Below are positions 1 to 64,000 of a DNA stretch of 64,000 nt, piece by piece. Source of the stretch: Bacteroidota bacterium. Its GTDB lineage: Bacteria; Bacteroidota; Bacteroidia; B-17B0; Aurantibacillaceae. The position numbers and the translations under genes were made by a program. The notes below the pieces were generated by a model. The model did no database searches. It was not told where the DNA came from and saw only the letters and a list, made by a program, of their open reading frames with translations. How positions within the stretch are numbered: the first letter of the stretch is position 1; each line of letters starts with the position of its first letter. Location: positions 1-64,000 of the forward strand of contig JAFDXR010000004.1 of assembly GCA_018267825.1 (NCBI GenBank), in the 5' to 3' direction.

Positions 1-30
1 AGTCCTTAATGTGCTCTATCAAAAAATAAT

Positions 31-104
31 GGTCCGGTAGCTCAGCTGGATAGAGCAGCTGCCTTCTAAGCAGCAGGCCATTGGTTCGAATCCAATCCGG
101 ATCA
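31..104 (+). tRNA. tRNA-Arg (anticodon TCT)
   Basis: A full cloverleaf is visible. The acceptor stem pairs GGTCCGG (31-37) with CCGGATC (97-103), and the discriminator A is at 104. The anticodon stem GCTGC/GCAGC encloses the loop CTTCTAA, giving anticodon TCT at 65-67, which reads AGA arginine codons. The T-arm holds GGTTCGAATCC. CCA is not encoded. An intrinsic terminator follows within 10 bases. Confidence 0.97.
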
Positions 105-112
105 CAAAAAAA

Positions 113-139
113 GCCTCATCGAATAATGAGGCTTTTTTT
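113..139. terminator. bidirectional intrinsic terminator
   Basis: GCCTCAT (113-119) pairs with ATGAGGC (126-132). A T-run follows on the + strand and an A-run precedes it, so the hairpin can end both the tRNA transcript and the convergent minus-strand gene that stops at 162. Confidence 0.85.
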
Positions 140-161
140 ATGCTTGGAAAACAACTTACAA

Positions 162-1382
162 TCAACTCTCTGTTGTTTTAACACCAGCGTATGTCACACT
201 GCTTATTCCCATGAGTGTCATCATGGTAGTGCTGAATGATGGTAATGCCAGATTTGTATAAAAACTGCATAGGAAATATATCCCTAAGAAGACGGTAAAC
301 ATAAATAATTGCAAACGGTGCAGGCATATACTGTTTCCATCGTACAATATATCGTTTACAAAACCTTTGCTTTTTTTGTTGCCATTTACAAAATCGGTAA
401 CCGCTTGTTGTGGGGTAACAGTAGTTGCCCCGGCTGCCGGTGCCACGTCGATCACTTTGCCTATATAAAATGTACCGCCGCTGATTCCGAGGAGAATGAG
501 TACAGAGCCTGTAGGTTCGGTAAGTATGCTCGTAAAGCCCCAGATGTGAAGGATTCCGAGGAAGATCAGCATCAGCCACATAAAAAACTGTGAGCGCGCC
601 ATACTGAAAGGTACTTCCTTGTAATTAATGGTTCCATCGGCAATACTGGTCGGAAGGTTGTTTATTTTCACGCCGTTCTGAGAATATAAAGCTATATCCC
701 GCAAAATACTTTTGTTATACTTCCACAATTTACGGTTCCAGATAATTACAATGATCAGTATAAAAATGGCATACGCTATAATAATCCGGAGGTAGCTGGA
801 TGTGCGCAATTCCACTTTTTCTTCGCTGTAGCTCATGAAGCTGCTTTTCGGAAAGCCCATGCTGATGCCGGTATTCGGATGCGAGACCTCCCAATAATTC
901 GGGAATGCATAAAAAATTTTCCAGGGTGATGCCTGCGCTGTATCGTAATTCATTTTGAACACCACCGATGTATCGTCGATGTTGAAATAAAGCGGCTTAA
1001 TGGTGGAGTGCCAGATGCCGTTAATGAGAAGCCTCAGCGAATCTTTATGCTGAATGGCATAGGTGTACCCCTCTTTGGTGGTGTGTACATTGATGTAGCT
1101 GTAGGGCGTATAAAAGTCGGGCTTTTTGCAATCCAGCATGATTACCGAAATGGCATAGGGCTTGGAAACGGCGGGAGATGACGGAGATGCTACTGTGGCC
1201 GATGGCGCTGCCTGCATTGTATTGGTCGTCGCCACCGAATTGGTAACTGCAGGAAGGGTGTTGGTGGGCTGAGCCTGAACAGTGCTGCCGGCTGGTGTTG
1301 TAGCAACAGTCACAGTTCCCTGGGCGCGAATTCCCGTTATGGTCATCACGAGGCAGGTAAGCCAAACAAATTGTTTTTTCAT
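162..1382 (-). CDS. hypothetical membrane protein with duplicated two-helix module
   Basis: 406 residues, function not recognised. A signal peptide (cleavage likely after residue 20, before Q) is followed by a Thr/Ala/Pro-rich linker (about 25-75), an extracytoplasmic part (75-195), and membrane segments near 199-215, 265-283, 292-308, 357-375 and 383-400. The last four form two similar halves. Each half has a basic RSQ or RLQ entry followed by a helix, then a second helix containing LLGIS-GGTFYIGK or LMGIS-SVTYAGVK. This indicates an internal duplication. A copy of the GGTATTTATAC motif lies 60-90 bases upstream of the start on the same strand and could be its promoter region. Confidence 0.8.
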   Translation of the reverse strand: MKKQFVWLTCLVMTITGIRAQGTVTVATTPAGSTVQAQPTNTLPAVTNSVATTNTMQAAPSATVASPSSPAVSKPYAISVIMLDCKKPDFYTPYSYINVHTTKEGYTYAIQHKDSLRLLINGIWHSTIKPLYFNIDDTSVVFKMNYDTAQASPWKIFYAFPNYWEVSHPNTGISMGFPKSSFMSYSEEKVELRTSSYLRIIIAYAIFILIIVIIWNRKLWKYNKSILRDIALYSQNGVKINNLPTSIADGTINYKEVPFSMARSQFFMWLMLIFLGILHIWGFTSILTEPTGSVLILLGISGGTFYIGKVIDVAPAAGATTVTPQQAVTDFVNGNKKSKGFVNDILYDGNSICLHRLQLFMFTVFLGIYFLCSFYTNLALPSFSTTMMTLMGISSVTYAGVKTTES

Positions 1383-1444
1383 AGATATAGGTTTAAGGGT
1401 TAATGAAATAAGGAGCTTTTTTCAGATGCTAACATAGGGAGAGC

Positions 1445-1503
1445 GCCCCGTAAATACAATCCGTATAAATACCTATTCTTCCGGGTATTTTTCCCCGAAG
1501 AAT
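1445..1503 (-). promoter_or_regulatory. GGTATTTATAC motif plus adjacent hairpin
   Basis: On the minus strand GGTATTTATAC (near 1463-1473) is followed at similar spacing by a TATTTACGGGG block, like the copies at 15085, 17141 and 35903. Immediately beside it a strong inverted repeat pairs ATTCTTC (1475-1481) with GAAGAAT (1497-1503), and the stem continues inward as GGG/CCC. It lies upstream of the minus-strand membrane protein gene. Function is inferred only. Confidence 0.35.
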
Positions 1504-1539
1504 AAGAGAGAATACAGAGAGAATACCGGGATAAATAAC

Positions 1540-1547
1540 TATCTTTG
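1540..1547 (+). promoter_or_regulatory. candidate Bacteroidetes -7 promoter box
   Basis: TATCTTTG matches the Bacteroidetes -7 consensus TAnnTTTG exactly. The expected start of transcription, about 7 bases downstream, falls at the foot of the hairpin beginning at 1552. No clear TTG -33 box is seen at the usual distance. Confidence 0.45.
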
Positions 1548-1551
1548 CTGC

Positions 1552-1619
1552 GGTGCCAAACACCAAACCCTCACAGTTCCAGGTCTTCGGATCTGGTTCG
1601 GGCTGAGGGTTTACTTTTT
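1552..1619 (+). ncRNA. putative short structured RNA or leader/attenuator
   Basis: Two consecutive hairpins are visible. The first is GGTG (1552-1555)/CACC (1561-1564). The second pairs AAACCCTCA (1565-1573) with TGAGGGTTT (1604-1612), has an internal loop, then an inner stem CCAGGTC/GATCTGG (one G-U) capped by a C-UUCG-G tetraloop at 1586-1589. Five Ts follow at 1615-1619, so the second hairpin can act as a terminator. It matches no riboswitch I recognise. It may be a stand-alone small RNA, or the relict leader of the PorP/SprF gene remnant that begins just downstream. Confidence 0.4.
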
Positions 1620-1639
1620 CATGACGCATCCGTCAATTT

Positions 1640-1967
1640 TAACCGTCACCTCACCTATCCCAATAAGTACAATGGAAAACAGAAAAACATACTGGTGGTG
1701 GCCTTATTTCGCTACAGACTTTCCGATGATTCAAAGTACACCGGTTTGAAACAGGCTGCTTATATCTCCCTGGGCTGTCTTTACCGACATGCAGATGCAT
1801 TTTGTTTTCCGGTAAAGCTGGATATTAAAAATTATTCGGTGGGTTTCAATTACGATCTGAATGTATCCTCCCTGGCCCGCTCCTCAAAAGCCATTGGTGC
1901 ATTTGAAATCTGTCTGAGCTTTCATTCCGTAACCCCTTATCTTTACCAGAAGAAAAGCAATCCATAA
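1640..1967 (+). pseudogene. remnant of a PorP/SprF family type IX secretion membrane protein
   Basis: The reading frame ending at 1967 contains the typical C-terminal end of PorP/SprF proteins: a YISLGCLYRHADAF stretch, then KLDIKNYSVGFNYDLNVSSL, then GAFEICLSF. Family members have about 300 residues and a signal peptide. Only about 105 codons survive here, with no plausible N-terminus. PorP/SprF proteins assist T9SS function or gliding at the outer membrane. Recognition rests on the C-terminal pattern, so the 5' limit is approximate. Confidence 0.6.
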
Positions 1968-1993
1968 CCCACGTCGGGCCAGGGAAATACATA

Positions 1994-2707
1994 TCAATAA
2001 TCGGTTTTCAGTATTTTGGAGGTCTGTGTCTTTCCGTTGTTTAAAGTGATCACGAGGTAATAGATTCCCGATTGATAGCCACTCAGTTCAACAGCTGTCT
2101 GAGCATCTGTGAGATTTACGGTTCCTAATTTTAATCCTTTATCGCTGTATATACTGCATACCTGCGAAGAGGCATCCGGTGTTTCAATCCATACTTTATC
2201 TACGGCGATGGTAGGATATACTTTTACCTGGGTAGCCTGGCATTGAAGGCTGATAGCTGAAATCTGTCCATAATAAACATCTCCGGTAGACCCGATCACT
2301 TTGATGCGATAGTAGCCCATACCATCTTTCTGAATGGTTTGCTGACTGGTGCAGCTTGTTTTACCCGACATGGCTTTTACAACGTCTATGGTCCGGAAAA
2401 TAGTGGCGTCGCTGCTGTACTGAAGCTCGTAGTTATAGGAATAGGCTTCAGGGGCTATATCCCAGCTGATGCTCACCGAACAGTTTTCGGTTTCAAAACG
2501 CAGGGTTGGGATGATCATGGCAATTTTTTTGGTTCCGGGCCCCTCAGGTGCTGTTACCATGTTAAGATCTGTTGAAGCAGCAGCTATAGTCCAATCGGTC
2601 GATGTTTTTAATGTGACGCCTGCAGCTACCTGTGCGTGCATTGATAAAACGGATCCGATACTTAAGAAGGCGAACAGGCAAACAGTGGGAGTAAATATCT
2701 TTTTCAT
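1994..2707 (-). CDS. secreted protein with T9SS type A sorting domain
   Basis: 237 residues. A signal peptide ends in MHAQ (about residue 26). The middle (about 75-150) resembles a fibronectin III-like beta sandwich (SISWDIAPEAYSYNYELQYS). The C-terminal 75 residues are a type A sorting domain (VKVYPTIAVDKVWIE ... GIYYLVITLNNGKTQTSKIL), which directs outer-membrane export by T9SS and surface attachment. The cargo function is unknown. It is transcribed divergently from the gene at 2920. Confidence 0.8.
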   Translation of the reverse strand: MKKIFTPTVCLFAFLSIGSVLSMHAQVAAGVTLKTSTDWTIAAASTDLNMVTAPEGPGTKKIAMIIPTLRFETENCSVSISWDIAPEAYSYNYELQYSSDATIFRTIDVVKAMSGKTSCTSQQTIQKDGMGYYRIKVIGSTGDVYYGQISAISLQCQATQVKVYPTIAVDKVWIETPDASSQVCSIYSDKGLKLGTVNLTDAQTAVELSGYQSGIYYLVITLNNGKTQTSKILKTDY

Positions 2708-2869
2708 GGTTTCCGGGTTTTAGATCGTTTGTAATTGTCAATTGATTTCCTGGTTCAAAGTAACAACCCATATCGCCCGGATAAAATGCGCATCGTCCCG
2801 CGACATTACCCATGTAAGTTTTTACCTAAAATGTTTAAATTAAATTTTCAACTTACTCATAATCAATAC

Positions 2870-2899
2870 TTGCCTATACCCGTTAAAATATTATATTTG
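2870..2899 (+). promoter_or_regulatory. Bacteroidetes-type promoter
   Basis: TTG at 2870-2872 and TATATTTG at 2892-2899 are 19 bases apart, an exact fit to the Bacteroidetes -33/-7 consensus. It points into the gene starting at 2920 with a leader of roughly 14 bases. Confidence 0.7.
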
Positions 2900-2919
2900 T
2901 TATACCAAAAACATAACAA

Positions 2920-3594
2920 ATGAAAAAGAATTACTCATTCATTTCGTGTATCCCTGTTTTATTAGCCATGTTTCTGAGCAGCCACAGTGATGCCCAGCTG
3001 GCTTTCCGCCGTGGCTCCCTGGTTGTTGGTATTTCTGAAGGCTGGACACAGTCGCACTATACCACCCGCGATATAAGCAGTTCGCAACCCGGAAAAACCA
3101 TGGAAGTAAATATGCGCGGTTGCCGCGATCCCCTGTTTTTTGAATATGGCATTGCCAATCGCTGGTCGATAGGCAGCAGCTTCGGGAACGATGTATTTTA
3201 CCTGAACCCTTCAAAGTTCTATGGTGTGCGCAGCTCCGAAGACAAAATGAAAGTAAAAACCAATGAGGTTAATTTCGAGGTGGCTTACCATGTGCTTGTA
3301 AACAAACGCCTGGACCTGGCCCTCTTCCACTCTTTCGGTATGAACTCCATAACCATCGATCAGACAGTGGGCGATGTAAGCTATAAATACACTGCCAATG
3401 GTACCATTGTACGTGTTGGGGCCCGTGCCCGCTATTATTTCTGGAAACGCTTTGGTGCCCTGGGTATGATCAGCAATTACACCGGCACCTGCAGCCCGAA
3501 AGATGTGAAAGGCAATACCTTCGGCAACAACTACTCGACCAATATCCGCGGCTTTGCGGTTGAAATGGGGCTTTGCTACCGACTCATTCACTGA
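2920..3594 (+). CDS. putative outer membrane beta-barrel protein
   Basis: 224 residues. A signal peptide ends at about residue 25 (SHSDA-Q). The rest alternates hydrophobic and polar residues with many aromatic turns (VNFEVAYHVLVNKRLDLALF, ARARYYFWKRFGALGMI) and ends in a short terminal strand (MGLCYRLIH), as expected for an 8-10 strand outer membrane barrel. No specific family is recognised. It has its own consensus promoter and is followed by a strong terminator. Confidence 0.7.
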   Translation: MKKNYSFISCIPVLLAMFLSSHSDAQLAFRRGSLVVGISEGWTQSHYTTRDISSSQPGKTMEVNMRGCRDPLFFEYGIANRWSIGSSFGNDVFYLNPSKFYGVRSSEDKMKVKTNEVNFEVAYHVLVNKRLDLALFHSFGMNSITIDQTVGDVSYKYTANGTIVRVGARARYYFWKRFGALGMISNYTGTCSPKDVKGNTFGNNYSTNIRGFAVEMGLCYRLIH

Positions 3595-3621
3595 TCCTGA
3601 AAAACGCTATATACCAAAAAG

Positions 3622-3647
3622 GCCTTCGCAAGCGAAGGCCTTTTTTA
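3622..3647. terminator. bidirectional intrinsic terminator
   Basis: GGCCTTCGC (3622-3630) pairs perfectly with GCGAAGGCC (3633-3641). It is preceded by AAAAA and followed by TTTTTT. It lies between convergent genes ending at 3594 (+) and 3676 (-). Confidence 0.9.
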
Positions 3648-3675
3648 GTTTATGCATGCGCGGATATAAGTTTCT

Positions 3676-5799
3676 CTAGCGCTCAATAATCATTTTGCGG
3701 TGCAGCACGTGCCCGCCCTGCTGGATCTCCAGCATATAGATCCCGGCCGGTAAATGTGCTGTATGGATCTGCAATTCCTTTTCGGCAGAAACTGTGGCCG
3801 ATACTTTATTGCCCAGCATATCGAATAATACGACCTGGTAGGCAGCACTTGTATTGGATTGAATGGTAAACGACTGGTTGGCCGGATTCGGATAGATATT
3901 CCAGCCATCGTTGGCCTGCTCCGAATGGGCCGATGTAACAAGGCTGTTGCAGGTCATGGCATGAAAGCCATCGAGCTTACCGTAACCAAAGCGGTTGTTA
4001 GGCAGGTTGGTGCCCGTGAACGCATCGGTGTAGGCACAATTTATTATAGCCTGCCTCACCTGCTGGTTGGTGGCCGTAGGGTCCATTTGCAGGTACAAAG
4101 CCGCAAGCCCTGCAACGAGCGGGCTCGCAGCCGATGTTCCGCCGCCAACCACGTGGTAGCCCCCCTGGGCCACTACTTCGGGGTTGCTGCTGATAAGGCC
4201 GGGCAGCATGGAAATCACACCGCAGGATAAACTTGTGGCCCCCGATGCGCCTATTTCGGGTTTTACATGGTTGCGGCGTGTAGGCCCGCGGCTGCTGCTG
4301 GCGCTGATCTGGCCCGGTGTTTCGGTAGTGGTTTGGGTATTGGCTGCCACATCAATAAACTGATTGCGGTTTACATAATTGGCTACGGTAATGACTTCGT
4401 CGCTGCACTGAAAGCTGCTCACAATGGTTTGGTTGGTATCCGATACAATGTATTTTGTAATGCGCGGATACTGTGCCGCTGTAGGCAAGCCATCGTTAAT
4501 TACATCAAAGGTCCAGGCATCGATACGTCCGGGGCCTGTGTTTTCGATGCGCCACAGATAACCGGAGCTGTCGGCATTAACAGACAGATCGAGCTCATAC
4601 ACCCCCGAAGCATTGATGCCGGCTACACTATTTACCACACCTATGCGGTTGGTGTTATGGTAAATGGTATCGTGGCGTGTGCTGCCAATGGGGTAGTTAT
4701 AGGCTTTGAAAGGAATGCGCCCCAGGTCGCTGAAGTTGTTGGGGTTATTGCAACCCACGCTGTATTTTACGTTTTTAATATCGTTGGTATCGGCGTATAA
4801 CGAAAGGGAGAGGCTGTTACCGCTGACGCTGATCCAGAAAAAATTTGTATCGGTGGCTGTAGGGTTATAGCCTACGTGAAACGGTATGGCGCCTGCATTG
4901 CCACCGGCAGCTACCATCACGCGGCCCGGCATGCCCGATATCTGGGCACTGATCATCTGGGCCTGGAGGTCGGTACCGTCGTGGCTGCCCATGTAATCGC
5001 CTACACTGGCATTAATCACAAAGGGTTTTCCGGCGGCATAAGCCTTGGCGGTAATGTAATTGACGGCATCGGCAATGGTGGGTCCGGGGCGGTTAAAATC
5101 GAGGGCTACTACAATGATGTCGGCTTTGGGTGCCACACCTTCGTAATGCCCGATGGCCGAACCGTTGCCTGCAGCGATACCGGCCACATGGGTACCGTGG
5201 CCCCACTGGGCCAGGTCGGTGTGGGTGCAGTTACCGGCATTGATATCGGCGGCTGTCCACTCCTGCCCGTACGAAAACCCCACGGGTATGGTGGTGGGCG
5301 ATGCCACAGTCATATCCCAGATATATTTGATGCGTGTATTGCCTGCAGCGTCTTTAAAATCGGGGTGATGAAAATCGATGCCCGAATCGATGATCCCGAC
5401 AATAACACCGGTACCATCGTAGGCCTGCGTAAGTGGCGACATGCCGGTTTTGGCGGCTATAATGCGGTTGCGCACCATCATGGTATCGGTCATGGTTTTC
5501 ATGCCGGGTTTTATATATTCCATATACAGGATATCGGGATGTGATGCCAGCTGGCGAACCGCGCTGATGGCTGCTGTTACAGAGGCCACGTTGCCGGCGG
5601 TGTAGTGCACGTTTACTCCCTGCATGCTCCTGAGCACCGACAGTTTGCCGGGCCTGACCTGCACCAGTATATCGAGCTGTGTGGCGGCGGGTTGCTCCAT
5701 CTCAAGCTGCTGAATCAAAGCCGGGTTGCAGTTGTGCTGGCTTAGTAAATCAAGAGAAGCAAACGCAAGCAAGATAAAAAATGTGAAACGGTTGAACAT
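3676..5799 (-). CDS. secreted subtilisin-like (S8) serine protease with T9SS sorting domain
   Basis: 707 residues. A signal peptide (1-20) and a prodomain-like region (40-95) precede the S8 catalytic domain. The triad is visible: Asp138 in GIIDSGIDFHHPDF, His201 in GHGTHVAGIAAG, Ser556 in GGGTSAASPLVAGLA. The oxyanion Asn is near 301 (AAGGNAG). About 180 residues (305-485) are inserted between the oxyanion Asn and the Ser, as in large S8 proteases with an inserted beta domain. The C-terminal 70 residues are a type A sorting domain, so the enzyme should be exported through T9SS and anchored or released at the cell surface. Long open frames on the opposite strand are artefacts of composition. 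Confidence 0.93.
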   Translation of the reverse strand: MFNRFTFFILLAFASLDLLSQHNCNPALIQQLEMEQPAATQLDILVQVRPGKLSVLRSMQGVNVHYTAGNVASVTAAISAVRQLASHPDILYMEYIKPGMKTMTDTMMVRNRIIAAKTGMSPLTQAYDGTGVIVGIIDSGIDFHHPDFKDAAGNTRIKYIWDMTVASPTTIPVGFSYGQEWTAADINAGNCTHTDLAQWGHGTHVAGIAAGNGSAIGHYEGVAPKADIIVVALDFNRPGPTIADAVNYITAKAYAAGKPFVINASVGDYMGSHDGTDLQAQMISAQISGMPGRVMVAAGGNAGAIPFHVGYNPTATDTNFFWISVSGNSLSLSLYADTNDIKNVKYSVGCNNPNNFSDLGRIPFKAYNYPIGSTRHDTIYHNTNRIGVVNSVAGINASGVYELDLSVNADSSGYLWRIENTGPGRIDAWTFDVINDGLPTAAQYPRITKYIVSDTNQTIVSSFQCSDEVITVANYVNRNQFIDVAANTQTTTETPGQISASSSRGPTRRNHVKPEIGASGATSLSCGVISMLPGLISSNPEVVAQGGYHVVGGGTSAASPLVAGLAALYLQMDPTATNQQVRQAIINCAYTDAFTGTNLPNNRFGYGKLDGFHAMTCNSLVTSAHSEQANDGWNIYPNPANQSFTIQSNTSAAYQVVLFDMLGNKVSATVSAEKELQIHTAHLPAGIYMLEIQQGGHVLHRKMIIER

Positions 5800-5848
5800 T
5801 GATCTGAATTTTATATGTTAAATTACTAAAAAAACAGATATTTGCCTA

Positions 5849-6499
5849 ATGCGGTATTTGTGCGTGGTTGTGTTACTCTGCCTGTTTCCTTTGTTTCATG
5901 TAAAGGCCCAGGATTCTATTCCTTACCTGGGCGACTTCAGGCTTTACGAGGGGCTTTATATCAATTACCAGGATCTGCGTTTCAACTGGCCTATTCCGAA
6001 AGAGAAAATCATTACCGACATTAATAAAGACCAGCTCGACTTTTACAGCAAGCTTCTCGAAAACGAGGAGATTAAATATTATGAGCGCGACAGCTCGGTG
6101 CGTAAAATAAAAACCAGCAGCATTTTCGGGTATTGCCAGAACAATTTCGTTTTCATTAATTACGAAAATTACTTTTACAGGATTCCGGTGTTCGGAAACA
6201 TCAGCTATTTTCTGGGCACCATCGAAGTAAGGGGAAACTATACGAATATGGATCCTTTTATGAATGCGCCAATGAACAGCACGGCTTTTAAGACCCGGGA
6301 GTTCAAGCAGTTTCTGCTCGACTTTTACAGTGGCGAACTCTCGCTGTTTACCATCGAAAAGGCCGAAGAATACCTGAAGCGCGACCCCGAAATATACAAG
6401 GAGTACGATGCCCTGAGCAAAAAGAAGAAAAAAGATCTTATCTCACGTTATATACGCATGTATAACGACAAACACCCGGTTTATTTTCCGAAGGGGTAA
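5849..6499 (+). CDS. hypothetical secreted protein
   Basis: 216 residues with a clear signal peptide (MRYLCVVVLLCLFPLFHVKA-Q). The mature part is rich in Tyr, Phe and charged residues and ends in a very basic stretch (LSKKKKKDLISRYIRMYNDK). No family recognised. A near-consensus -7 box (GATATTTG, 5837-5844) lies just before the start, which would leave almost no leader. Confidence 0.65.
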   Translation: MRYLCVVVLLCLFPLFHVKAQDSIPYLGDFRLYEGLYINYQDLRFNWPIPKEKIITDINKDQLDFYSKLLENEEIKYYERDSSVRKIKTSSIFGYCQNNFVFINYENYFYRIPVFGNISYFLGTIEVRGNYTNMDPFMNAPMNSTAFKTREFKQFLLDFYSGELSLFTIEKAEEYLKRDPEIYKEYDALSKKKKKDLISRYIRMYNDKHPVYFPKG

Positions 6500-6585
6500 G
6501 GCTTTTCAAGTTGGCCTTCGTGACCGTTTCCAAATCATTTGTATCTTTAAGACTACATCTTCAAAACAGTGAGTAAATAAAAGCA

Positions 6586-7608
6586 ATGGGATTATTTGAT
6601 CTATTTAAAAGAAAAAAAACGAATTCAACATTTCCTGAAAATGAATTAGAACAGGTTTTAATGCAGGCTGCTTCTGACGTATCTGCTCAAAAAACCTTCT
6701 ACCAGAAACTCCTATGGAATGAATTGTTTGTGCTGACAAACGGGGAACAAGGCCTCGATGAAGGTATTCAAACTTTGAAAGAAGATCTGACTTTACAATT
6801 CATCACTTTTGAAAATGGACAAGTCCCTGTTTTTACTTCAACCAATAGAATTTTTGATAATGGTGTGATAAAAGAACAAGTTTCGTATTTGAGTTTAAAG
6901 GGGCAAGATTTGTTTGGAATCATTAAGGGTGCAAGTTTTATTCTAAACCCTTATTCCGAATATCGAAAGGAATTAATTCCAATAGAAATTGAAAGCCTAT
7001 TGAACGGAACGATTTATGACCAGATTGATAAAAACGAAATTGAAAATCAAAAATATCAAAAGTTTAACGAACTATATGAAAGAGCCGGAAAAAAACAGGA
7101 GGGATTAATTTTTCTGGATGGCTATAAAAGAAAAAACTTGACCACATCTGACGAGATAAGACTTAAAGAATCTGTAATGGATTTTCAAAAATGTCTTGAA
7201 ATAATCCCTGATCATTGGCAAAGTATGGTATTGATGGCCAAAGCTCTTCAACGCCTGGAAAGACACGCAGAAGCTCTTGCGCAGCTGGAATTAGCAGCTA
7301 AAATAGAATTAAAAAATCACACAATTCCAATGGAAGCTTCATTAGAAGCTATGCATTTAAAAGATTTTGAAAAGGCCATATATTATTCTGAAGAATCCCT
7401 AAAAAGGAAACCAAATGATTTCGCCCTCATGGGAAATCATGCCATGAATTTATTAATTGCACAAAAAGATATTGAAGCGAAAGACACAATTCAAAAAGCA
7501 ATTAAAATTCAGCCGAATGATTCTATAAACAAGAATATTGAATCCATAGTAACTGACGTGATGGCTGGAAAACGTAAAAGACCTACATTTGAGGATTCCA
7601 TTAAATAG
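6586..7608 (+). CDS. SseB-domain protein with C-terminal TPR repeats
   Basis: 340 residues, cytoplasmic. After the short lead MGLFDLFKRKK, residues about 30-155 match the SseB N-terminal domain: FENGQVPVFTSTNRIF, SYLSLKGQDLFGII, ASFILNPYSEY and IEIESLLNG. Residues about 190-320 form TPR helices (LMAKALQRLERHAEALAQLE, SLKRKPNDFALMGNHAMNLL). SseB-like domains occur in several small cytoplasmic proteins of unclear role. The lead MGLFD-F-K is shared with the gene at 8491. A near-consensus -7 box (TATCTTTA, 6542-6549) lies upstream. It opens the accessory region. Confidence 0.7.
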   Translation: MGLFDLFKRKKTNSTFPENELEQVLMQAASDVSAQKTFYQKLLWNELFVLTNGEQGLDEGIQTLKEDLTLQFITFENGQVPVFTSTNRIFDNGVIKEQVSYLSLKGQDLFGIIKGASFILNPYSEYRKELIPIEIESLLNGTIYDQIDKNEIENQKYQKFNELYERAGKKQEGLIFLDGYKRKNLTTSDEIRLKESVMDFQKCLEIIPDHWQSMVLMAKALQRLERHAEALAQLELAAKIELKNHTIPMEASLEAMHLKDFEKAIYYSEESLKRKPNDFALMGNHAMNLLIAQKDIEAKDTIQKAIKIQPNDSINKNIESIVTDVMAGKRKRPTFEDSIK

Positions 7609-7692
7609 TGCTTTCAAACTTATCTTCCATATTCCGCAGAAATAATACCGGAAAAAAACTGCCTTATTATTCTGCCAATCAAGAATTCATAT

Positions 7693-8403
7693 ATGAAAAA
7701 AGCAATCATCATATTTGTACTCCCTATCCTTCTTTCATTCATTGTGAATAATGAGCCGCCATCAAAATACTATTACAAAGACAGTTCTCAGGTAAACATC
7801 TGGAGTTTTGATGTTGACGATACTGCCATTTATTTGCATGAATTCAACAAAGACCTTTTTGAGTTTAAAGGTGATACCAAAAAATACCAGATATTTTACG
7901 ATAAAAAATTTACGATCCTTGCTGTTGATATGGACCTGTTCAAAAAGGATAGGAAACAGTACTACAAACGTTATAGTCGCAACGGTCAGCTATTAATGTC
8001 GTGGACAAAGCTGAATGATAAATATAACGGAGTTTTGCAACGTTTTTATTCTGACGGCAAAATCAGGTACAAAGAGCATTTTGACAATAACGGAAAGAGC
8101 TTGGGTGATACAACCTGGAGTGAAAGTGGATTACAGGTTCGCTCCAGCATAAACTACAACTCAAAATACTCCAAATTGACTTATTATTATGCAAATGGAA
8201 AGGTCAGTTCAGAACTTTATGAAGGTTCATCAGAGGCCCTTACAAGATTCATAATAGACTATGATAGTATTTCCGGTGCCCCATCCTATTTTTTGTGTCG
8301 CGATACCTCTATTATTAGCATAGAAGAAGGCAATGAAATTAACACGGTATATTACCGAAAAACACCCCTGGACAGCGTCATTGTTATTAAGAAAAACAAT
8401 TAA
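7693..8403 (+). CDS. secreted MORN/YwqK-like repeat protein
   Basis: 236 residues with a short signal peptide (MKKAIIIFVLPILLSFIV). The centre (about 95-180) has three or four MORN-like repeats of the form YxxNGxL...YNGVLQRFYSDGKIRYKEHFDNNG, typical of proteins annotated as YwqK-family antitoxins. That label is historical and gives no function. Related repeat proteins lie at 25132 and 25899. Confidence 0.6.
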   Translation: MKKAIIIFVLPILLSFIVNNEPPSKYYYKDSSQVNIWSFDVDDTAIYLHEFNKDLFEFKGDTKKYQIFYDKKFTILAVDMDLFKKDRKQYYKRYSRNGQLLMSWTKLNDKYNGVLQRFYSDGKIRYKEHFDNNGKSLGDTTWSESGLQVRSSINYNSKYSKLTYYYANGKVSSELYEGSSEALTRFIIDYDSISGAPSYFLCRDTSIISIEEGNEINTVYYRKTPLDSVIVIKKNN

Positions 8404-8490
8404 CTAATCAGGATGCTTTTCCTACCTTTAAAGCACGGGCATATAAATGGTCTATTAAATCAAGTATAAACGGCAATAACGAAACCATCT

Positions 8491-9165
8491 ATGGGACTAT
8501 TCGACATATTTAAAAGCAAAGACAAACAAACCCCTACTCCGCAGACATCTCAAACGACTCAAAAAGACGCTTTGACCAATTTTGACTGCTATTACATTTA
8601 CGGTTTAACGGACAACCCTTTTCGACAATCAAATGATTTCAAATCATTCGGGGAACTTTACAAAAAAGTAATCGGAATAAAAGGCGGAATTGTTATTGGT
8701 AGTTCATTTCATCCCTATCAACTTGTAAATCCAAAAGGGACAACCGCATGGCAGGCAGGTTATGTTCAATTGTATTTAAACAATAAAAAAGACGAAGCTT
8801 TTAATGAAATTATAAATAACAACGGGCTTTTCCTGGTAGATCCGTCATCAGCATTTAAAAACATCATGGTCTGGCCCGACACCCGGTTGACAAATGACGA
8901 AAATCCAATTTTCAGCAAGTATGTTCCCTTTGTTATTCCATTCTTAGTTTACAAACCGGCAAAAGAATTGAACTGGGACATTGAAATAGCATTAGGAATG
9001 GCTACTCAGGGCAATGCCTCTGACTATGTAGGGCAAATAACCAAACTAACAAGATTTATAATGCCGGAACCATCATTCATTTTAGGCTTTGACAAGTTTG
9101 ACGAAACAAACCCGTCAAGACTGATTGACAATTTCATAAACTGTAAAAAAATGTTAGGACAATAA
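8491..9165 (+). CDS. hypothetical protein, MGLFD-lead family
   Basis: 224 residues, no signal peptide or membrane segment. The N-terminus MGLFDIFKSKDKQ resembles the protein at 6586, but the remainder does not. Visible features are a Gln/Thr/Pro-rich linker (15-30) and a globular domain with FDCYYIYGLTDNPF and ELNWDIEIALGMATQG. Function not recognised. Confidence 0.6.
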   Translation: MGLFDIFKSKDKQTPTPQTSQTTQKDALTNFDCYYIYGLTDNPFRQSNDFKSFGELYKKVIGIKGGIVIGSSFHPYQLVNPKGTTAWQAGYVQLYLNNKKDEAFNEIINNNGLFLVDPSSAFKNIMVWPDTRLTNDENPIFSKYVPFVIPFLVYKPAKELNWDIEIALGMATQGNASDYVGQITKLTRFIMPEPSFILGFDKFDETNPSRLIDNFINCKKMLGQ

Positions 9166-9231
9166 ATACGGCCACTGATAAGGGTTTTGCGTTTGTAATT
9201 GTAAATAAATATAAGAACAGAAACAGAACAT

Positions 9232-9340
9232 CAACCCAAATCCTTTGATTCCGAAACATCAAATAAAAACTTATTGTAAATGGGAGTAATAAAATTCACA
9301 GAGACAATTTCACTTGATGAGAATGCGGAAAAGGTATTTG
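9232..9340 (+). repeat. 109-bp direct repeat, copy 1 (leader plus first 20 codons)
   Basis: This block is nearly identical to 11131-11240. It covers the untranslated leader (CCTTTGATTCCGAAACATC) and the first 20 codons of the downstream gene, stopping abruptly at GTATTTG. In copy 2 the reading frame continues into a full SRPBCC protein; here it continues into an unrelated sequence. Confidence 0.85.
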
Positions 9341-9522
9341 TTTGGCGCCCTATGCGGGCCGACAGGATAGAGGAGAATATTTACAGGGTCAAACTGCATC
9401 CGGACTTCGACCCGGATAATGAAGTATTAGCATTTAAGCCCGGTGAAATTGTAGTATGCGAACGACAGAAAAAATCGGGACAATACTGTTTGGTAGCGAT
9501 TAAAAAATCAAACAATGCCTAA
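9280..9522 (+). CDS. chimeric small protein: SRPBCC N-terminus joined to an unrelated domain
   Basis: 80 residues. Residues 1-20 (MGVIKFTETISLDENAEKVF) copy the start of the SRPBCC protein at 11180. Residues 21-80 belong to a different small-protein type, with ADRIEENIYRVKLHP, DPDNEVLAFKPGEIVVCE and YCLVAIKK. That type is common as 60-80 residue bacterial hypotheticals. The junction coincides with the end of the 109-bp DNA repeat, so the gene looks like a recombination product: a borrowed promoter and start fused to another gene's body. Whether it is expressed is unknown. Confidence 0.6.
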   Translation: MGVIKFTETISLDENAEKVFVWRPMRADRIEENIYRVKLHPDFDPDNEVLAFKPGEIVVCERQKKSGQYCLVAIKKSNNA

Positions 9523-9561
9523 AAGTAAAATGCCGGAAGACGGGAAAACAATATTTTTATT

Positions 9562-9585
9562 AAGCCGTTAGCAACAACGCGAACG
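9562..9585 (+). repeat. attC-like half element (GTTAGC end)
   Basis: Only the 3' type end of the intergenic element (CCGTTAGCAACAA) is present, between the stop at 9522 and the start at 9604. It matches the right ends of the elements at 21997 and 24302. Confidence 0.35.
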
Positions 9586-9603
9586 GGTATATACCACAGA
9601 ATC

Positions 9604-9993
9604 ATGAAAAGCAAAATTTTAAATCTTCTCATCATCCTTACTTCGCTTATCGGGTACCTGGAGTGGAGCGGAAACAGCCATACTTTTCTTTTTGAAGCCG
9701 AAGCAGAGATTTTTTCCAGGTTATTTACCGACCCTGTTTCTGTACTTCATCCGTTTACCATACTTCCGCTTATCAGCCAGGTGCTTTTATTCATTACATT
9801 ATTTCAAAAGACCCCGGGTAAAACCCTGACCTATATCGGCATTGCCGGATTGGCTTTGCTTCTGGTGTTTATGTGCATTATCGGAATCATGAGCATGAAT
9901 TTTAAAATAATACTGTCTACTGTTCCCTTTATCGTGGTAGCCGTTTTGACAATAAGGCATTATAGGAAAATGAAACCCGTTTCAAAAACATAA
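9604..9993 (+). CDS. small membrane protein, four predicted helices
   Basis: 129 residues. Hydrophobic segments lie near 5-20, 55-75, 78-96 and 98-118, and the tail is basic (IRHYRKMKPVSK). No family recognised. Confidence 0.6.
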   Translation: MKSKILNLLIILTSLIGYLEWSGNSHTFLFEAEAEIFSRLFTDPVSVLHPFTILPLISQVLLFITLFQKTPGKTLTYIGIAGLALLLVFMCIIGIMSMNFKIILSTVPFIVVAVLTIRHYRKMKPVSKT

Positions 9994-10037
9994 AATAAAA
10001 CACGGACAAATTCCGTTATAAAGACTCACTCCGCCAC

Positions 10038-10520
10038 ATGAGAATTATCCTTATTTTAATTGCAACTTCCCTTTGCTTTTCGTTCGGCAAAAGCTTTTTT
10101 CTGGTCGAAACTTTTTATGTTAAGCTTAATCGACAAAACATCGGACACTGGAACGTAAACAAAAAGATTCCTGAAAAAATAACGGTAAGCTTTAAACAAC
10201 AGACCGACACGTTGTGTTTTGTTGGAGTCAGCGACTGTGGGGCACTTGATGGAACAATCATTAAAATAAAAGACAAAAACGAGTTGATTTTAAAATTAAC
10301 GCGAATATCAGACTCAGGTATTTTAAGAAACGACACGATAATGATAAATCCACAACCTGAAAGGCCTCAAACCTTTGCTCTTGACCATGTCGTTGCTTTT
10401 TACTCAACACCGGCAACATTCAAAAACCTGAAAAGGGGAAAAATATATTCTGTCTACTATGAAAGAATAATTGACAAAGACTCAAAAGAAGTACATATTT
10501 TTGATCTGCAATTAAAATAG
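10038..10520 (+). CDS. hypothetical secreted protein
   Basis: 160 residues with a signal peptide (MRIILILIATSLCFSFG) and a beta-rich mature part. No family recognised. The downstream gap to 10595 holds only a short GC-richer stretch. Confidence 0.55.
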   Translation: MRIILILIATSLCFSFGKSFFLVETFYVKLNRQNIGHWNVNKKIPEKITVSFKQQTDTLCFVGVSDCGALDGTIIKIKDKNELILKLTRISDSGILRNDTIMINPQPERPQTFALDHVVAFYSTPATFKNLKRGKIYSVYYERIIDKDSKEVHIFDLQLK

Positions 10521-10595
10521 GCAGGCAGGTAAGCGTGTAGCACCTGTGTAGCGCTTAAAGCTCAAAACAGTATCAACTTTCAATTTTGAACTAAA

Positions 10596-11086
10596 ATGCC
10601 CTTTGAACAAATTCAGGAATACCTAAACAAATACGCCAAAATCATTTCAGCTCCCGCTAACCTGTTTCCAACATTTGAAAGTTCTGAACAAACAGGGCGA
10701 CCTCACATTGAAGTCGACAATAAGGGCAATTTACATTATGTAGTATGTGAGCGGGGGAAGAGTACGAGCGCAAGACAACAAAAGAATTAAATGAATTACT
10801 ATTTTGGGTTTTTCAATCTATAACTCACACCATGGCGTTTGACTATGAACTTAAGCACAGAATTGAGCACCAGGACTGCAGAATCATAGCATTCAAAAAA
10901 CAGGAAGAACTGCTTGAACAAATAAATAAAGAGTGGGCCGACACCCTAAAACTGAAACATGAAAAACTACTCGCGCCAACAGAAGAAATAAAACGCCTAA
11001 GAAAAGACTACACTGAATTACTGGAATCGCAAGGCCTAACCTCTTGGGAAGCCTGGTTAAAAGCCTGCGAAAAATACCCGGCATAA
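10596..11086 (+). pseudogene. frameshifted Imm63-like immunity protein gene
   Basis: Two adjacent frames together encode one protein. The first (10596-10790) has PTFESSEQTGRPHIEVDNKG and LHYVVCERG. If one G is added to the G5 run at 10753-10757, translation continues as EEYERKTTKELNELLFWVFQ and then MAFDYELKHRIEHQDCRIIAF (frame open to 11086). The combined pattern (PHIEVD, HYV-ERG-E, LLFWVF, YELKHRIEHQDCR) fits Immunity protein 63, which neutralises polymorphic toxins. A one-base loss in a homopolymer may be real decay or a sequencing error. Confidence 0.6.
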
Positions 11087-11130
11087 ATAACGACGCAGCG
11101 TTAAAATATGACCACAAAAACACCTCGCCT

Positions 11131-11240
11131 CAATCCAAATCCTTTGATTCCGAAACATCAAATAATAAACTAACTGTAAATGGAAGTGATAAAATTCACA
11201 GAGACAATTTTAATTGATGAGGATGCAGAAAAAGTATTTG
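11131..11240 (+). repeat. 110-bp direct repeat, copy 2 (leader plus first 20 codons)
   Basis: Partner of the block at 9232-9340. It contains the leader and first 20 codons of the intact SRPBCC gene, so this copy is probably the source. Confidence 0.85.
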
Positions 11241-11638
11241 ACTTTACTCAAGACTACAACAATCGTCTGAAGTGGGATACTTTTTTAAAAAAGGCTGACT
11301 TAACAGACGGCGCACTAAAAGCCGAGAAAGGCGTGAAAGCATACTGTGTTGCCAAAAATGGCATTGGTATGGTAACAGAATATGTTACATATAACAGGCC
11401 GAAGGTTACTGCCATAAAAATGACTAAAGGGCCTTTTATGTTTAAATCATTTTCAGGTTCATGGACATTTAAGAAAATCTCAACTAAAAAGACAGAAGTA
11501 GTTTTTCTATATTCATTCACGCTCAGGTTTCCGTTTAGCCTCCTGAGAACCGCTATAAAAAACAACTTACAGGCAAACGTAAAGCAGCGACTGATTGATC
11601 TTAAACACAACATCGAGAATGAAAGTTCGGATAACTAA
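11180..11638 (+). CDS. SRPBCC (START-like) family protein
   Basis: 152 residues. The order KFTETILIDEDAEKVFDFTQDYNNRLKWDTFL, ... GSWTFKKISTKKTEVVFLYSFTLRF ... (shown in parts) is that of the polyketide cyclase/dehydrase SRPBCC fold, which forms a deep ligand pocket between a curved sheet and a long C-terminal helix (TAIKNNLQANVKQRLIDLKH). Ligand unknown. The length is normal for the family. Confidence 0.75.
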   Translation: MEVIKFTETILIDEDAEKVFDFTQDYNNRLKWDTFLKKADLTDGALKAEKGVKAYCVAKNGIGMVTEYVTYNRPKVTAIKMTKGPFMFKSFSGSWTFKKISTKKTEVVFLYSFTLRFPFSLLRTAIKNNLQANVKQRLIDLKHNIENESSDN

Positions 11639-11763
11639 CAATAGCCCGGGGAACCTGGATTTAAGCAGGGCCAAACCGTGATTATAGAACAGGAGCCCTG
11701 TAAACTGACCATCACCATGGAGCAGACAGAACCTTAGATCTCTTTTCGGGAATATACTCCCAA

Positions 11764-11809
11764 ACAAAAAAGCACCCCGGGGGGTGCTTTTCTGCTGAAC
11801 CACGTTACG
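11764..11809. terminator. terminator within 46-bp direct repeat, copy 1
   Basis: AGCACCCC (11771-11778) pairs with GGGGTGCT (11781-11788), with A- and T-runs outside. The whole 46-bp block, including CTGAACCACGTTACG, recurs with one mismatch at 13409-13454. It lies 3' of the minus-strand gene that stops at 11903 and also downstream of the + gene ending at 11638. Confidence 0.8.
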
Positions 11810-11902
11810 TGATTGCTCATCGTTTTTTTGAAGGGGGTGGCCCGCACCCGGTTTATTTTCCCAGGGACTGAGGATAGACTTGGCTCTTATGTCTTCCCCA
11901 CT

Positions 11903-13324
11903 CTATTCCTTCATGAATTTCGTTTTGAATACCCTGTTTTCGGATGTCTTTATCGTAAGGATATAATACCCGGCAGGAAGAGTTGCTACATCAATGGTTT
12001 CTGAATAAGGAACCGATAAAGCCATTTGCCCCAGGGTGTTTTCAATGTAAACGGTGGCTCCTTTCAAATCAGCACCTTTGGATGAAATGGAAATGTATGT
12101 ATTGGCCGGATTTGGATAAATACTCAACAGATGAGCAGAAGCTCCTGTTTCATTGACCCCCGCCGCATCGCATTGGGTGAAAGCGCCGCCAATATATTTG
12201 GCTGCACCGCGAATAACCTGTGTATTGATATGATTAAACGCCCCGGCCACATACATAGTGTCATTCAGAAAACCTATACCGTCTATTTCATTATCAAACA
12301 CATCGCCTGTTGTACACCATTCGTGACCATTATATTTTACAACCCGTGCGTATGGATAATTTGTTGTATCGTAAAAATAGCCCACCGCATACAACTCCCC
12401 ATTGTGCATGGTAAAATCTGTGAAGCCGGAATTGTGATCGTTGGGATTATGACTGATGCTCAGAGCACCCCCGCTCAGATCGCTCCAGGTGGTGCCATCA
12501 AATTTTACAATAGCATTACCCGGGGAGCCATATTGTTTATAAAAGGGACCTGCAAAGTAAAGTTCATCATTAAATTTTTTGATCAACGAAAAGCCCGGGC
12601 AATTTGTAAAGCCAGGCACAGGAACCCAATTTGCTCCATCGTACATAGCAAACCCGAAATCAGTACCCGTTGAAGGATTGTAAAAAAGCCCGGACACATA
12701 CCAAATGCCTTTGTATTTAAACAGGTATCTCACAAAATTAGTACTGGCATTTGCGGGCAACTGCGCCAAGGGTGGATAAGAATAGAAATTAGTTCCATCA
12801 TAAAAAAAACCTATGGCCTTTGGCAAGTTGCATACCGTATCTATTAAACCACTGATTACAAGCGAATCATCATTAACAGTATTAGACCAGCTTTGCCATG
12901 TTCCGGTGGGATCAGAACATAAGTTGAGATTTTCCCAGCTTTTAGTAACAGGGTTAAATTTACCATGGTGAATAGCCGACCCCGGGTCCGAAAAAAAACC
13001 ATCTGCATATAGATCGTTTTTAAACCAATATAACTTTGTTACCGGGGCAACATTGTTGCACGAAGGACATTCCTGTATTCTTTGCCCCAAACTATCCCAT
13101 TTGGCACCATCCCATGTAGCAATTCCATTCGCTAAAACACTATCAGAATTGATCCATTTAAAATCTCCTCCCACAATAAGTTTATTGTTTACTGAATCAA
13201 CAACCATAGTTCTGGGATAGAAGCCCATGTCGAACCCCTTGCCCAGGGGCGCCCAGTTCTGAGCGCCCAGGGTAAGGGAAAGAAGATATAAAATAGCTTT
13301 GGCGAGTCTTGAAATCATTAACAA
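11903..13324 (-). CDS. secreted beta-propeller-like protein with T9SS type A sorting domain
   Basis: 473 residues. The N-terminal hydrophobic segment (residues 6-21) acts as a signal peptide. Residues 25-390 contain repeated blades of the form IATWDGAKWDSLG, AMYDGANWVPVPG, IVKFDGTTWSDLSGG, VVKYNGHEWCTTG, about seven in total, suggesting a propeller. The last 75 residues are a type A sorting domain (LSIYPNPANTYISIS ... AGYYILTIKTSENRVFKTKF). The gene is flanked by the 46-bp direct repeat, and its minus orientation breaks the + strand run of the region. Confidence 0.85.
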   Translation of the reverse strand: MLMISRLAKAILYLLSLTLGAQNWAPLGKGFDMGFYPRTMVVDSVNNKLIVGGDFKWINSDSVLANGIATWDGAKWDSLGQRIQECPSCNNVAPVTKLYWFKNDLYADGFFSDPGSAIHHGKFNPVTKSWENLNLCSDPTGTWQSWSNTVNDDSLVISGLIDTVCNLPKAIGFFYDGTNFYSYPPLAQLPANASTNFVRYLFKYKGIWYVSGLFYNPSTGTDFGFAMYDGANWVPVPGFTNCPGFSLIKKFNDELYFAGPFYKQYGSPGNAIVKFDGTTWSDLSGGALSISHNPNDHNSGFTDFTMHNGELYAVGYFYDTTNYPYARVVKYNGHEWCTTGDVFDNEIDGIGFLNDTMYVAGAFNHINTQVIRGAAKYIGGAFTQCDAAGVNETGASAHLLSIYPNPANTYISISSKGADLKGATVYIENTLGQMALSVPYSETIDVATLPAGYYILTIKTSENRVFKTKFMKE

Positions 13325-13408
13325 CAGAATATAGCAGCTATACCGCTTAATAAATTTAAGTCAAAAAAACTGTTATTCAACAGGCGGCAGATCTGTTCCG
13401 GCAAAAAA

Positions 13409-13454
13409 ACAAAAAAGCACCCCTGGGGGTGCTTTTCTGCTGAACCACGTTACG
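13409..13454. terminator. terminator within 46-bp direct repeat, copy 2
   Basis: AGCACCCC (13416-13423) pairs with GGGGTGCT (13426-13433), flanked by A6 and T4. It sits just 3' of the minus-strand gene that stops at 13460 and is the same block as 11764-11809. Confidence 0.8.
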
Positions 13455-13459
13455 CTTGT

Positions 13460-14155
13460 TTAGAGTTTTTTGACGGTAATGCTGATTGCCGGGCTGTATT
13501 GGCCTACGGGCTGGTCGGCTATGACATAAATGGCTTTATAATGCCACTCGTCTATGACCTTGCCGGCGGCGAGGTCGTGTGTGTCGATATACTCCGGGCG
13601 CATGAGGCGGCCCTGGAGCACAAAGCCGGCGCCATCGTTGCGGTCGGCATAGAGATCGAGGGCATCGGCATCGCCTTTGGTCCAGCGCAGGTGCGGACGG
13701 CCCGCATCGAGCTTCACCTTTATGTCGGGTTGCAGGGCATCGGTATTGAAATTGGAGCTTGGCGCAATAATGCCCAGGTCGGAACCCATGTTGTCGGTGT
13801 AGCTGGTGCTGGCTTTGATGCGCGCAGCGAGTTTCGACACGCGGTCGAATACCCCTTCGGGCACAGCCGGCGGCGCTGTCGCCAGGGTTGGCAATGCAGG
13901 CACGGTGGCACTGAGGTGTTGCTGGCCCGAGGCGTGTCGCAGCAGGTTTTTGTAGGCTGTGATGTTTTGCAGGGTTTGTTTGTACACCTCCTGCAGGTTA
14001 ATAATGTACTGGAAGAAGGCCGCGTCTTTTTGAGTGGCCGTAACTTCGGCGGCGGTGACGTTTACTGCCGCGGCATAGGTGCCCAGTTTGGCGGCGAAAT
14101 TGTTGAGCCATACAGCTTTGTCGCTGTCGGTGACCGGAAGAAATGTTGATCCCAT
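13460..14155 (-). CDS. conserved hypothetical protein with C-terminal fibronectin III-like part
   Basis: 231 residues with no signal peptide. Residues 1-80 are helical (DKAVWLNNFAAKLGTYAA, DAAFFQYIINLQEVYKQ). Residues 85-100 are a Pro/Ala linker. Residues about 145-231 are beta-rich, with RPHLRWTKGDADALDLYADR and HYKAIYVIADQPVGQYSP resembling a fibronectin III domain. I recall this layout in Bacteroidota hypotheticals, function unknown. The 21-bp tandem repeat lies just upstream of its start. Confidence 0.65.
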   Translation of the reverse strand: MGSTFLPVTDSDKAVWLNNFAAKLGTYAAAVNVTAAEVTATQKDAAFFQYIINLQEVYKQTLQNITAYKNLLRHASGQQHLSATVPALPTLATAPPAVPEGVFDRVSKLAARIKASTSYTDNMGSDLGIIAPSSNFNTDALQPDIKVKLDAGRPHLRWTKGDADALDLYADRNDGAGFVLQGRLMRPEYIDTHDLAAGKVIDEWHYKAIYVIADQPVGQYSPAISITVKKL

Positions 14156-14182
14156 AATTTTTACATGTTTAGCGTTAATAAT

Positions 14183-14650
14183 TTATTCTGTTGTCACGTG
14201 ATTCCACTTTGAAGGGGACCCGGGAGTGACTGTCGGTTTTTGTATAGTCATTGTTGCGCGATTTCTTAAGTTACGAAGGGAGCCTCCGGTCTTTTTTCCG
14301 CATGTTCCCGACTTTTTTATGATGCCTGGGCAGATGATGAGGGCGTCAGTAATCATTGCGGAGGTGTCAAAAACCATCGCAGACCTGTCAGCAACCATTG
14401 CAGAGGTGTCAAAAACCATTTCAGACCTGTCAGCAACCGTTGCAGAGGTGTCAAAAATCATTTCAGACCTGTCAGCAATCATTGCAGAGATGTCAAAAAC
14501 CATTTCAGACCTGTCAGCAATCATTGCAGAGGTGTCAAAAACCATTTCAGACCTGTCAGCAACCGTTGCAGAGGTGTCAAAAACCATTGCAGACCTGTCA
14601 AAAACCACTTTAGACCTGTCAAAAATCATTTTTCCGTCGTCAGCAATCAT
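14183..14650 (-). CDS. possible heptad-repeat protein (doubtful)
   Basis: A 155-residue minus-strand frame runs through the tandem repeat and ends 27 bases before the next minus-strand gene (start 14155), so it could be co-transcribed with it. Residues 5-100 are heptads of the form FDTSAMIADRSEMV; the rest is Lys/Thr-rich. The competing + frame (14226-14678) is equally open. Repeat periodicity alone explains both, so this is a low-confidence call. Confidence 0.25.
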   Translation of the reverse strand: MIADDGKMIFDRSKVVFDRSAMVFDTSATVADRSEMVFDTSAMIADRSEMVFDISAMIADRSEMIFDTSATVADRSEMVFDTSAMVADRSAMVFDTSAMITDALIICPGIIKKSGTCGKKTGGSLRNLRNRATMTIQKPTVTPGSPSKWNHVTTE

Positions 14651-14651
14651 T
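14345..14651. repeat. 21-bp tandem repeat (about 14-15 units)
   Basis: Two alternating 21-base units, roughly CTGTCAGCAACCATTGCAGA and GTGTCAAAAACCATTTCAGA plus one base each, give a 42-bp higher-order period. Because 21 is a multiple of 3, both strands stay open. The + strand reads heptads AEVSKTI/SDLSATI; the minus strand reads heptads such as VFDTSAM/IADRSEM. The + heptads would form an ideal coiled coil. No frame has other support, so I list the repeat rather than a gene. Confidence 0.85.
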
Positions 14652-14679
14652 GTAAATAGTTCTTTTACAGCATTTTAAC

Positions 14680-15319
14680 CAAAAACAACCTGTTTTAGCC
14701 TCCCTTTTCTCCTTTTGGCGATGCGGGCGGCCTGGCTCAGGCAGGGTGTTATTATTTAATAAGTGGGAGTTTGCCTGCCTGAATTCTGACAACCGGCTTG
14801 GGCAGGCGCCAAGCGATCGGGGAGTTTATAAAGGGCCTTTTGTGCGGGGAGCTCCATGAACCTGAAACCAAAAACCTGAAACATGAAACCCCGAACCCGG
14901 AACCTGCCCCCAAAATTAAGCCTTAGCGTCCATCCGTCAAAAGTAAAGTTTGACATAAAACCTTAGTAAATACTGAGTGTCCCGACCCTTCTCCTCCGCT
15001 CTTCCCCTCACCTTCTCTTTCTCTTTTCCATTCTGTTTTCCGTTCCTCATTCCCTTTCTCTTTCTCCGCTCTGCTTGTAAAATAGGTATTTATACCTACT
15101 GCTATGTCGGGGAAATGCATTTAATTTGGTGTCATAAAATGACAACTCCTGTATATGGAGCCGGGAGTAAACGGTTATAATGGGGTTGAAAAAAATATAG
15201 AAGTAACCACAAACAAAAAATACAAGTAAGCTATAGAACATTTAAAGTGAGTTCTTCCATTACGACAACAATACTATATCTAAAAAGAGAATTAATAACT
15301 ATTCACCAAATTCAATTTC
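14680..15319. other. intergenic region, 640 bases, no gene seen
   Basis: It contains a short degenerate run of CCTGAAAC/CATGAAAC words (14867-14906), a pyrimidine-rich tract (about 14980-15070), and the GGTATTTATAC repeat element (15071-15180). Open frames here are short and lack coding character. Confidence 0.6.
14978..15180 (+). repeat. pyrimidine tract plus GGTATTTATAC element, copy A
   Basis: A CT-rich tract of about 90 bases runs into CTCTGCTTGT, then GGTATTTATACC (15085-15096), TATGTCGGGGAAATGCATTT and TATATGGAGCCGGGAGTAAA. Copy B at 35820-35998 has the same order with high identity, and a shorter copy C lies at 17068-17187. It is upstream of the ATPase gene at 15320. Confidence 0.7.
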
Positions 15320-16777
15320 ATGGAACAAGTGCAATTCACTGAAGAAAATATTAGAAAACTTTTTGGCTTCGAAGATGCTGAAGGTGAGCCAATAGAAAGA
15401 TTGCGGCAATATTATTTCAAGAATGATTCATTTGAAGAGGTTCTTTCTGATTTACCACTTCGCCTGCTCGTTGGGCATAAAGGTGTTGGCAAATCCGCAC
15501 TGTTTAAAGTGGCAATGAACGAACAACAATCACAAGGCCATTTAACAATATTAATTAGACCAGACGACATTGCTGAAATAGGAGAAAAGCATGATACCCT
15601 ATTAATTAGTATAAATAAATGGAAATTCGGCTTAACTTCAATTATCACTGAGAAAGTTTTAGCGCAATTCGGTGTCAGTGACGATTCATTCAAAGGAAAA
15701 ATTATCCAATACGGAATGAAAGTTACTAAATTGATTTCCGATATGGCTAAACCATATTTAGACGAAAAAGTAGATTTTGCACCCGGAAAGCGTCTATTAG
15801 TTGAGAATTTTTTAAAAACTGAAAAAGTTATAGTTTATCTCGATGATTTAGACAGAGGTTGGCAAAATAGAAAAGAAGGAGTTGTAATGATTTCAGCGCT
15901 TTTGAATGCAATTAGAGATCTGTCTTCTATAAATCCTGGGCTATCTTTCAAAGTATCTTTGAGATCTGATGTTTATGCTGCAATAAGATTCGAGGATGAA
16001 TCATCCGATAAATTCTCAGGCTCAGTGACATGGCATGCATACTCTCTACACGAGATTTATGTGATGTTGGTTATGAGAGTCATGAGCTTCTTAGGCCAAT
16101 CCATAAACGAAGAAAACCTAAAAAAAATGGACCAAAGAAAGCTATCATATTTTTTGGAACCAATTATGGATATTAATTTTAAAGGTAATGGTAAGTGGGA
16201 AAACGCCCCAATACATAACGTCATACTATCTTTAATTCGAAAACGGCCTCGGGATATTGTTAAATTATGCTCGTTAGCAGCTAGAAAGGCACGTAAAGAT
16301 GGCGCTAGGAAGATAACCTCGGCCCATTGGGAATCTGTATTTGAAGAGTTCTCACAGGGTGTTATTCATGATACAATAGTAGAATACAAAACAGAATTAG
16401 CGGATATTGAAAGGCTAATATTTGGCATGAAGCCAAGCGGCAAGACCAAAGAGGCTTCAGAAGTTTTCAATTTTCAAACCGCAGAATTAAAACTAAAAAT
16501 CAATAAGATAATTGACCGAGGAGCATTTCGATATGCAAATGGAAAAACCGCATCTGCACAAGATTTAGCTCAGTTCTTATTCAAAATAAATTTTTTGACC
16601 GCATGGAAAAGGCTTGATGATGGCAGAATCCAAAGAAAATATTTCGAGGAAAACAATTATCTCTCGTCTTCATTTGTAGATTTTGGTTACAATTGGGAAG
16701 TTCATCTTGCTTATAGGTGGGCATTGCAACCAGATACTTTAGAACATATATTATCTAGATTCAGTATAGTTGCATGA
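15320..16777 (+). CDS. P-loop ATPase of the Sll1717 type, possible defence protein
   Basis: 485 residues. Walker A is GHKGVGKS (52-59). Walker B is VIVYLDDLD (170-178), with the acidic pair at 175-176. The layout (N-terminal FGFEDAEGE, early P-loop, helical C-terminal half with RKRPRDIVKLCSLAARKAR) is that of ATPases named after cyanobacterial Sll1717, which are related to KAP/STAND-type NTPases. Members often lie in defence or accessory islands. No effector domain or partner gene is visible, and the nearest downstream neighbours are a broken gene, a hypothetical and a restriction-modification pair. Composition is AT-rich compared with the core genes. Confidence 0.75.
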   Translation: MEQVQFTEENIRKLFGFEDAEGEPIERLRQYYFKNDSFEEVLSDLPLRLLVGHKGVGKSALFKVAMNEQQSQGHLTILIRPDDIAEIGEKHDTLLISINKWKFGLTSIITEKVLAQFGVSDDSFKGKIIQYGMKVTKLISDMAKPYLDEKVDFAPGKRLLVENFLKTEKVIVYLDDLDRGWQNRKEGVVMISALLNAIRDLSSINPGLSFKVSLRSDVYAAIRFEDESSDKFSGSVTWHAYSLHEIYVMLVMRVMSFLGQSINEENLKKMDQRKLSYFLEPIMDINFKGNGKWENAPIHNVILSLIRKRPRDIVKLCSLAARKARKDGARKITSAHWESVFEEFSQGVIHDTIVEYKTELADIERLIFGMKPSGKTKEASEVFNFQTAELKLKINKIIDRGAFRYANGKTASAQDLAQFLFKINFLTAWKRLDDGRIQRKYFEENNYLSSSFVDFGYNWEVHLAYRWALQPDTLEHILSRFSIVA

Positions 16778-17187
16778 AATCTTTGCTTTATAAAGGGGTA
16801 TTCTAGCAATTTTAAAAACATTGGACTAATGTTTCCAAATACCCCACCATTGCTTATATATATCGTTACGTACGATTATGATAAACAATATACCTGACAA
16901 TTAAATCAAAAATCGGCTATATTGATGGTATCCTGTTACATCTATGTCATGGCCACCTGAAAGACAGGAACTACATTTCAAGACAACGATTTTTGGAAGA
17001 AATCAATTTCTCACCCGAAAACCACTTGATTCTTAATGAAAACAGATGCTGGACCCGCAAAATGTCTCCTCCCCCCCCTCATGAAGGTTGTTTTTCTATC
17101 TTTTCTTTTCATACTGCCTCCGCTCTACCCTCAAAAAAAAGGTATTTATACTTACAGCTATGCCAGGGATATGCAAACATAACAATT
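16778..17187. other. intergenic stretch with degenerate repeat copy C
   Basis: No gene is supported. A CT-rich tract (about 17060-17135) is followed by GGTATTTATAC (17141-17151), CAGCTATGCC and GGGATATGC, a diverged short copy of the elements at 15085 and 35903. Confidence 0.5.
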
Positions 17188-17523
17188 GATACAGATATGG
17201 TTGTCGAAAAAGAAAGTGTACGAAAACTTGAGATAAGACGTGTTGGTATAGATATTAAATTTCCTGAAAATCAACTTAAGATTATTAAAACGAAATTCAC
17301 CAAGGAATTAACAGAATATAAGTACAAATACTACAAGGTATACTGGCCTCATGTAGATTCGATTAAAATATATAGAGACTACAAAAAGTCCCCATCTATT
17401 TGAAATAACGTAGGAGAAAAGGACTGCTTTAAAGGTTTCATCAATGGTAGTGCAAAAGTTTTAGAAGATTTGAAAAAGATACTAGAATTCCAAAAAAATA
17501 AAGCAATAAGAAAACATATCTAA
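17188..17523 (+). pseudogene. broken hypothetical gene with in-frame TGA
   Basis: The frame reads VVEKESVRKLEIRRVGID ... YYKVYWPHVDSIKIYRDY, hits TGA at 17401-17403, then continues in the same frame with KDCFKGFINGSAKVLEDLKK to TAA at 17521-17523. The coding-like sequence on both sides suggests one gene broken by a nonsense mutation. The 5' end merges into repeat copy C, so the original start is lost. No family recognised. Confidence 0.4.
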
Positions 17524-17539
17524 TTAATTTGTTTTAAAT

Positions 17540-18037
17540 ATGAAAGACGAAGACATTTTAAATAATGACATAAGAGAAAACACCCTAACATTTTATTGGG
17601 ACTTTGGTGATAATGTTCATATACCTGATGGCTTTGTTGAGTGGTTTTTTAAAACCTCAGTACATCTAGGCAAAATAGTTGATTTACCAAATGATTTACA
17701 TGTGGCACAAAATACCCCTAGCCAATGTTTCCATAATAGTGCTTTAATATCTTTGAATAATTCCAGTATTAAATATTTTGAAGGTCTTTTGTATGGTCCA
17801 AAGTTTAAAAACTGCATACATCATGGATTTAATGTTTGTGATAAAGGCGTCATTGATATAACTTATTTAAATAATAGAGCTGATTTTCACAATGATAGTA
17901 TGAGAGACGAATATTACATTTATTATGGTGTTCATATCCCTTTTGAATTTATAAAAGATATTAAAGAAAAACTTAACAACAATCACAATCAACACACACC
18001 ACTCCTTTTAAATTACTACAATTCACTACAGAAATAA
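17540..18037 (+). CDS. hypothetical protein, AT-rich
   Basis: 165 residues, soluble, rich in Asn, His, Tyr and Asp (NNNHNQHTP near the C-terminus). There is no recognisable domain. The composition suggests acquisition with the neighbouring defence genes. Confidence 0.55.
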   Translation: MKDEDILNNDIRENTLTFYWDFGDNVHIPDGFVEWFFKTSVHLGKIVDLPNDLHVAQNTPSQCFHNSALISLNNSSIKYFEGLLYGPKFKNCIHHGFNVCDKGVIDITYLNNRADFHNDSMRDEYYIYYGVHIPFEFIKDIKEKLNNNHNQHTPLLLNYYNSLQK

Positions 18038-18050
18038 CTAATTGGTGATT

Positions 18051-18098
18051 TGCTATAAATTATAGCAGTCAAAAGCAATATTTAGCTATAATTTAGCT
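18051..18098. promoter_or_regulatory. palindromes upstream of the restriction-modification genes
   Basis: TGCTATAA-A-TTATAGCA (18051-18067) is a perfect 17-base dyad. A second imperfect dyad, AGCTATAATTTAGCT, lies at about 18084-18098. No T-run follows, so a terminator is unlikely. The position 150-200 bases before the methyltransferase suits an operator, but no controller gene is seen. Confidence 0.4.
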
Positions 18099-18246
18099 GT
18101 GTGAAATTAGGACTAGAGTTGTTAGGAACTAATAAAAACAAACTTCCTTTGAGAATTAATTTATACTCTAAATTTCACAAAAAATGGGTAGTTTTAGCCG
18201 CTAAATCTTTCATTTAGAAAGAGGTTCGCATACGAACAAACTTACA

Positions 18247-21200
18247 ATGACTGGACAAGAAGTAATAGAACTTATTGGTTTAGATAGAGCCAAATCGCTA
18301 AATTCTAAGGGTAAAAAACTCTTAGAAAGTGAATCTATTATTTTTGATCATGTTCGTGGTTTTGGAGTTGATTCAGTTTATTTTAATACAGATGAGCACG
18401 GAAATAGTTTCCCTGCCGTGTTTCTCAAAAAAGTAACCTCTTTTGATAAGAAAACCCTAGAAGAAATTGCGGATACACATAAAAAAATATGGAATTACAA
18501 AAAAGTACTATTCTTATATGTTTATTCGGAAACAGAAATTCGCATTTACAATTGCTCCGAAAAACCTCTCATTAAAACCAAAGAAGGCTTTGATTACGAG
18601 AAAGAACTAGGTAAAATTGAAATAGAAACATATATCTTTTCAGACAAACAACAACTTCAGCAGCTGAATAAACTATTTTCGCGAATTGCGATTGATACAG
18701 GAACTCTTTGGACTTTGGAAGAGGCGCAATCAATAAGAGATAGAATAAATTTACAGAGAAGAGTTGATAAATACTTAGTTGAAAGTTTAGTAAACACAGC
18801 TCAACAATTGGAGCAACAAGGTCTTAAAGTTGACTTCATTCATAAAATCATACTCCGCTCACTATTCTTATTATATTTAGAAGATAGAGGTGCAACAGAT
18901 GAAAAACTATACTCTCAAATAAAAAAAGGCACAAAATCTTATTTTGACATTTTAAATGATTCAAAAGCCACCTATCTTTTATTCGAACGTTTAGAAGAAG
19001 ACTTTAATGGTAATGTTTTTACCCTAGAAAAGGGAGAGAAAATATCGACAGAACAACTTCAACTTATTAAAAAATGTTTTATCAGTGGTAATGATAACAC
19101 GTCTCAAGCAAAATTGTTTGAAGATTGGAGAATATTTGATTTTAAAATCATTCAAATAGAATTATTGAGTGAGATATACGAAAACTTCTTATTCAAAACG
19201 GATCCAGTTTTAAAGAAAAAAACAGGAACATACTATACACCACCCTCATTAGTGGAATTTATTCTGAATGAAAAATTACCGATTAATACGGCTGCTCAAA
19301 ATTATAATATCAAGATTTTAGACCCGAGTTGCGGTTCCGGGATTTTTTTAGTAGAAAGCTTTAATAGAATAGTTAAACGATACGAAAATAAACATAAAGA
19401 AAAACTAACCGACTTTGCAAAGCTTAATAAACTATTAACTGACAATATTTTCGGCATTGAGCTTCATCCTCAAGCTATAAAAGTAGCAGCCTTTAGTCTA
19501 TATTTGGCTTTGGTTGACAAATTAGACCCAAAAAATTTATGGCAAAAGAAAAAACATCGTTTACCTAACCTTATTAATAACCCTAACGATAAATCATTAA
19601 AAGCTCAAGGTAAAAATCTTTTCTGTAGAGATACAATTCAGGAAAATAAAGAAATTGAAAATATCGAATTTAATTTGATAGTAGGGAATCCCCCATTTGG
19701 CACAAAAGATTTATCGTCATCAATTCAAAAATATTGTGATAAAGAAAATTTTGCGAAGGAAATGGTTCTACCCTTTCTTCACAAAGCAGCAACATTCGCT
19801 CCAAATGGAGAAATAGCTTTAATATTCAACACGAAAGTTTTAACTAACACAGGTGGAACCTATCAAAATTTCAGAGAGTGGTTATTCAATAGTTGTTATG
19901 TAGAAAAGATTTTCAACTTTTCTATTCTACGTAATGCTAAAAAGAATTTTGGAGGGCAATTATTTGGCGATGCAACAGGCCCAATAAGCATTATCTTTTA
20001 CCAAAAAGAGAAACCTAAAAACCCCTCTGATAAAATTGCTTACTATGCTCCAAAAACATTTATTAAATCTAATGTAATTGATGGATTGAGTATTGATTTT
20101 ACCGATTTAAAATATCTGCCAAGGTTAGAGTGTCAAAATCCAAACACTAAGATTTGGAAAATTGCTATGTGGGGGGGCATGAATGATTGGGATTTAATTT
20201 GCAGGTTAAAAAGCAACTTTAACACAATCGAAACTTTTTTTGAAAAGGAAAATATAGATTACGGAGTTGGTTTCGAACTAAGCAATCCTGCTGATAAACC
20301 TAACAATGAAATCAAAAAATTACCTATTCATACACCTGATAACATTTTAAAGTATTATACCCCAAAAACGAACAATAGAATTAACGACGATAAATTCAGA
20401 AGATTAGGAAAAACCGAAGCCTACCAAGTACCACATATTTTAATAAATGAAGGTGTAAAGGTAGATAATAACCGCCTTACTTTACTTTCTTCTTTCGTCG
20501 ATTATAAAAGCGCTTTTACAAAAGGAGTAGTTGGCGTTTATTCAAAAAATAATGACACTGATTTACTTAAAATCTTAACAATGTATTTCAATTCAGATTT
20601 TGTCCGTTATTATTCGTTTTTAACAACTTCTAGTTGGGGGCTTGAAAGGGATGTTGTTAAGCACAAAGAATTATTTGAATCTCCATTCATTTTAGCTAAA
20701 CAGAGCGAAAAGAAAAAAAAAGAATTAGTAAATATATTTGACAACGAACTAATCGATAAAAATTTTCACACACCGTATAAAACAATTGAGGCAAAAATAA
20801 ACCAATATATTTTAAGCTATATCTCAAAAAATGATCAATTTATCATTGAGCATTTATTAAATAATATTGATTTATTTCATAAACAAGAAAAATCAATAGC
20901 ATTATTTCCATTACTTCAAGACCAAGCAGAAGAATACGGAAAGATAATAAGCTCAGAGCTTAACGATTTTCTTGATGGACAGGATTTGTTTACAAATATC
21001 ACAGTTTACAACATTAGTAGATACACGCCACTAATGATGATTAAACTTTCCTTTTCAAAAAATCAAAAAGAAATTATTACGTCGAAAGATTTGGTTGAAA
21101 ATGAATTAAAAAAAATAGATCGCCATTTATGGGATGCAAATTCAAGTAATATTTATTTTAGAAAAAAATTAAACTACAAAACAGGTAACGATATTTATAT

Positions 21201-21291
21201 CATTAGACCGAACCAACGTAGATTTTGGTCAAAGTCAATGGCATTAGAAGATGCTTCCGAATTAATTCTAGAAATCTTAAACGGAAATTAA
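18247..21291 (+). CDS. adenine-specific DNA methyltransferase of an R-M system (Eco57I-like)
   Basis: 1014 residues. The N-terminal domain (about 30-130) is of the kind found in large N6-adenine methylases (DSVYFNTDEHGNSFPAVFLK, IADTHKKIWNYKKVLFLYVY). SAM-binding motif I is LDPSCGSGIF, with Asp at 359; the catalytic motif IV is VGNPPF at 479-484. The C-terminal 500 residues carry the target-recognition part. Such enzymes methylate an adenine in a specific site. No convincing nuclease motif is seen inside, and the gene that follows two bases after the stop appears to supply cleavage. Confidence 0.88.
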   Translation: MTGQEVIELIGLDRAKSLNSKGKKLLESESIIFDHVRGFGVDSVYFNTDEHGNSFPAVFLKKVTSFDKKTLEEIADTHKKIWNYKKVLFLYVYSETEIRIYNCSEKPLIKTKEGFDYEKELGKIEIETYIFSDKQQLQQLNKLFSRIAIDTGTLWTLEEAQSIRDRINLQRRVDKYLVESLVNTAQQLEQQGLKVDFIHKIILRSLFLLYLEDRGATDEKLYSQIKKGTKSYFDILNDSKATYLLFERLEEDFNGNVFTLEKGEKISTEQLQLIKKCFISGNDNTSQAKLFEDWRIFDFKIIQIELLSEIYENFLFKTDPVLKKKTGTYYTPPSLVEFILNEKLPINTAAQNYNIKILDPSCGSGIFLVESFNRIVKRYENKHKEKLTDFAKLNKLLTDNIFGIELHPQAIKVAAFSLYLALVDKLDPKNLWQKKKHRLPNLINNPNDKSLKAQGKNLFCRDTIQENKEIENIEFNLIVGNPPFGTKDLSSSIQKYCDKENFAKEMVLPFLHKAATFAPNGEIALIFNTKVLTNTGGTYQNFREWLFNSCYVEKIFNFSILRNAKKNFGGQLFGDATGPISIIFYQKEKPKNPSDKIAYYAPKTFIKSNVIDGLSIDFTDLKYLPRLECQNPNTKIWKIAMWGGMNDWDLICRLKSNFNTIETFFEKENIDYGVGFELSNPADKPNNEIKKLPIHTPDNILKYYTPKTNNRINDDKFRRLGKTEAYQVPHILINEGVKVDNNRLTLLSSFVDYKSAFTKGVVGVYSKNNDTDLLKILTMYFNSDFVRYYSFLTTSSWGLERDVVKHKELFESPFILAKQSEKKKKELVNIFDNELIDKNFHTPYKTIEAKINQYILSYISKNDQFIIEHLLNNIDLFHKQEKSIALFPLLQDQAEEYGKIISSELNDFLDGQDLFTNITVYNISRYTPLMMIKLSFSKNQKEIITSKDLVENELKKIDRHLWDANSSNIYFRKKLNYKTGNDIYIIRPNQRRFWSKSMALEDASELILEILNGN

Positions 21292-21293
21292 CA

Positions 21294-21908
21294 ATGGCAT
21301 TGAATACTGTTATTTATGAAAAATTCAGAAATGCTTTTGAGCAAAAATGTTGTCAGTTAATTATTGAAGCATATCAAACCTCTGTGACAGAAAAAATAAT
21401 CCAATTAGACTGGAACGAGAATGATATTTCTTCTGAAATACACCGCCACATAAAAGAAAATCCGTTGAGACTAAAGTGGAAAGTGTCAACCAATGTAGAA
21501 GCAGATATTCCAAAGGATATTCAAAAAGAAAAAGGTTTTTCTGATAAATTTCCTAGAATAGATTTTAGGCTTACTTCGTTTATATCAACTTATGAATTTG
21601 AATATTTCTTTGAAGCAAAAAATCTAAAGCAAAACGATTCTGCGTTAAAACGTAGGTACATTGACACAGGAATTGACAATTTTGTATCCAAAAAATATGA
21701 AAATGGCAGTCTAATTGGTTACCTACTTGAAGGCCTGACAAACGAAACTGTAATAGGCATCAACTCTTTACTAGAAAAAGACAAAAGGAATACTGAAACT
21801 TTAATAATCAAATCCTCCGAGTTAATAAAACCTTATTATGAATCAACTCATTCTGATATAGGCATATTGAAGCACTTTATATTTGATTTTACGAGTCTAA
21901 CAAATTGA
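21294..21908 (+). CDS. putative restriction endonuclease partner of the methyltransferase
   Basis: 204 residues from the ATG at 21294, two bases after the methyltransferase stop. A start at 21225 is open but would overlap the upstream gene by 67 bases. PRIDFRLTSF (Asp) followed by YEFEYFFEAKNL (Glu-x-Lys) forms a PD-(D/E)xK-type pair within about 20 residues, as expected for the nuclease of an R-M system. The tight coupling with the methyltransferase supports this. No close family is recognised. Confidence 0.65.
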   Translation: MALNTVIYEKFRNAFEQKCCQLIIEAYQTSVTEKIIQLDWNENDISSEIHRHIKENPLRLKWKVSTNVEADIPKDIQKEKGFSDKFPRIDFRLTSFISTYEFEYFFEAKNLKQNDSALKRRYIDTGIDNFVSKKYENGSLIGYLLEGLTNETVIGINSLLEKDKRNTETLIIKSSELIKPYYESTHSDIGILKHFIFDFTSLTN

Positions 21909-21996
21909 ATATAAAAGTGTATTCCTATCGGAGAATAACGGAATTGATTTATTTAACGGACAAAAGGTTATAATGCTATGAGAGGAAGAACTGTTG

Positions 21997-22137
21997 CCAA
22001 CACAGGTTTTACGTCAGGCGGACCGATCTGGAAACCTGGAGCTTTGTGCTTCTATTCAAGCGTAGTGAAGGTTGGCAGTTTTGTGCTCCCAAACCCGCCC
22101 GACCGCAAAACCCAAAACCGTTAGCTACAATTGTAGC
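21997..22137 (+). repeat. attC-like element, long form (R1)
   Basis: The left end CCAAC-ACA-GGTTTT pairs with the right end AAAACC(C) ... GTTAGC. The inside is GC-richer and shares GGAGCTTTGTGCTTC and GGTTGGCAGTTTTGTG with the element at 37645. The right end carries the perfect palindrome GCTACAATTGTAGC (22124-22137). It separates the R-M operon from the small gene at 22179. Confidence 0.6.
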
Positions 22138-22178
22138 AGCAAACATTTCGGTAGACAAAAACATTCGAACAGACAAAT

Positions 22179-22472
22179 ATGCCCTGGACAATTATACTCG
22201 AAAATGAAAAGGGAGAAGCAATTCAAACGCTGGCAGAATCTCTTCAATACGAAGAACTGAGCAAATTAACTCTCCCAAAGTTTAAACTCTTTAACTATGT
22301 AGACCCTTACGGCGATACAACATTTAACCGTTTGCAAATTGACGACTTAATTGTAGACTTGGGCTTATTAAAAAAACTATCTGAACAAAAAGACACTATA
22401 GACAAAATCATGTCGCTGGCAGAAAAATGCAAAACGGACGCACATACATATCTTAAATTTTATGGTGACTAA
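22179..22472 (+). CDS. small hypothetical cytoplasmic protein
   Basis: 97 residues, acidic, mixed alpha/beta. Segments such as TTFNRLQIDDLIVDLGLLKKL and IDKIMSLAEKCK are seen. It is a single gene after an attC-like element, a typical cassette size. Function unknown; an immunity-type role is possible but not shown. Confidence 0.55.
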   Translation: MPWTIILENEKGEAIQTLAESLQYEELSKLTLPKFKLFNYVDPYGDTTFNRLQIDDLIVDLGLLKKLSEQKDTIDKIMSLAEKCKTDAHTYLKFYGD

Positions 22473-22478
22473 TTACGG

Positions 22479-22766
22479 ATGTACGTTTTGACAACTATGT
22501 TCATACAACTACAAGCAGCAATGGGACTTGGTATTCTATTGTATGAACTTGCAATAATTCTGTTGGTTGTAGTTTTACCAATAGTATGGCTAGTGATAAC
22601 TCTTCGTATAATTCGTAAAGATAAAAACACCGGAAATCTATTAGACCGGAAATCTTATGTAAATGCGATAATGAAAGGTTTTTCATATGGTATATTAACC
22701 TTATTAATAATAGCCATGGTTCTTTTCCTTTTAATTTATTTATTTGCTGATCTTTCAATCTCATAA
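22479..22766 (+). CDS. small two-helix membrane protein
   Basis: Up to 95 residues from 22479. ATGs at 22500 and 22521 are also possible, and 22521 places the N-terminus directly at the first helix (MGLGILLYELAIILLVVV). Two membrane segments (about 17-42 and 68-90) flank a basic loop (RIIRKDKNTGNLLDRK). Function unknown. Confidence 0.5.
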   Translation: MYVLTTMFIQLQAAMGLGILLYELAIILLVVVLPIVWLVITLRIIRKDKNTGNLLDRKSYVNAIMKGFSYGILTLLIIAMVLFLLIYLFADLSIS

Positions 22767-22880
22767 AACAAAAATGTATGCAGACGAGGTAATAGCTTTT
22801 GCAAAACATATTCGGTGACATTTTTTGTTTTTGTAAAAGCAACAATCATTAGTATCTTTAAATAAACATTTAGCTAAACA

Positions 22881-22920
22881 CTGTTGCAAACCGAGCATGT
22901 TCGCAATACGTTAGGTGCAA
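22881..22920 (+). repeat. attC-like element, short or truncated form (R2)
   Basis: GTTGCAAACC near the left end and GTTCGCAA ... CGTTAGGTGC at the right form a short dyad. GTTAGGT fits the integron core GTTRRRY. The next gene starts 40 bases later. Confidence 0.4.
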
Positions 22921-22960
22921 GTGGTGGATATCCTGCCGGACAAAAAAATAAATTATATAT

Positions 22961-23635
22961 ATGGGCTTTCGTACAGAAACAATTCTAATAAAACCTGCAT
23001 TCGACATTTCAAACGCTGACTTATTAAAACAACTTGGTATCACTGAGTTTGAATCGTCAGGACAAATTCCTTTTGAGGATGCTGACAGTGAAACTGGAAA
23101 ATCAGGCGTCTATATCGGAAAGTTTAATAACTGCACCATTCTCATCGGACTTGACTTCACAGACGACTTCCTTGAGACCGAGCCTAAAGGCATTGAGAAA
23201 AAGATTTTTGATCTTCAACCTGACTCTGAGGTTCTCGCCATCGTAAACAATGAGTTCGACAATTCGTATATCTATAGTTATTCGGTAAATGGAATAAAGA
23301 AAAGACTCAAGGCTGGAAATGCTGAAAATTTATGGCTAGACTATGGCGACATTCTTGAAGAAGAGAAAGCAAATTACAAAAACCTGAAACCTGACGAAAA
23401 TAATAATCAAGTCTACGAATGGATAGTGTTTAAGCGAAATGGTGAAATCCATTCGGTCAACGAAGCTACGCATGACCAAGTTGGAGGAGAAATGGGTTTC
23501 CGCTTATGTAAAAAACTAACTGGTGTATGGTACTTCGACATTGAAAACCTCGAGCTTGAGCATTTTCAAGTTCAAAATTCTACTACTTCAGCGACCAGAA
23601 CAGGCACCGAAAAAAAATGGTGGACTCACAGATAA
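22961..23635 (+). CDS. hypothetical cytoplasmic protein
   Basis: 224 residues, no signal peptide. It begins MGFRTETILIKPAFDISNADLL and contains an acidic beta-rich N-half (FNNCTILIGLDFTDDFLE) and a Trp/Glu-rich C-half. The last 20 residues (TSATRTGTEKKWWTHR) look like read-through into flanking DNA, so the true C-terminus may have been altered by rearrangement. Function unknown. Confidence 0.5.
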   Translation: MGFRTETILIKPAFDISNADLLKQLGITEFESSGQIPFEDADSETGKSGVYIGKFNNCTILIGLDFTDDFLETEPKGIEKKIFDLQPDSEVLAIVNNEFDNSYIYSYSVNGIKKRLKAGNAENLWLDYGDILEEEKANYKNLKPDENNNQVYEWIVFKRNGEIHSVNEATHDQVGGEMGFRLCKKLTGVWYFDIENLELEHFQVQNSTTSATRTGTEKKWWTHR

Positions 23636-23706
23636 ACTTACCAAACGACTCACACGTCAACATGACGGATCTGTGTGCCACCACCAGCCACCTCACAGCA
23701 CCTACC

Positions 23707-23795
23707 TGCAATGTTTGCGGCTTAGCGCTCAAATACGTAACTTGACAGAGCAAAAAACTGCAAGTAGCAGCCAAGCGTTGGCGGCAATATGTTCA
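23707..23795 (+). repeat. GCTCAAATGCG-family intergenic repeat, copy 1
   Basis: TTAGCGCTCAAATACGTAAC followed by TTGACAGAGCAAA, with AAGCGTTGGCGGCAAT at the right end. Related copies lie at 29029, 32640 and 33730. The 185 bases from 23636 to 23820 contain no supported gene. Confidence 0.5.
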
Positions 23796-23820
23796 GACCT
23801 AAAACCTGAATCAATAAGAT

Positions 23821-24288
23821 ATGAAAGTTGGGCTTCACGCAAATATGGTGGACATGCAAACGAACAAAATCGGTTCTTCGTTAAGAGATGTCTTTGCCAT
23901 TCTATGTGAAAAATTGAGCGGTAATTATGGGGGGACAATGGAACATTTGTGGATCGACTTTGAACTTATTGAAAGCCATGCAAAACCTGATGGTAAACCC
24001 AGGTACCCGTTTAGATTTGCTAAACGGGTATCAGGGCGCTCCAGTTTCGGACTACCCCCAGCTCCGGACAGTTTCAATGTAGGGCACTTTAGTGTTCGTC
24101 CTGACTTTCAGCGACTACTTTCTATTGAAAAAGAAGAAATAATCCCATATTGCTTAAATTTAATTTACAAGGAGCTTGAAGTATTAAAAACCAAGGAGAA
24201 AAAGTTGGGTGGGTTTGATTCAGAATTATTCAGAAGAAGATACGTGGACGAATGCACACGACTTGGTTATAATATAAATTCGAATTGA
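23821..24288 (+). CDS. hypothetical protein
   Basis: 155 residues, soluble. MEHLWIDFELIESHAKPDGKP and RPDFQRLLSIEKEEIIPYCL are seen. No family recognised. The true start could be a later Met (near residue 40), because the first 20 residues directly follow repeat DNA. Confidence 0.5.
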   Translation: MKVGLHANMVDMQTNKIGSSLRDVFAILCEKLSGNYGGTMEHLWIDFELIESHAKPDGKPRYPFRFAKRVSGRSSFGLPPAPDSFNVGHFSVRPDFQRLLSIEKEEIIPYCLNLIYKELEVLKTKEKKLGGFDSELFRRRYVDECTRLGYNINSN

Positions 24289-24301
24289 AATGAATACTTT
24301 C

Positions 24302-24393
24302 CATAACACGGGTTTGCATCAGGCAGGCTGACGTGCAAACTTGAAGCTGTTTGCACCGAAAGCCCACCAAGGCAAAGCCCGAGAACGTTAGCC
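24302..24393 (+). repeat. attC-like element (R4)
   Basis: CATAAC (24302-24307) at the left and CGTTAGCC at the right form the outer dyad. GGGTTTGC (24310-24317) and GCAAAGCCC (24372-24380) form the inner dyad. It begins 13 bases after one stop codon and ends 11 bases before the next start. Confidence 0.6.
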
Positions 24394-24404
24394 GCCATTA
24401 TAGA

Positions 24405-25070
24405 ATGACAAAAACATACATAATATTGACAATCGTATTTTTGACTTTCGGACAATTATTCGGGCAAGACACAACGACCTATAGACAGGCGAACGCATCA
24501 ATGTTTTGGAATGATTACACTTTTATTAAAAAAAACAAATCTGACAAGTCTGGAACTTTCATACAGTACAGCGGAACAGACGATATGCAAGATTGGTATG
24601 GGAAAGGTGTATTTACCGAAACAAATAAAAAATATTTCCTGATATTCGATACAATCAATAATCATAACCGTATTGAGACAGTTTCGTCAACAGGACACAG
24701 TGACACCCTTTATATCAAATGGTTTGACTGGAGGGGTGAACAGCAAAAATGGTTCAGTATTCGGTTTGCGGACACTACCAAGAACAAAAATATTTTTCGT
24801 TCGGACTTTTTAACTGGCTCTGTAAAAATACCAAAGATAGAATTGACAAGTAAGAATCTTTCACTATATTCTTTTGGAAGTAGAGGAAACATATTTGACT
24901 TTTTCGTTGCCGACAATATTGACGAGATGAATATTTTTGCAAATGACTTAGTGTTAATGCATACATTTAACAAGAGAAAAGAGACATTGAAGAAAAATGG
25001 AAAAGGTTTTACGACAATTGGAATGTGGACAAATGAAAAACCAACCCAATTTGTAATACAGCAAAAATAA
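24405..25070 (+). CDS. hypothetical secreted protein
   Basis: 221 residues from the ATG at 24405, which begins a good signal peptide (MTKTYIILTIVFLTFGQLFG-Q). The upstream in-frame ATG at 24351 lies inside the repeat element and is rejected. The mature part is beta-rich with many Phe, Tyr and Lys residues. Function unknown. Confidence 0.6.
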   Translation: MTKTYIILTIVFLTFGQLFGQDTTTYRQANASMFWNDYTFIKKNKSDKSGTFIQYSGTDDMQDWYGKGVFTETNKKYFLIFDTINNHNRIETVSSTGHSDTLYIKWFDWRGEQQKWFSIRFADTTKNKNIFRSDFLTGSVKIPKIELTSKNLSLYSFGSRGNIFDFFVADNIDEMNIFANDLVLMHTFNKRKETLKKNGKGFTTIGMWTNEKPTQFVIQQK

Positions 25071-25092
25071 CGCCCGCTAACAGAGGTTTTTC
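25071..25092 (+). repeat. left end of an attC-like element (R5)
   Basis: CCGCTAACAGAGGTTTTT directly follows the stop codon of the preceding gene and matches the left ends of the other elements. The right half is missing. Confidence 0.35.
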
Positions 25093-25131
25093 GAAAGAAC
25101 ACAAATAGCAACAAACAGCAGACACCCAAAC

Positions 25132-25818
25132 ATGAAAAGATCATTAATCTCCATTTTGCTTTTTATTACCATTCATATCAACGCCCAAAAAGTCGTTGAA
25201 AAATACCCCAATGGGAAGGTATTGTCAGAAATCAATTATAAAGACAGCTTAAAAGACGGCATCAGCAAATATTACTTTGAAAGCGGAAAAATTCAATTAA
25301 TCGTTGAATACAAAAAAGGAGAACTTGCCGGAACCATCAAAGAGTTTTACGAAACCGGCGCTAAATTCATGGAAATTGATGCTAAAACACTGCAGGCAAA
25401 AATATATTCCCAGGATGGTATATCTTATTATAAGGGGAAATACGAAAACACTGACTTTATTATGAATGGTTTATGGGAAGACTGGAATATAAAATACAAT
25501 TATAAACGCTTTACCTGGACCTTTGTTGATGGCTATAAAACCGGCCCCTATACCGCATTCAGAAAAAACGGAACGATAGAAGCCACGGGCCATTATATTC
25601 ATGGCACCTTAACCGATACATTGAAACTTTACGACGAAAAAGGGGGGTTACAGGAAATGCAGATATGGAAAGCCAACGAAAATGGCGGAAGCAGCGACCT
25701 TGTAAACACCATATACCTGACAGATACAAAGTCTGACGGAACACCGGAAGTTATTGACAGCAAAATATACATCTGGAAAAACGGGAAGAAAGAATATTTA
25801 AGTGACGTAGGAGAATAA
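25132..25818 (+). CDS. secreted MORN/YwqK-like repeat protein
   Basis: 228 residues with a signal peptide (MKRSLISILLFITIHINA-Q). At least five MORN-like repeats are visible: VEKYPNGKVLSEINYKD, SKYYFESGKIQLIVEYKKGE, KEFYETGAKFMEID, YTAFRKNGTIEATGHY and LKLYDEKGGLQEM. Annotated relatives are called YwqK antitoxins without functional proof. It is probably cell-surface or periplasmic. Confidence 0.65.
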   Translation: MKRSLISILLFITIHINAQKVVEKYPNGKVLSEINYKDSLKDGISKYYFESGKIQLIVEYKKGELAGTIKEFYETGAKFMEIDAKTLQAKIYSQDGISYYKGKYENTDFIMNGLWEDWNIKYNYKRFTWTFVDGYKTGPYTAFRKNGTIEATGHYIHGTLTDTLKLYDEKGGLQEMQIWKANENGGSSDLVNTIYLTDTKSDGTPEVIDSKIYIWKNGKKEYLSDVGE

Positions 25819-25898
25819 AGCCGGCAAAACTAATTTGCTTTTTCAAACAACCTTATATACGTTTGGGTAAGAACCATTTTCAACGCTCCTGAGCATTT

Positions 25899-26489
25899 AT
25901 GAGTATAAAATCCAAAACAGTTATATTTCTTCTGTTTTTCTCCTTTTTAGCAAAGGCTCAAATACCTGAAACCCGGGTAGATACCATTGATATATACAGG
26001 AACAAAGCCGGTGTCAGGTTCCGTACCTATATGTTTTACTGGTTTCAAAATTACAGGGGAGTTCATTCATTCGGTTATAATCCTTCAAAGCTCAACAGGC
26101 AGGACAGTCTTGTAATGTTTAGCAATACTGTTCATTATTTTAGAGTATATAAAGCACATAATAAACTGATCTTCTCCGCAAAAAACGGTTATTTCCCTTA
26201 CCTCACAGGAGAAATAAAATACTACGACACTCATAAGCGTATAAAAAGAATAGAATACTACAACAACACCTATACACTCGATACATGCAATAGTTTCTTT
26301 CGCTTAAATGATGCTCCCGGAAAAGAAGGCAAATGGACCTATTTCGATAAAAAAGGTCGTGTGAAGAAGACCGTAGAATATTATATCTATTGTATATCAT
26401 GTAGTTCCTTCGACTTTGAAGCCAGAAAAAGGATCACCCTGTATCGCAAAGACGGCACAGCTAAAAGCATCAAGATCAAAAAAACCTAA
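25899..26489 (+). CDS. hypothetical secreted protein, weak MORN-like repeats
   Basis: 196 residues with a signal peptide (MSIKSKTVIFLLFFSFLAKA-Q). The C-half has GEIKYYDTHKRIKRIEYYNN, GKWTYFDKKGRVKKTVEYY and RITLYRKDGTAKSIKI, similar in style to the preceding gene. The two may be co-transcribed paralogues. Confidence 0.55.
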   Translation: MSIKSKTVIFLLFFSFLAKAQIPETRVDTIDIYRNKAGVRFRTYMFYWFQNYRGVHSFGYNPSKLNRQDSLVMFSNTVHYFRVYKAHNKLIFSAKNGYFPYLTGEIKYYDTHKRIKRIEYYNNTYTLDTCNSFFRLNDAPGKEGKWTYFDKKGRVKKTVEYYIYCISCSSFDFEARKRITLYRKDGTAKSIKIKKT

Positions 26490-26503
26490 TATCTGTTTCT
26501 AAC

Positions 26504-26533
26504 TGATAAAACATCAGTATATTTAGTGGTTAG
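26504..26533 (+). promoter_or_regulatory. 30-bp promoter-like block, copy 1
   Basis: The block TGATAAAACATCAGTATATT plus TTAGTGGTTAG occurs here and, with one mismatch, at 36091-36120. Each copy lies just before an unrelated cassette gene. TATATTTA inside is one base from the TAnnTTTG -7 box, so it is a likely mobile or shared promoter. Confidence 0.5.
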
Positions 26534-26543
26534 GAGGCATTTT

Positions 26544-27140
26544 ATGACAATACAAATAGACCAACGAGGCGGAATTTTTTACGTCTATAAAAACTACAAG
26601 ACAAAAGGACAACCATTCGACTATGTTTGCCAAGTTGCAACAGGTTGGCGTTGGGCATGGGCAGGCGACGAATTGACAATATATGATACACAAAAAAATG
26701 AAGTAGGTTATTTATATTTTAAACGACGAGTTTTTCAGAAATCAGAGTTCTACTTTCACTTTAAACAAAACGACAAGACAATAAAAATTGAACCAACAAT
26801 ACTCAAAAGTTTTAAGGACTGGGTTTTTAAGTTTCAACTTGAAGGCAACGAATATATATTCAGCACACACAAAAGTCATTATAAATCGTTATTCAAAAAT
26901 GGCCAACAAGTAGCACAGTTTGATAAAAATTATTTTCACTTCTTTAACCGTGACACCTTTATCATATTAGCTAATGACGACATTGATGTTTTGCTGCTCA
27001 TTATCTTAGCGACTTTTAATTCATTGAACGACACAAATGACGGTGCAACATTCAATATAGACTTAGGAAATATTTTCGGGTCGACCCCACCAGAAGAAGG
27101 GAAGTGGAAACCAAGAAAAACGCCTACTAACAGCAAATAA
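26544..27140 (+). CDS. hypothetical protein, LURP/tubby-like appearance
   Basis: 198 residues from the ATG at 26544. AGGAGG lies 6 bases upstream, which is unusual for this phylum. Alternating strands such as GDELTIYDTQKNEVGYLYFKR and YIFSTHKSHYKSLFKNGQ resemble a LURP-one/tubby-like barrel, but this is only an impression. The C-terminal RKTPTNSK is encoded by what looks like the left end of an intergenic element (ACGCCTACTAACAGC). Confidence 0.55.
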   Translation: MTIQIDQRGGIFYVYKNYKTKGQPFDYVCQVATGWRWAWAGDELTIYDTQKNEVGYLYFKRRVFQKSEFYFHFKQNDKTIKIEPTILKSFKDWVFKFQLEGNEYIFSTHKSHYKSLFKNGQQVAQFDKNYFHFFNRDTFIILANDDIDVLLLIILATFNSLNDTNDGATFNIDLGNIFGSTPPEEGKWKPRKTPTNSK

Positions 27141-27322
27141 ACGTAAGAGGGCGAACTCGGTCATCGCTCGGTGCGGAATAGTGGTAGCTTCGCGAATTCA
27201 ATTGCGGCGTTTCAAAAACATTTGTAACTTCATATAAACATTTGCGGTTGTAGATAGTGGATGCTTCGTAAGCCCGTCGAACGCCAACCGCGAAACCGTA
27301 AGAGCAAGCATAAAAGACGACC
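27141..27322. repeat. GC-richer intergenic element of a different type (R6)
   Basis: 182 bases without a gene. CTAACAGC at the left (27126-27133) and AACCGTAAGAGC at the right give only weak dyad ends. GTGGTAGCTTCG and GTGGATGCTTCG form an internal partial direct repeat. It resembles the attC-like elements in position but not in sequence. Confidence 0.3.
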
Positions 27323-28090
27323 ATGTACATTCAAGAAATATCAATTGAAATAAAGACCAAAGTGGACAAAGACGAACTTATTGACGAGTTTGGTTTACTT
27401 ATGTCATTTTATCGTAGCAGCGGACAGACACAAGGAAAAATCGAATCTCAGTATATCGAAAACGATAAAATCGTTTGTTTGCCTTTTACTCTTGAAAAGG
27501 CCTCTTTGGACAAAAAATTCAATAACTACTATGTAAACAGACAAGCTAAAAAAGTTGAGGAGCTTTGTAATTCTAAACTAATATTTAAGACAGTAGGCAA
27601 GTCTTATGACAGCTACAAAGCCCCTTGTCATTGTAAAAAATCAGACTTCTATATCCTAATTACAAACTATACCACAATCCAATCGCCATTGACTTGTGGG
27701 ACTTGTCATAAATCAGTTCCACTTTACCAACTGCCTAAATACAACGACTATGGATATATGCCAATATTACGTTGGGAAACAAATTATATTTCTTGTGACA
27801 GCTTACAGATAAATTGTGAAGTTGGCGAACGTTGGGCTTTAAATCAGATGCAGGAAATAACTTCACAGCTTTCCAAACAAGGACTTAAAATTTGCAGAAA
27901 GATTGAAGAACTAACTTCAATTCCGACCTATTACTATTTATTTAACTATAAAAAGTTTAAGGACGACCAACTAAAAAGACTTTGCCCGAGTTGCGGTAAA
28001 AAATGGGCTTTGAAAACACAATTACATAATCTTTACGACTTTAAATGTGACAAATGCAAAATAGTATCGACAATATCACCAAACTCTTGA
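27323..28090 (+). CDS. zinc-ribbon protein of the DUF2310 family
   Basis: 255 residues. The C-half fits DUF2310 well: CGTCHKSVPLYQLP, ILRWETNYISCDSLQINC, EVGERWALNQMQEITSQLS, ICRKIEELTSIPTYYYLF, then a zinc ribbon CPSCGKKW ... FKCDKCKIVS. The two C-x-x-C pairs should bind one zinc, and another CxC/CxxC cluster lies near residues 105-135. The family is predicted to bind nucleic acid, with unknown role. It is mostly known from other phyla, so transfer by cassette is plausible. Confidence 0.8.
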   Translation: MYIQEISIEIKTKVDKDELIDEFGLLMSFYRSSGQTQGKIESQYIENDKIVCLPFTLEKASLDKKFNNYYVNRQAKKVEELCNSKLIFKTVGKSYDSYKAPCHCKKSDFYILITNYTTIQSPLTCGTCHKSVPLYQLPKYNDYGYMPILRWETNYISCDSLQINCEVGERWALNQMQEITSQLSKQGLKICRKIEELTSIPTYYYLFNYKKFKDDQLKRLCPSCGKKWALKTQLHNLYDFKCDKCKIVSTISPNS

Positions 28091-28104
28091 TTGAAATGCC
28101 GGCT

Positions 28105-28175
28105 GGTAACACGGGTTTTGCGCCAGGCGGGCTGACCTGGAAACCCGGAGCTTTGTGCTCCGAAACCGTTTACAC
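28105..28175 (+). repeat. attC-like element, short form (R7)
   Basis: GGTAAC-ACG-GGTTTT at the left and CGAAACC-GTTTAC at the right form the end dyad. The centre shares GCGCCAGGCGGG and GGAGCTTTGTGCTCC with the other copies. It starts 14 bases after a stop and ends 16 bases before the next start. Confidence 0.55.
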
Positions 28176-28191
28176 TTATACCTGAGGACGA

Positions 28192-28998
28192 ATGACACAG
28201 TGGACATCTATTTTCCTGACATCCCTTTTCCTTCTGTTCGGGCAACTTTGTTCAGGACAGATAGATTCTCTTTATTCAATCGCCCTGAATAAAGCGGACT
28301 CTGCATATGCATTTAAAAGTTGGGGCAGCCAAGACAAGCCTTCCGATAAAATAAGATTTGAAGAAGCCAAAAAGTTGTACACTATCGCACTGGAAATCAA
28401 ACCAAAGGAAACATACCCGGAAAGCAGAATCAAAGAAATAGAAAAAATACTTTATAACTTTAAAACCAGGCCAATTTACAATAAGTTAATTTCAAAAGCA
28501 GACTCGCTTTTTCTGGCCGGAAATTTCCTGACCGCAAAAACCTATTATCTAAAAGCTGACTCCTTATATACTAACGAACGTACGAAGGAAACACTATCCG
28601 CAATTTACGCTTTGACAGATGCGACTCAAAACTCATCCGGCGACATCCTTTTTATAAAACATGGAACAAGTTTCGGAGAGTGTTCCGGCTATTGTTTTCA
28701 TGAAACAAAATATACTCAGGATCTAATAATACATACAGGCAAATCCTGGAATAAAGATCCCGACAAAATTGATACATTGAAAATGGAAATGAACATTTGG
28801 AAAAACATGGTTAACGCCATCGATGTAAAGGCATTTTATATGCTCCCACATACAATGGGTTGTCCGGACTGTACAGACGGTGGAGCTGAATGGTTAATAA
28901 TCGGAACCAAAAATACAGAATGGCAGGTTGAGTTTAACTATGGTAGCGATACCGAAACCACAAAGAAATTATTAAACCTGGTGAGACAACCAAAATAA
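28192..28998 (+). CDS. hypothetical secreted protein with TPR-like N-half
   Basis: 268 residues with a signal peptide (MTQWTSIFLTSLFLLFGQLCSG-Q). Residues 30-140 are helical with TPR-like spacing (FEEAKKLYTIALEIKPKETY, AGNFLTAKTYYLKADSLY). The C-half has a Cys-rich core (FGECSGYCF, GCPDCTDGGAEWL) and ends in beta strands, resembling domains in which a periplasmic protein reports cysteine-held structure. No named family. Confidence 0.55.
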   Translation: MTQWTSIFLTSLFLLFGQLCSGQIDSLYSIALNKADSAYAFKSWGSQDKPSDKIRFEEAKKLYTIALEIKPKETYPESRIKEIEKILYNFKTRPIYNKLISKADSLFLAGNFLTAKTYYLKADSLYTNERTKETLSAIYALTDATQNSSGDILFIKHGTSFGECSGYCFHETKYTQDLIIHTGKSWNKDPDKIDTLKMEMNIWKNMVNAIDVKAFYMLPHTMGCPDCTDGGAEWLIIGTKNTEWQVEFNYGSDTETTKKLLNLVRQPK

Positions 28999-29028
28999 AA
29001 AATGCACCCATGCAATACGGGTTTGTAC

Positions 29029-29103
29029 CCAAATGCGTAAATTAACCAGGCGAAAAGCACAGGCAGCAGCCTCCCTGTCGGATGCCATGCCGGCTGACCC
29101 AAT
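29029..29103 (+). repeat. GCTCAAATGCG-family intergenic repeat, copy 2
   Basis: CAAATGCGTAAATTAACCAG matches 32644 onward with one change. It is preceded by a partial left end (AATACGGGTTTG) like the attC-like elements, so two repeat types meet here. Confidence 0.45.
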
Positions 29104-29592
29104 ATGCAAAGCATAATCAAATCATACAGAGCCTCATTTATAGGTCTCATTTTTTCGGCGAGTTGCTTTTTGCTGTATTATACCTTCATTGTTCCCCTGC
29201 TCATTATGCTTCCCTTGTCGCTGACACTGGAAAGCATACTTAGCGGCATTTTTCCCTACCAGGACTATTCCAAAACCGGGCAGGGCGTTATTATTTGCCT
29301 GGCCATTCTGTTTGCGATCCTGTCTGCCATCTATTTTATCAGAATCTATTTACAGTTGGCAAACACCCGAAGCTATAAAACAACTACGGTTGCGCTGTAT
29401 ATGACCGTGATGCTTTTTGTGGTTCACCCGCTGGTTTTCTATATCGACCTGTCGGAAGACTGGAGCCGGGCCGGAGACGGGCAATTTATGCTGTCGCTGG
29501 GCGATACGTTTCAGTTAAGCAGCCCGGCATTCCTTATTATAGGTATGCTCACCGATGGCTTAGCCATTTATAAACGCAGGCCCGGGCGCTGA
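29104..29592 (+). CDS. hypothetical membrane protein
   Basis: 162 residues with four hydrophobic segments near 12-35, 60-80, 98-117 and 133-150. There are no catalytic motifs. GC content is higher than in the neighbouring cassettes. Function unknown. Confidence 0.6.
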   Translation: MQSIIKSYRASFIGLIFSASCFLLYYTFIVPLLIMLPLSLTLESILSGIFPYQDYSKTGQGVIICLAILFAILSAIYFIRIYLQLANTRSYKTTTVALYMTVMLFVVHPLVFYIDLSEDWSRAGDGQFMLSLGDTFQLSSPAFLIIGMLTDGLAIYKRRPGR

Positions 29593-29641
29593 TCCCGGTT
29601 TAAAAATGACACAGAAAACACCGTTATTCACAGAACCCGAC

Positions 29642-30301
29642 ATGCATAAACCACTCCTGAAAATTGCCTGCATCTCTGTTTTCATGATCCTGGCCATGCC
29701 GGGTTTATGCCAAAAGGTGTTTATGTCAGACAACCGCAACAGTGACAAATTTACCTATGGTTTATTTTACCCTGTGGCAGGTCAGTTCAGGAACCCCATC
29801 GCCAGCACAAACAACAGCCTCTCCTATCCCCTGCCATTTATATCGCTGGGCAGCGAACATCCACGGGGCTATGGCAAAAGAAATGATTTCCCGGAATGGG
29901 GCCTCAACTATTTCCTGAACCAGATCAGGCACAACCCCGACGGCACAAAAACCAACTGGTGTGCCGGCAGCATATACCTGCTGTATAAATACGATGTGTT
30001 TCCGCAAAATAAATACATAGACCTCTATTTCGGTGGCGGCGGACTGGCGGGGACCCAGGTACTCACGGCGCGGAAAACACGCACTGAAACTTATTTCAAT
30101 TTCAACGCCTCGCTGATTCCTCATATCGAATTCAGGGCACAACCGCTCAAAAGAATCTCGGTGGGTGCCAGCGCCAACTTTCTGTACGATGGCACCAAAA
30201 CCAAATGGTATGGCTTCGGCGAGAAAACATACCCGGTAGGTTACAGCCGCCTGACGGGCACGATGGTAAAATTTTTTATTGGCTGGTGCTATGGAAATTA
30301 A
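29642..30301 (+). CDS. hypothetical secreted protein, barrel-like
   Basis: 219 residues from the ATG at 29642, which starts the signal peptide (MHKPLLKIACISVFMILAMPGLC-Q). An in-frame ATG at 29606 would add 12 polar residues and is less likely. Beta-rich stretches with Gly/Tyr turns (YIDLYFGGGGLAGTQVLT, FNFNASLIPHIEFRA, TGTMVKFFIGWCYGN at the end) suggest a small outer membrane barrel. Confidence 0.6.
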   Translation: MHKPLLKIACISVFMILAMPGLCQKVFMSDNRNSDKFTYGLFYPVAGQFRNPIASTNNSLSYPLPFISLGSEHPRGYGKRNDFPEWGLNYFLNQIRHNPDGTKTNWCAGSIYLLYKYDVFPQNKYIDLYFGGGGLAGTQVLTARKTRTETYFNFNASLIPHIEFRAQPLKRISVGASANFLYDGTKTKWYGFGEKTYPVGYSRLTGTMVKFFIGWCYGN

Positions 30302-30394
30302 GGCCGGCGAAAGCCACATGATGCACTAAACCCAAACATAGAAACCATGATGAGAATAGTGTTTATATAAGAAGCATAGAATAAAGAAATAACG

Positions 30395-30850
30395 ATGACA
30401 AAAAGTAAATTAATTCAGATGCATAATGTGGGGATAGTGGTTCAGTCGCTCGACAATGCCATTGCTTTTTTCACAGAACTGGGACTCAGGCCCGAAGGGC
30501 GCGCCATGATAGAGGGAGAATGGGCAGGCCGTGTAACCGGGCTCGACAATCAGTCGGTAGAAATCGCCATGATGGTAACACCCGACGGGCACAGCCGCCT
30601 CGAGTTATCGCGGTTTCTGGCTCCGGCCACCGTATCCGACCACCGAAGCTCCCCGGTAAACTCGCTGGGTTACCTGCGGGTGATGTTTGAAGTGGATAAC
30701 CTTGACGAATTGCTGTTGCGCTTAAAAAAACATGGAGCCGAACTGGTTGGCGAGGTTGTGAATTATGAGAATATCTATCGTCTTTGCTATATTCGCGGCA
30801 TCGAAGGTATATTGATCGGGCTATCGGAAGATATACGGAATAAACAGTAA
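30395..30850 (+). CDS. VOC family (glyoxalase/bleomycin resistance fold) protein
   Basis: 151 residues. The paired beta-alpha-beta-beta-beta units begin at HNVGIVVQSLDNAIAFFTEL (residues 6-25) and YLRVMFEVDNLDELLLRLKK. Metal-ligand candidates are His6, Glu near 70 and Glu near 133 (GIEGILIGLSE). This fold covers lyases, dioxygenases and resistance proteins; the substrate cannot be told. Confidence 0.85.
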   Translation: MTKSKLIQMHNVGIVVQSLDNAIAFFTELGLRPEGRAMIEGEWAGRVTGLDNQSVEIAMMVTPDGHSRLELSRFLAPATVSDHRSSPVNSLGYLRVMFEVDNLDELLLRLKKHGAELVGEVVNYENIYRLCYIRGIEGILIGLSEDIRNKQ

Positions 30851-30897
30851 ACGTAGTGCTACTACAGGGTTCCGTACAGGCATTACAACAAGAAACA

Positions 30898-31533
30898 ATG
30901 GACATTCAGGCAACACTAAATAAATACAAAGCCAGCGGCAATTTCTTCGATCCCGAATACGAGAGGGATAACGAACTGCTCTCCTCTTTTAAGGCCAGCT
31001 TCCCCACCCTTTCGAAGGATCAGGTACAGGAGTTTGTTAATATTCTTAATACTGCCAGCGACATAAAAGATACGTTTTTTGTAGCCGACATGTTGTATCT
31101 CTACGAAACCTTTAGCGCCGACTTATTTGAACCACTCATCAATGCCGCCATAGATTTCAAAGATCCGAGTTTCAACAGAGTGTTCCTGCGGCCATGCATA
31201 CGTGTATTTGGGGTAAAAGCAGTTGCCGACATGCTTGCCAATAAGTTTAACTCAGGAGATATTGTTCGAAAGCTGGGGGTTTCCAACTTACTATACCATT
31301 TGCGTCCACAAAAAAATGGCGACGCAGATAAGCTCCATCATGCTATTCTGAAGAGAGCCGCCGAAACCACAAACATAATTGAGCTCTACCATTACAAACT
31401 AAGTTATGCCGACAGAATTAAACACAGTGCCAAAATTCCAAATAATGCCAATGACCTGGTTACTTTAGTTAAAGGCAATAAAGAATACGAGGACCTGCTA
31501 TTTAATAAACTCGGCTGGGCATATAAGGAATAG
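30898..31533 (+). CDS. hypothetical helical protein, HEAT-like
   Basis: 211 residues from the ATG at 30898. The in-frame start at 30856 would extend it by 14 residues into the gap after the VOC gene. Regular amphipathic helices (DIKDTFFVADMLYLYETF, NRVFLRPCIRVFGVKAVADM) suggest HEAT- or ARM-like repeats. Function unknown. Confidence 0.55.
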   Translation: MDIQATLNKYKASGNFFDPEYERDNELLSSFKASFPTLSKDQVQEFVNILNTASDIKDTFFVADMLYLYETFSADLFEPLINAAIDFKDPSFNRVFLRPCIRVFGVKAVADMLANKFNSGDIVRKLGVSNLLYHLRPQKNGDADKLHHAILKRAAETTNIIELYHYKLSYADRIKHSAKIPNNANDLVTLVKGNKEYEDLLFNKLGWAYKE

Positions 31534-31591
31534 CACGACACAAACAGTTATAACCCGGAAAACCCGTTCTACTTAAACAAAACCTTAATAT

Positions 31592-32479
31592 ATGGCAACA
31601 GATGGCGTAAAAATCATAGACGGCGATACAGCTCACGATGTGTATTGGGGAATTATGGATCTTTATGACAGCGGTGCTGATCTTGAAACCATTTTCAAAA
31701 AATATCCATTAAGCATTACCGAATCAGGCGACGATTTCGACGACGAGATTTATATTACAGCATGTGGTCTTGCCTACTGGGAAATAGGGCAAATGACTGC
31801 AGACAAACTGACCTATATCAAATCCATTATCGATAAGGGAGCCTGCGTGAGTGAATGGGCTGAGGAAGACGAGAAGTCTGGCAAGGCCCGGCAAAAGGTT
31901 TTGGATAAGTACTTTGAGAAAATCAGTAACCCGAATCTCAAAGTTCGCCCAAGGAAAAAATACAGAAAAATCACCAACCTGTATTTCCAGCCGGACGACT
32001 TACTGACTTTCAGACTGAAAGACGGCAGTTATTGCGCTGTTATTTGCGCTCTTGTAAGCCAGCACCGAGGGCAATGTAATTACATTCTGGTGCCAACAAC
32101 ATACAAATCCGATAAAAAACCGGTTGTTGAAGATATACTCAATAAAGAAATTCTTGGAGGAACAATTTTCAGCTCTTTCAGCCAGGAACAGGCCAAAGCA
32201 TTTCAACCCGACATTGAAAGAATATGGAAATTTATTGGCCGAACAAATGTCGCTTTTGGGGTTGTTCAAATTGCGGTTACTCATCAAAATTTTACGGAAC
32301 TAAAAGATAAATTCGAAAAGATAGGAACCTTAAAAATAGCTGAAAGCCTGAAAAGGCCCCAGAGCTTGGGGTATGAATCCAGTTTCGAAGGATTTGAAAA
32401 TATATTCAGTGATCTTGATAATCATATCCGCATTTTTAAGCAGGAAAAGTACCCGGTGAAGGTTTTATGTGATATTTAA
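31592..32479 (+). CDS. hypothetical two-domain protein, possible Imm26-like C-half
   Basis: 295 residues. Residues 1-100 are acidic and helical (ACGLAYWEIGQMTADKLTYI). From residue 128 on, NLYFQPDDLLTFRLKDGSYC resembles the start of Immunity protein 26 (x-GD-x-F-x-L-DG-x-Y). The resemblance is weak and should be treated as a hint that this cassette too encodes immunity. Confidence 0.5.
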   Translation: MATDGVKIIDGDTAHDVYWGIMDLYDSGADLETIFKKYPLSITESGDDFDDEIYITACGLAYWEIGQMTADKLTYIKSIIDKGACVSEWAEEDEKSGKARQKVLDKYFEKISNPNLKVRPRKKYRKITNLYFQPDDLLTFRLKDGSYCAVICALVSQHRGQCNYILVPTTYKSDKKPVVEDILNKEILGGTIFSSFSQEQAKAFQPDIERIWKFIGRTNVAFGVVQIAVTHQNFTELKDKFEKIGTLKIAESLKRPQSLGYESSFEGFENIFSDLDNHIRIFKQEKYPVKVLCDI

Positions 32480-32524
32480 ACCATACTGATTATAGTATTG
32501 CCTGAAACCATTAGAGGTAAACAC

Positions 32525-32572
32525 ATGAAAAAACCAAAATACATAATATGCCTGTTGGCACTCATTAAATGA
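32525..32572 (+). pseudogene. truncated signal-peptide gene start
   Basis: ATG at 32525 begins a 15-codon frame MKKPKYIICLLALIK, a typical signal peptide, and stops at once at TGA 32570. The TGA overlaps the ATG of the next fragment. It looks like the 5' end of a lost gene. Confidence 0.4.
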
Positions 32573-32636
32573 ACGCAGCGAACGAGATAAACACCGTTTT
32601 TTTCAATTCTACACGATGGAACAATAACCGGATGGA
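32569..32636 (+). pseudogene. truncated copy of the 5' end of the gene at 34892
   Basis: 68 bases match 34892-34958 closely (GAGATAAACACCGTTTTT, TCTACACGATGGAACAATAA). One extra T in the T-run shifts the frame, and similarity ends abruptly at GATGGA, where a GCTCAAATGCG repeat begins. A partial duplication is therefore followed by a repeat at the break point. Confidence 0.7.
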
Positions 32637-32639
32637 TTT

Positions 32640-32690
32640 GTGCTCAAATGCGTAAATTGACCAGGAGAAAACAGGAGCCGGAATATAAGC
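32640..32690 (+). repeat. GCTCAAATGCG-family intergenic repeat, copy 3
   Basis: GTGCTCAAATGCGTAAATTG followed by ACCAGG matches 29029 and, more distantly, 23723 and 33733. Confidence 0.5.
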
Positions 32691-32722
32691 CCCTGTTTGC
32701 CGATATAAAGAAACACGATACT

Positions 32723-33604
32723 ATGAACTATAAATTAACAATACTTCTTGCCGTTATTACTTTGACAGCTCTCGGACAGAAAAACCGGACCGTTGAGTTA
32801 AGATGGAAAATTGAGAAAAATGAAAAACTCAATTACCAGACAATCATGAGCAATATAGATACAACCAAATTCGAAATGAATTTTGGGAAAGCCTTTCAGG
32901 CACTTTTCGACAGCGCAAATAATGAAGCATCGGAAACCCAAAAACTCGTGAAAAGCTTTGGTAAAGCCCTGCAAAACACTGATTATGTTACGACTCTGAC
33001 CAACAAAGGTCGGGGCATCATAGACATTACCATGCTGGCAAGCCAGAAAGACAACAGTAATGAATCCTTAAAAGATACAAGCGGTAATGAAGACGCTAAA
33101 ATATTGAAAATGATACAGTCTCTCAATAAAGGTGTGGTATTGCGGGGGTCTGTTTACGAAACCGGGGGTATTCATAGTTTTTGGGTTAAAAGCAATCAGA
33201 AAAACCTGATCGCCGTTTTCTTTGAACTCCCCAAAAAACCGGTAAAAATTGGCGATACATGGAGTATCGATATTAACTTAATCAGTAACGATCAGAATTT
33301 CAGTTGCGACAGTTCATATAAAATCAATGAAGTTACATTGATCGATATTAAGAAAGAAAAAGGAGAAACTATTGCAGTATTAAAATATAACATTGCGGAG
33401 TATGTACACGGTTTTTTTACTTTCCCGAGTCTTTCAGGTGATGGAAGCGATCAGGAAACCATGATGAAATTTACACACCAGGCTATTGCGGAATTTTCAG
33501 TGGACAAAGGGCGGTGGGTATCTTACGAGGGGATTATGACGCTGGACGCAACAGGTTATATGACAGCCCAAAAGAAAACCAGGTTTGCATTGGTTAGTGA
33601 ATAG
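32723..33604 (+). CDS. hypothetical secreted protein, DUF6263-like
   Basis: 293 residues from the ATG at 32723, which opens a signal peptide (MNYKLTILLAVITLTALG-Q). An in-frame start at 32648 lies in repeat DNA and is rejected. The pattern LRWKIEKNEKLNYQTIMSNID, a Gly-Asp-Thr-Trp element (KIGDTWSIDINL) and a final GRWVSYEGIMTLDATG is that of Bacteroidota DUF6263 proteins. Role unknown. Confidence 0.55.
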   Translation: MNYKLTILLAVITLTALGQKNRTVELRWKIEKNEKLNYQTIMSNIDTTKFEMNFGKAFQALFDSANNEASETQKLVKSFGKALQNTDYVTTLTNKGRGIIDITMLASQKDNSNESLKDTSGNEDAKILKMIQSLNKGVVLRGSVYETGGIHSFWVKSNQKNLIAVFFELPKKPVKIGDTWSIDINLISNDQNFSCDSSYKINEVTLIDIKKEKGETIAVLKYNIAEYVHGFFTFPSLSGDGSDQETMMKFTHQAIAEFSVDKGRWVSYEGIMTLDATGYMTAQKKTRFALVSE

Positions 33605-33921
33605 AATAAGGATATGACTTCTAAGCAAACCCGCTTTTATTCAATGGTATAAGGCTATGGTAAGAGCGATCCTGACTGACTTTTCATAGTACCCCCTCCG
33701 GTAGTAACCAATTGCGTCGTTTTTGTAGGTTTGCGCTCAAATGCCTAACTTGACATAGCAAAGTTTCAAATGCCTTGTACTTATTTTATGCACCCAAAAA
33801 GATCAATATTTCTGATTTTTATATCGCCTTTCAACTATACTCCGGCAAAACCAATGTATAGGTAAAGACAAATGAGAACCAGCATGGCTCATATATTATA
33901 AATTATCCTGAATACAAGCCT
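33605..33921. repeat. intergenic region with GCTCAAATGCG repeat, copy 4
   Basis: 317 bases without a supported gene. GTTTGCGCTCAAATGCCTAA followed by CTTGACATAGCAAAG (about 33729-33763) is a clear copy of the repeat. The rest shows nothing. Confidence 0.5.
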
Positions 33922-34167
33922 ATGAAAAACATGAAACATATAGCTTTTTTCTCAGCCGCCGCAGCTTTTATGATGATGTCGTGTAATAACAACGCAGCTA
34001 ATAAAGCTGATGAAAACTGCCCGTTATCTTATGAGCTCATCGGTGGCGACACCGTGAATGTTCTCACCCGTCGCGGCAAAGAAGGGAAATGGGTGCCCAC
34101 AAAAATCAATAAGCTGCAGGACACGACCTATTACAGGAATGATACGGTCATAGAAAAAAGACCCTAG
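33922..34167 (+). CDS. small lipoprotein
   Basis: 81 residues. The N-terminus MKNMKHIAFFSAAAAFMMMSC ends in a lipobox-like MMSC, so Cys21 is the likely lipidated residue, followed by Asn/Ala-rich spacer. The remaining 50 residues (NVLTRRGKEGKWVPTKINKL) have no known domain. Confidence 0.6.
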   Translation: MKNMKHIAFFSAAAAFMMMSCNNNAANKADENCPLSYELIGGDTVNVLTRRGKEGKWVPTKINKLQDTTYYRNDTVIEKRP

Positions 34168-34207
34168 ACTAAACATGCCGGAAAAGGCTCGGAAGATCAT
34201 CTATCCC

Positions 34208-34215
34208 TATCTTTG
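34208..34215 (+). promoter_or_regulatory. candidate -7 promoter box
   Basis: TATCTTTG matches TAnnTTTG exactly, about 140 bases before the gene at 34356. No TTG is found at the usual distance upstream. Confidence 0.35.
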
Positions 34216-34355
34216 TAACATGCAATCATAGCCATGCAGAATATCTACAGAGAGCTTTATTTCTTAACGAACAGCGACATGTATGGCAAATAACTGCGAG
34301 TGGAAGGTTCCGGTGAGCTAACATACGCCGCAAAACAGCTATATTACAGGCACTT

Positions 34356-34781
34356 ATGAATAACGAACTGACCATAGAAAAAAACAAACAGGTTTTAATT
34401 ACAGGTCTATACCAATGGCGAACTTATGGAGGACTTATCGATGGGATTCCGCATAATAAAATGAACGATCGAATTCTGAAAGAATTACCTAACAGAGCCA
34501 AAAAACTATGCACTGATATACCTGTATATATTATTGAACCAAAGCAGACGCCAATTCCATACGATGGAAAATATCCTTTCGGAGTTCCTATGTCTATGCC
34601 CTCTGTTATTTGTGTTGCCGAGCTGTCTTCCGGCCAACCCGTGCGGGATATGGACATGCATGGGTCACAGCTGATCGTCGCCTGGTTTCAGGATCAGTAT
34701 GCCTTACCGATTGACCATGCTATCTTAGACAAAATAAAAGAAATACACTGGTCGAAATTCGCCGAAGACTTCTGCTATTAA
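34356..34781 (+). CDS. conserved hypothetical protein (GLYQWRTY family)
   Basis: 141 residues. I recall bacterial hypotheticals with the same order: ITGLYQWRTYGGLIDGIP, VYIIEPKQTPIP, YPFGVPMSMPSVICVAEL and LIVAWFQDQYALPIDHAIL. The length fits. Function unknown; neighbours suggest an immunity or accessory role, which is only inference. Confidence 0.6.
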   Translation: MNNELTIEKNKQVLITGLYQWRTYGGLIDGIPHNKMNDRILKELPNRAKKLCTDIPVYIIEPKQTPIPYDGKYPFGVPMSMPSVICVAELSSGQPVRDMDMHGSQLIVAWFQDQYALPIDHAILDKIKEIHWSKFAEDFCY

Positions 34782-34891
34782 AGAAGCGTGAAAAATGCCA
34801 TTGCAGAATATGTGCTAAAGAATATAAACCCTGATCACACGTATATGTAAGAAACACTCTTTCCGAAAAGCGTGTTAAATGCCAATTAAAA

Positions 34892-35350
34892 ATGAATGCC
34901 GCGAATGAGATAAACACCGTTTTTTCGATTCTACACGATGGAACAATAACTGCATGGAGTGGCGACAAAAGCCTGCTGACTTTAACTATTGAATGCTTAT
35001 ACCTGGCCGAGCGCATGGATACGTCATTTGACAGGTTTTATGTTCAGTTAGCCAATATTGACAACATGGAATTCGATCCATGGACAAATCCGGTTGACAT
35101 TCCTGCGATCATCAAAACCGACTTTGCAGATATTTTTAAAGCAGAGCTTGAAATACTTTCAGCCGAGGTAAAAAACAAGCTTGTTGTTGTCAGCTGTATG
35201 CAGCATGATCCTGATTTTGACTATAGTGGTGGCAACCTGACCATAAGCTGCGAGGCAATAAAAGTATTTGACCAGAACAAACGTGAAATGACTATTGACC
35301 AGCTCATGGAAATATGTAAAAGCTATTGGAAAGAATGGAGCAGGAAGTAA
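34892..35350 (+). CDS. hypothetical protein (intact copy of the fragment at 32569)
   Basis: 152 residues, soluble and acidic (FSILHDGTITAWSGDKSLLT, LTIECLYLAERMDTSFDRFY). The beta-rich N-half with IHDGxI-like turn resembles several small immunity-type hypotheticals but no family is certain. Its first 67 bases were duplicated 2.3 kb upstream. Confidence 0.55.
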   Translation: MNAANEINTVFSILHDGTITAWSGDKSLLTLTIECLYLAERMDTSFDRFYVQLANIDNMEFDPWTNPVDIPAIIKTDFADIFKAELEILSAEVKNKLVVVSCMQHDPDFDYSGGNLTISCEAIKVFDQNKREMTIDQLMEICKSYWKEWSRK

Positions 35351-35428
35351 ATATAGCTGTAACACCGGCGGGTAATCTTTTTGTGTATTTTTACTCAAAC
35401 ATGTAACGTGTAAAGACAAAACAAACAC

Positions 35429-35797
35429 ATGTTCATTGCATGTCAAATGCCAACTCATCCATACATATCCGGACAATTGCTCTTCAACAATTCAATTGTG
35501 GTTCTCAATGATTTTTTTCGGGGCTCATCAATCCACCATGAAATCAGGCATTCATCGCATTTTCAGGATGGCATATACTTAAGGCTTTCGACAGATACCG
35601 GCGCCGGATTAACATTTGAAAAAACTGGTGCTGATGAATTTCTGATTGAGGGGGAAGCAAATACGCAAAACGACCTGGAAAAACTAGCCGCCCTGGTATC
35701 TTCCACACTTACAAAACAGAGATTGAAACACCGGCTTGAGTTGTATTCTACAGACGACAATGAATTCAGTTATTTCCATTACAACTGGGCAAAGTAA
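35429..35797 (+). CDS. hypothetical protein
   Basis: 122 residues, or 116 if the ATG at 35447 is used. It is a beta-rich single domain (GQLLFNNSIVVLNDFFRG, GIYLRLSTDTGAGLTFEKTG) followed by a helix (DLEKLAALVSSTLTKQRLK). Not recognised. Confidence 0.5.
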   Translation: MFIACQMPTHPYISGQLLFNNSIVVLNDFFRGSSIHHEIRHSSHFQDGIYLRLSTDTGAGLTFEKTGADEFLIEGEANTQNDLEKLAALVSSTLTKQRLKHRLELYSTDDNEFSYFHYNWAK

Positions 35798-35819
35798 AAA
35801 GCCATGAATCTCATTGTCC

Positions 35820-35998
35820 CACATAAGAAACCACTCCTCTGCCTTCTCCACCGGTTTTCCTCCACCGGTTCTCCTTCCCCTTCTTCCACTCTGCTTACAA
35901 AGCAGGTATTTATACCGAATGCTATGTCGGGGAAATGCATTTAATCTGGCATGGTAAAATAAAAAGCCATATATGGAGCCGGGGGTAAACGGTTAAAA
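35820..35998 (+). repeat. pyrimidine tract plus GGTATTTATAC element, copy B
   Basis: The intergenic region 35798-36154 holds no gene. A CT-rich tract (35820-35890) leads into CTCTGCTTAC, GGTATTTATACC (35903-35914), TATGTCGGGGAAATGCATTT and TATATGGAGCCGGGGGTAAA, the same order as copy A at 14978-15180. Confidence 0.7.
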
Positions 35999-36090
35999 CG
36001 GGACTTGTGGATGAGTGAAAATAAAGCTACTTTCGAGTATAGGTTAATGCAATAAAACGAATCCTATCCCCTCCATTTTTCAAGATAGTA

Positions 36091-36120
36091 TGATAAAACA
36101 TCAGTATATTTAGTAGTTAG
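36091..36120 (+). promoter_or_regulatory. 30-bp promoter-like block, copy 2
   Basis: TGATAAAACATCAGTATATT plus TAGTAGTTAG, one mismatch from 26504-26533. It lies 35 bases before the gene at 36155. Confidence 0.5.
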
Positions 36121-36154
36121 TGGGCAACTTTAAGACACGACACAATAGGAAATA

Positions 36155-36814
36155 ATGGCAACAGACGACTGGTATAGAAATACAACTTGGGACACTAATA
36201 TTGAGACTGACTTTGAAGCTCGACTGAAACGTTCAAGAGGAGCATTTCACAAAGCACAATATTTAAGAATTCAAGCTTCTTACTTACTCGACAATTCAGA
36301 CCTGCAAATTCAATTAGTTGGCGTTAGACAAATGGAGCGGCTTGTAACCGACTTTCCCACCGAAGAGTTTAGTGTAATTTTTGGACAAGAACAACTTGGC
36401 GACTATTATTTAAGAACTGGCGACTTTGACAAAGCTGAAAAATATTTCCGTGTAGTTATCGACCATTATGTAAATAAGAATTCAAGAAGCGGAACAAGTG
36501 CTAAAGCTGACTTAAAACTTGCAGAAACATTTTTAACAGCTAACAGGACAGACAAGTTTGATGAAGCATATAAACTTTGCAAAAACTATCCAGTATCCGA
36601 GTTGACATTTAACAATGACAAATTTTATTACGCTGAACTTATTGCTCACATTTGCGACAAGTTAAATAAAAGAGAAGAAGCAAAAGAGTTTGCAAAGACA
36701 GCAATTGAAGTTTCCAAAATTACTGAACCGCAATTCTACAGACACAAGACAGTAGGACTTGTTAAAGTGACAGACCAGCAACTACGAACACTTGAACAAA
36801 TCGCGAATGAATAA
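36155..36814 (+). CDS. TPR-like hypothetical protein
   Basis: 219 residues, soluble and helical. RSRGAFHKAQYLRIQASYLL opens the first helices; LGDYYLRTGDFDKAEKYFRVV and KLNKREEAKEFAKTAIEVSK are good TPR motifs. Single gene between the 30-bp promoter-like block and an attC-like element. Confidence 0.65.
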   Translation: MATDDWYRNTTWDTNIETDFEARLKRSRGAFHKAQYLRIQASYLLDNSDLQIQLVGVRQMERLVTDFPTEEFSVIFGQEQLGDYYLRTGDFDKAEKYFRVVIDHYVNKNSRSGTSAKADLKLAETFLTANRTDKFDEAYKLCKNYPVSELTFNNDKFYYAELIAHICDKLNKREEAKEFAKTAIEVSKITEPQFYRHKTVGLVKVTDQQLRTLEQIANE

Positions 36815-36822
36815 AAGCTGCC

Positions 36823-36914
36823 CATAACACAGGCTTTGCGCCAGGCGGGTTGACGTGAAAACTTGCAGCGGTGTGCTCCGAAAGCCCACCAAAGCAAAGC
36901 CCGAAACCGTTATG
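36823..36914 (+). repeat. attC-like element, best-formed copy (R11)
   Basis: The outer arms are CATAAC (36823-36828) and GTTATG (36909-36914), perfectly complementary. The inner arms are GGCTTTGC (36832-36839) and GCAAAGCC (36894-36901), also perfect. Spacers of 3 and 7 bases separate outer from inner arms, and a 54-base centre lies between. This R-spacer-L order and 92-bp size are those of integron attC sites. It starts 9 bases after a stop codon. Confidence 0.65.
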
Positions 36915-36960
36915 TGTAACCATAGGACGACCCAATTAACAATAAAACAAAAATAGAAAC

Positions 36961-37623
36961 ATGAGTTTTTTTAAACGACTATTTGGCAAAGCTGGAAAAC
37001 CAATGCCAAGAGAATTTACAGAGCAGGAACACGAACTTGACTATGAACAAAAATCAAAAGGACTTGAAGATGTGCTTGGTAAAATGCACGACCTGGTTGG
37101 ACACGCAATTATTCCTTTTGCGGTGGGTGGTGCGGTAGACATGTATTATTTTCCAAACCATATTAAAGGAACAGGCTTTGCAACAATGGAACTTTTAGAA
37201 CCTGATGGCACCGGACCTTTACCAAACAGACTTGGCACCTATGAACTAGTTGCCTTTACCAAACACGACTATAACAATAGCGAGGACACACAAACACCGT
37301 TTAACCTTATTGAGAGAAAAGTTTGTGGTTTCTTTACAACAATTGGATTTTTCTCTCGACAAGCGGTTCTAAATCCAAATGAAACTTGCGAAGTTCCTAA
37401 TGGTGAAGGAGAAGAAAATACTTGCCTCGTTTTTGACCTATACCAACCGGATAATAAAGAATTTAGAATTGGGAACAGAAAGCATCATTTGCTTTTATGC
37501 TTGCAGGTTTTTAGAAGTGAAATGGAATTTTCAAGAGCAAACGGAAGCAAAGAATTGTTCAAGAAGCTAAAAGAGGCTGGCCATTACCCATATAGTGACT
37601 TGGACAGACAACCTGTTGCATAG
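36961..37623 (+). CDS. SUFU-like (suppressor of fused) domain protein
   Basis: 220 residues. After MSFFKRLFGK, the core contains TGFATMELLEPDG, LGTYELVAFTKHDYN and a C-terminal FRSEMEFSRANGSKELFKKL, in the order seen in bacterial SUFU domains. These occur among immunity proteins for polymorphic toxins as well as stand-alone. Recognition is by pattern only. Confidence 0.55.
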   Translation: MSFFKRLFGKAGKPMPREFTEQEHELDYEQKSKGLEDVLGKMHDLVGHAIIPFAVGGAVDMYYFPNHIKGTGFATMELLEPDGTGPLPNRLGTYELVAFTKHDYNNSEDTQTPFNLIERKVCGFFTTIGFFSRQAVLNPNETCEVPNGEGEENTCLVFDLYQPDNKEFRIGNRKHHLLLCLQVFRSEMEFSRANGSKELFKKLKEAGHYPYSDLDRQPVA

Positions 37624-37644
37624 AGATTGGAAATAATGGGTACA

Positions 37645-37783
37645 CATAACACGGGTTTTATACCAGGCGGGTTGACGTGCAAACCTGAAGCTTTGTGCTT
37701 CTGTTCAAATTCAGTGCAGGTTGGCAGTTTTGTGCTCCGAAACCCGTCCCGACCGAAAAGCCCGAAACCACTGGTAGCCAGTG
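37645..37783 (+). repeat. attC-like element, long form (R12)
   Basis: CATAAC-ACG-GGTTTT at the left; the centre shares GGAGCTTTGTGCTTC-type and GGTTGGCAGTTTTGTG segments with R1. The usual right core GTTA is replaced by the perfect inverted repeat CACTGG-TAG-CCAGTG (37769-37783). Confidence 0.55.
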
Positions 37784-37855
37784 CGCGTTAAGGAAAACAA
37801 AAATTTCATTTTCCGGTACATTATACGTATATTTACAAATACAAAGGCACGTATC

Positions 37856-38104
37856 ATGACAACTAAGCTGACATTGACAATTGACGATTCCGTCATTTCG
37901 GTTGCAAAAAAATATGCTAAAAACAAAGGCAAAAGTCTTTCTGACATTGTCGAGAACTACCTTATGACTTTGACAACAAAAGAAAGTAAGGACGAGACAA
38001 TTTCTCCGAAAATTCTGAAGCTGATGGGAACAATTGAGCTGCCAGAAGATTTTGACTATAAAAAAACGCTGACAAATGGTCTTGCAAAAAAATATAAGTT
38101 ATGA
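37856..38104 (+). CDS. antitoxin of a VapBC-like pair (DUF6364-like)
   Basis: 82 residues from the ATG at 37856; an upstream in-frame start at 37781 is unlikely. MTTKLTLTIDDSVISVAKKY followed by KGKSLSDIVENYL is a ribbon-helix-helix DNA-binding pattern of the DUF6364 antitoxin type. The C-terminal tail would cover the toxin. It overlaps the toxin gene by 4 bases (ATGA), which implies translational coupling. Confidence 0.8.
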   Translation: MTTKLTLTIDDSVISVAKKYAKNKGKSLSDIVENYLMTLTTKESKDETISPKILKLMGTIELPEDFDYKKTLTNGLAKKYKL

Positions 38105-38529
38105 AACATATTTTTCTGGACACAAATGTCCTGATCGACTTCCTTGCAGACAGAAAACCTTTTTCGCTTGAGGCGGCTAAACTTTTCAACTATTCGTTTA
38201 AGAAGAAAGTAACTATTTATGTTGCTGCGGTTTCGTATAACAACATTTATTACATCCTAAGACAATCGTGCAGGCATTCCGAGGCAATTAAGATACTTAA
38301 TGAACTCCAGGAATGGACAGAAGCTATTGACGTATCAAAAGACGTCATACGAAAAGCATTAAAATCAGAGTTTAAAGATTTTGAAGACGCTATACAATAT
38401 AATTGTGCTAAAACACTAAGTAAAATCGACTGCATTGTGACGCGTGACACTAAAGATTTCAAAACAAGTTCTATCCCAACCATGACTCCGGGAGAAGCGT
38501 TGACGATGATTGAAAGCACCAGCCGCTAA
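38101..38529 (+). CDS. PIN-domain toxin, VapC-like
   Basis: 142 residues. Acidic residues of the PIN nuclease site are visible: Asp7 (FLDTNVLIDF), Asp96 (FEDAIQYNCA) and Asp116 (IVTRDTKDF). PIN toxins cleave RNA (tRNA or rRNA) when not bound by antitoxin. It is the last gene of the cassette-like run; its stop is followed by GCCGCTAAC, a left-end element motif. Confidence 0.85.
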   Translation: MKHIFLDTNVLIDFLADRKPFSLEAAKLFNYSFKKKVTIYVAAVSYNNIYYILRQSCRHSEAIKILNELQEWTEAIDVSKDVIRKALKSEFKDFEDAIQYNCAKTLSKIDCIVTRDTKDFKTSSIPTMTPGEALTMIESTSR

Positions 38530-38624
38530 CATTTGATCATAACCAACAAGCAGGAAACACCTCGACCACATTATATCCTATCTATAAAGCGAAGGTATCC
38601 TACCTAAATCAGAAACCACACCCC

Positions 38625-39074
38625 TCACTTTAAACATATCTTAACAGGGAAATTCATGCGTACAAACACTTTCTTCCCGGATTTGTAGCCGGGTGTCCAG
38701 GCGGGCATACCTTGCAGGGCTTCAACAATGCTTTGGTCGGTTTCGGTGTATATTTTATGGGCACCTACCGGCAAAACACATATCTGGCAGGGTTTTCCGG
38801 CGGTATCGATCACAAAGGTAAAATGAATGGTACTGTACAGTGGCATGCAGGTTTCCTGCGGCGATTTGATGTGCTGGTGCAGGTATTTCAGAAAACAACT
38901 CAGTCCGCCCGGATATTCGGGCATGCTGTCGGCCACCAGGTATACAGTTTGCCCGGCTACCGTATCGGGCTTATGCACACAGGGCACCAGGGCATCGCCA
39001 ACCTGGAGCTGTGCCTGCAGCCGCGTAAGGAGCAAACACATAAAAGCGATATGGAGCAGTCGGTTTGGTTTCAT
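38625..39074 (-). CDS. secreted protein with TonB C-terminal-like domain
   Basis: 149 residues from the ATG at 39074, which overlaps the TGA of the upstream gene in ATGA fashion; an ATG at 39083 is also open. A signal peptide ends in RLQA-Q. The pattern MPEYPGGLSCFLKYLHQHIK, ... IHFTFVIDTAGKPCQI ... and WTPGYKSGKKVFVRMNFPV is that of TonB_C domains in Bacteroidota proteins. No membrane anchor remains, so it is not a classical TonB. Confidence 0.7.
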   Translation of the reverse strand: MKPNRLLHIAFMCLLLTRLQAQLQVGDALVPCVHKPDTVAGQTVYLVADSMPEYPGGLSCFLKYLHQHIKSPQETCMPLYSTIHFTFVIDTAGKPCQICVLPVGAHKIYTETDQSIVEALQGMPAWTPGYKSGKKVFVRMNFPVKICLK

Positions 39075-39607
39075 CTGGACCATCCTACCATGTATACAAT
39101 AATGGCATTGACCTGTTTTTCGGTGAGTTGTCCTTCAAACACCGTCATGGCAGCGCCGTCGTTTTCAGCCGCCAGTTTTTTGGCATAGGCATCGCCCGAG
39201 CGGCGCACTTTCTCATTGTTGAGTATATAGTTGCGAAGCCAGTCAGCGGTGGGTTTGGGCACACGCAGGTGCACATCTTTTAATCCGGGCCCGGTAAGCC
39301 TTAGTGTGCCTACACTGTGACACACCGCGCAGTTTTGTTTAAACAGTTGAGAACCATTCCTGTCGTAATCGGTAATCCCCAGTTCCCTGGCGGCCCATTC
39401 GGTATTGTCAGCTTCCATGCCCGGCATACCGCACACAGGTTCTTTTTTTAGTTCCATGCTGCTTACCCCGCACTCTCCGGGTTTATCGGCGGGTTTGCAA
39501 TAGGCCAGCACAAAAACACAGATCAGCAGAAGTCCGATGATCAGGGCCAGGTACACGATGGCGCGGCTTTGCTTTTGAATGATATCGTCTTTGGGATCGG
39601 GATTCAT
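39071..39607 (-). CDS. membrane-anchored cytochrome c
   Basis: 178 residues from the ATG at 39607 (MNPDPKDDIIQKQ); the longer frame from 39658 adds an unlikely leader. One membrane helix (about 18-37) is followed by a haem-binding CAVCH in the C-half, with VPKPTADWLRNYIL and MTVFEGQLTEKQVNAIIVYM typical of class I cytochromes, whose Met in MTVF is the probable second iron ligand. It should face the periplasm and carry electrons. Confidence 0.8.
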   Translation of the reverse strand: MNPDPKDDIIQKQSRAIVYLALIIGLLLICVFVLAYCKPADKPGECGVSSMELKKEPVCGMPGMEADNTEWAARELGITDYDRNGSQLFKQNCAVCHSVGTLRLTGPGLKDVHLRVPKPTADWLRNYILNNEKVRRSGDAYAKKLAAENDGAAMTVFEGQLTEKQVNAIIVYMVGWSR

Positions 39608-39651
39608 TTGGTAGCAGAAAGGTAGTGAAAAAAATAAAGACGCAGCAGGTT

Positions 39652-40053
39652 CTACCACTTTACCTGCCGGAGTTTTCCCCGCTTTACTTTAAGTATAAAA
39701 ATGCGCTTGTCGCTGGTTTGGATCACAACATTCTGTTTCCCGCTCCTGCCCTTTTTATTCGCCGGCATTTTGCGGAAGGCCAGCAGATGGCAGCCAACAC
39801 TGCTCAAATCGCGGCGCCAGATGAGCCGGCCCTTGCTATTGAGGCAGCAAATATCGCAGGTCCAACATGAATACATGATGCGGTTTCCATGGTCGCTGTA
39901 AATGGTATCGGCCCCTGTGGTGAGGAGTTTATCGGCCCCGAAGATGCGTTCAAAATGCACGGTATCGCTCACACTGCAGGGCTGCTGAGCCGGGGCCACC
40001 AGGCTCCGGAAGAAACAGATGCAGGCTATGTATAAGCTGAAACCGTGCGGCAT
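39652..40053 (-). CDS. hypothetical secreted protein, Cys-rich
   Basis: 133 residues with a signal-like N-terminus (MPHGFSLYIACICFFRSLVA). A CWTCDICCLN cluster lies mid-protein and the tail is strongly basic. It could bind metal or form disulphides. It is probably the first gene of the three-gene minus-strand cluster. Confidence 0.5.
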   Translation of the reverse strand: MPHGFSLYIACICFFRSLVAPAQQPCSVSDTVHFERIFGADKLLTTGADTIYSDHGNRIMYSCWTCDICCLNSKGRLIWRRDLSSVGCHLLAFRKMPANKKGRSGKQNVVIQTSDKRIFILKVKRGKLRQVKW

Positions 40054-40224
40054 GTTATTGAAACGGCCCCGGGTCCGGAAAATTGTACGGTTTCGGTTAG
40101 AAATTCCGGCTGGGAAAACCCTTGAAAACTAACGAAAAAAAGCCTTTTTTAGACCCTTTTCCCCCTTTCCCCATTAAGGGAATTTTACTATCTTCACCCA
40201 CCTAAAAACAAAATCTCAAGCCCT

Positions 40225-41913
40225 ATGTCAGAAACAGGAAGACAGATCATATTCAGCATGGTGAATGTATCCAAAATTCACCCCCCACAAAAACAGGTTC
40301 TTAAAGACATTTATATATCCTTTTACTACGGTGCCAAAATCGGTGTACTCGGTCTCAACGGTTCGGGTAAATCATCGCTCCTGCGCATCATGGCCGGGAT
40401 CGATAAAGACTATATCGGCGAAATTCACCAGTCGCCGGGCTACTCTGTAGGCCTGCTGGAACAGGAACCAAAACTGGACGAGAACAAAACCGTGATTGAA
40501 ATCGTTCGCGAAGGCGCCAAAGCCCACGTGGATATCCTCAACGAGTTTGAAGAAGTGAACAACAAGTTCATGGACGAAGAGATCCTGAACGATCCCGATA
40601 AGATGGATAAACTCATCAATCGCCAGGCACAGCTCCAGGAGCTTATTGATCAGCACGACCTCTGGAACCTGGACAACCGCCTGGAACGCGCCATGGATGC
40701 CCTGCGTTGCCCGGATAGCGATACCCAGATCAAAGTATTATCGGGTGGTGAGCGCCGCCGTGTAGCCCTGTGTCGCCTGCTGTTGCAGGAACCGGACATT
40801 CTCCTGCTCGATGAGCCTACCAACCACCTCGATGCCGAAAGCGTTGACTGGCTGGAGCAACACTTACAACAATACAAGGGTACTGTGATTGCAGTAACCC
40901 ACGACCGTTACTTCCTCGACAATGTAGCCGGATGGATCCTGGAGCTCGACCGCGGCGAAGGTATTCCGTGGAAAGGCAATTACAGCAGCTGGCTGGAACA
41001 AAAAGGCGAGCGACTGAAACAGGAAGAGAAAACAGAAAGCAAACGCCAGAAAAACCTGGCCCGCGAGCTCGACTGGGTCCGCCAGGGTGTGAAAGGCCGT
41101 GGCGTGAAGCAGAAAGCCCGTTTGAACAACTACGAAAAAATGCTCAACGAGGATATCAAAGACAAGGAAGAAAAACTCGAGATCTTCATCCCGAACGGTC
41201 CGCGCCTCGGTAACGAAGTAATCGAAGCCATCGACGTTTCCAAAGCCTTTGGCGACCGCCTCTTATATGAACATCTGAACTTTAAATTACCACCTGCCGG
41301 AATCGTTGGTATCATTGGTCCGAACGGTGCCGGTAAAACCACGCTCTTCCGCATGATCATGGGCGAAGAGAAACCAACCAGCGGCGAATTCAAAGTAGGA
41401 CCTACTGTAAAAATTGCCTATGTGGATCAGAACCACAAAGAGATCGATCCTGCCAAAACCGTTTACGATGTGATCAGCGGCGGACTGGATAATATTATGC
41501 TGGGCGGCCGCCCGATGAACTCACGCGCTTATATTTCGCGTTTCAACTTTGCGGGCAGCGACCAGGGTAAAAAAGTAAGCGTGCTTTCGGGTGGTGAGCG
41601 TAACCGACTTCACCTGGCCATGGCCCTGAAAGAAGAAGGTAACGTACTCCTGCTCGATGAGCCTACCAACGACCTCGATGTAAACACCCTGCGTGCACTC
41701 GAAGAAGGTCTTGAGAATTTTGCCGGTTGCGCCGTAATCATTTCCCACGACCGTTGGTTCCTCGATCGTGTATGTACCCACATCCTGGCCTTCGAAGGCG
41801 ACTCAAGCGTATACTGGTTTGAGGGTGGATACTCCGAATACGAAGAAAACCGTAAGAAACGCTTAGGAAACGTAGAGCCGAAACGCCCGCGCTATAAAAA
41901 ACTGGCCGTATAA
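40225..41913 (+). CDS. ettA: EttA-type ABC-F translation factor
   Basis: 562 residues, close to the 555 of E. coli EttA. Two ABC ATPase domains have no membrane part. Domain 1: Walker A GLNGSGKSS near 43-51, signature LSGGERRRVAL, Walker B LLLDEPTNHLD. Domain 2: GPNGAGKTT, LSGGERNRLHLA, LLLDEPTNDLD. The linker between them is basic (ERLKQEEKTESKRQKNLARE). EttA binds the ribosomal E site and gates elongation according to ATP level. lpxD follows 27 bases later. Confidence 0.95.
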   Translation: MSETGRQIIFSMVNVSKIHPPQKQVLKDIYISFYYGAKIGVLGLNGSGKSSLLRIMAGIDKDYIGEIHQSPGYSVGLLEQEPKLDENKTVIEIVREGAKAHVDILNEFEEVNNKFMDEEILNDPDKMDKLINRQAQLQELIDQHDLWNLDNRLERAMDALRCPDSDTQIKVLSGGERRRVALCRLLLQEPDILLLDEPTNHLDAESVDWLEQHLQQYKGTVIAVTHDRYFLDNVAGWILELDRGEGIPWKGNYSSWLEQKGERLKQEEKTESKRQKNLARELDWVRQGVKGRGVKQKARLNNYEKMLNEDIKDKEEKLEIFIPNGPRLGNEVIEAIDVSKAFGDRLLYEHLNFKLPPAGIVGIIGPNGAGKTTLFRMIMGEEKPTSGEFKVGPTVKIAYVDQNHKEIDPAKTVYDVISGGLDNIMLGGRPMNSRAYISRFNFAGSDQGKKVSVLSGGERNRLHLAMALKEEGNVLLLDEPTNDLDVNTLRALEEGLENFAGCAVIISHDRWFLDRVCTHILAFEGDSSVYWFEGGYSEYEENRKKRLGNVEPKRPRYKKLAV

Positions 41914-41940
41914 AACATAACCCTTAAACTGTATTGAGAT

Positions 41941-42972
41941 ATGGAATTCTCAGCCAAACAAATAGCCGGACTTTTAAAAGGTTCGATCGAAGGAAACGAA
42001 AATGCCACGGTAAGCAACCTCTCCAAAATTGAGGAAGGCAAGCCCGGTACCCTATCCTTCCTGGCCAATAAACTGTATACCCCCTATGTGTATACAACCG
42101 ATGCCAGCATTGTGATTGTGAACAAGGACCTGGTGCTTGATAAACCGGTGAAGGAAACCTGCACACTCATTCGTGTGGAAGATGCCTATGGCAGTTTTGC
42201 AACCCTGCTCGAAATGTATACGCAATTCAAACAGGATAAAAAAGGCATTGAACAACCTTCGTTTATTGCGGCCAGCGCCAAGCTTGGCACCGACTGCTAT
42301 GTAGGCGCCTTTGCCTACATCGGCGAAAATGTGAAGATCGGTAACAACGTAAAAATTTACCCGCACTGCTATATCGGCGACAATACAACCATCGGCGACA
42401 ACTGCACCTTTTACTCCGGTGTGAAAATTTACCATGAATGTATTATCGGCAACCATTGCACGGTACACTCCAGCACGGTGATCGGCAGCGATGGTTTTGG
42501 ATTTGCGCCGAACTCCGAAAACAATTATAAAAAAGTACCGCAGATCGGAAACGTGATCCTGGAAGATCACGTGGAGATCGGCTCCAATACCTCCATAGAC
42601 CGCGCCACCATGGGTTCTACCATTATACGCAAAGGGGTGAAACTCGACAATCTGATCCAGATTGCCCACAACGTGGAAGTTGGCGAAAATACCGTCATGG
42701 CCGGTGGTGCCTTTATTGCCGGCTCGAGCAAGATCGGCAAGAACGTGATGATCGGCGGACAGGCCGGTGTGATCGGGCACTTAACCGTAGCCGATGGTGT
42801 GAAGATTGCCGGACAGTCGGGCGTCGGAAACGACATCACCAAAGAAGGCGAAGTGGTACAGGGCTCTCCTGCATTTGCCATTGGCGAATACAAACGGGCT
42901 TATGTGCTTTTCCGCGGCCTCACTAAAATGAACGACCGCCTCCGGGAAATAGAAAAACAATTAAAGAAATAA
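41941..42972 (+). CDS. lpxD: UDP-3-O-acylglucosamine N-acyltransferase
   Basis: 343 residues, normal for LpxD, the third step of lipid A synthesis, which adds a hydroxyacyl chain from ACP to the 2-amino group. The N-terminal domain (1-100) contains [22 protein letters not shown] long left-handed beta helix of hexapeptide repeats follows ([20 protein letters not shown]). The catalytic His is His243 in [12 protein letters not shown]. The C-terminal helix is [13 protein letters not shown]. Confidence 0.95.
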
Positions 42973-43014
42973 ATCTATTTTAGCAATTCAGAACATACCC
43001 CGCAGTCTCTGTTT

Positions 43015-43869
43015 ATGAGTGAGTACACCAAATTTATAGATATTGACAAAGTCCTGAAAGAAAAAGCGCCCGGGCTTAGGAAATGGCTGCCCGGCTTTGC
43101 CCTGAAATGGGTGAAACGCAAGCTTCATGAAGATGACATCAACAAGATCATGAACGCCATTAAGGATTATTACGGACTTGAATACAACAAACGCGGCCTG
43201 GCTATGCTGGGTGCCAATATTGAAGCGGTGAATGCCCACCACGTACCCAAAACCGGTGGCATTATCGTGGCAGCCAATCACCCGTTGGGTGGACTCGATG
43301 GCATGGCCCTCGTGAAAACCGTAGGCGATATCCGCCCCGACGTGCATTTTGTGGTGAACGACGTTTTGAAAAACCTCAAAAACTACGGCGATGTTTTTGT
43401 CGGCGTGAATAAGATCGGTTCAGCATCCACCAAGTCGCTGCGCAACATGGAAAATGTATTCATGACCACCGATGCTGTACTCTTCTTCCCGGCCGGACTT
43501 GTATCGCGTAAGATCAAAGGCCGGATTGTGGATCTCCAATGGAAAAAAAGTTTCGTGACCCAGGGTATCGATCATAAACGCATGATCGTGCCTACCTTTA
43601 TTGAAGGCGAGAACTCCAGATTCTTTTACCGTTTTGCAAACTTCCGCAAAAAAATAGGCATCAAAGCCAATATCGAAATGATGTTCCTGCCCGACGAGAT
43701 GTTCAAGCAACAGGGGCATACGGTAAAAATTCATTTCGGTAAACCCTTCGACTCGGCCATCCTCGATAGCAGCCGCAATCACTGGCAATGGGCCGATCTG
43801 ATCAAACAGTATGTCTACTCTACGGAGTTCAAACAGGGTATTCCGTTCGAAGATTTTATTAAAAAGTAA
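43015..43869 (+). CDS. PlsC-like acyltransferase
   Basis: 284 residues. The acyltransferase motif is NHPLGGLDGM (His89 to Asp95, one residue longer than the classical HX4D). A later FFPAGLVSRK corresponds to the FPEG motif. Probably transfers an acyl chain to lysophosphatidate or an ornithine-type lipid in the inner membrane. It follows lpxD by 42 bases and may share its transcript. Confidence 0.8.
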   Translation: MSEYTKFIDIDKVLKEKAPGLRKWLPGFALKWVKRKLHEDDINKIMNAIKDYYGLEYNKRGLAMLGANIEAVNAHHVPKTGGIIVAANHPLGGLDGMALVKTVGDIRPDVHFVVNDVLKNLKNYGDVFVGVNKIGSASTKSLRNMENVFMTTDAVLFFPAGLVSRKIKGRIVDLQWKKSFVTQGIDHKRMIVPTFIEGENSRFFYRFANFRKKIGIKANIEMMFLPDEMFKQQGHTVKIHFGKPFDSAILDSSRNHWQWADLIKQYVYSTEFKQGIPFEDFIKK

Positions 43870-44053
43870 AGCCCTCCCCCCAGGCCTGTTTTGCTTTCCA
43901 GTTTTCCCGGGATTATTTCTGTTTTCAGGTACCGGATCCTGTTACATTTACCAATTATCAGAAAAAAACCACCACTTATGAGATTTGATGGAAACTCCAT
44001 CAGAATATCTATATTTTAGTTTTATAAAAAACACATAACCCAAACCGTTTTAT

Positions 44054-45805
44054 ATGAATATAAACCACTACACTCTTACCTTTCTCTCCGTTTTATTTTC
44101 TTTTGCTTTTAAAGCACAAACCACCGGCACCTGGACACCGGTTGCCACACAGGGCCTTAACTCCAACGCGGGCGTGATGCTGTTGCTCACCGACGGATCG
44201 GTAATCTGTAAAACAGATGCCGGCTCCAGCGATGGTGTGGGCAATAGCTGGAACAGGCTTACACCCGATGCCAGCGGTAGCTATGTAAACGGCAGCTGGA
44301 GCTTCATTGCCCAGATGATCGACTCACGCCTGTATTTCTCTTCGCAGGTTCTGCGCGATGGTACAGTGTATGTAGCCGGCGGCGAATACGGCACCGGTGG
44401 CGGTAACGGCGAAATTTATTACCCGCAATACGACATCTGGGGTACAGCCGGAACCGTACACGCAGGCGATACCATGAGCGATGCCAATTCGCAGATGCTG
44501 CCCGACGGCCGGATTTTGCAGGCCGTTGTGAAATCGACTACATACGGCTACAACAGCAACCTGTTCTACAACCCTGTAACCATGAGCTATACACACGCAC
44601 CATCCTGTCACAAAAGCCACGACGAATCGGCCTGGTTAAAACTCCCCGACAACAGTATTTTATTTGTAGATATTAATGATGTGAGCTCCGAGCGCTTTAT
44701 TCCGTCACTCAATCAGTGGGTGGTAGATGCCACCGTACCTGTAAGCCTCTATGAACCCTTTGGCGAAGAAACCGGTGCTTCTTTTCTATTGCCGGATGGC
44801 CGCGGTTTCTTTATCGGCGGCACCAGTAAAACAGCCTATTACACCCCATCGGGCACCAATGCTCCGGGAACTTGGGCAGCAGGACCCGATATACCAAATG
44901 GACTGGGCGCTGTAGACGCCGCGGCAGCCATGATGGTGAACGGCAAAATACTCTGTGCATTCTCGCCAAGCTCAACCGCAACGGCTACCGACAGTATTTT
45001 CAAAACGCCCACCTATTTCTATGAGTTCGATTACCTGACCAATACATTTACCCAGGTTCAGGCACCCAACGGTACCGATACCTTAAACGTGGCCGGCTAC
45101 GTTACCAATATGCTCGACCTCCCCGACGGTACCGTATTGTATGCCTCGCAGGGCTCCGCACAGTATTACATTTATACGCCTGCAGGCTCGCCCCTGGCTT
45201 CGGGCAAACCAACCATCAACAGTGTGAACCGGATTTCATGCGATACGCTGATGCTTACCGGCACCCTGTTTAACGGCATCTCGCAGGGAGCAGCCTATGG
45301 CGACGACTGGCAGATGGCAACGAACTACCCGATTGTAAGACTCAGCAACGGCACCAATGTATACTATGCCAAAACCTTTAACTGGAACAGCTACGGCGTG
45401 ATGCGCGGAAACCAGGCCGATACCACCTACCTGCAATTACCCGCAGGCATGCCACCTGCTACCTACTCCATGGTGGTTACAGCCAACGGCATCAGCTCAG
45501 ATCCCGTTATCCTGAACTCCTGCGTAACAGGCATCCATGAAATAACCCGGCACAACGGGGAAATAAAACTATATCCGAATCCGGCACAGGACCAATGCAG
45601 TGTTTCATTTACAACGTTCAGCGAAGGCCCTTATACGCTCAGTGTAGAAGATGTAACGGGACGCCTGATCGCTACCGACAGCGGCAAAGCAGTACCGGGC
45701 AATAATACACATACACTCCATGTAAATAACCTTCCCAAAGGCGCTTACCTGGTTACGATACGCAAAGGCACCGAGGTATTCAGCAGCAGGCTGATGGTTA
45801 AATAA
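44054..45805 (+). CDS. secreted kelch-like propeller protein with T9SS type A sorting domain
   Basis: 583 residues with a signal peptide ending FKA-Q. Residues 30-400 hold kelch-like motifs (RDGTVYVAGGEYGTGGG, LPDGRGFFIGGTSKT, MMVNGKILCAFSP, LPDGTVLYASQGS), as in galactose-oxidase-type propellers. No copper-site motif was confirmed. The C-terminal 75 residues are a type A sorting domain (IKLYPNPAQDQCSVSF ... FSSRLMVK). Confidence 0.85.
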   Translation: MNINHYTLTFLSVLFSFAFKAQTTGTWTPVATQGLNSNAGVMLLLTDGSVICKTDAGSSDGVGNSWNRLTPDASGSYVNGSWSFIAQMIDSRLYFSSQVLRDGTVYVAGGEYGTGGGNGEIYYPQYDIWGTAGTVHAGDTMSDANSQMLPDGRILQAVVKSTTYGYNSNLFYNPVTMSYTHAPSCHKSHDESAWLKLPDNSILFVDINDVSSERFIPSLNQWVVDATVPVSLYEPFGEETGASFLLPDGRGFFIGGTSKTAYYTPSGTNAPGTWAAGPDIPNGLGAVDAAAAMMVNGKILCAFSPSSTATATDSIFKTPTYFYEFDYLTNTFTQVQAPNGTDTLNVAGYVTNMLDLPDGTVLYASQGSAQYYIYTPAGSPLASGKPTINSVNRISCDTLMLTGTLFNGISQGAAYGDDWQMATNYPIVRLSNGTNVYYAKTFNWNSYGVMRGNQADTTYLQLPAGMPPATYSMVVTANGISSDPVILNSCVTGIHEITRHNGEIKLYPNPAQDQCSVSFTTFSEGPYTLSVEDVTGRLIATDSGKAVPGNNTHTLHVNNLPKGAYLVTIRKGTEVFSSRLMVK

Positions 45806-45873
45806 AAAAGCTGTATTTCATTCAGATCCGGAATCGGGATTGGATAGCCGCCAAAGGGCCCGCAAATAAAAAA

Positions 45874-45908
45874 GGTAATTACACGTATTTGGTGTAATTA
45901 CCTCTTTA
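45874..45908. terminator. bidirectional intrinsic terminator
   Basis: GGTAATTACAC (45874-45884) pairs with GTGTAATTACC (45892-45902). It lies between convergent genes ending at 45805 and 45960. Confidence 0.75.
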
Positions 45909-45959
45909 TAAAATCAGGGCTTTTTAGTCGGCCTGCGTACAGGCAACGACAAATCAGCG

Positions 45960-48584
45960 TCAGAAATCGAACGTAATCTGTCCCTCGCCGTCGAGCAGGT
46001 TTTTATTGTTCATGCGCTCCATGGCACGGCGGTGAAGTTCCATCGGCGATAAGCCGCTTTCGTTTTCCTCTTCGTTCTCGAGGAAAGCTTTTGCATCCTT
46101 GATCTCCTGGGGCACACGTAAACTCACATCTTTCACTTTATAAGAGGTCAGTTTCTTGCCTTTGGCTTTCATATTCACCACCGGTGAAAATTCAACCAGG
46201 TTGATCGTTTCCATCGGGATTTCCTTATCCTTCTCTTTAGCGAATTTCACGTCAATGACCGGATTTACCTGGCTTGTGATCAGTTCAATTCTGGATGCCT
46301 CATGTTCTGTAACAATGAGCGACTTGGAAGTGGTATTCTCCGGTGTGAACCGTTTGGTGAAGTACGATTTACTTTCGCCATCGTAATAAATACAGGTCAG
46401 TGTCTGGTTCGGGAAGAATTTTTCGATGAGCACGATATCCTCATCAAAGTGATTCAGCAGATCGTATGTATAGAGTTTATAAAAACCTTTGGCAGTTACC
46501 GTCAGTATTTTATCATCGCCGGCGAACTTACCCAGATAAGTGCCGCGTTCATCTTTATTGAGACGATGCACACTGTCGTCGAACCAGTAGTCCTCTGCAC
46601 CAAGGGTTGATGTGCCTTTTTCTTTCAGCACGACCTTTTTCACAGCATATTTGGTTACAATATTACCCACCGATGCACGGCCTTTTACCTGCATTTCGGC
46701 AAAGTCGACATCAATTTCAAATTTACGCAGGCCACTCACCGGTTTTAAGATCACCTGTACTTTTTCGGCTTCGCCGTTAGGATTCACCGTAAACCAATGC
46801 ACCACAGAATTAGCAGTACCCTTGGTCAGATCATATTCCTTATCGCGGGTAATACCGGTTACGTTGAAACGTTTCATGAAAGTAACACCTTTAGGGCCGT
46901 CACTGTAAATCATGTTATACGTGGTGCGCTCGTCGTTTTTCTTGAATACGGCAATATGCACAATGTCTTTCCCGATAAATACCTTGTCGGCAATCTTAAA
47001 CACCTTCATTTTACCGTCTTTGGTAAACGCAATGATATCGTCGATGTCGCTGCAATCGCATACAAACTCGTCCTTTTTAAGACTTGTACCGGCAAAACCC
47101 TCTGTACGGTTTACATACAGTTTCTCGTTGGTCATTACCACCTCTGTAGCAATAATGGTTTCGAGTTGTTTGGTTTCCGTTTTGCGTTCGCGACCGGCAC
47201 CGTATTTTTTCTTCAGGTTTTTGAAATACTCTACCGCATACTCTACCAGATTTGCCAGGTGATGTTTCACCTGTGCAATTTTCTCATCGAGTTCCTTCAT
47301 GTGCTCTTCCGCTTTAATACTATCAAAACGGGTAATACGGATCATCGGAATCTGTGTGAGGCGATGCAGATCGTCGTCGCTGATATCGCGGATCAGTTTC
47401 TTTTTGAATGGTACAAAACGTTCGTATAAATACGCATATAAGGTTTCCTTACTGTTGTATTTTTTAAAGTCGATGTACATTTCTTCCTTGATGAAGATTT
47501 TCTCCAATGAGGAAAAATGCCATTTCTCTTCGAGTTCATGTTTTTCGATCTCAAGCTCGCGACGCAGCAGGTCGAGCGTATTTTGCGTATTGATCCGCAG
47601 AATTTCACTCACACCGATAAAGCGCGGCCTTTCATTTTCAATGATACAGGCATTGGGAGAAATGCTCATCTCACAGTTGGTGAAGGCATACAGCGCATCA
47701 ATGGTTTTATCGGTTGATATACCCGGTTGCAGGTGAATGAGGATTTCCACATTCTCCGCCGTGTTATCTTCTACCTTTTTCACCTTGATCTTACCCTTGT
47801 CGTTTGCCGCCAGGATAGAATCGATCAGGGAACTCGTGGTTGTACCAAACGGAATCTCACTGATCACAAGGGTTTTGGAATTGTATTCCTTGATCCGTGC
47901 ACGGATCTTGATCTTACCACCTCTTAAGCCGTCTTTATAATCCGCGAAATCGGCAATACCACCCGTCGGGAAATCCGGATAAATGGATACCTTTTTCCCT
48001 TTCAGGATCTGTATAGATGCATCGATGAGCTCATTGAAATTGTGCGGCAATATTTTACAGGCCAAACCAACAGCAATCCCCTCTACACCCTGAGCCAGCA
48101 ACAACGGAAACTTCACCGGCAATGTGATCGGCTCTTTATTACGACCATCATAGCTCATCCCCCAATCGGTTGTTTTCGGATTAAACAGAATTTCCAATCC
48201 GAATTTCGATAGGCGGGCTTCAATATAACGCGGTGCAGCAGCACTGTCGCCGGTTAAAATATTACCCCAGTTTCCCTGTGTATCAATCAATAAATCTTTT
48301 TGCCCGAGGGCTACCATGGCATCACCGATACTGGCATCGCCATGCGGGTGATATTTCATGGTATTACCGATCACGTTGGCTACTTTGTTATAGCGGCCGT
48401 CTTCCATTTCCCACATACTGTGCATGATGCGGCGCTGAACGGGTTTCAATCCATCTTCAATGGCCGGTACGGCACGCTCCAGAATAACATAGGAGGCGTA
48501 ATCAATAAACCAATTTTTAAACATCCCCGATACATGGGTAATGCTCTCCAATTCGTTGTGATTATTATCTGTGTTCTCTTCCAT
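45960..48584 (-). CDS. parC: DNA topoisomerase IV subunit A
   Basis: 874 residues. The GyrA/ParC core begins near residue 20 (GMFKNWFIDYASYVILERAVP), with the catalytic Tyr120 in APRYIEAR and the preceding HPHGDASIGDAM loop, where quinolone contacts map. A coiled-coil arm and a C-terminal propeller of the divergent Bacteroidota type follow. Together with ParE it decatenates daughter chromosomes. The parE gene lies 18 bases upstream. Confidence 0.93.
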   Translation of the reverse strand: MEENTDNNHNELESITHVSGMFKNWFIDYASYVILERAVPAIEDGLKPVQRRIMHSMWEMEDGRYNKVANVIGNTMKYHPHGDASIGDAMVALGQKDLLIDTQGNWGNILTGDSAAAPRYIEARLSKFGLEILFNPKTTDWGMSYDGRNKEPITLPVKFPLLLAQGVEGIAVGLACKILPHNFNELIDASIQILKGKKVSIYPDFPTGGIADFADYKDGLRGGKIKIRARIKEYNSKTLVISEIPFGTTTSSLIDSILAANDKGKIKVKKVEDNTAENVEILIHLQPGISTDKTIDALYAFTNCEMSISPNACIIENERPRFIGVSEILRINTQNTLDLLRRELEIEKHELEEKWHFSSLEKIFIKEEMYIDFKKYNSKETLYAYLYERFVPFKKKLIRDISDDDLHRLTQIPMIRITRFDSIKAEEHMKELDEKIAQVKHHLANLVEYAVEYFKNLKKKYGAGRERKTETKQLETIIATEVVMTNEKLYVNRTEGFAGTSLKKDEFVCDCSDIDDIIAFTKDGKMKVFKIADKVFIGKDIVHIAVFKKNDERTTYNMIYSDGPKGVTFMKRFNVTGITRDKEYDLTKGTANSVVHWFTVNPNGEAEKVQVILKPVSGLRKFEIDVDFAEMQVKGRASVGNIVTKYAVKKVVLKEKGTSTLGAEDYWFDDSVHRLNKDERGTYLGKFAGDDKILTVTAKGFYKLYTYDLLNHFDEDIVLIEKFFPNQTLTCIYYDGESKSYFTKRFTPENTTSKSLIVTEHEASRIELITSQVNPVIDVKFAKEKDKEIPMETINLVEFSPVVNMKAKGKKLTSYKVKDVSLRVPQEIKDAKAFLENEEENESGLSPMELHRRAMERMNNKNLLDGEGQITFDF

Positions 48585-48602
48585 TTTCTCTTTCGTCCTT
48601 TT

Positions 48603-50462
48603 TTATTTCACTAACTCTTCTTCTGTATCCAACTCCACACGCAGGTTATCAATAATGAATTCCTGGCGCTCCTGGGTATTTTTACCCATATAGTAATTCA
48701 GTAACTGCTGTATCGAAGCCTGCTGATCCAGCAGTACCGGCTCCAGGCGCATATCTTTCCCGATAAAATGTTTGAACTCATCCGGCGAAATTTCACCCAG
48801 CCCCTTAAATCGTGTAATCTCCGGTTTTGGTCCCAGCTTGGCAATTGCTGCTTTACGCTCTTCGTCGCTGTAGCAATACTGTGTCTCTTTTTTGTTACGT
48901 ACACGGAACAAAGGTGTTTGTAAAATAAACACGTGACCGTTCTTTACGAGGTCAGGGAAAAACTGCAGGAAAAACGTGAGCAGCAATAAACGGATGTGCA
49001 TCCCATCCACATCGGCATCGGTAGCAATCACAATGTTATTGTAGCGCAGTTCATCCAGTCCATCCTCAATATTGAGTGCCGATTGCAGGAGGTTGAATTC
49101 CTCATTTTCGTACACCACTTTTTTACCGAGTCCGAAACTATTGAGTGGTTTTCCTTTCAGACTGAATACAGCCTGTGTATTCACATCGCGGGTTTTGGTG
49201 ATGGATCCGCTGGCCGAATCACCCTCACAAATAAAAATGGTGGTATCGAGGCGGCGCGGATCTTTATTATCATCAAGATGCACACGGCAATCGCGTAATT
49301 TCTTATTGTGCAGCGATGCTTTTTTGGCGCGCTCACGGGCCAGTTTCTGAATACCGGATAACTCCTTACGCTCGCGCTCGTTAGCCAGAATTTTGGCCTC
49401 TATAGCCTTGGCGGTTTCAGGGTTACGGTGCAGGTAATTATCGAGTTGTTCTTTTACAAAATCGCCGATGAATGAACGGATGGATTGTCCGCCCGGTGCT
49501 ATTTCCTGGGAGCCCAGTTTTGTTTTGGTCTGCGACTCAAACACTGGCTCCTGCACTTTTACAGATATAGCGGCAATAATGGATTTACGGACATCCGTAG
49601 GATCGAAATCCTTTTTGAAAAATTCGCGGATCGTTTTCACCACAGCCTCACGGAAAGCACCCTGGTGCGTTCCACCCTGTGTGGTGTACTGCCCGTTTAC
49701 ATAACTATAGTATTCTTCGGAGAAATGCTCATTGCTGTGCGTCATGGCCAGCTCAATATCCTCGCCTTTCAGGTGAATGATCGGATACAGGATTTCGCCT
49801 GAAATATTTTTCTCGAGCAGGTCTTTCAACCCATTATCCGATTTGTATTGCTGTCCGTTGAAATACAAAGTAAGCCCGGTATTAAGGAACGCATAGTTCC
49901 AGATCATCCGGTCGATATACTCGTGTACGAAATGGTATTTTTTAAAAATAGTATCGTCGGGTTTGAACTCTACATAAGTACCATTGGCTTCGGTTGTTTT
50001 TTCGAGTTTCGATTCCCTGATCAGTTCTCCGCGTGTAAATTCAGCGGTTTTACACTGACCGTCGCGGTATGAAGTCACCTTGAAATTATTAGACAGTGCA
50101 TTGACTGCTTTGGTACCCACCCCGTTTAACCCGATTGATTTTTTGAAGGCTTCGCTATCGTATTTACCACCGGTGTTGATTTTGGATACAACATCCACAA
50201 CTTTGCCCAATGGAATACCACGGCCATAATCGCGGATAGAAACACTGCCCTCTTTCACCGTAATATCGATCCGTTTACCGGATCCCATCATAAACTCGTC
50301 AATCGAGTTATCCATCACCTCTTTGAGGAGTACATAAATACCATCGTCAAAGGCAGCCCCATCTCCCAGTTTCCCGATATACATCCCCGGACGCATCCGG
50401 ATATGCTCCTTCCAGTCGAGGGATTTAATACTGTCTTCGTTATAATTTGATTCTTTAGCCAT
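48603..50462 (-). CDS. parE: DNA topoisomerase IV subunit B
   Basis: 619 residues. The GHKL ATPase fold is shown by EVMDNSIDE (catalytic Glu48), RDYGRGIP and [13 protein letters not shown]. The Toprim part has CEGDSASGS and [12 protein letters not shown]. The C-terminal end ([20 protein letters not shown]) binds ParC. Length fits ParE rather than GyrB. Probable parE-parC operon. Confidence 0.93.
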
Positions 50463-50467
50463 GCTTA

Positions 50468-51268
50468 TTACTTACAATATTCTTTCAGTTTATTTTCTAC
50501 GTTTTTATCACCTGTACACATTTTCCATGTGACACAAGCATTTGCAATTTCATTCAATTGATAGTATGTTTCTCCCATATCTGCCAATATGCTTATGTCT
50601 TTGGGAAAATGATCATGTGCCTCCGTTAAGAAAACCCTGGCGACATCATATTCCTTTTTATTCATTTCATACGATGCAAAATTATGCAGCCTGTTAAATG
50701 ATTCTGGTGGGCCGGGACGAATGGCAGAAGTAACCCGTACTTTGTCATAGTTAGAATTAAGGTCCTGCTTGGCTTTATTCATAGCCTCTACATCTTCTTT
50801 GAACACATCTGTGTAAAAGCGGAAAGACAATTGAAATTTTGTTTCTTTTTTAATTCCATTTTTGGTCCCGATTTTCCAAAGTCCATTCGTTAGTTCCATC
50901 ATGCGCTTCACCTCATTGTAGCAATGTCTTTTACCATTCATCAGCTCCTTAATATCCATTGAATAAATGGTTTTACTACCAAAGGCATGTATGATCTCAT
51001 AGTCCTTTACCTCCAGTTTGGTTACCTTATTATTGGTATCTACCACAAAAGCTATTTTCAAAATAGCATCCACTCCAACCATTGAAAAATAGGGATATGG
51101 GCGTTGAGGCAAAGTGAGTAATGAATCCAATATAGTATGATCGTATTTAAAATAAGTATCCCCTTCTTTAAGCTTATCGCCATTGCACGGAAGTTTCATT
51201 AATTGGCTATAGCCTTTTAATGAAAACACAAGCAAAATGCTGATAGTTAGTATTAATCTTCCACACAT
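50468..51268 (-). CDS. hypothetical secreted protein with TPR-like end
   Basis: 266 residues with a signal peptide ([22 protein letters not shown]). The centre has [19 protein letters not shown], TonB_C-like in part. The C-terminal 70 residues contain TPR-like helices ([20 protein letters not shown]). It ends 6 bases before parE starts, so it may be co-transcribed. Confidence 0.6.
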
Positions 51269-51384
51269 ATTGTCAATTATTGCTTAGGTATGCTATAAAA
51301 TCTGAAAATACTTTTATGATTTGATTCTTTAGCTATGTTAAGTTTTATAGTTTCTTGTTTCAAAGTATCAGAGTTCTGATCTTC

Positions 51385-51777
51385 TTAAGTTTTAAATTTT
51401 GGTCCTTTATACTCCGTTTCTTTTAATTTCTTAGCCAATCCTTTTATCATCAACTCAATTTCTTTTATGAGGTCAAAAGGAGTTTTGGTTTGTTCCTGCC
51501 GTAACAACTTAAAGTCTTCTGCAATATAAATTTGGCTTTTCAGCTCATTCAAAGATCCATTGGCATTGTATAAAAACTGAACAAATTCTTTGTTTCCGCC
51601 TCGTCCATAACCTTCAGCAATATTAGACATTACTGAAATAGCTGAACGTTTGATTTGATCTTTTAGAAAGAACTCCTTCGCAAATCCCTCACCGGAAGTC
51701 AATAGAAAAATAACCTTCACTAACTCCCTCGATTTTTGCCACACCAATAAATCTTCTATTCTGTTAATTGTTGCCAA
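51385..51777 (-). CDS. four-helix bundle protein (S23/IVS family)
   Basis: 130 residues. IEDLLVWQKSRELVKVIFLL, SNIAEGYGRGGNKEFVQFLY and SLNELKSQIYIAEDFKLL match the four-helix bundle family, named for proteins encoded in 23S rRNA intervening sequences. There is no rRNA here, so this is the stand-alone form. Function unknown. Confidence 0.85.
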   Translation of the reverse strand: MATINRIEDLLVWQKSRELVKVIFLLTSGEGFAKEFFLKDQIKRSAISVMSNIAEGYGRGGNKEFVQFLYNANGSLNELKSQIYIAEDFKLLRQEQTKTPFDLIKEIELMIKGLAKKLKETEYKGPKFKT

Positions 51778-51822
51778 ACTTACTCTATCTGCTCTGAAAA
51801 CTCTGATACTTTGTTACTTTAA

Positions 51823-52923
51823 TTAAACATTAAATCTAAAATGCATCACATCGCCGTCTGCTACCACATACTCTTTTCCTTCGATGCGTAATTTACCATT
51901 ATCGCGGCATGCGGCTTCTGATCCGTAGGTTATGAAATCGTTATAGCCAATTACTTCAGCTTTAATAAATCCTTTGGTGAAGTCAGTGTGAATAACACCG
52001 GCAGCCTCCGGCGCTTTCATGCCTTTGGTAATTGTCCAGGCACGTACTTCCTTAACACCTGCCGTAAAATACGTTTGCAGATCGAGCAGCTTATAAGCGG
52101 CTTTTATCAGCTTATTCACACCCGGTTCATCGAGTCCCATTTCGGCCAGGAACATTTGTTTTTCTTCGTAGGTTTCGAGGGCAGCGATCTCACTTTCCAT
52201 TTGCGCGGTAATAATCAGTATTTCGGCGTTCTCACCTTTTACGGCTTCACGAACGGCATCCACATGTTTGTTGCCGGTTTTGGCAGAAGCCTCATCCACG
52301 TTACATACATACATCACCGGTTTAATGGTCAGTAAGTGCAGATCGGCCACATATGGCAGTTCGGTTTCGTCGAGGTTGGCTGCGCGTGCCGACTGACCGC
52401 TTTCGAGAGTCTGTTTTACTTTCAAAAGTGTGTTATAGGTTTTCACGGCTTCCTTATCGGTACCTGTTTTGGCGGGCTTTTCAAATTTCTTGATCTTGGC
52501 ATCCACGCTCTCCAGGTCTTTCAGCTGAAGCTCTGTATCGATGATTTCCTTATCACGAACCGGGTTCACGCTTCCATCCACGTGCACCACATTATCATTA
52601 TCAAAGCACCGCAGTACATGCAGAATGGCATTACACTCGCGGATATTGGCCAGGAATTTATTTCCAAGACCCTCGCCTTTGCTGGCTCCTTTTACAAGCC
52701 CGGCAATATCAACAATCTCCACGGTAGTCGGCAGAATATTCTGAGGTTTCACCAGGTCTGCCAGTTTATTCAAACGTTCATCCGGTACAGTTATCGTTCC
52801 GACATTCGGGTCGATTGTACAAAACGGAAAATTGGCCGCCTGCGCTTTCGCATTACTTAAACAATTAAACAGGGTCGATTTTCCTACATTCGGTAACCCC
52901 ACAATTCCACATTTTAAAGCCAT
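51823..52923 (-). CDS. ychF: redox-regulated ATPase YchF
   Basis: 366 residues, normal for YchF (OLA1). The G-domain begins [20 protein letters not shown], with the switch region [12 protein letters not shown] and [17 protein letters not shown]. The coiled coil lies mid-protein and the C-terminal TGS domain has [16 protein letters not shown]. It prefers ATP over GTP and associates with ribosomes. Confidence 0.95.
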
Positions 52924-53128
52924 CTTATCTTTCTTAGAGTTTGAGAATCAATGAATTTCAGTTGTTATAACAGGTACAATGCCTGAAATTCCCGTATTCT
53001 GTAAATTAAACCCGCAAATATACCAAAGCCAAAGCCCATTCGTCAAGCCGATTGGTCTTTTCATTAAACATAGTTTTTAACATCCTGTAGTTATTTTCAA
53101 CATCGCCGTTATATCCCTAGGGAAATAG

Positions 53129-53136
53129 TATTTTTG
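53129..53136 (+). promoter_or_regulatory. -7 promoter box for the transketolase cluster
   Basis: TATTTTTG fits TAnnTTTG. It lies 17 bases before the ATG at 53154. The -33 position is weak (TTA). Confidence 0.5.
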
Positions 53137-53153
53137 CCCAAAAATCAACATAT

Positions 53154-54002
53154 ATGGCCGATATCGCTCAATTGAAAAATCTTAGTTCACAGGTTCGCAG
53201 AGACATTGTTCGCATGGTTCATGCAGTAAATTCGGGGCACCCGGGTGGCTCGCTGGGCTGTGTGGAATACTTTGTGGCACTTTACAACGTGATCATGAAA
53301 CACGATCCTAAGAATTTCAGCATGGATGGCAAAGGCGAAGACCTGTTTTTCCTGAGCAATGGCCATATTTCGCCTGTATTTTACAGTGTTCTGGCCCGTA
53401 ACGGATACTTCCCGGTAGAAGAACTGAAAAGCTTCCGCAAACTCAATACACGCCTCCAGGGACACCCTACCACGCATGAACACCTGCCCGGTGTGCGTGT
53501 AGCCAGTGGTTCTCTCGGCCAGGGCATGAGCGTAGCCATTGGAGCCGCACTTGCTAAAAAGCTAAACAACGACAAATCAACCATATACAGCCTTCATGGT
53601 GATGGAGAACTTCAGGAGGGACAAATCTGGGAAGCCGCCATGTATGCTTCTGCCAATAAGGTAGATAATTACATTGCAACGGTTGATTACAACGGCCGCC
53701 AGATCGACGGTGATGTGGATAACGTATTGTCGCTCGGAAACCTGAAAGCCAAATTCGAAGCCTTTGGCTGGCATGTGATAGAAGAATCAAAAGGCAATGA
53801 TCTCGAATGTGTGATTGCCGTGCTCAACAAAGCCAAAGGCGAAACCGGGAAAGGAAAACCGGTTATTATCCTGCTCCGCACCGAAATGGGCGCCGGCGTA
53901 GACTTTATGATGGGCACCCACAAATGGCACGGTAAAGCGCCAAACGATGAGCAATTGCAGACAGCACTGGCTCAGCTCCCCGAAACCCTGAAAGACTACT
54001 GA
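53154..54002 (+). CDS. transketolase, N-terminal (thiamine-binding) subunit
   Basis: 282 residues, the half-size form. It holds the diphosphate and metal-binding part: NSGHPGGSLG near 27-36, GSLGQGMSVAIGAALA, and GDGELQEGQIWEA near 149. It works with the C-terminal subunit at 55461 to transfer two-carbon units in the pentose phosphate pathway. The two genes are separated here by a von Willebrand gene. Confidence 0.93.
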   Translation: MADIAQLKNLSSQVRRDIVRMVHAVNSGHPGGSLGCVEYFVALYNVIMKHDPKNFSMDGKGEDLFFLSNGHISPVFYSVLARNGYFPVEELKSFRKLNTRLQGHPTTHEHLPGVRVASGSLGQGMSVAIGAALAKKLNNDKSTIYSLHGDGELQEGQIWEAAMYASANKVDNYIATVDYNGRQIDGDVDNVLSLGNLKAKFEAFGWHVIEESKGNDLECVIAVLNKAKGETGKGKPVIILLRTEMGAGVDFMMGTHKWHGKAPNDEQLQTALAQLPETLKDY

Positions 54003-54036
54003 TTTGAAATGTTTAGTGATTAGTTTTGAGTGCTTA

Positions 54037-55434
54037 ATGACGACCAAAGCTTCGGCCATATTTAAAATTAAACACTTAACACTAAAAACAATTGTTCTGC
54101 TTTTGTTGTGCCTGTCAAATTCATTTGGCCAGGTCACAAACCGCATTCTCTTTATTTTCGATGATTCATACAGCATGTATGCGCCCTGGAACAGCAACAT
54201 CAAAATAGAAGTTGCCAAGAAAGTGATGGGCGAATTTCTCGACAGCCTGAAATCCCTGCCAAATCTGGAGCTCGCGCTACGCTGCTACGGTCATACCACA
54301 TTTATAAAACCGGAACGCAACTGTAAGGATACCAAACTCGAGGTACCATTTGCTGCCGCCAATACCAATGCGGTAAAGATCAAGCAACGCATTCAGAAAC
54401 TGGAACCACTCGGCACAACACCTATTGCCTACTCCCTGGCCGAATGTGTGGCCGATTTCACACCCTGTGCTTCGTGCCGTAATATTGTGATTCTGATCAC
54501 GGATGGTATTGAAGAATGCCAGGGCAATCCCTGCGAAGTCTCACTGGCCTTGCAAAAGAAAGGTATTTTCCTGCGGCCTTTTGTGATCGGAGTCGGACTC
54601 GATGTCAAATTTGCGGATGTATTCGGTTGCATGGGCAAATTCTATGACGTGAGCAATGAAGCCAATTTCGGCGATGTATTGAAGCTGGTGCTCACTGAAG
54701 CTATTTCGCAAACCACCGTAGAAGTGGATCTGCTCGACATCACCAAAAAACCAACGGAAACGGATGTGAACATGACATTTTACGATGCCAACACCAAACA
54801 GATCAAGTACAATTACCTGCATACCATCAATCACCGTGGCAACCCTGATACCCTGGTGCTTGATCCTGCTATAACCTACGATCTGTTTGTACACACCATT
54901 CCACCGGTAGAAAAGAAAAACATTACCATTGTCCGTGGCAAACACAACATCATTACGCTCGATGCGCCACAGGGTATGCTCACCCTGGAACTCGACGGGC
55001 CTATCAGCAAATATTATCCGACAACACTGGTACGGAAATCAGGCGATTTAAAAACACTGAATGTGCAGGATTTCGGAAAAACAGAAAAATACATTGTCGG
55101 GAAATACGATCTCGAAATCCTGACTCTGCCACGCATTCGCCTGCAGGATGTGGAAATAAAGCAAAGCACCACCAATAGCATTAAAATTCCGACATCCGGC
55201 AATGTATACATTACCAAAGCCGGCAACGGCTACGGCAGTATTTATACCGACGATGGAAAAAAACTCGTATGGGTTTGTAACTTAAACAATGCATTACAGA
55301 ACGAAATTATTTATCTTCAACCCGGCAATTACAAACTGGAATACCGCTACGAAGGCGTTAAAGAAACCATTAAAACCATTGAACGGAAATTTACAGTGGC
55401 ATCGGGCATTACAACCAATGTAAAACTGAATTGA
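54037..55434 (+). CDS. secreted von Willebrand factor A domain protein
   Basis: 465 residues from the ATG at 54037, giving a signal peptide that ends SNSFG-Q. The VWA domain follows at once with a MIDAS motif ([14 protein letters not shown]-x-S-x-S), then [13 protein letters not shown] and [11 protein letters not shown]. The C-half consists of beta domains (residues about 240-465). Likely a periplasmic or surface protein. It sits inside the transketolase cluster with gaps of only 34 and 26 bases, and so is probably co-transcribed. Confidence 0.85.
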
Positions 55435-55460
55435 TCCACCCTAAAAAAGATACATTACTT

Positions 55461-56414
55461 ATGAAAAAATATACCTTCACCGAAAAGAAAGACACCCGCT
55501 CAGGATTTGGAGCCGGATTACTGGAACTGGGAAAACAAAACCCGGATGTTGTGGCTTTATGTGCCGACTTAACGGAATCACTGAAAATGGATGCATTTGC
55601 CAAAGAATTCCCGGATCGTTTTTTCCAGGTAGGTATTGCAGAAGCCAACATGATCGGTATGGCTGCCGGCATGACCATCGGCGGTAAAATTCCATTTACC
55701 GGAACATTCGCCAACTTCAGTACAGGCCGCGTTTATGACCAGATCCGCCAGTCGGTGGCTTATAGCGATAAAAACGTGAAAATCTGTGCATCGCATGCGG
55801 GCCTTACCCTGGGTGAAGATGGTGCTACCCACCAGATCCTGGAAGATATAGGCTTAATGAAAATGCTGCCGGGCATGACCGTGATAAATACCTGCGATTT
55901 TAATCAAACCAAAGCAGCTACTATGGCTGTGGCCAAACACCATGGGCCTGTATACCTCCGTTTCGGGCGCCCCGCTGTACCTAACTTCACCGCACCTGAC
56001 CAGGTATTTGAAATCGGAAAAGCAGTGATGTTGAACGAAGGTACCGATGTGACCATTATTGCCACAGGACACCTCGTATGGAAAGCCATAGAAGCCGGAG
56101 AACAGCTGGCAGCACAGGGCATTTCTGCAGAGATTATCAATATACACACCATTAAACCACTGGACGAAGAAGCAATTCTGAAATCCGTGGCAAAAACAAA
56201 ATGCGTGGTTACCGCCGAAGAACATCAGATGCATGGTGGCCTCGGTGATGCAGTAGCACAGGCGTTGGCGCGCCACCTGCCGGCTCCGCAGGAGTTTGTG
56301 GCTGTGAACGACAGCTTCGGTGAAAGCGGCACACCGGATGAACTCATGAAAAAATACGGACTCGATACAGTAAACATTGTGGAAGCCGTAAACAAAGTCA
56401 TGAAACGCAAATAA
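55461..56414 (+). CDS. transketolase, C-terminal subunit
   Basis: 317 residues from the ATG at 55461. Pyrimidine-binding and C-terminal domains are visible: [19 protein letters not shown]-like order ([15 protein letters not shown]), [30 protein letters not shown], and [18 protein letters not shown]. Partner of the protein at 53154. Confidence 0.93.
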
Positions 56415-56453
56415 GATACCGATTCGTTGGCCCTCACCTTAAAACCGGAACAC

Positions 56454-56939
56454 ATGAAATACACTATTCTCAGCCTGGGCATTATACTGGCATTAACCGC
56501 CTGTAACAATGTGCACACCGAAAGCGAAAAAAACATTCGTGAGGGCGACGACACTGTTGCCTCTGCTACAATAGTGACCGGTTCTAAAACCGACGTTATA
56601 GAAGCGCTGGCTGAAGAAGAGAAACCGGCTTCAAAACCGGTATACAAGGCCACCGGCTCTGAGCCGGGATGGTTTGCCGAATTCTACACCAACAAGCTTC
56701 GTCTTGTAACCGACTACGGCAAAGACAGCCTTATTCTGGATAAAAGTTTCTCCGATATAAAATTCGGTGAACCCATGACACTGACTGAAACCATTAATAA
56801 TAACGGAAAAATCACCAAACTGAAGCTGGTTACGGAAAACAAACCGTGTACCATGCCTTCCGGTATTGCCGCGCCACAAACCGTAAAAGTTGAATGGAAT
56901 GGCAAAACATTTCAGGGCTGCGGTACTCCTATCGAATAA
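56454..56939 (+). CDS. lipoprotein, COG3650-like
   Basis: 161 residues from the ATG at 56454. The lipobox LTAC places the lipidated Cys at about residue 17. The C-half (YKATGSEPGWFAEFYTNKLR, ... CTMPSGIAAPQTVKVEWNG, FQGCGTPIE) has the pattern of COG3650-type periplasmic lipoproteins. Role unknown. Confidence 0.7.
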   Translation: MKYTILSLGIILALTACNNVHTESEKNIREGDDTVASATIVTGSKTDVIEALAEEEKPASKPVYKATGSEPGWFAEFYTNKLRLVTDYGKDSLILDKSFSDIKFGEPMTLTETINNNGKITKLKLVTENKPCTMPSGIAAPQTVKVEWNGKTFQGCGTPIE

Positions 56940-57041
56940 GCAATCTTAAATCTATATTAGCAAATAATTACCATTGCTTTTATCTAAAACCGTTTAACAT
57001 TTTTACTTGGGGAAACATTGCAGGTTCTCAGGAAAATGATA

Positions 57042-57049
57042 TATTTTTG
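57042..57049 (+). promoter_or_regulatory. -7 promoter box
   Basis: TATTTTTG fits TAnnTTTG, with a TTG at 57018-57020, 21 bases upstream. It precedes the gene at 57070. Confidence 0.45.
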
Positions 57050-57069
57050 TATGTACACAAAAGCATTTC

Positions 57070-57450
57070 ATGATGAGATTGATCCCCCTTTTATTGGTTA
57101 TTACATGCCTTTCCGTATCTAAAACGGCTTTTTCACAACAGCAAAAAACAGCGCATTCCAAATCAGACGTTGTTGAATATTCCAAAACCTATTATTATAC
57201 ATTTAGCGGCGAAGCCACTAAAGAAACCCTGGAGCTTCTCAGAGAAGACCTGCTCAAATTGCCTTTTGTACAGGATGCCAAAATAGAATACAAAACAGAA
57301 AAAAGTGCCGGCCAGGTAAAACTGGTAACCCTCGAAAAAGTAGTAACCAATGAAGGCGATAAAGAATTCAGCATGGTTTACATTAAACAGGCCCTGATTA
57401 ACCGGGGCTTTTCACCGGCCGATTTCCGTTCAGAAGACACTTCCCGATAA
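57070..57450 (+). CDS. small hypothetical secreted protein, HMA-like fold
   Basis: 126 residues with a signal peptide (start at 57070 or 57073). The mature part (YYYTFSGEATKETLELLRED, LPFVQDAKIEYKTEK, YIKQALINRGFSP) suggests a ferredoxin-like beta-alpha-beta fold similar to heavy-metal-associated domains, but without a CxxC site. It lies 29 bases before the giant surface protein gene. Confidence 0.6.
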   Translation: MMRLIPLLLVITCLSVSKTAFSQQQKTAHSKSDVVEYSKTYYYTFSGEATKETLELLREDLLKLPFVQDAKIEYKTEKSAGQVKLVTLEKVVTNEGDKEFSMVYIKQALINRGFSPADFRSEDTSR

Positions 57451-57479
57451 TTTTCAGATAACAGATTTAACCTATTCGC

Positions 57480-60400
57480 ATGAAGAAAATATACGCTTCA
57501 CTATTGGCCTGCCTTTGCTTTCACATCGCATGGGCCCAAACCGACGGCTGTTCAGCAGCACCAACACTACCCATTATGGCAAGCTGCGCATCAGCTGTTG
57601 CCGGAACTTCGGCAGGTGCCACACAAACCATCCCGGGTTGTACCGGAAATGCCGACGATGATGTTTGGTATAAATTTGTAGCTACAGGCTCTTCGCACGT
57701 CATTACCGTAACGGGCTCTGCCAGTTTCGATCCTGTTGTAGAACTGTTCTCGGGCGTTTGCGCCAGCCTGGTTTCACTGAACTGTATGGACAATACCTTC
57801 TCCGGCCAATCTGAAACCATCAATGCTACCGGATTAACACCCGGCAATACCTATTACATCCGCATATACAACTATGGCACAGGTTCCGGTTCTTCAACCT
57901 TCACCACCTGCATCACCAATCCTCCCCCTGCTCCATCCAACGACATCTGCGGCAACGCCATTAACCTTACTGTGAATAACAGCTGCGTCAATACTGCCGC
58001 CACATCGTATGGTGGCACACAGTCTTATACAGGTTGTTCGGGAACTGCCGACGACGATGTATGGTTTACATTCACAGCCAATAACTATACACAAACCATC
58101 CAGGTGACTCCATCTGCCAATATGGATGCTGTGGTTCAGTTATACTCCGGAAGCTGTGCGTCGCTTACCTCATTTACCTGCACCGATGTCGGTTTTACAG
58201 GTGGGGCAGAAACCATCAGCGCCACAGGCCTTACACCCGGCGCTACATATTATGTAAGGGTTTACGATTACTATTCAACCGGCGGATATCCTTTCAGTAT
58301 TTGTGTTTCGGGGGCTGCCATTACAGGCACCACACAACCCAACGACGATCCCTGCTCGGCTATTCAGTTACCGGCGGTTACCGCCAATTGCAATTACCTG
58401 ACCTTTTCTACAGTAGGTGCTACATGGACTTCTTCGGCACTGGCTCCAAACCCGGCCTCCTGTGCAGGGGGCAGCGGCGCAGCGGTGGGTGGCTATACCA
58501 CCACACCGCAGCCAAAAGATGTTTGGTTCAAAATTACAGTACCTGCCAGCGGAAAAATATATGTAACCTCAGAACCCAATATGGGTGCAGGCTATATTAC
58601 CGATGGCGTGATGGCCTTGTACAGTGGCACCTGCGGAAGTCTTACCCAGATTGCCTGCTCCGACGATAATGTGGCTTACCCCGGCGCATCGAACGACGGT
58701 CTGCCCTATATTGCCGCAACAGGATTAACCCCCGGAGCAACCGTATATTTACGCTACTGGGCCTATGGAACAAGTACACCCGGTAATTTCGGCATCTGTG
58801 TACAATCGCCTACCAACGACCTTTGCGCCAATGCCTTATACATCTGCGACTTAAACGGATATTCTGCCTCCACAAGTGCTGCCTATACAGCCGACCATCC
58901 CTGCAATATGCGCGGTAACGGTGAAGGTCCCGGCCCGACATACACCTATAGTGTCGGTGCTAATCCTGCAGGTCCTTTCGGAGCAGGTGGCTCATGGGGC
59001 ACTGGTTCACCGGCACAGGATGTGAGTATCGAAAACAACTCCTGGATCCGCTTTACTGCGGCAGCCACATCGGCCTCATTAAAAGTAACCATCGGCAATT
59101 GCTGGGTAGGAAACTATCCGAGCGGCGGGATCCAGATGCAGATCTTCTCGGCCACAAACTGTTGCAGCTTTGTGCCTGTATCCGATTTCAAAGAAGGCTC
59201 CTCCACGTTTACCATCACTGCCAACAGCCTCACCGTGGGCAACGATTATTTACTGATGGTGGATGGTTATGCCGGCGATATCTGTAACTATACCATACAG
59301 GCCCTCACAGGCGTTGCATTTCCTGCTATCACAGCCCTGCCGGATTCTATTTGTCCGGGCGGTACAACAACCTTAACAGGCCCTCCGGGTGCTACAACCT
59401 ATGAATGGTATCCGGGTGGTCAGACAACGCAAACCATCTCTGTAAATCCGGGCTCCACCATTACGTACACCCTTATTGCGGGAGGAGTCTGCGGCTATAA
59501 ACAAACCTTAACCAAAACCATTGTTGTGAAACCGCTGCCAAGCGTGGCCATAAATGGTGGCTCACCGATCAGTACCTGTGGCACACAAACCACTACGCTG
59601 ACCGGAAGCGGGGCTACAACCTATACATGGAGCACAGGCCCGACAACCAGTACGATTTCGGTTTCCCCATCATCCACAACATCCTATACCCTTACAGGCA
59701 AAACGAACGGTTGTATCAATACAGCCACCGCCACCATTACCGTGAACCCTATACCCAATATTACAGCCAGTGGTACCAATACCATTTGTTACGGGCAATC
59801 GACAGTGCTTGCAGGGAACGGAGGAACATCCTATACCTGGTCGCCGGGCGGAGCAGCTACATCCATTACAGTTTCTCCGACATCCAACACGGTATACAAC
59901 GTAACCGGTATTAATGCACAGGGTTGTACAAAAACAGTAGCCACCACAGTTACCGTAAACTCCCTGCCAAGTGTTACGGCTTCGTCTGTAACCATCTGTA
60001 GCGGCAACACGGGCACCATTACAGCCGGTGGCGCATCTACCTACACCTGGAGCACCGGTTCAAACGCCGGCAGCATCAGCGCCAGTCCCGCCGGTACAAG
60101 CACTTATACGGTAACAGGTACCAATGCCAACTCGTGTACCAATACAGCAGTGGGGCAGATTTCTGTAACACCACTACCTACATTAAGCGTAGCATCCGGA
60201 ACCATTTGTTTGAACAGCACCTATACGCTCACAGCATCGGGTGCCAATACCTACACATGGTCTACATCGCAAAACGGCACATCCATTTCTGTAAGTCCTG
60301 GATCCACTACTGTTTATACAGTAACCGGCACTGCAGTAAATACCTGCTCCAACGTAACGACAGCAACCGTTTCGGTAAACAGTCTGCCGCAGTTATCGAC

Positions 60401-62600
60401 CACACCGAGTGTTTCGCCAAGCAACTGTAGCGCAGCCACAGGTTCCATTACCAATGTAACGGTAAGCGGAAATCCGGCCTTCACATATACCTGGACCAAT
60501 AGTTCTGCAGCAACAGTGGGCAACAGCGCCACCCTGAACAATCAGCCGGCAGGTACCTACAACCTGCAGGTAAAAGACGGAAACGGTTGTTTAAACAATT
60601 TCGGACCTTACAGTATCTCGAACCCGGGCGCACCGGCAGCCCCTACAGCCAGCGCAGCGCCGACTGCTGTTTGCCAGAATGGAACCATTAACCTCTCTGC
60701 CAATGGCAACGGTACATACACCTGGTCGGGCCCCAACAGCTTTACATCTACCGTTCAAAACCCTACTATTACCAATGCAACAACCGGCATGAGTGGTTTA
60801 TACTCTGTATACATGACCCAGTCGGGTTGCAGCGGACCGGCTACGAGCGTGAGTGTAACGGTTTACCCCTTACCAACGCCAAATGCTGCTTCATCAAACA
60901 CCGTATATTGTGCAACGGATACCATTCATTTATTCGGATCCTCGGCTACCAGCTATACCTGGGCCGGACCCGGCACATTCAGTTCCAATCAGCAAAATCC
61001 GAACATCAGCAATGGCGGAACAGCTGCTGCAGGTGTTTATACGCTTACAGTAACCGATATTCACGGGTGTGTGGGTTCCAGTACCATTAACATTGGTGTC
61101 AATGCAAACCCAAGCGCACAGGCTTCAGCCAACCCGAATGCCATTTGTGCGGGTGCTACTGTAAACCTCAGTGCCGGTGGTGGCGGAACGTACAGCTGGC
61201 AGGGACCGAACGGCTTCAGTTCATCGCAGCAATCGCCGACAATTCCGAATGCCGGCACATCGTATGCAGGCACGTATACTGTAACGGTTACGTCGGCCCA
61301 GGGTTGTAATACCACTACCGTAACTTCGGTAAGCATTAATACTGTGCCTTCATTTACAAGCGGCGTCAATGCACCGAACATCTGCTATGGCAGCGTCATT
61401 CAGTTTAATGCCAGCGGCACCTATACATTCAGCTGGTCGGGTCCTGCTTCATTTACAGCGGGCATTTCAAATCCATCTATACCGAATGCAGGTACTGTCA
61501 ACACCGGTGTGTATACCGTAACAGCAGCCGATGGCAACAACTGCTCAACTACCGAAACTATTTCCGTGAATGTATATCCTCAGATGATTATAGATGCTTC
61601 GGCGGCGGCTCATGTGGTATGTACCGGCAACACCATAAACCTGACCGGTACCGGCGGAGGCACATACGCCTGGAGCGGTCCGAATGGTTTTTCATCCGGA
61701 CAGCAAAACCCGCAGATCGGAAATGTACAGCCTGTTGCCTCAGGTATTTATACGCTGAGTGTAACCAACACGACGACCAGCTGTACGGCCAGCGATACCG
61801 TCAAAATAAGCATCAGCCCTACACCAACCCTGGTGGCTACCACCGGCGACTCTACCTGCTACGGCGGGCCGCTTATATTGACTGCTGACTTTGGCAGTGG
61901 TGCCACTATTAACTGGTACAGCGACGCCTCTCTCACAACCGTACTGGCTGCCAATTCAGCCTCATACAGTCCAAGCATCAGTGCCAATGGTACATACACC
62001 TACTATGCACAGGGTACACTGAATGGTTGTGTAAGCGCGGCCACGCCAATTACTGCAGGTTATTATAACATTCATGCTATAGCCACGGCCGATGTATATA
62101 CGGGCAATGCGCCATTATCGGTAAACTTTACAGGCTCAAACAGTACGGGTGTTACATCTACCGACCAGTTCAGCTGGGTATTTGGCGATGGTAACGGTAC
62201 CAGCCAGATAGACCCGAACCATGTTTTCAACAGTGGCGGCACGTATGACGTGGTGTTAACGGTAACCGATGCTGAAAGCGGTTGCGTGGATACTGCCATG
62301 GTGGTGATCAAAGTAGAAGATGATCTCATTGTGATTGTACCAAACGTGTTTACACCGAATGGCGACGGAGTCAATGATTATTTCCATGTAACGGTTACCG
62401 GCGCTAAAACAGCCGAGGGTTATATCTATAACCGCTGGGGTCAGTTGCTGTTCAGCTGGGATGTACTGAATGCCTCGTGGGACGGTAAAGCCAGCAATGG
62501 TGAGAATTGTCCGGATGCAACCTATTTCTACCTCATTAAAGTAGTTGATAAAAAAGACAAGGAACATCTGTTCCCGGGCTATGCACTTATTACCCGTTAA
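57480..62600 (+). CDS. giant T9SS surface protein with PPC-like, Ig-like and PKD domains
   Basis: 1706 residues with a signal peptide ending IAWA-Q. Three or four PPC-like sandwich domains (residues about 20-450) each begin with a DDVWYKF/DDVWFTF/KDVWFKI motif. Another sandwich follows (460-625). Residues about 640-1530 are some dozen Ig-like repeats, rich in Thr, Ser, Gly and Asn (TYTWSTG, TYTWSGPNSF). A PKD domain lies near 1550-1615 (FSWVFGDGNGTSQIDPNHVF). The end is a gliding-type CHU_C domain (VFTPNGDGVNDYFHV ... FYLIKVVDKKDKEHLFPGY), i.e. T9SS type B sorting. Likely an adhesin or surface-layer component. Confidence 0.9.
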   Translation: MKKIYASLLACLCFHIAWAQTDGCSAAPTLPIMASCASAVAGTSAGATQTIPGCTGNADDDVWYKFVATGSSHVITVTGSASFDPVVELFSGVCASLVSLNCMDNTFSGQSETINATGLTPGNTYYIRIYNYGTGSGSSTFTTCITNPPPAPSNDICGNAINLTVNNSCVNTAATSYGGTQSYTGCSGTADDDVWFTFTANNYTQTIQVTPSANMDAVVQLYSGSCASLTSFTCTDVGFTGGAETISATGLTPGATYYVRVYDYYSTGGYPFSICVSGAAITGTTQPNDDPCSAIQLPAVTANCNYLTFSTVGATWTSSALAPNPASCAGGSGAAVGGYTTTPQPKDVWFKITVPASGKIYVTSEPNMGAGYITDGVMALYSGTCGSLTQIACSDDNVAYPGASNDGLPYIAATGLTPGATVYLRYWAYGTSTPGNFGICVQSPTNDLCANALYICDLNGYSASTSAAYTADHPCNMRGNGEGPGPTYTYSVGANPAGPFGAGGSWGTGSPAQDVSIENNSWIRFTAAATSASLKVTIGNCWVGNYPSGGIQMQIFSATNCCSFVPVSDFKEGSSTFTITANSLTVGNDYLLMVDGYAGDICNYTIQALTGVAFPAITALPDSICPGGTTTLTGPPGATTYEWYPGGQTTQTISVNPGSTITYTLIAGGVCGYKQTLTKTIVVKPLPSVAINGGSPISTCGTQTTTLTGSGATTYTWSTGPTTSTISVSPSSTTSYTLTGKTNGCINTATATITVNPIPNITASGTNTICYGQSTVLAGNGGTSYTWSPGGAATSITVSPTSNTVYNVTGINAQGCTKTVATTVTVNSLPSVTASSVTICSGNTGTITAGGASTYTWSTGSNAGSISASPAGTSTYTVTGTNANSCTNTAVGQISVTPLPTLSVASGTICLNSTYTLTASGANTYTWSTSQNGTSISVSPGSTTVYTVTGTAVNTCSNVTTATVSVNSLPQLSTTPSVSPSNCSAATGSITNVTVSGNPAFTYTWTNSSAATVGNSATLNNQPAGTYNLQVKDGNGCLNNFGPYSISNPGAPAAPTASAAPTAVCQNGTINLSANGNGTYTWSGPNSFTSTVQNPTITNATTGMSGLYSVYMTQSGCSGPATSVSVTVYPLPTPNAASSNTVYCATDTIHLFGSSATSYTWAGPGTFSSNQQNPNISNGGTAAAGVYTLTVTDIHGCVGSSTINIGVNANPSAQASANPNAICAGATVNLSAGGGGTYSWQGPNGFSSSQQSPTIPNAGTSYAGTYTVTVTSAQGCNTTTVTSVSINTVPSFTSGVNAPNICYGSVIQFNASGTYTFSWSGPASFTAGISNPSIPNAGTVNTGVYTVTAADGNNCSTTETISVNVYPQMIIDASAAAHVVCTGNTINLTGTGGGTYAWSGPNGFSSGQQNPQIGNVQPVASGIYTLSVTNTTTSCTASDTVKISISPTPTLVATTGDSTCYGGPLILTADFGSGATINWYSDASLTTVLAANSASYSPSISANGTYTYYAQGTLNGCVSAATPITAGYYNIHAIATADVYTGNAPLSVNFTGSNSTGVTSTDQFSWVFGDGNGTSQIDPNHVFNSGGTYDVVLTVTDAESGCVDTAMVVIKVEDDLIVIVPNVFTPNGDGVNDYFHVTVTGAKTAEGYIYNRWGQLLFSWDVLNASWDGKASNGENCPDATYFYLIKVVDKKDKEHLFPGYALITR

Positions 62601-62657
62601 GGTTTTCTTATTCTATACAGGCATTTGTATCTTTACGTTATTCAACACCTGATACAA

Positions 62658-63389
62658 ATGCCTGTTATTTCTGCCAAAAGCTATGTCAAACCAATTCTGC
62701 CGGAATTGATCGATGCCTATGAAGCTGGGGGTGCAGAGGCATTAACAGCTTTACTTCGCAAACAAATCCTGAAAGAGAAAATAAAATTCCCTGTGCTCGA
62801 GTATACAGCGCGCGAACTATTCAGCGCCATTCCCGACAAGGAACAGCTCCAGGTCTGTGACCTGATCTCTGATCTGCATGAAATAGGCGGTAATGTATTT
62901 CTGGGTATTGCCCTGCAAATGAGACTCAGCAAACATTTCAACGAATGCTTCCGGAAAGCCCCGGAATACATGATGGCTGGTAATGAATGGTATGTTTGTG
63001 ATATTATAGGCGAACGGGTAATGGGTTATGCCCTGCTGATGTATCCGAAAAAAACAATACCCGTATTGAAAAAACTGGCTGCACATCCCGACAAATGGGT
63101 GGTGCGTTCGGTAGGTGTTGGCGCCCACTATGCCATTAAAAAAGGCCTGAAGAAAGAACATGTTAAAGACATGTTTGAACTGCTCCTGTCTTTAAGCACC
63201 ACAACCGATTTTCACACCAAAAAAGGAATTGGCTGGGCCGCCAAAACCACGGCTAAGTTTCACCCCGATATTATTCAGGCGTATCAGCAACAGATCACTA
63301 CATCTGCTGATATAAGACCCTGGTTCAAAACAAAAATCAAGATCGGCCTGGGCCGGAGTTCCAAATATGCCAAACGACATACAGGTTAA
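62658..63389 (+). CDS. DNA alkylation repair protein, AlkD-like HEAT repeats
   Basis: 243 residues from the ATG at 62658. Helical repeats include GNVFLGIALQMRLSKHFNEC, ... MMAGNEWYVCDIIGERVMGY ... and HPDKWVVRSVGVGAHYAIKK. The W-x-x-C/R and AHPDKWVVRS elements are those of AlkD-type glycosylases, which remove bulky alkylated bases. A near-consensus -7 box (TATCTTTA) lies just upstream. Its last 23 bases overlap the next gene. Confidence 0.75.
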   Translation: MPVISAKSYVKPILPELIDAYEAGGAEALTALLRKQILKEKIKFPVLEYTARELFSAIPDKEQLQVCDLISDLHEIGGNVFLGIALQMRLSKHFNECFRKAPEYMMAGNEWYVCDIIGERVMGYALLMYPKKTIPVLKKLAAHPDKWVVRSVGVGAHYAIKKGLKKEHVKDMFELLLSLSTTTDFHTKKGIGWAAKTTAKFHPDIIQAYQQQITTSADIRPWFKTKIKIGLGRSSKYAKRHTG

Positions 63390-64000
63390 ATCCATACTGA
63401 ATAAAACAAAAAGCCGGGACTCATGGTTCCTTGACGATTACACCATTAATCCCTACAGTGGTTGTTCTTTCAATTGCCTGTATTGTTACATACGAGGCAG
63501 TAAATACGGCACACACATGGAAGAAAAACTCTCGGTGAAAACCAATGCTGTAGAGCTTCTTGATAAACAACTCAGCCTGAGAGTGCGTAAAGGACAATAT
63601 GGTCTTATTGTAATGTCGTCGGCAACAGACCCCTATCTTCAGTTTGAAAAAACCTATGAGCTCACCCGTCAGTTATTACAGGTCATTCATAAGCATCGTT
63701 TTCCGGTGCATATTATCACCAAATCGGACCTGGTATGGCGCGATTTTGAATTGCTGCAGCAGATTGCCGCAGATGCTGTATTTCCGGAGGATCTGCCACT
63801 ACCCCGAAAACCACTGATTACATTTTCATTTTCAACTGTCAGCGACGAAATCGCTTCTGTATTTGAACCCGGTGCCACTAAACCTTCCGTACGTTTAAAA
63901 ACCATGGAGAATGTTTTGCAGCATGGCGCATTAAGCGGTGTCAGCCTCATGCCGCTGATTCCATATGTGAGTGATACCGCCGCACACCTGCAGGAAATGT
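63367..64000 (+). CDS. radical SAM protein, SPL-like (partial, right edge)
   Basis: At least 211 residues, open at the window end. After a short start (MPNDIQVKSILNK), NPYSGCSFNCLYCY carries the CxxxCxxC iron-sulphur motif (Cys33, Cys37, Cys40). VMSSATDPYLQFE and VHIITKSDLVWRD fit the Rv2578c/spore photoproduct lyase-like family of radical SAM enzymes. Substrate unknown. The ATG lies inside the preceding repair gene, suggesting co-transcription. Confidence 0.88.
   Translation, partial: MPNDIQVKSILNKTKSRDSWFLDDYTINPYSGCSFNCLYCYIRGSKYGTHMEEKLSVKTNAVELLDKQLSLRVRKGQYGLIVMSSATDPYLQFEKTYELTRQLLQVIHKHRFPVHIITKSDLVWRDFELLQQIAADAVFPEDLPLPRKPLITFSFSTVSDEIASVFEPGATKPSVRLKTMENVLQHGALSGVSLMPLIPYVSDTAAHLQEM

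What the first reader, a model, noticed from the sequence alone, without database searches (positions are those of the whole stretch)
9232..11240. Duplicated leader and first 20 codons fused to a different gene body
A block of about 110 bases (promoter region, leader, 20 codons) is nearly identical at 9232-9340 and 11131-11240. Downstream the two genes are unrelated: SRPBCC protein versus a 60-residue domain with FKPGEIVVCE. This is a clean domain-swap at DNA level that gives a gene new expression signals and a new N-terminus.
Basis: partly seen in the sequence, partly recalled or inferred. Interest (0 to 1): 0.6.

Follow-up and report, generated by a model that had tools for sequence, protein, structure and literature searches.

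The report
Hybrid gene with a borrowed beginning
A small gene, probably an antidote to a bacterial RNA-cutting toxin, has lost its own beginning and carries a copy of the start of a neighbouring unrelated gene; this is a clear one-off case of gene fusion, and it is not known whether the hybrid protein works.

Summary
A 110/111-nt block (9231-9340 and 11130-11240; 10 substitutions, one 1-nt indel) is shared by two co-oriented genes and occurs nowhere else in the 4.8-Mb genome. It covers about 50 nt of leader plus 20 codons. The SRPBCC gene (11180-11638) is the native owner of those codons: Pfam Polyketide_cyc2 covers residues 4-146, and a 71%-identical homologue in a family member has the same kind of N-terminus behind an unrelated leader.

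The 60-residue body at 9340-9519 belongs to a small, apparently unnamed domain family. All nine other members found carry their own first strand ([IV][YF]VxLLxEG-like) where the hybrid carries SRPBCC sequence. The replacement joins without a linker or gap. The closest relative (66% identical) is the C-terminal domain of a 216-aa protein. Two standalone members, one in this genome, lie directly after colicin-E5-like toxin tails, so the domain is probably an immunity domain. The hybrid lies near a frameshifted Imm63 gene in a low-G+C run of short genes.

Best reading: a chimeric gene duplicate that gave a 5'-truncated immunity-domain gene a new translation start. The origin is well supported; retained function is open, and a relic is nearly as likely. 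A copied promoter is not shown.

The parts
9231..9279 (+). repeat copy 1, untranslated leader of the chimera
   Evidence: about 92% identical to 11130-11179; unique pair in the genome
9280..9339 (+). repeat copy 1, first 20 codons (MGVIKFTETISLDENAEKVF), copied from the SRPBCC gene
   Evidence: 7 substitutions in 60 nt against copy 2, 4 of them nonsynonymous
9340..9522 (+). 60-aa body of the chimera (probable immunity domain without its native first strand) and stop codon
   Evidence: 66% identity to the C-terminal domain of the L034 protein; paralogue at G000:C1:135323; alignments; G+C 44% against 33% in the copied codons
11130..11179 (+). repeat copy 2, leader of the SRPBCC gene
11180..11638 (+). 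SRPBCC (Polyketide_cyc2) gene, 152 aa, native owner of the copied codons
   Evidence: PF10604 E 2.7e-17 over residues 4-146; 71% identical homologue in G425 with the same N-terminus
10596..11086 (+). frameshifted Imm63 immunity gene in the same gene run
   Evidence: PF15599 E 3.6e-9 on the second fragment; reading-frame change seen in the three-frame translation
6586..11638 (+). low-G+C run of short co-oriented genes (SseB-TPR, MORN-like, 224 aa, chimera, 129 aa, 160 aa, broken Imm63, SRPBCC)
   Evidence: gene G+C 33-44%, window 42.5%

Best explanation
A chimeric gene duplicate. The 5' end of the SRPBCC gene (about 50 nt of leader plus 20 codons) was copied about 1.9 kb upstream and joined in frame to the 3' part of a gene of another family, a small beta-rich domain that is probably an immunity protein against colicin-E5-like toxin tails. 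The join falls just before the conserved [WY]RP[VM] motif, so the SRPBCC first strand takes the place of the domain's lost first strand with no linker. The new gene has a borrowed ribosome-binding region and start codon and may make an 80-aa orphan immunity protein. Shown: the repeat, its direction (SRPBCC is donor), the truncation of the second family, the in-frame join. Inferred: the immunity role, that the product folds, that it is expressed, and the recombination route (illegitimate joining; at most about 2 nt of microhomology to the nearest known donor relative).
For: Repeat confirmed and unique in the genome. SRPBCC residues 4-20 lie inside Pfam PF10604, and the G425 homologue starts MSSIKFTESIIINQTSEKIFDFTQDY behind an unrelated leader. 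The body has relatives in L034 (216 aa, 66%), own contig C1, G543 (two), G602, G575, G652, G477 and G376; all nine carry a native strand of the type IYVQLLNEG in that place and the chimera alone does not. Members on own C1 and in G602 follow Colicin_E5-like tails (PF12106 E 0.005 and 3e-4), in G602 downstream of an Rhs core end (TIGR03696 E 3e-19). The alignment to the native domain is ungapped over the first 44 residues.
Against: No sister strain is held, so the event is seen only once and expression is unknown. Structure models of the chimera and of the native domain both have low confidence (pLDDT 44 and 48), so folding cannot be judged. Two changes that the outgroup places on the chimera's copied codons (11 and 12) are both nonsynonymous. 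An 80-codon frame stays open by chance in 56-73% of simulations with 6-12 random substitutions, so the open frame does not show function. The toxin-tail matches are below Pfam's gathering score.
Confidence: 0.6

Rival explanations
1. A non-functional relic: a 5'-truncated immunity gene left in a decaying gene run, with a chance partial duplication of the SRPBCC 5' end landing in frame before it. The open frame is young and simply not yet broken.
For: The neighbouring Imm63 gene is frameshifted. The copied codons show 4 nonsynonymous and 3 synonymous changes in 20 codons, about the divergence of the leader. An open frame is expected by chance. The native first strand is lost.
Against: The join is in frame, without linker, at the register of the native first strand. 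The body keeps the W/R/P, F.PGE and V.CE motifs.
Confidence: 0.4
2. The repeat is a recombination or integration element of a recombinase-associated immunity array (rAID-like or integron-like) and not a copied gene start; the shared codons are incidental.
For: Short co-oriented genes with at least one Imm family. The two ends of the repeat can pair weakly in a predicted fold. An attC-like repeated element flanks the homologue in L034.
Against: Only two copies in the genome. Fold z-scores are -1.45 and -0.3. The half of the repeat that is SRPBCC coding sequence is conserved as protein in G425. No integron integrase: the two best matches skip about model positions 177-239. The nearest recombinase-like match on the contig is about 85 kb away.
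Confidence: 0.05
3. Convergence or common descent of the N-termini: the 80-aa family natively starts like SRPBCC proteins.
For: Residues V3, E8, E17 and V19 match the native L034 domain in an ungapped alignment.
Against: 90% DNA identity including the untranslated leader. Nine other members have a different N-terminus.
Confidence: 0.02

Closest known systems
Chimeric gene duplicates / partial duplication with fusion (reviewed in PMC3449122)
   Same: The 5' part of one gene, including flanking sequence, is duplicated and joined to sequence from another genic source; the body has a homologous genic source elsewhere in the same genome.
   Different: Bacterial and without introns; the join replaces one strand of a small domain; only one case is seen.
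Polyimmunity loci and orphan immunity genes (PMC3482391), rAID arrays (PMC12247911)
   Same: Run of short co-oriented genes with Imm63 and a second probable immunity domain; immunity genes without their toxin nearby.
   Different: Only one named Imm family, and it is broken; no adjacent recombinase and no shared intergenic motif apart from this single repeat.
Colicin E5 and its immunity protein
   Same: Toxin tails next to two homologues of the body match the Colicin_E5 ribonuclease model weakly.
   Different: The standalone C1 homologue matched no Pfam model at E up to 10, nor did the L034 protein; the chimera had no Pfam match at E up to 1 and no NCBIfam match.

Membership tests
Chimeric gene duplicate | part of one gene duplicated, homology ending inside both reading frames | tested here: met
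Chimeric gene duplicate | the remaining coding part has an independent genic source | tested here: met
   relatives on own C1 and in at least seven other genomes with different N-termini
Chimeric gene duplicate | ancestral state known from a related single-copy locus | tested here: inconclusive
   SRPBCC outgroup found in G425; no same-genus genome and no unfused donor of the 60-aa body at this locus
Immunity protein of colicin-E5-like toxins | gene directly downstream of the toxin tail in more than one genome | tested here: met
   met for the relatives on own C1 and in G602, not for the chimera itself, which is an orphan
Immunity protein of colicin-E5-like toxins | neutralises the cognate toxin | not testable with these tools
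   needs an assay
Immunity protein of colicin-E5-like toxins | native full-length domain including first strand | tested here: not met
   chimera lacks the [IV][YF]VxLLxEG strand
rAID / recombinase-associated immunity array | adjacent tyrosine recombinase | tested here: not met
   nearest match to the recombinase model on this contig is at 96 kb, about 85 kb away
rAID / recombinase-associated immunity array | co-oriented short immunity genes | tested here: inconclusive
   co-oriented short genes yes; only Imm63 (broken) is a named immunity family
rAID / recombinase-associated immunity array | conserved intergenic motif at many genes | tested here: not met
   one two-copy repeat only
SRPBCC / Polyketide_cyc2 | full-length domain match (gene 11180-11638) | tested here: met
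   PF10604 63.8 bits, cut-off 27.4, model positions 2-142 of 142

The most novel reading that the evidence does not exclude
The SRPBCC first strand truly substitutes for the missing first strand of an immunity domain, giving a working orphan immunity protein: a natural strand-for-strand graft that rescues a 5'-truncated immunity gene in one recombination step.
Probability: 0.3. Interest if true: 0.6.

Novelty: new member of a known kind. Interest (0 to 1): 0.36.

Why it matters
Bacterial gene fusions are usually inferred from protein alignments of old events. Here the donor's leader and codons are still readable at about 90% identity next to the hybrid, so donor, recipient family and join can all be named. 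If the product works, it shows how a truncated immunity gene can be rescued by capturing a start from a neighbour. The body also points to a small immunity family for colicin-E5-like toxin tails that the Pfam and NCBIfam models searched here do not cover.

Tried and rejected
Integron or cassette origin: the best integrase_gron matches skip about model positions 177-239, and the 14 control genomes match the model too. Multi-copy leader or mobile repeat: only two copies in the genome; the leader is absent from viral contigs. Structured RNA leader: no Rfam match in the repeat (the only match, E 0.14, is at 6971-6995) and fold z-scores of -1.45 and -0.3. Unfused donor gene (216-aa type) elsewhere in the genome: none; only the C1 paralogue matches. 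Relatives on plasmids or viral contigs: none. Structure models of the chimera and native domain: both under pLDDT 50, so no fold search was run.

Full report
The sequence. Two co-oriented genes share a block of 110 nt (9231-9340) and 111 nt (11130-11240). The alignment has 111 columns, 10 substitutions and one 1-nt gap. The block holds about 50 nt before the ATG and the first 20 codons. Left of 9231/11130 and right of 9340/11240 there is no similarity. A local alignment score of 93 compares with at most 25 in 50 shuffles. A whole-genome search (4.82 Mb) finds the two copies and nothing else of note.

Who owns the copied piece. The downstream gene is a complete SRPBCC protein: Pfam PF10604 matches residues 4-146 over model positions 2-142 of 142, so residues 4-20 are part of the domain and not a detachable signal. 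A 71%-identical homologue exists in one other genome among the 87 of the family that were searched (G425). It starts MSSIKFTESIIINQTSEKIFDFTQDY, the same N-terminus in evolved form, behind an unrelated leader. The SRPBCC gene is therefore the donor.

What the 60-residue body is. It has no Pfam match at E up to 1 and no NCBIfam match. A scan of genome contigs for close relatives gave one locus: the last 60 residues of a 216-aa protein of a Chitinophagaceae MAG (L034), 66% identical. Searches of further genomes gave a 73-aa paralogue on contig C1 of the same genome, a 223-codon open frame of the L034 architecture and a second member in G543, and single members in G602, G575, G652, G477 and G376. 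All nine other members have, just before the [WY]RP[VM]-like motif, a strand of the type IYVQLLNEG. The chimera has TISLDENAEKVF there, which is SRPBCC sequence. The fusion therefore replaced the first strand of the domain and, if the donor had the L034 architecture, an N-terminal domain of about 140 residues too. Alignment to L034 runs without a gap from the chimera's first residue to residue 44, so the graft joins without a linker.

Likely role of the body. On contig C1 the 73-aa gene follows a 53-codon open frame that matches the C-terminal part of the Colicin_E5 ribonuclease model (E 0.005), and in G602 the homologous gene follows a 94-codon frame with the same match (E 3e-4), downstream of an Rhs core end (TIGR03696 E 3e-19). 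Both Colicin_E5 scores are below the curated cut-off, but the same order in two distant genomes is what an immunity gene would show. In the window the chimera shares its gene run with Imm63 (PF15599). Zhang et al. list Imm63 as found in polyimmunity loci, and describe such loci as backups against toxins of non-kin strains (PMC3482391). An orphan immunity role is therefore the most likely ancestral function of the body. This is inference.

Function of the hybrid. Between the two copies the 20 codons carry 4 nonsynonymous and 3 synonymous changes, a divergence similar to that of the leader. Of the sites that the G425 outgroup can polarise, two changes, both nonsynonymous and in the strand, fall on the chimera (codons 11 and 12). 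In simulations 56-73% of 80-codon frames stay open after 6-12 random substitutions, so the open frame is weak evidence. Models of chimera and native domain both have pLDDT under 50. The neighbouring Imm63 gene is frameshifted, which shows decay in the run. I therefore hold the origin as well supported (about 0.9), and a working protein and a relic as about equally likely.

Expression. The sigma-70-type scan finds no more sites than shuffles and none in the leader; this scan does not cover Bacteroidota promoters. What was demonstrably gained is a start codon with its upstream translation region. The leader has no Rfam match and no significant fold.

Compared with known systems. It fits the definition of a chimeric gene duplicate (PMC3449122). 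The run resembles a polyimmunity locus, but of the features that define rAID arrays (PMC12247911) two were tested and not met: no adjacent recombinase and no recurrent intergenic motif. No same-genus genome is held, so the event is seen once.

Noticed in passing
window 10596-11086 (+): Imm63 immunity gene split by a frameshift into two open frames (10596-10790 and 10832-11086).
   Followed up: partly
window 6586 and 8491 (+): Two otherwise different genes of the same run both begin MGLFD[LI]FK, a second shared N-terminus in the run, though without a shared leader.
   Followed up: no
L034:3327-3461 and 4211-4346: A repeated element of about 130 nt flanks the 216-aa homologue gene in the Chitinophagaceae MAG and looks like an integron attC site or a cassette boundary.
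   Followed up: no
L053 / G000:C1 about 135.1-135.5 kb: Orphan pair in the same genome: a 53-codon colicin-E5-like toxin tail without a full toxin, followed by a 73-aa probable immunity gene.
   Followed up: partly
L049:1-1651: Rhs core end followed by displaced toxin tails and the immunity-domain gene, a typical displaced-tail array.
   Followed up: partly
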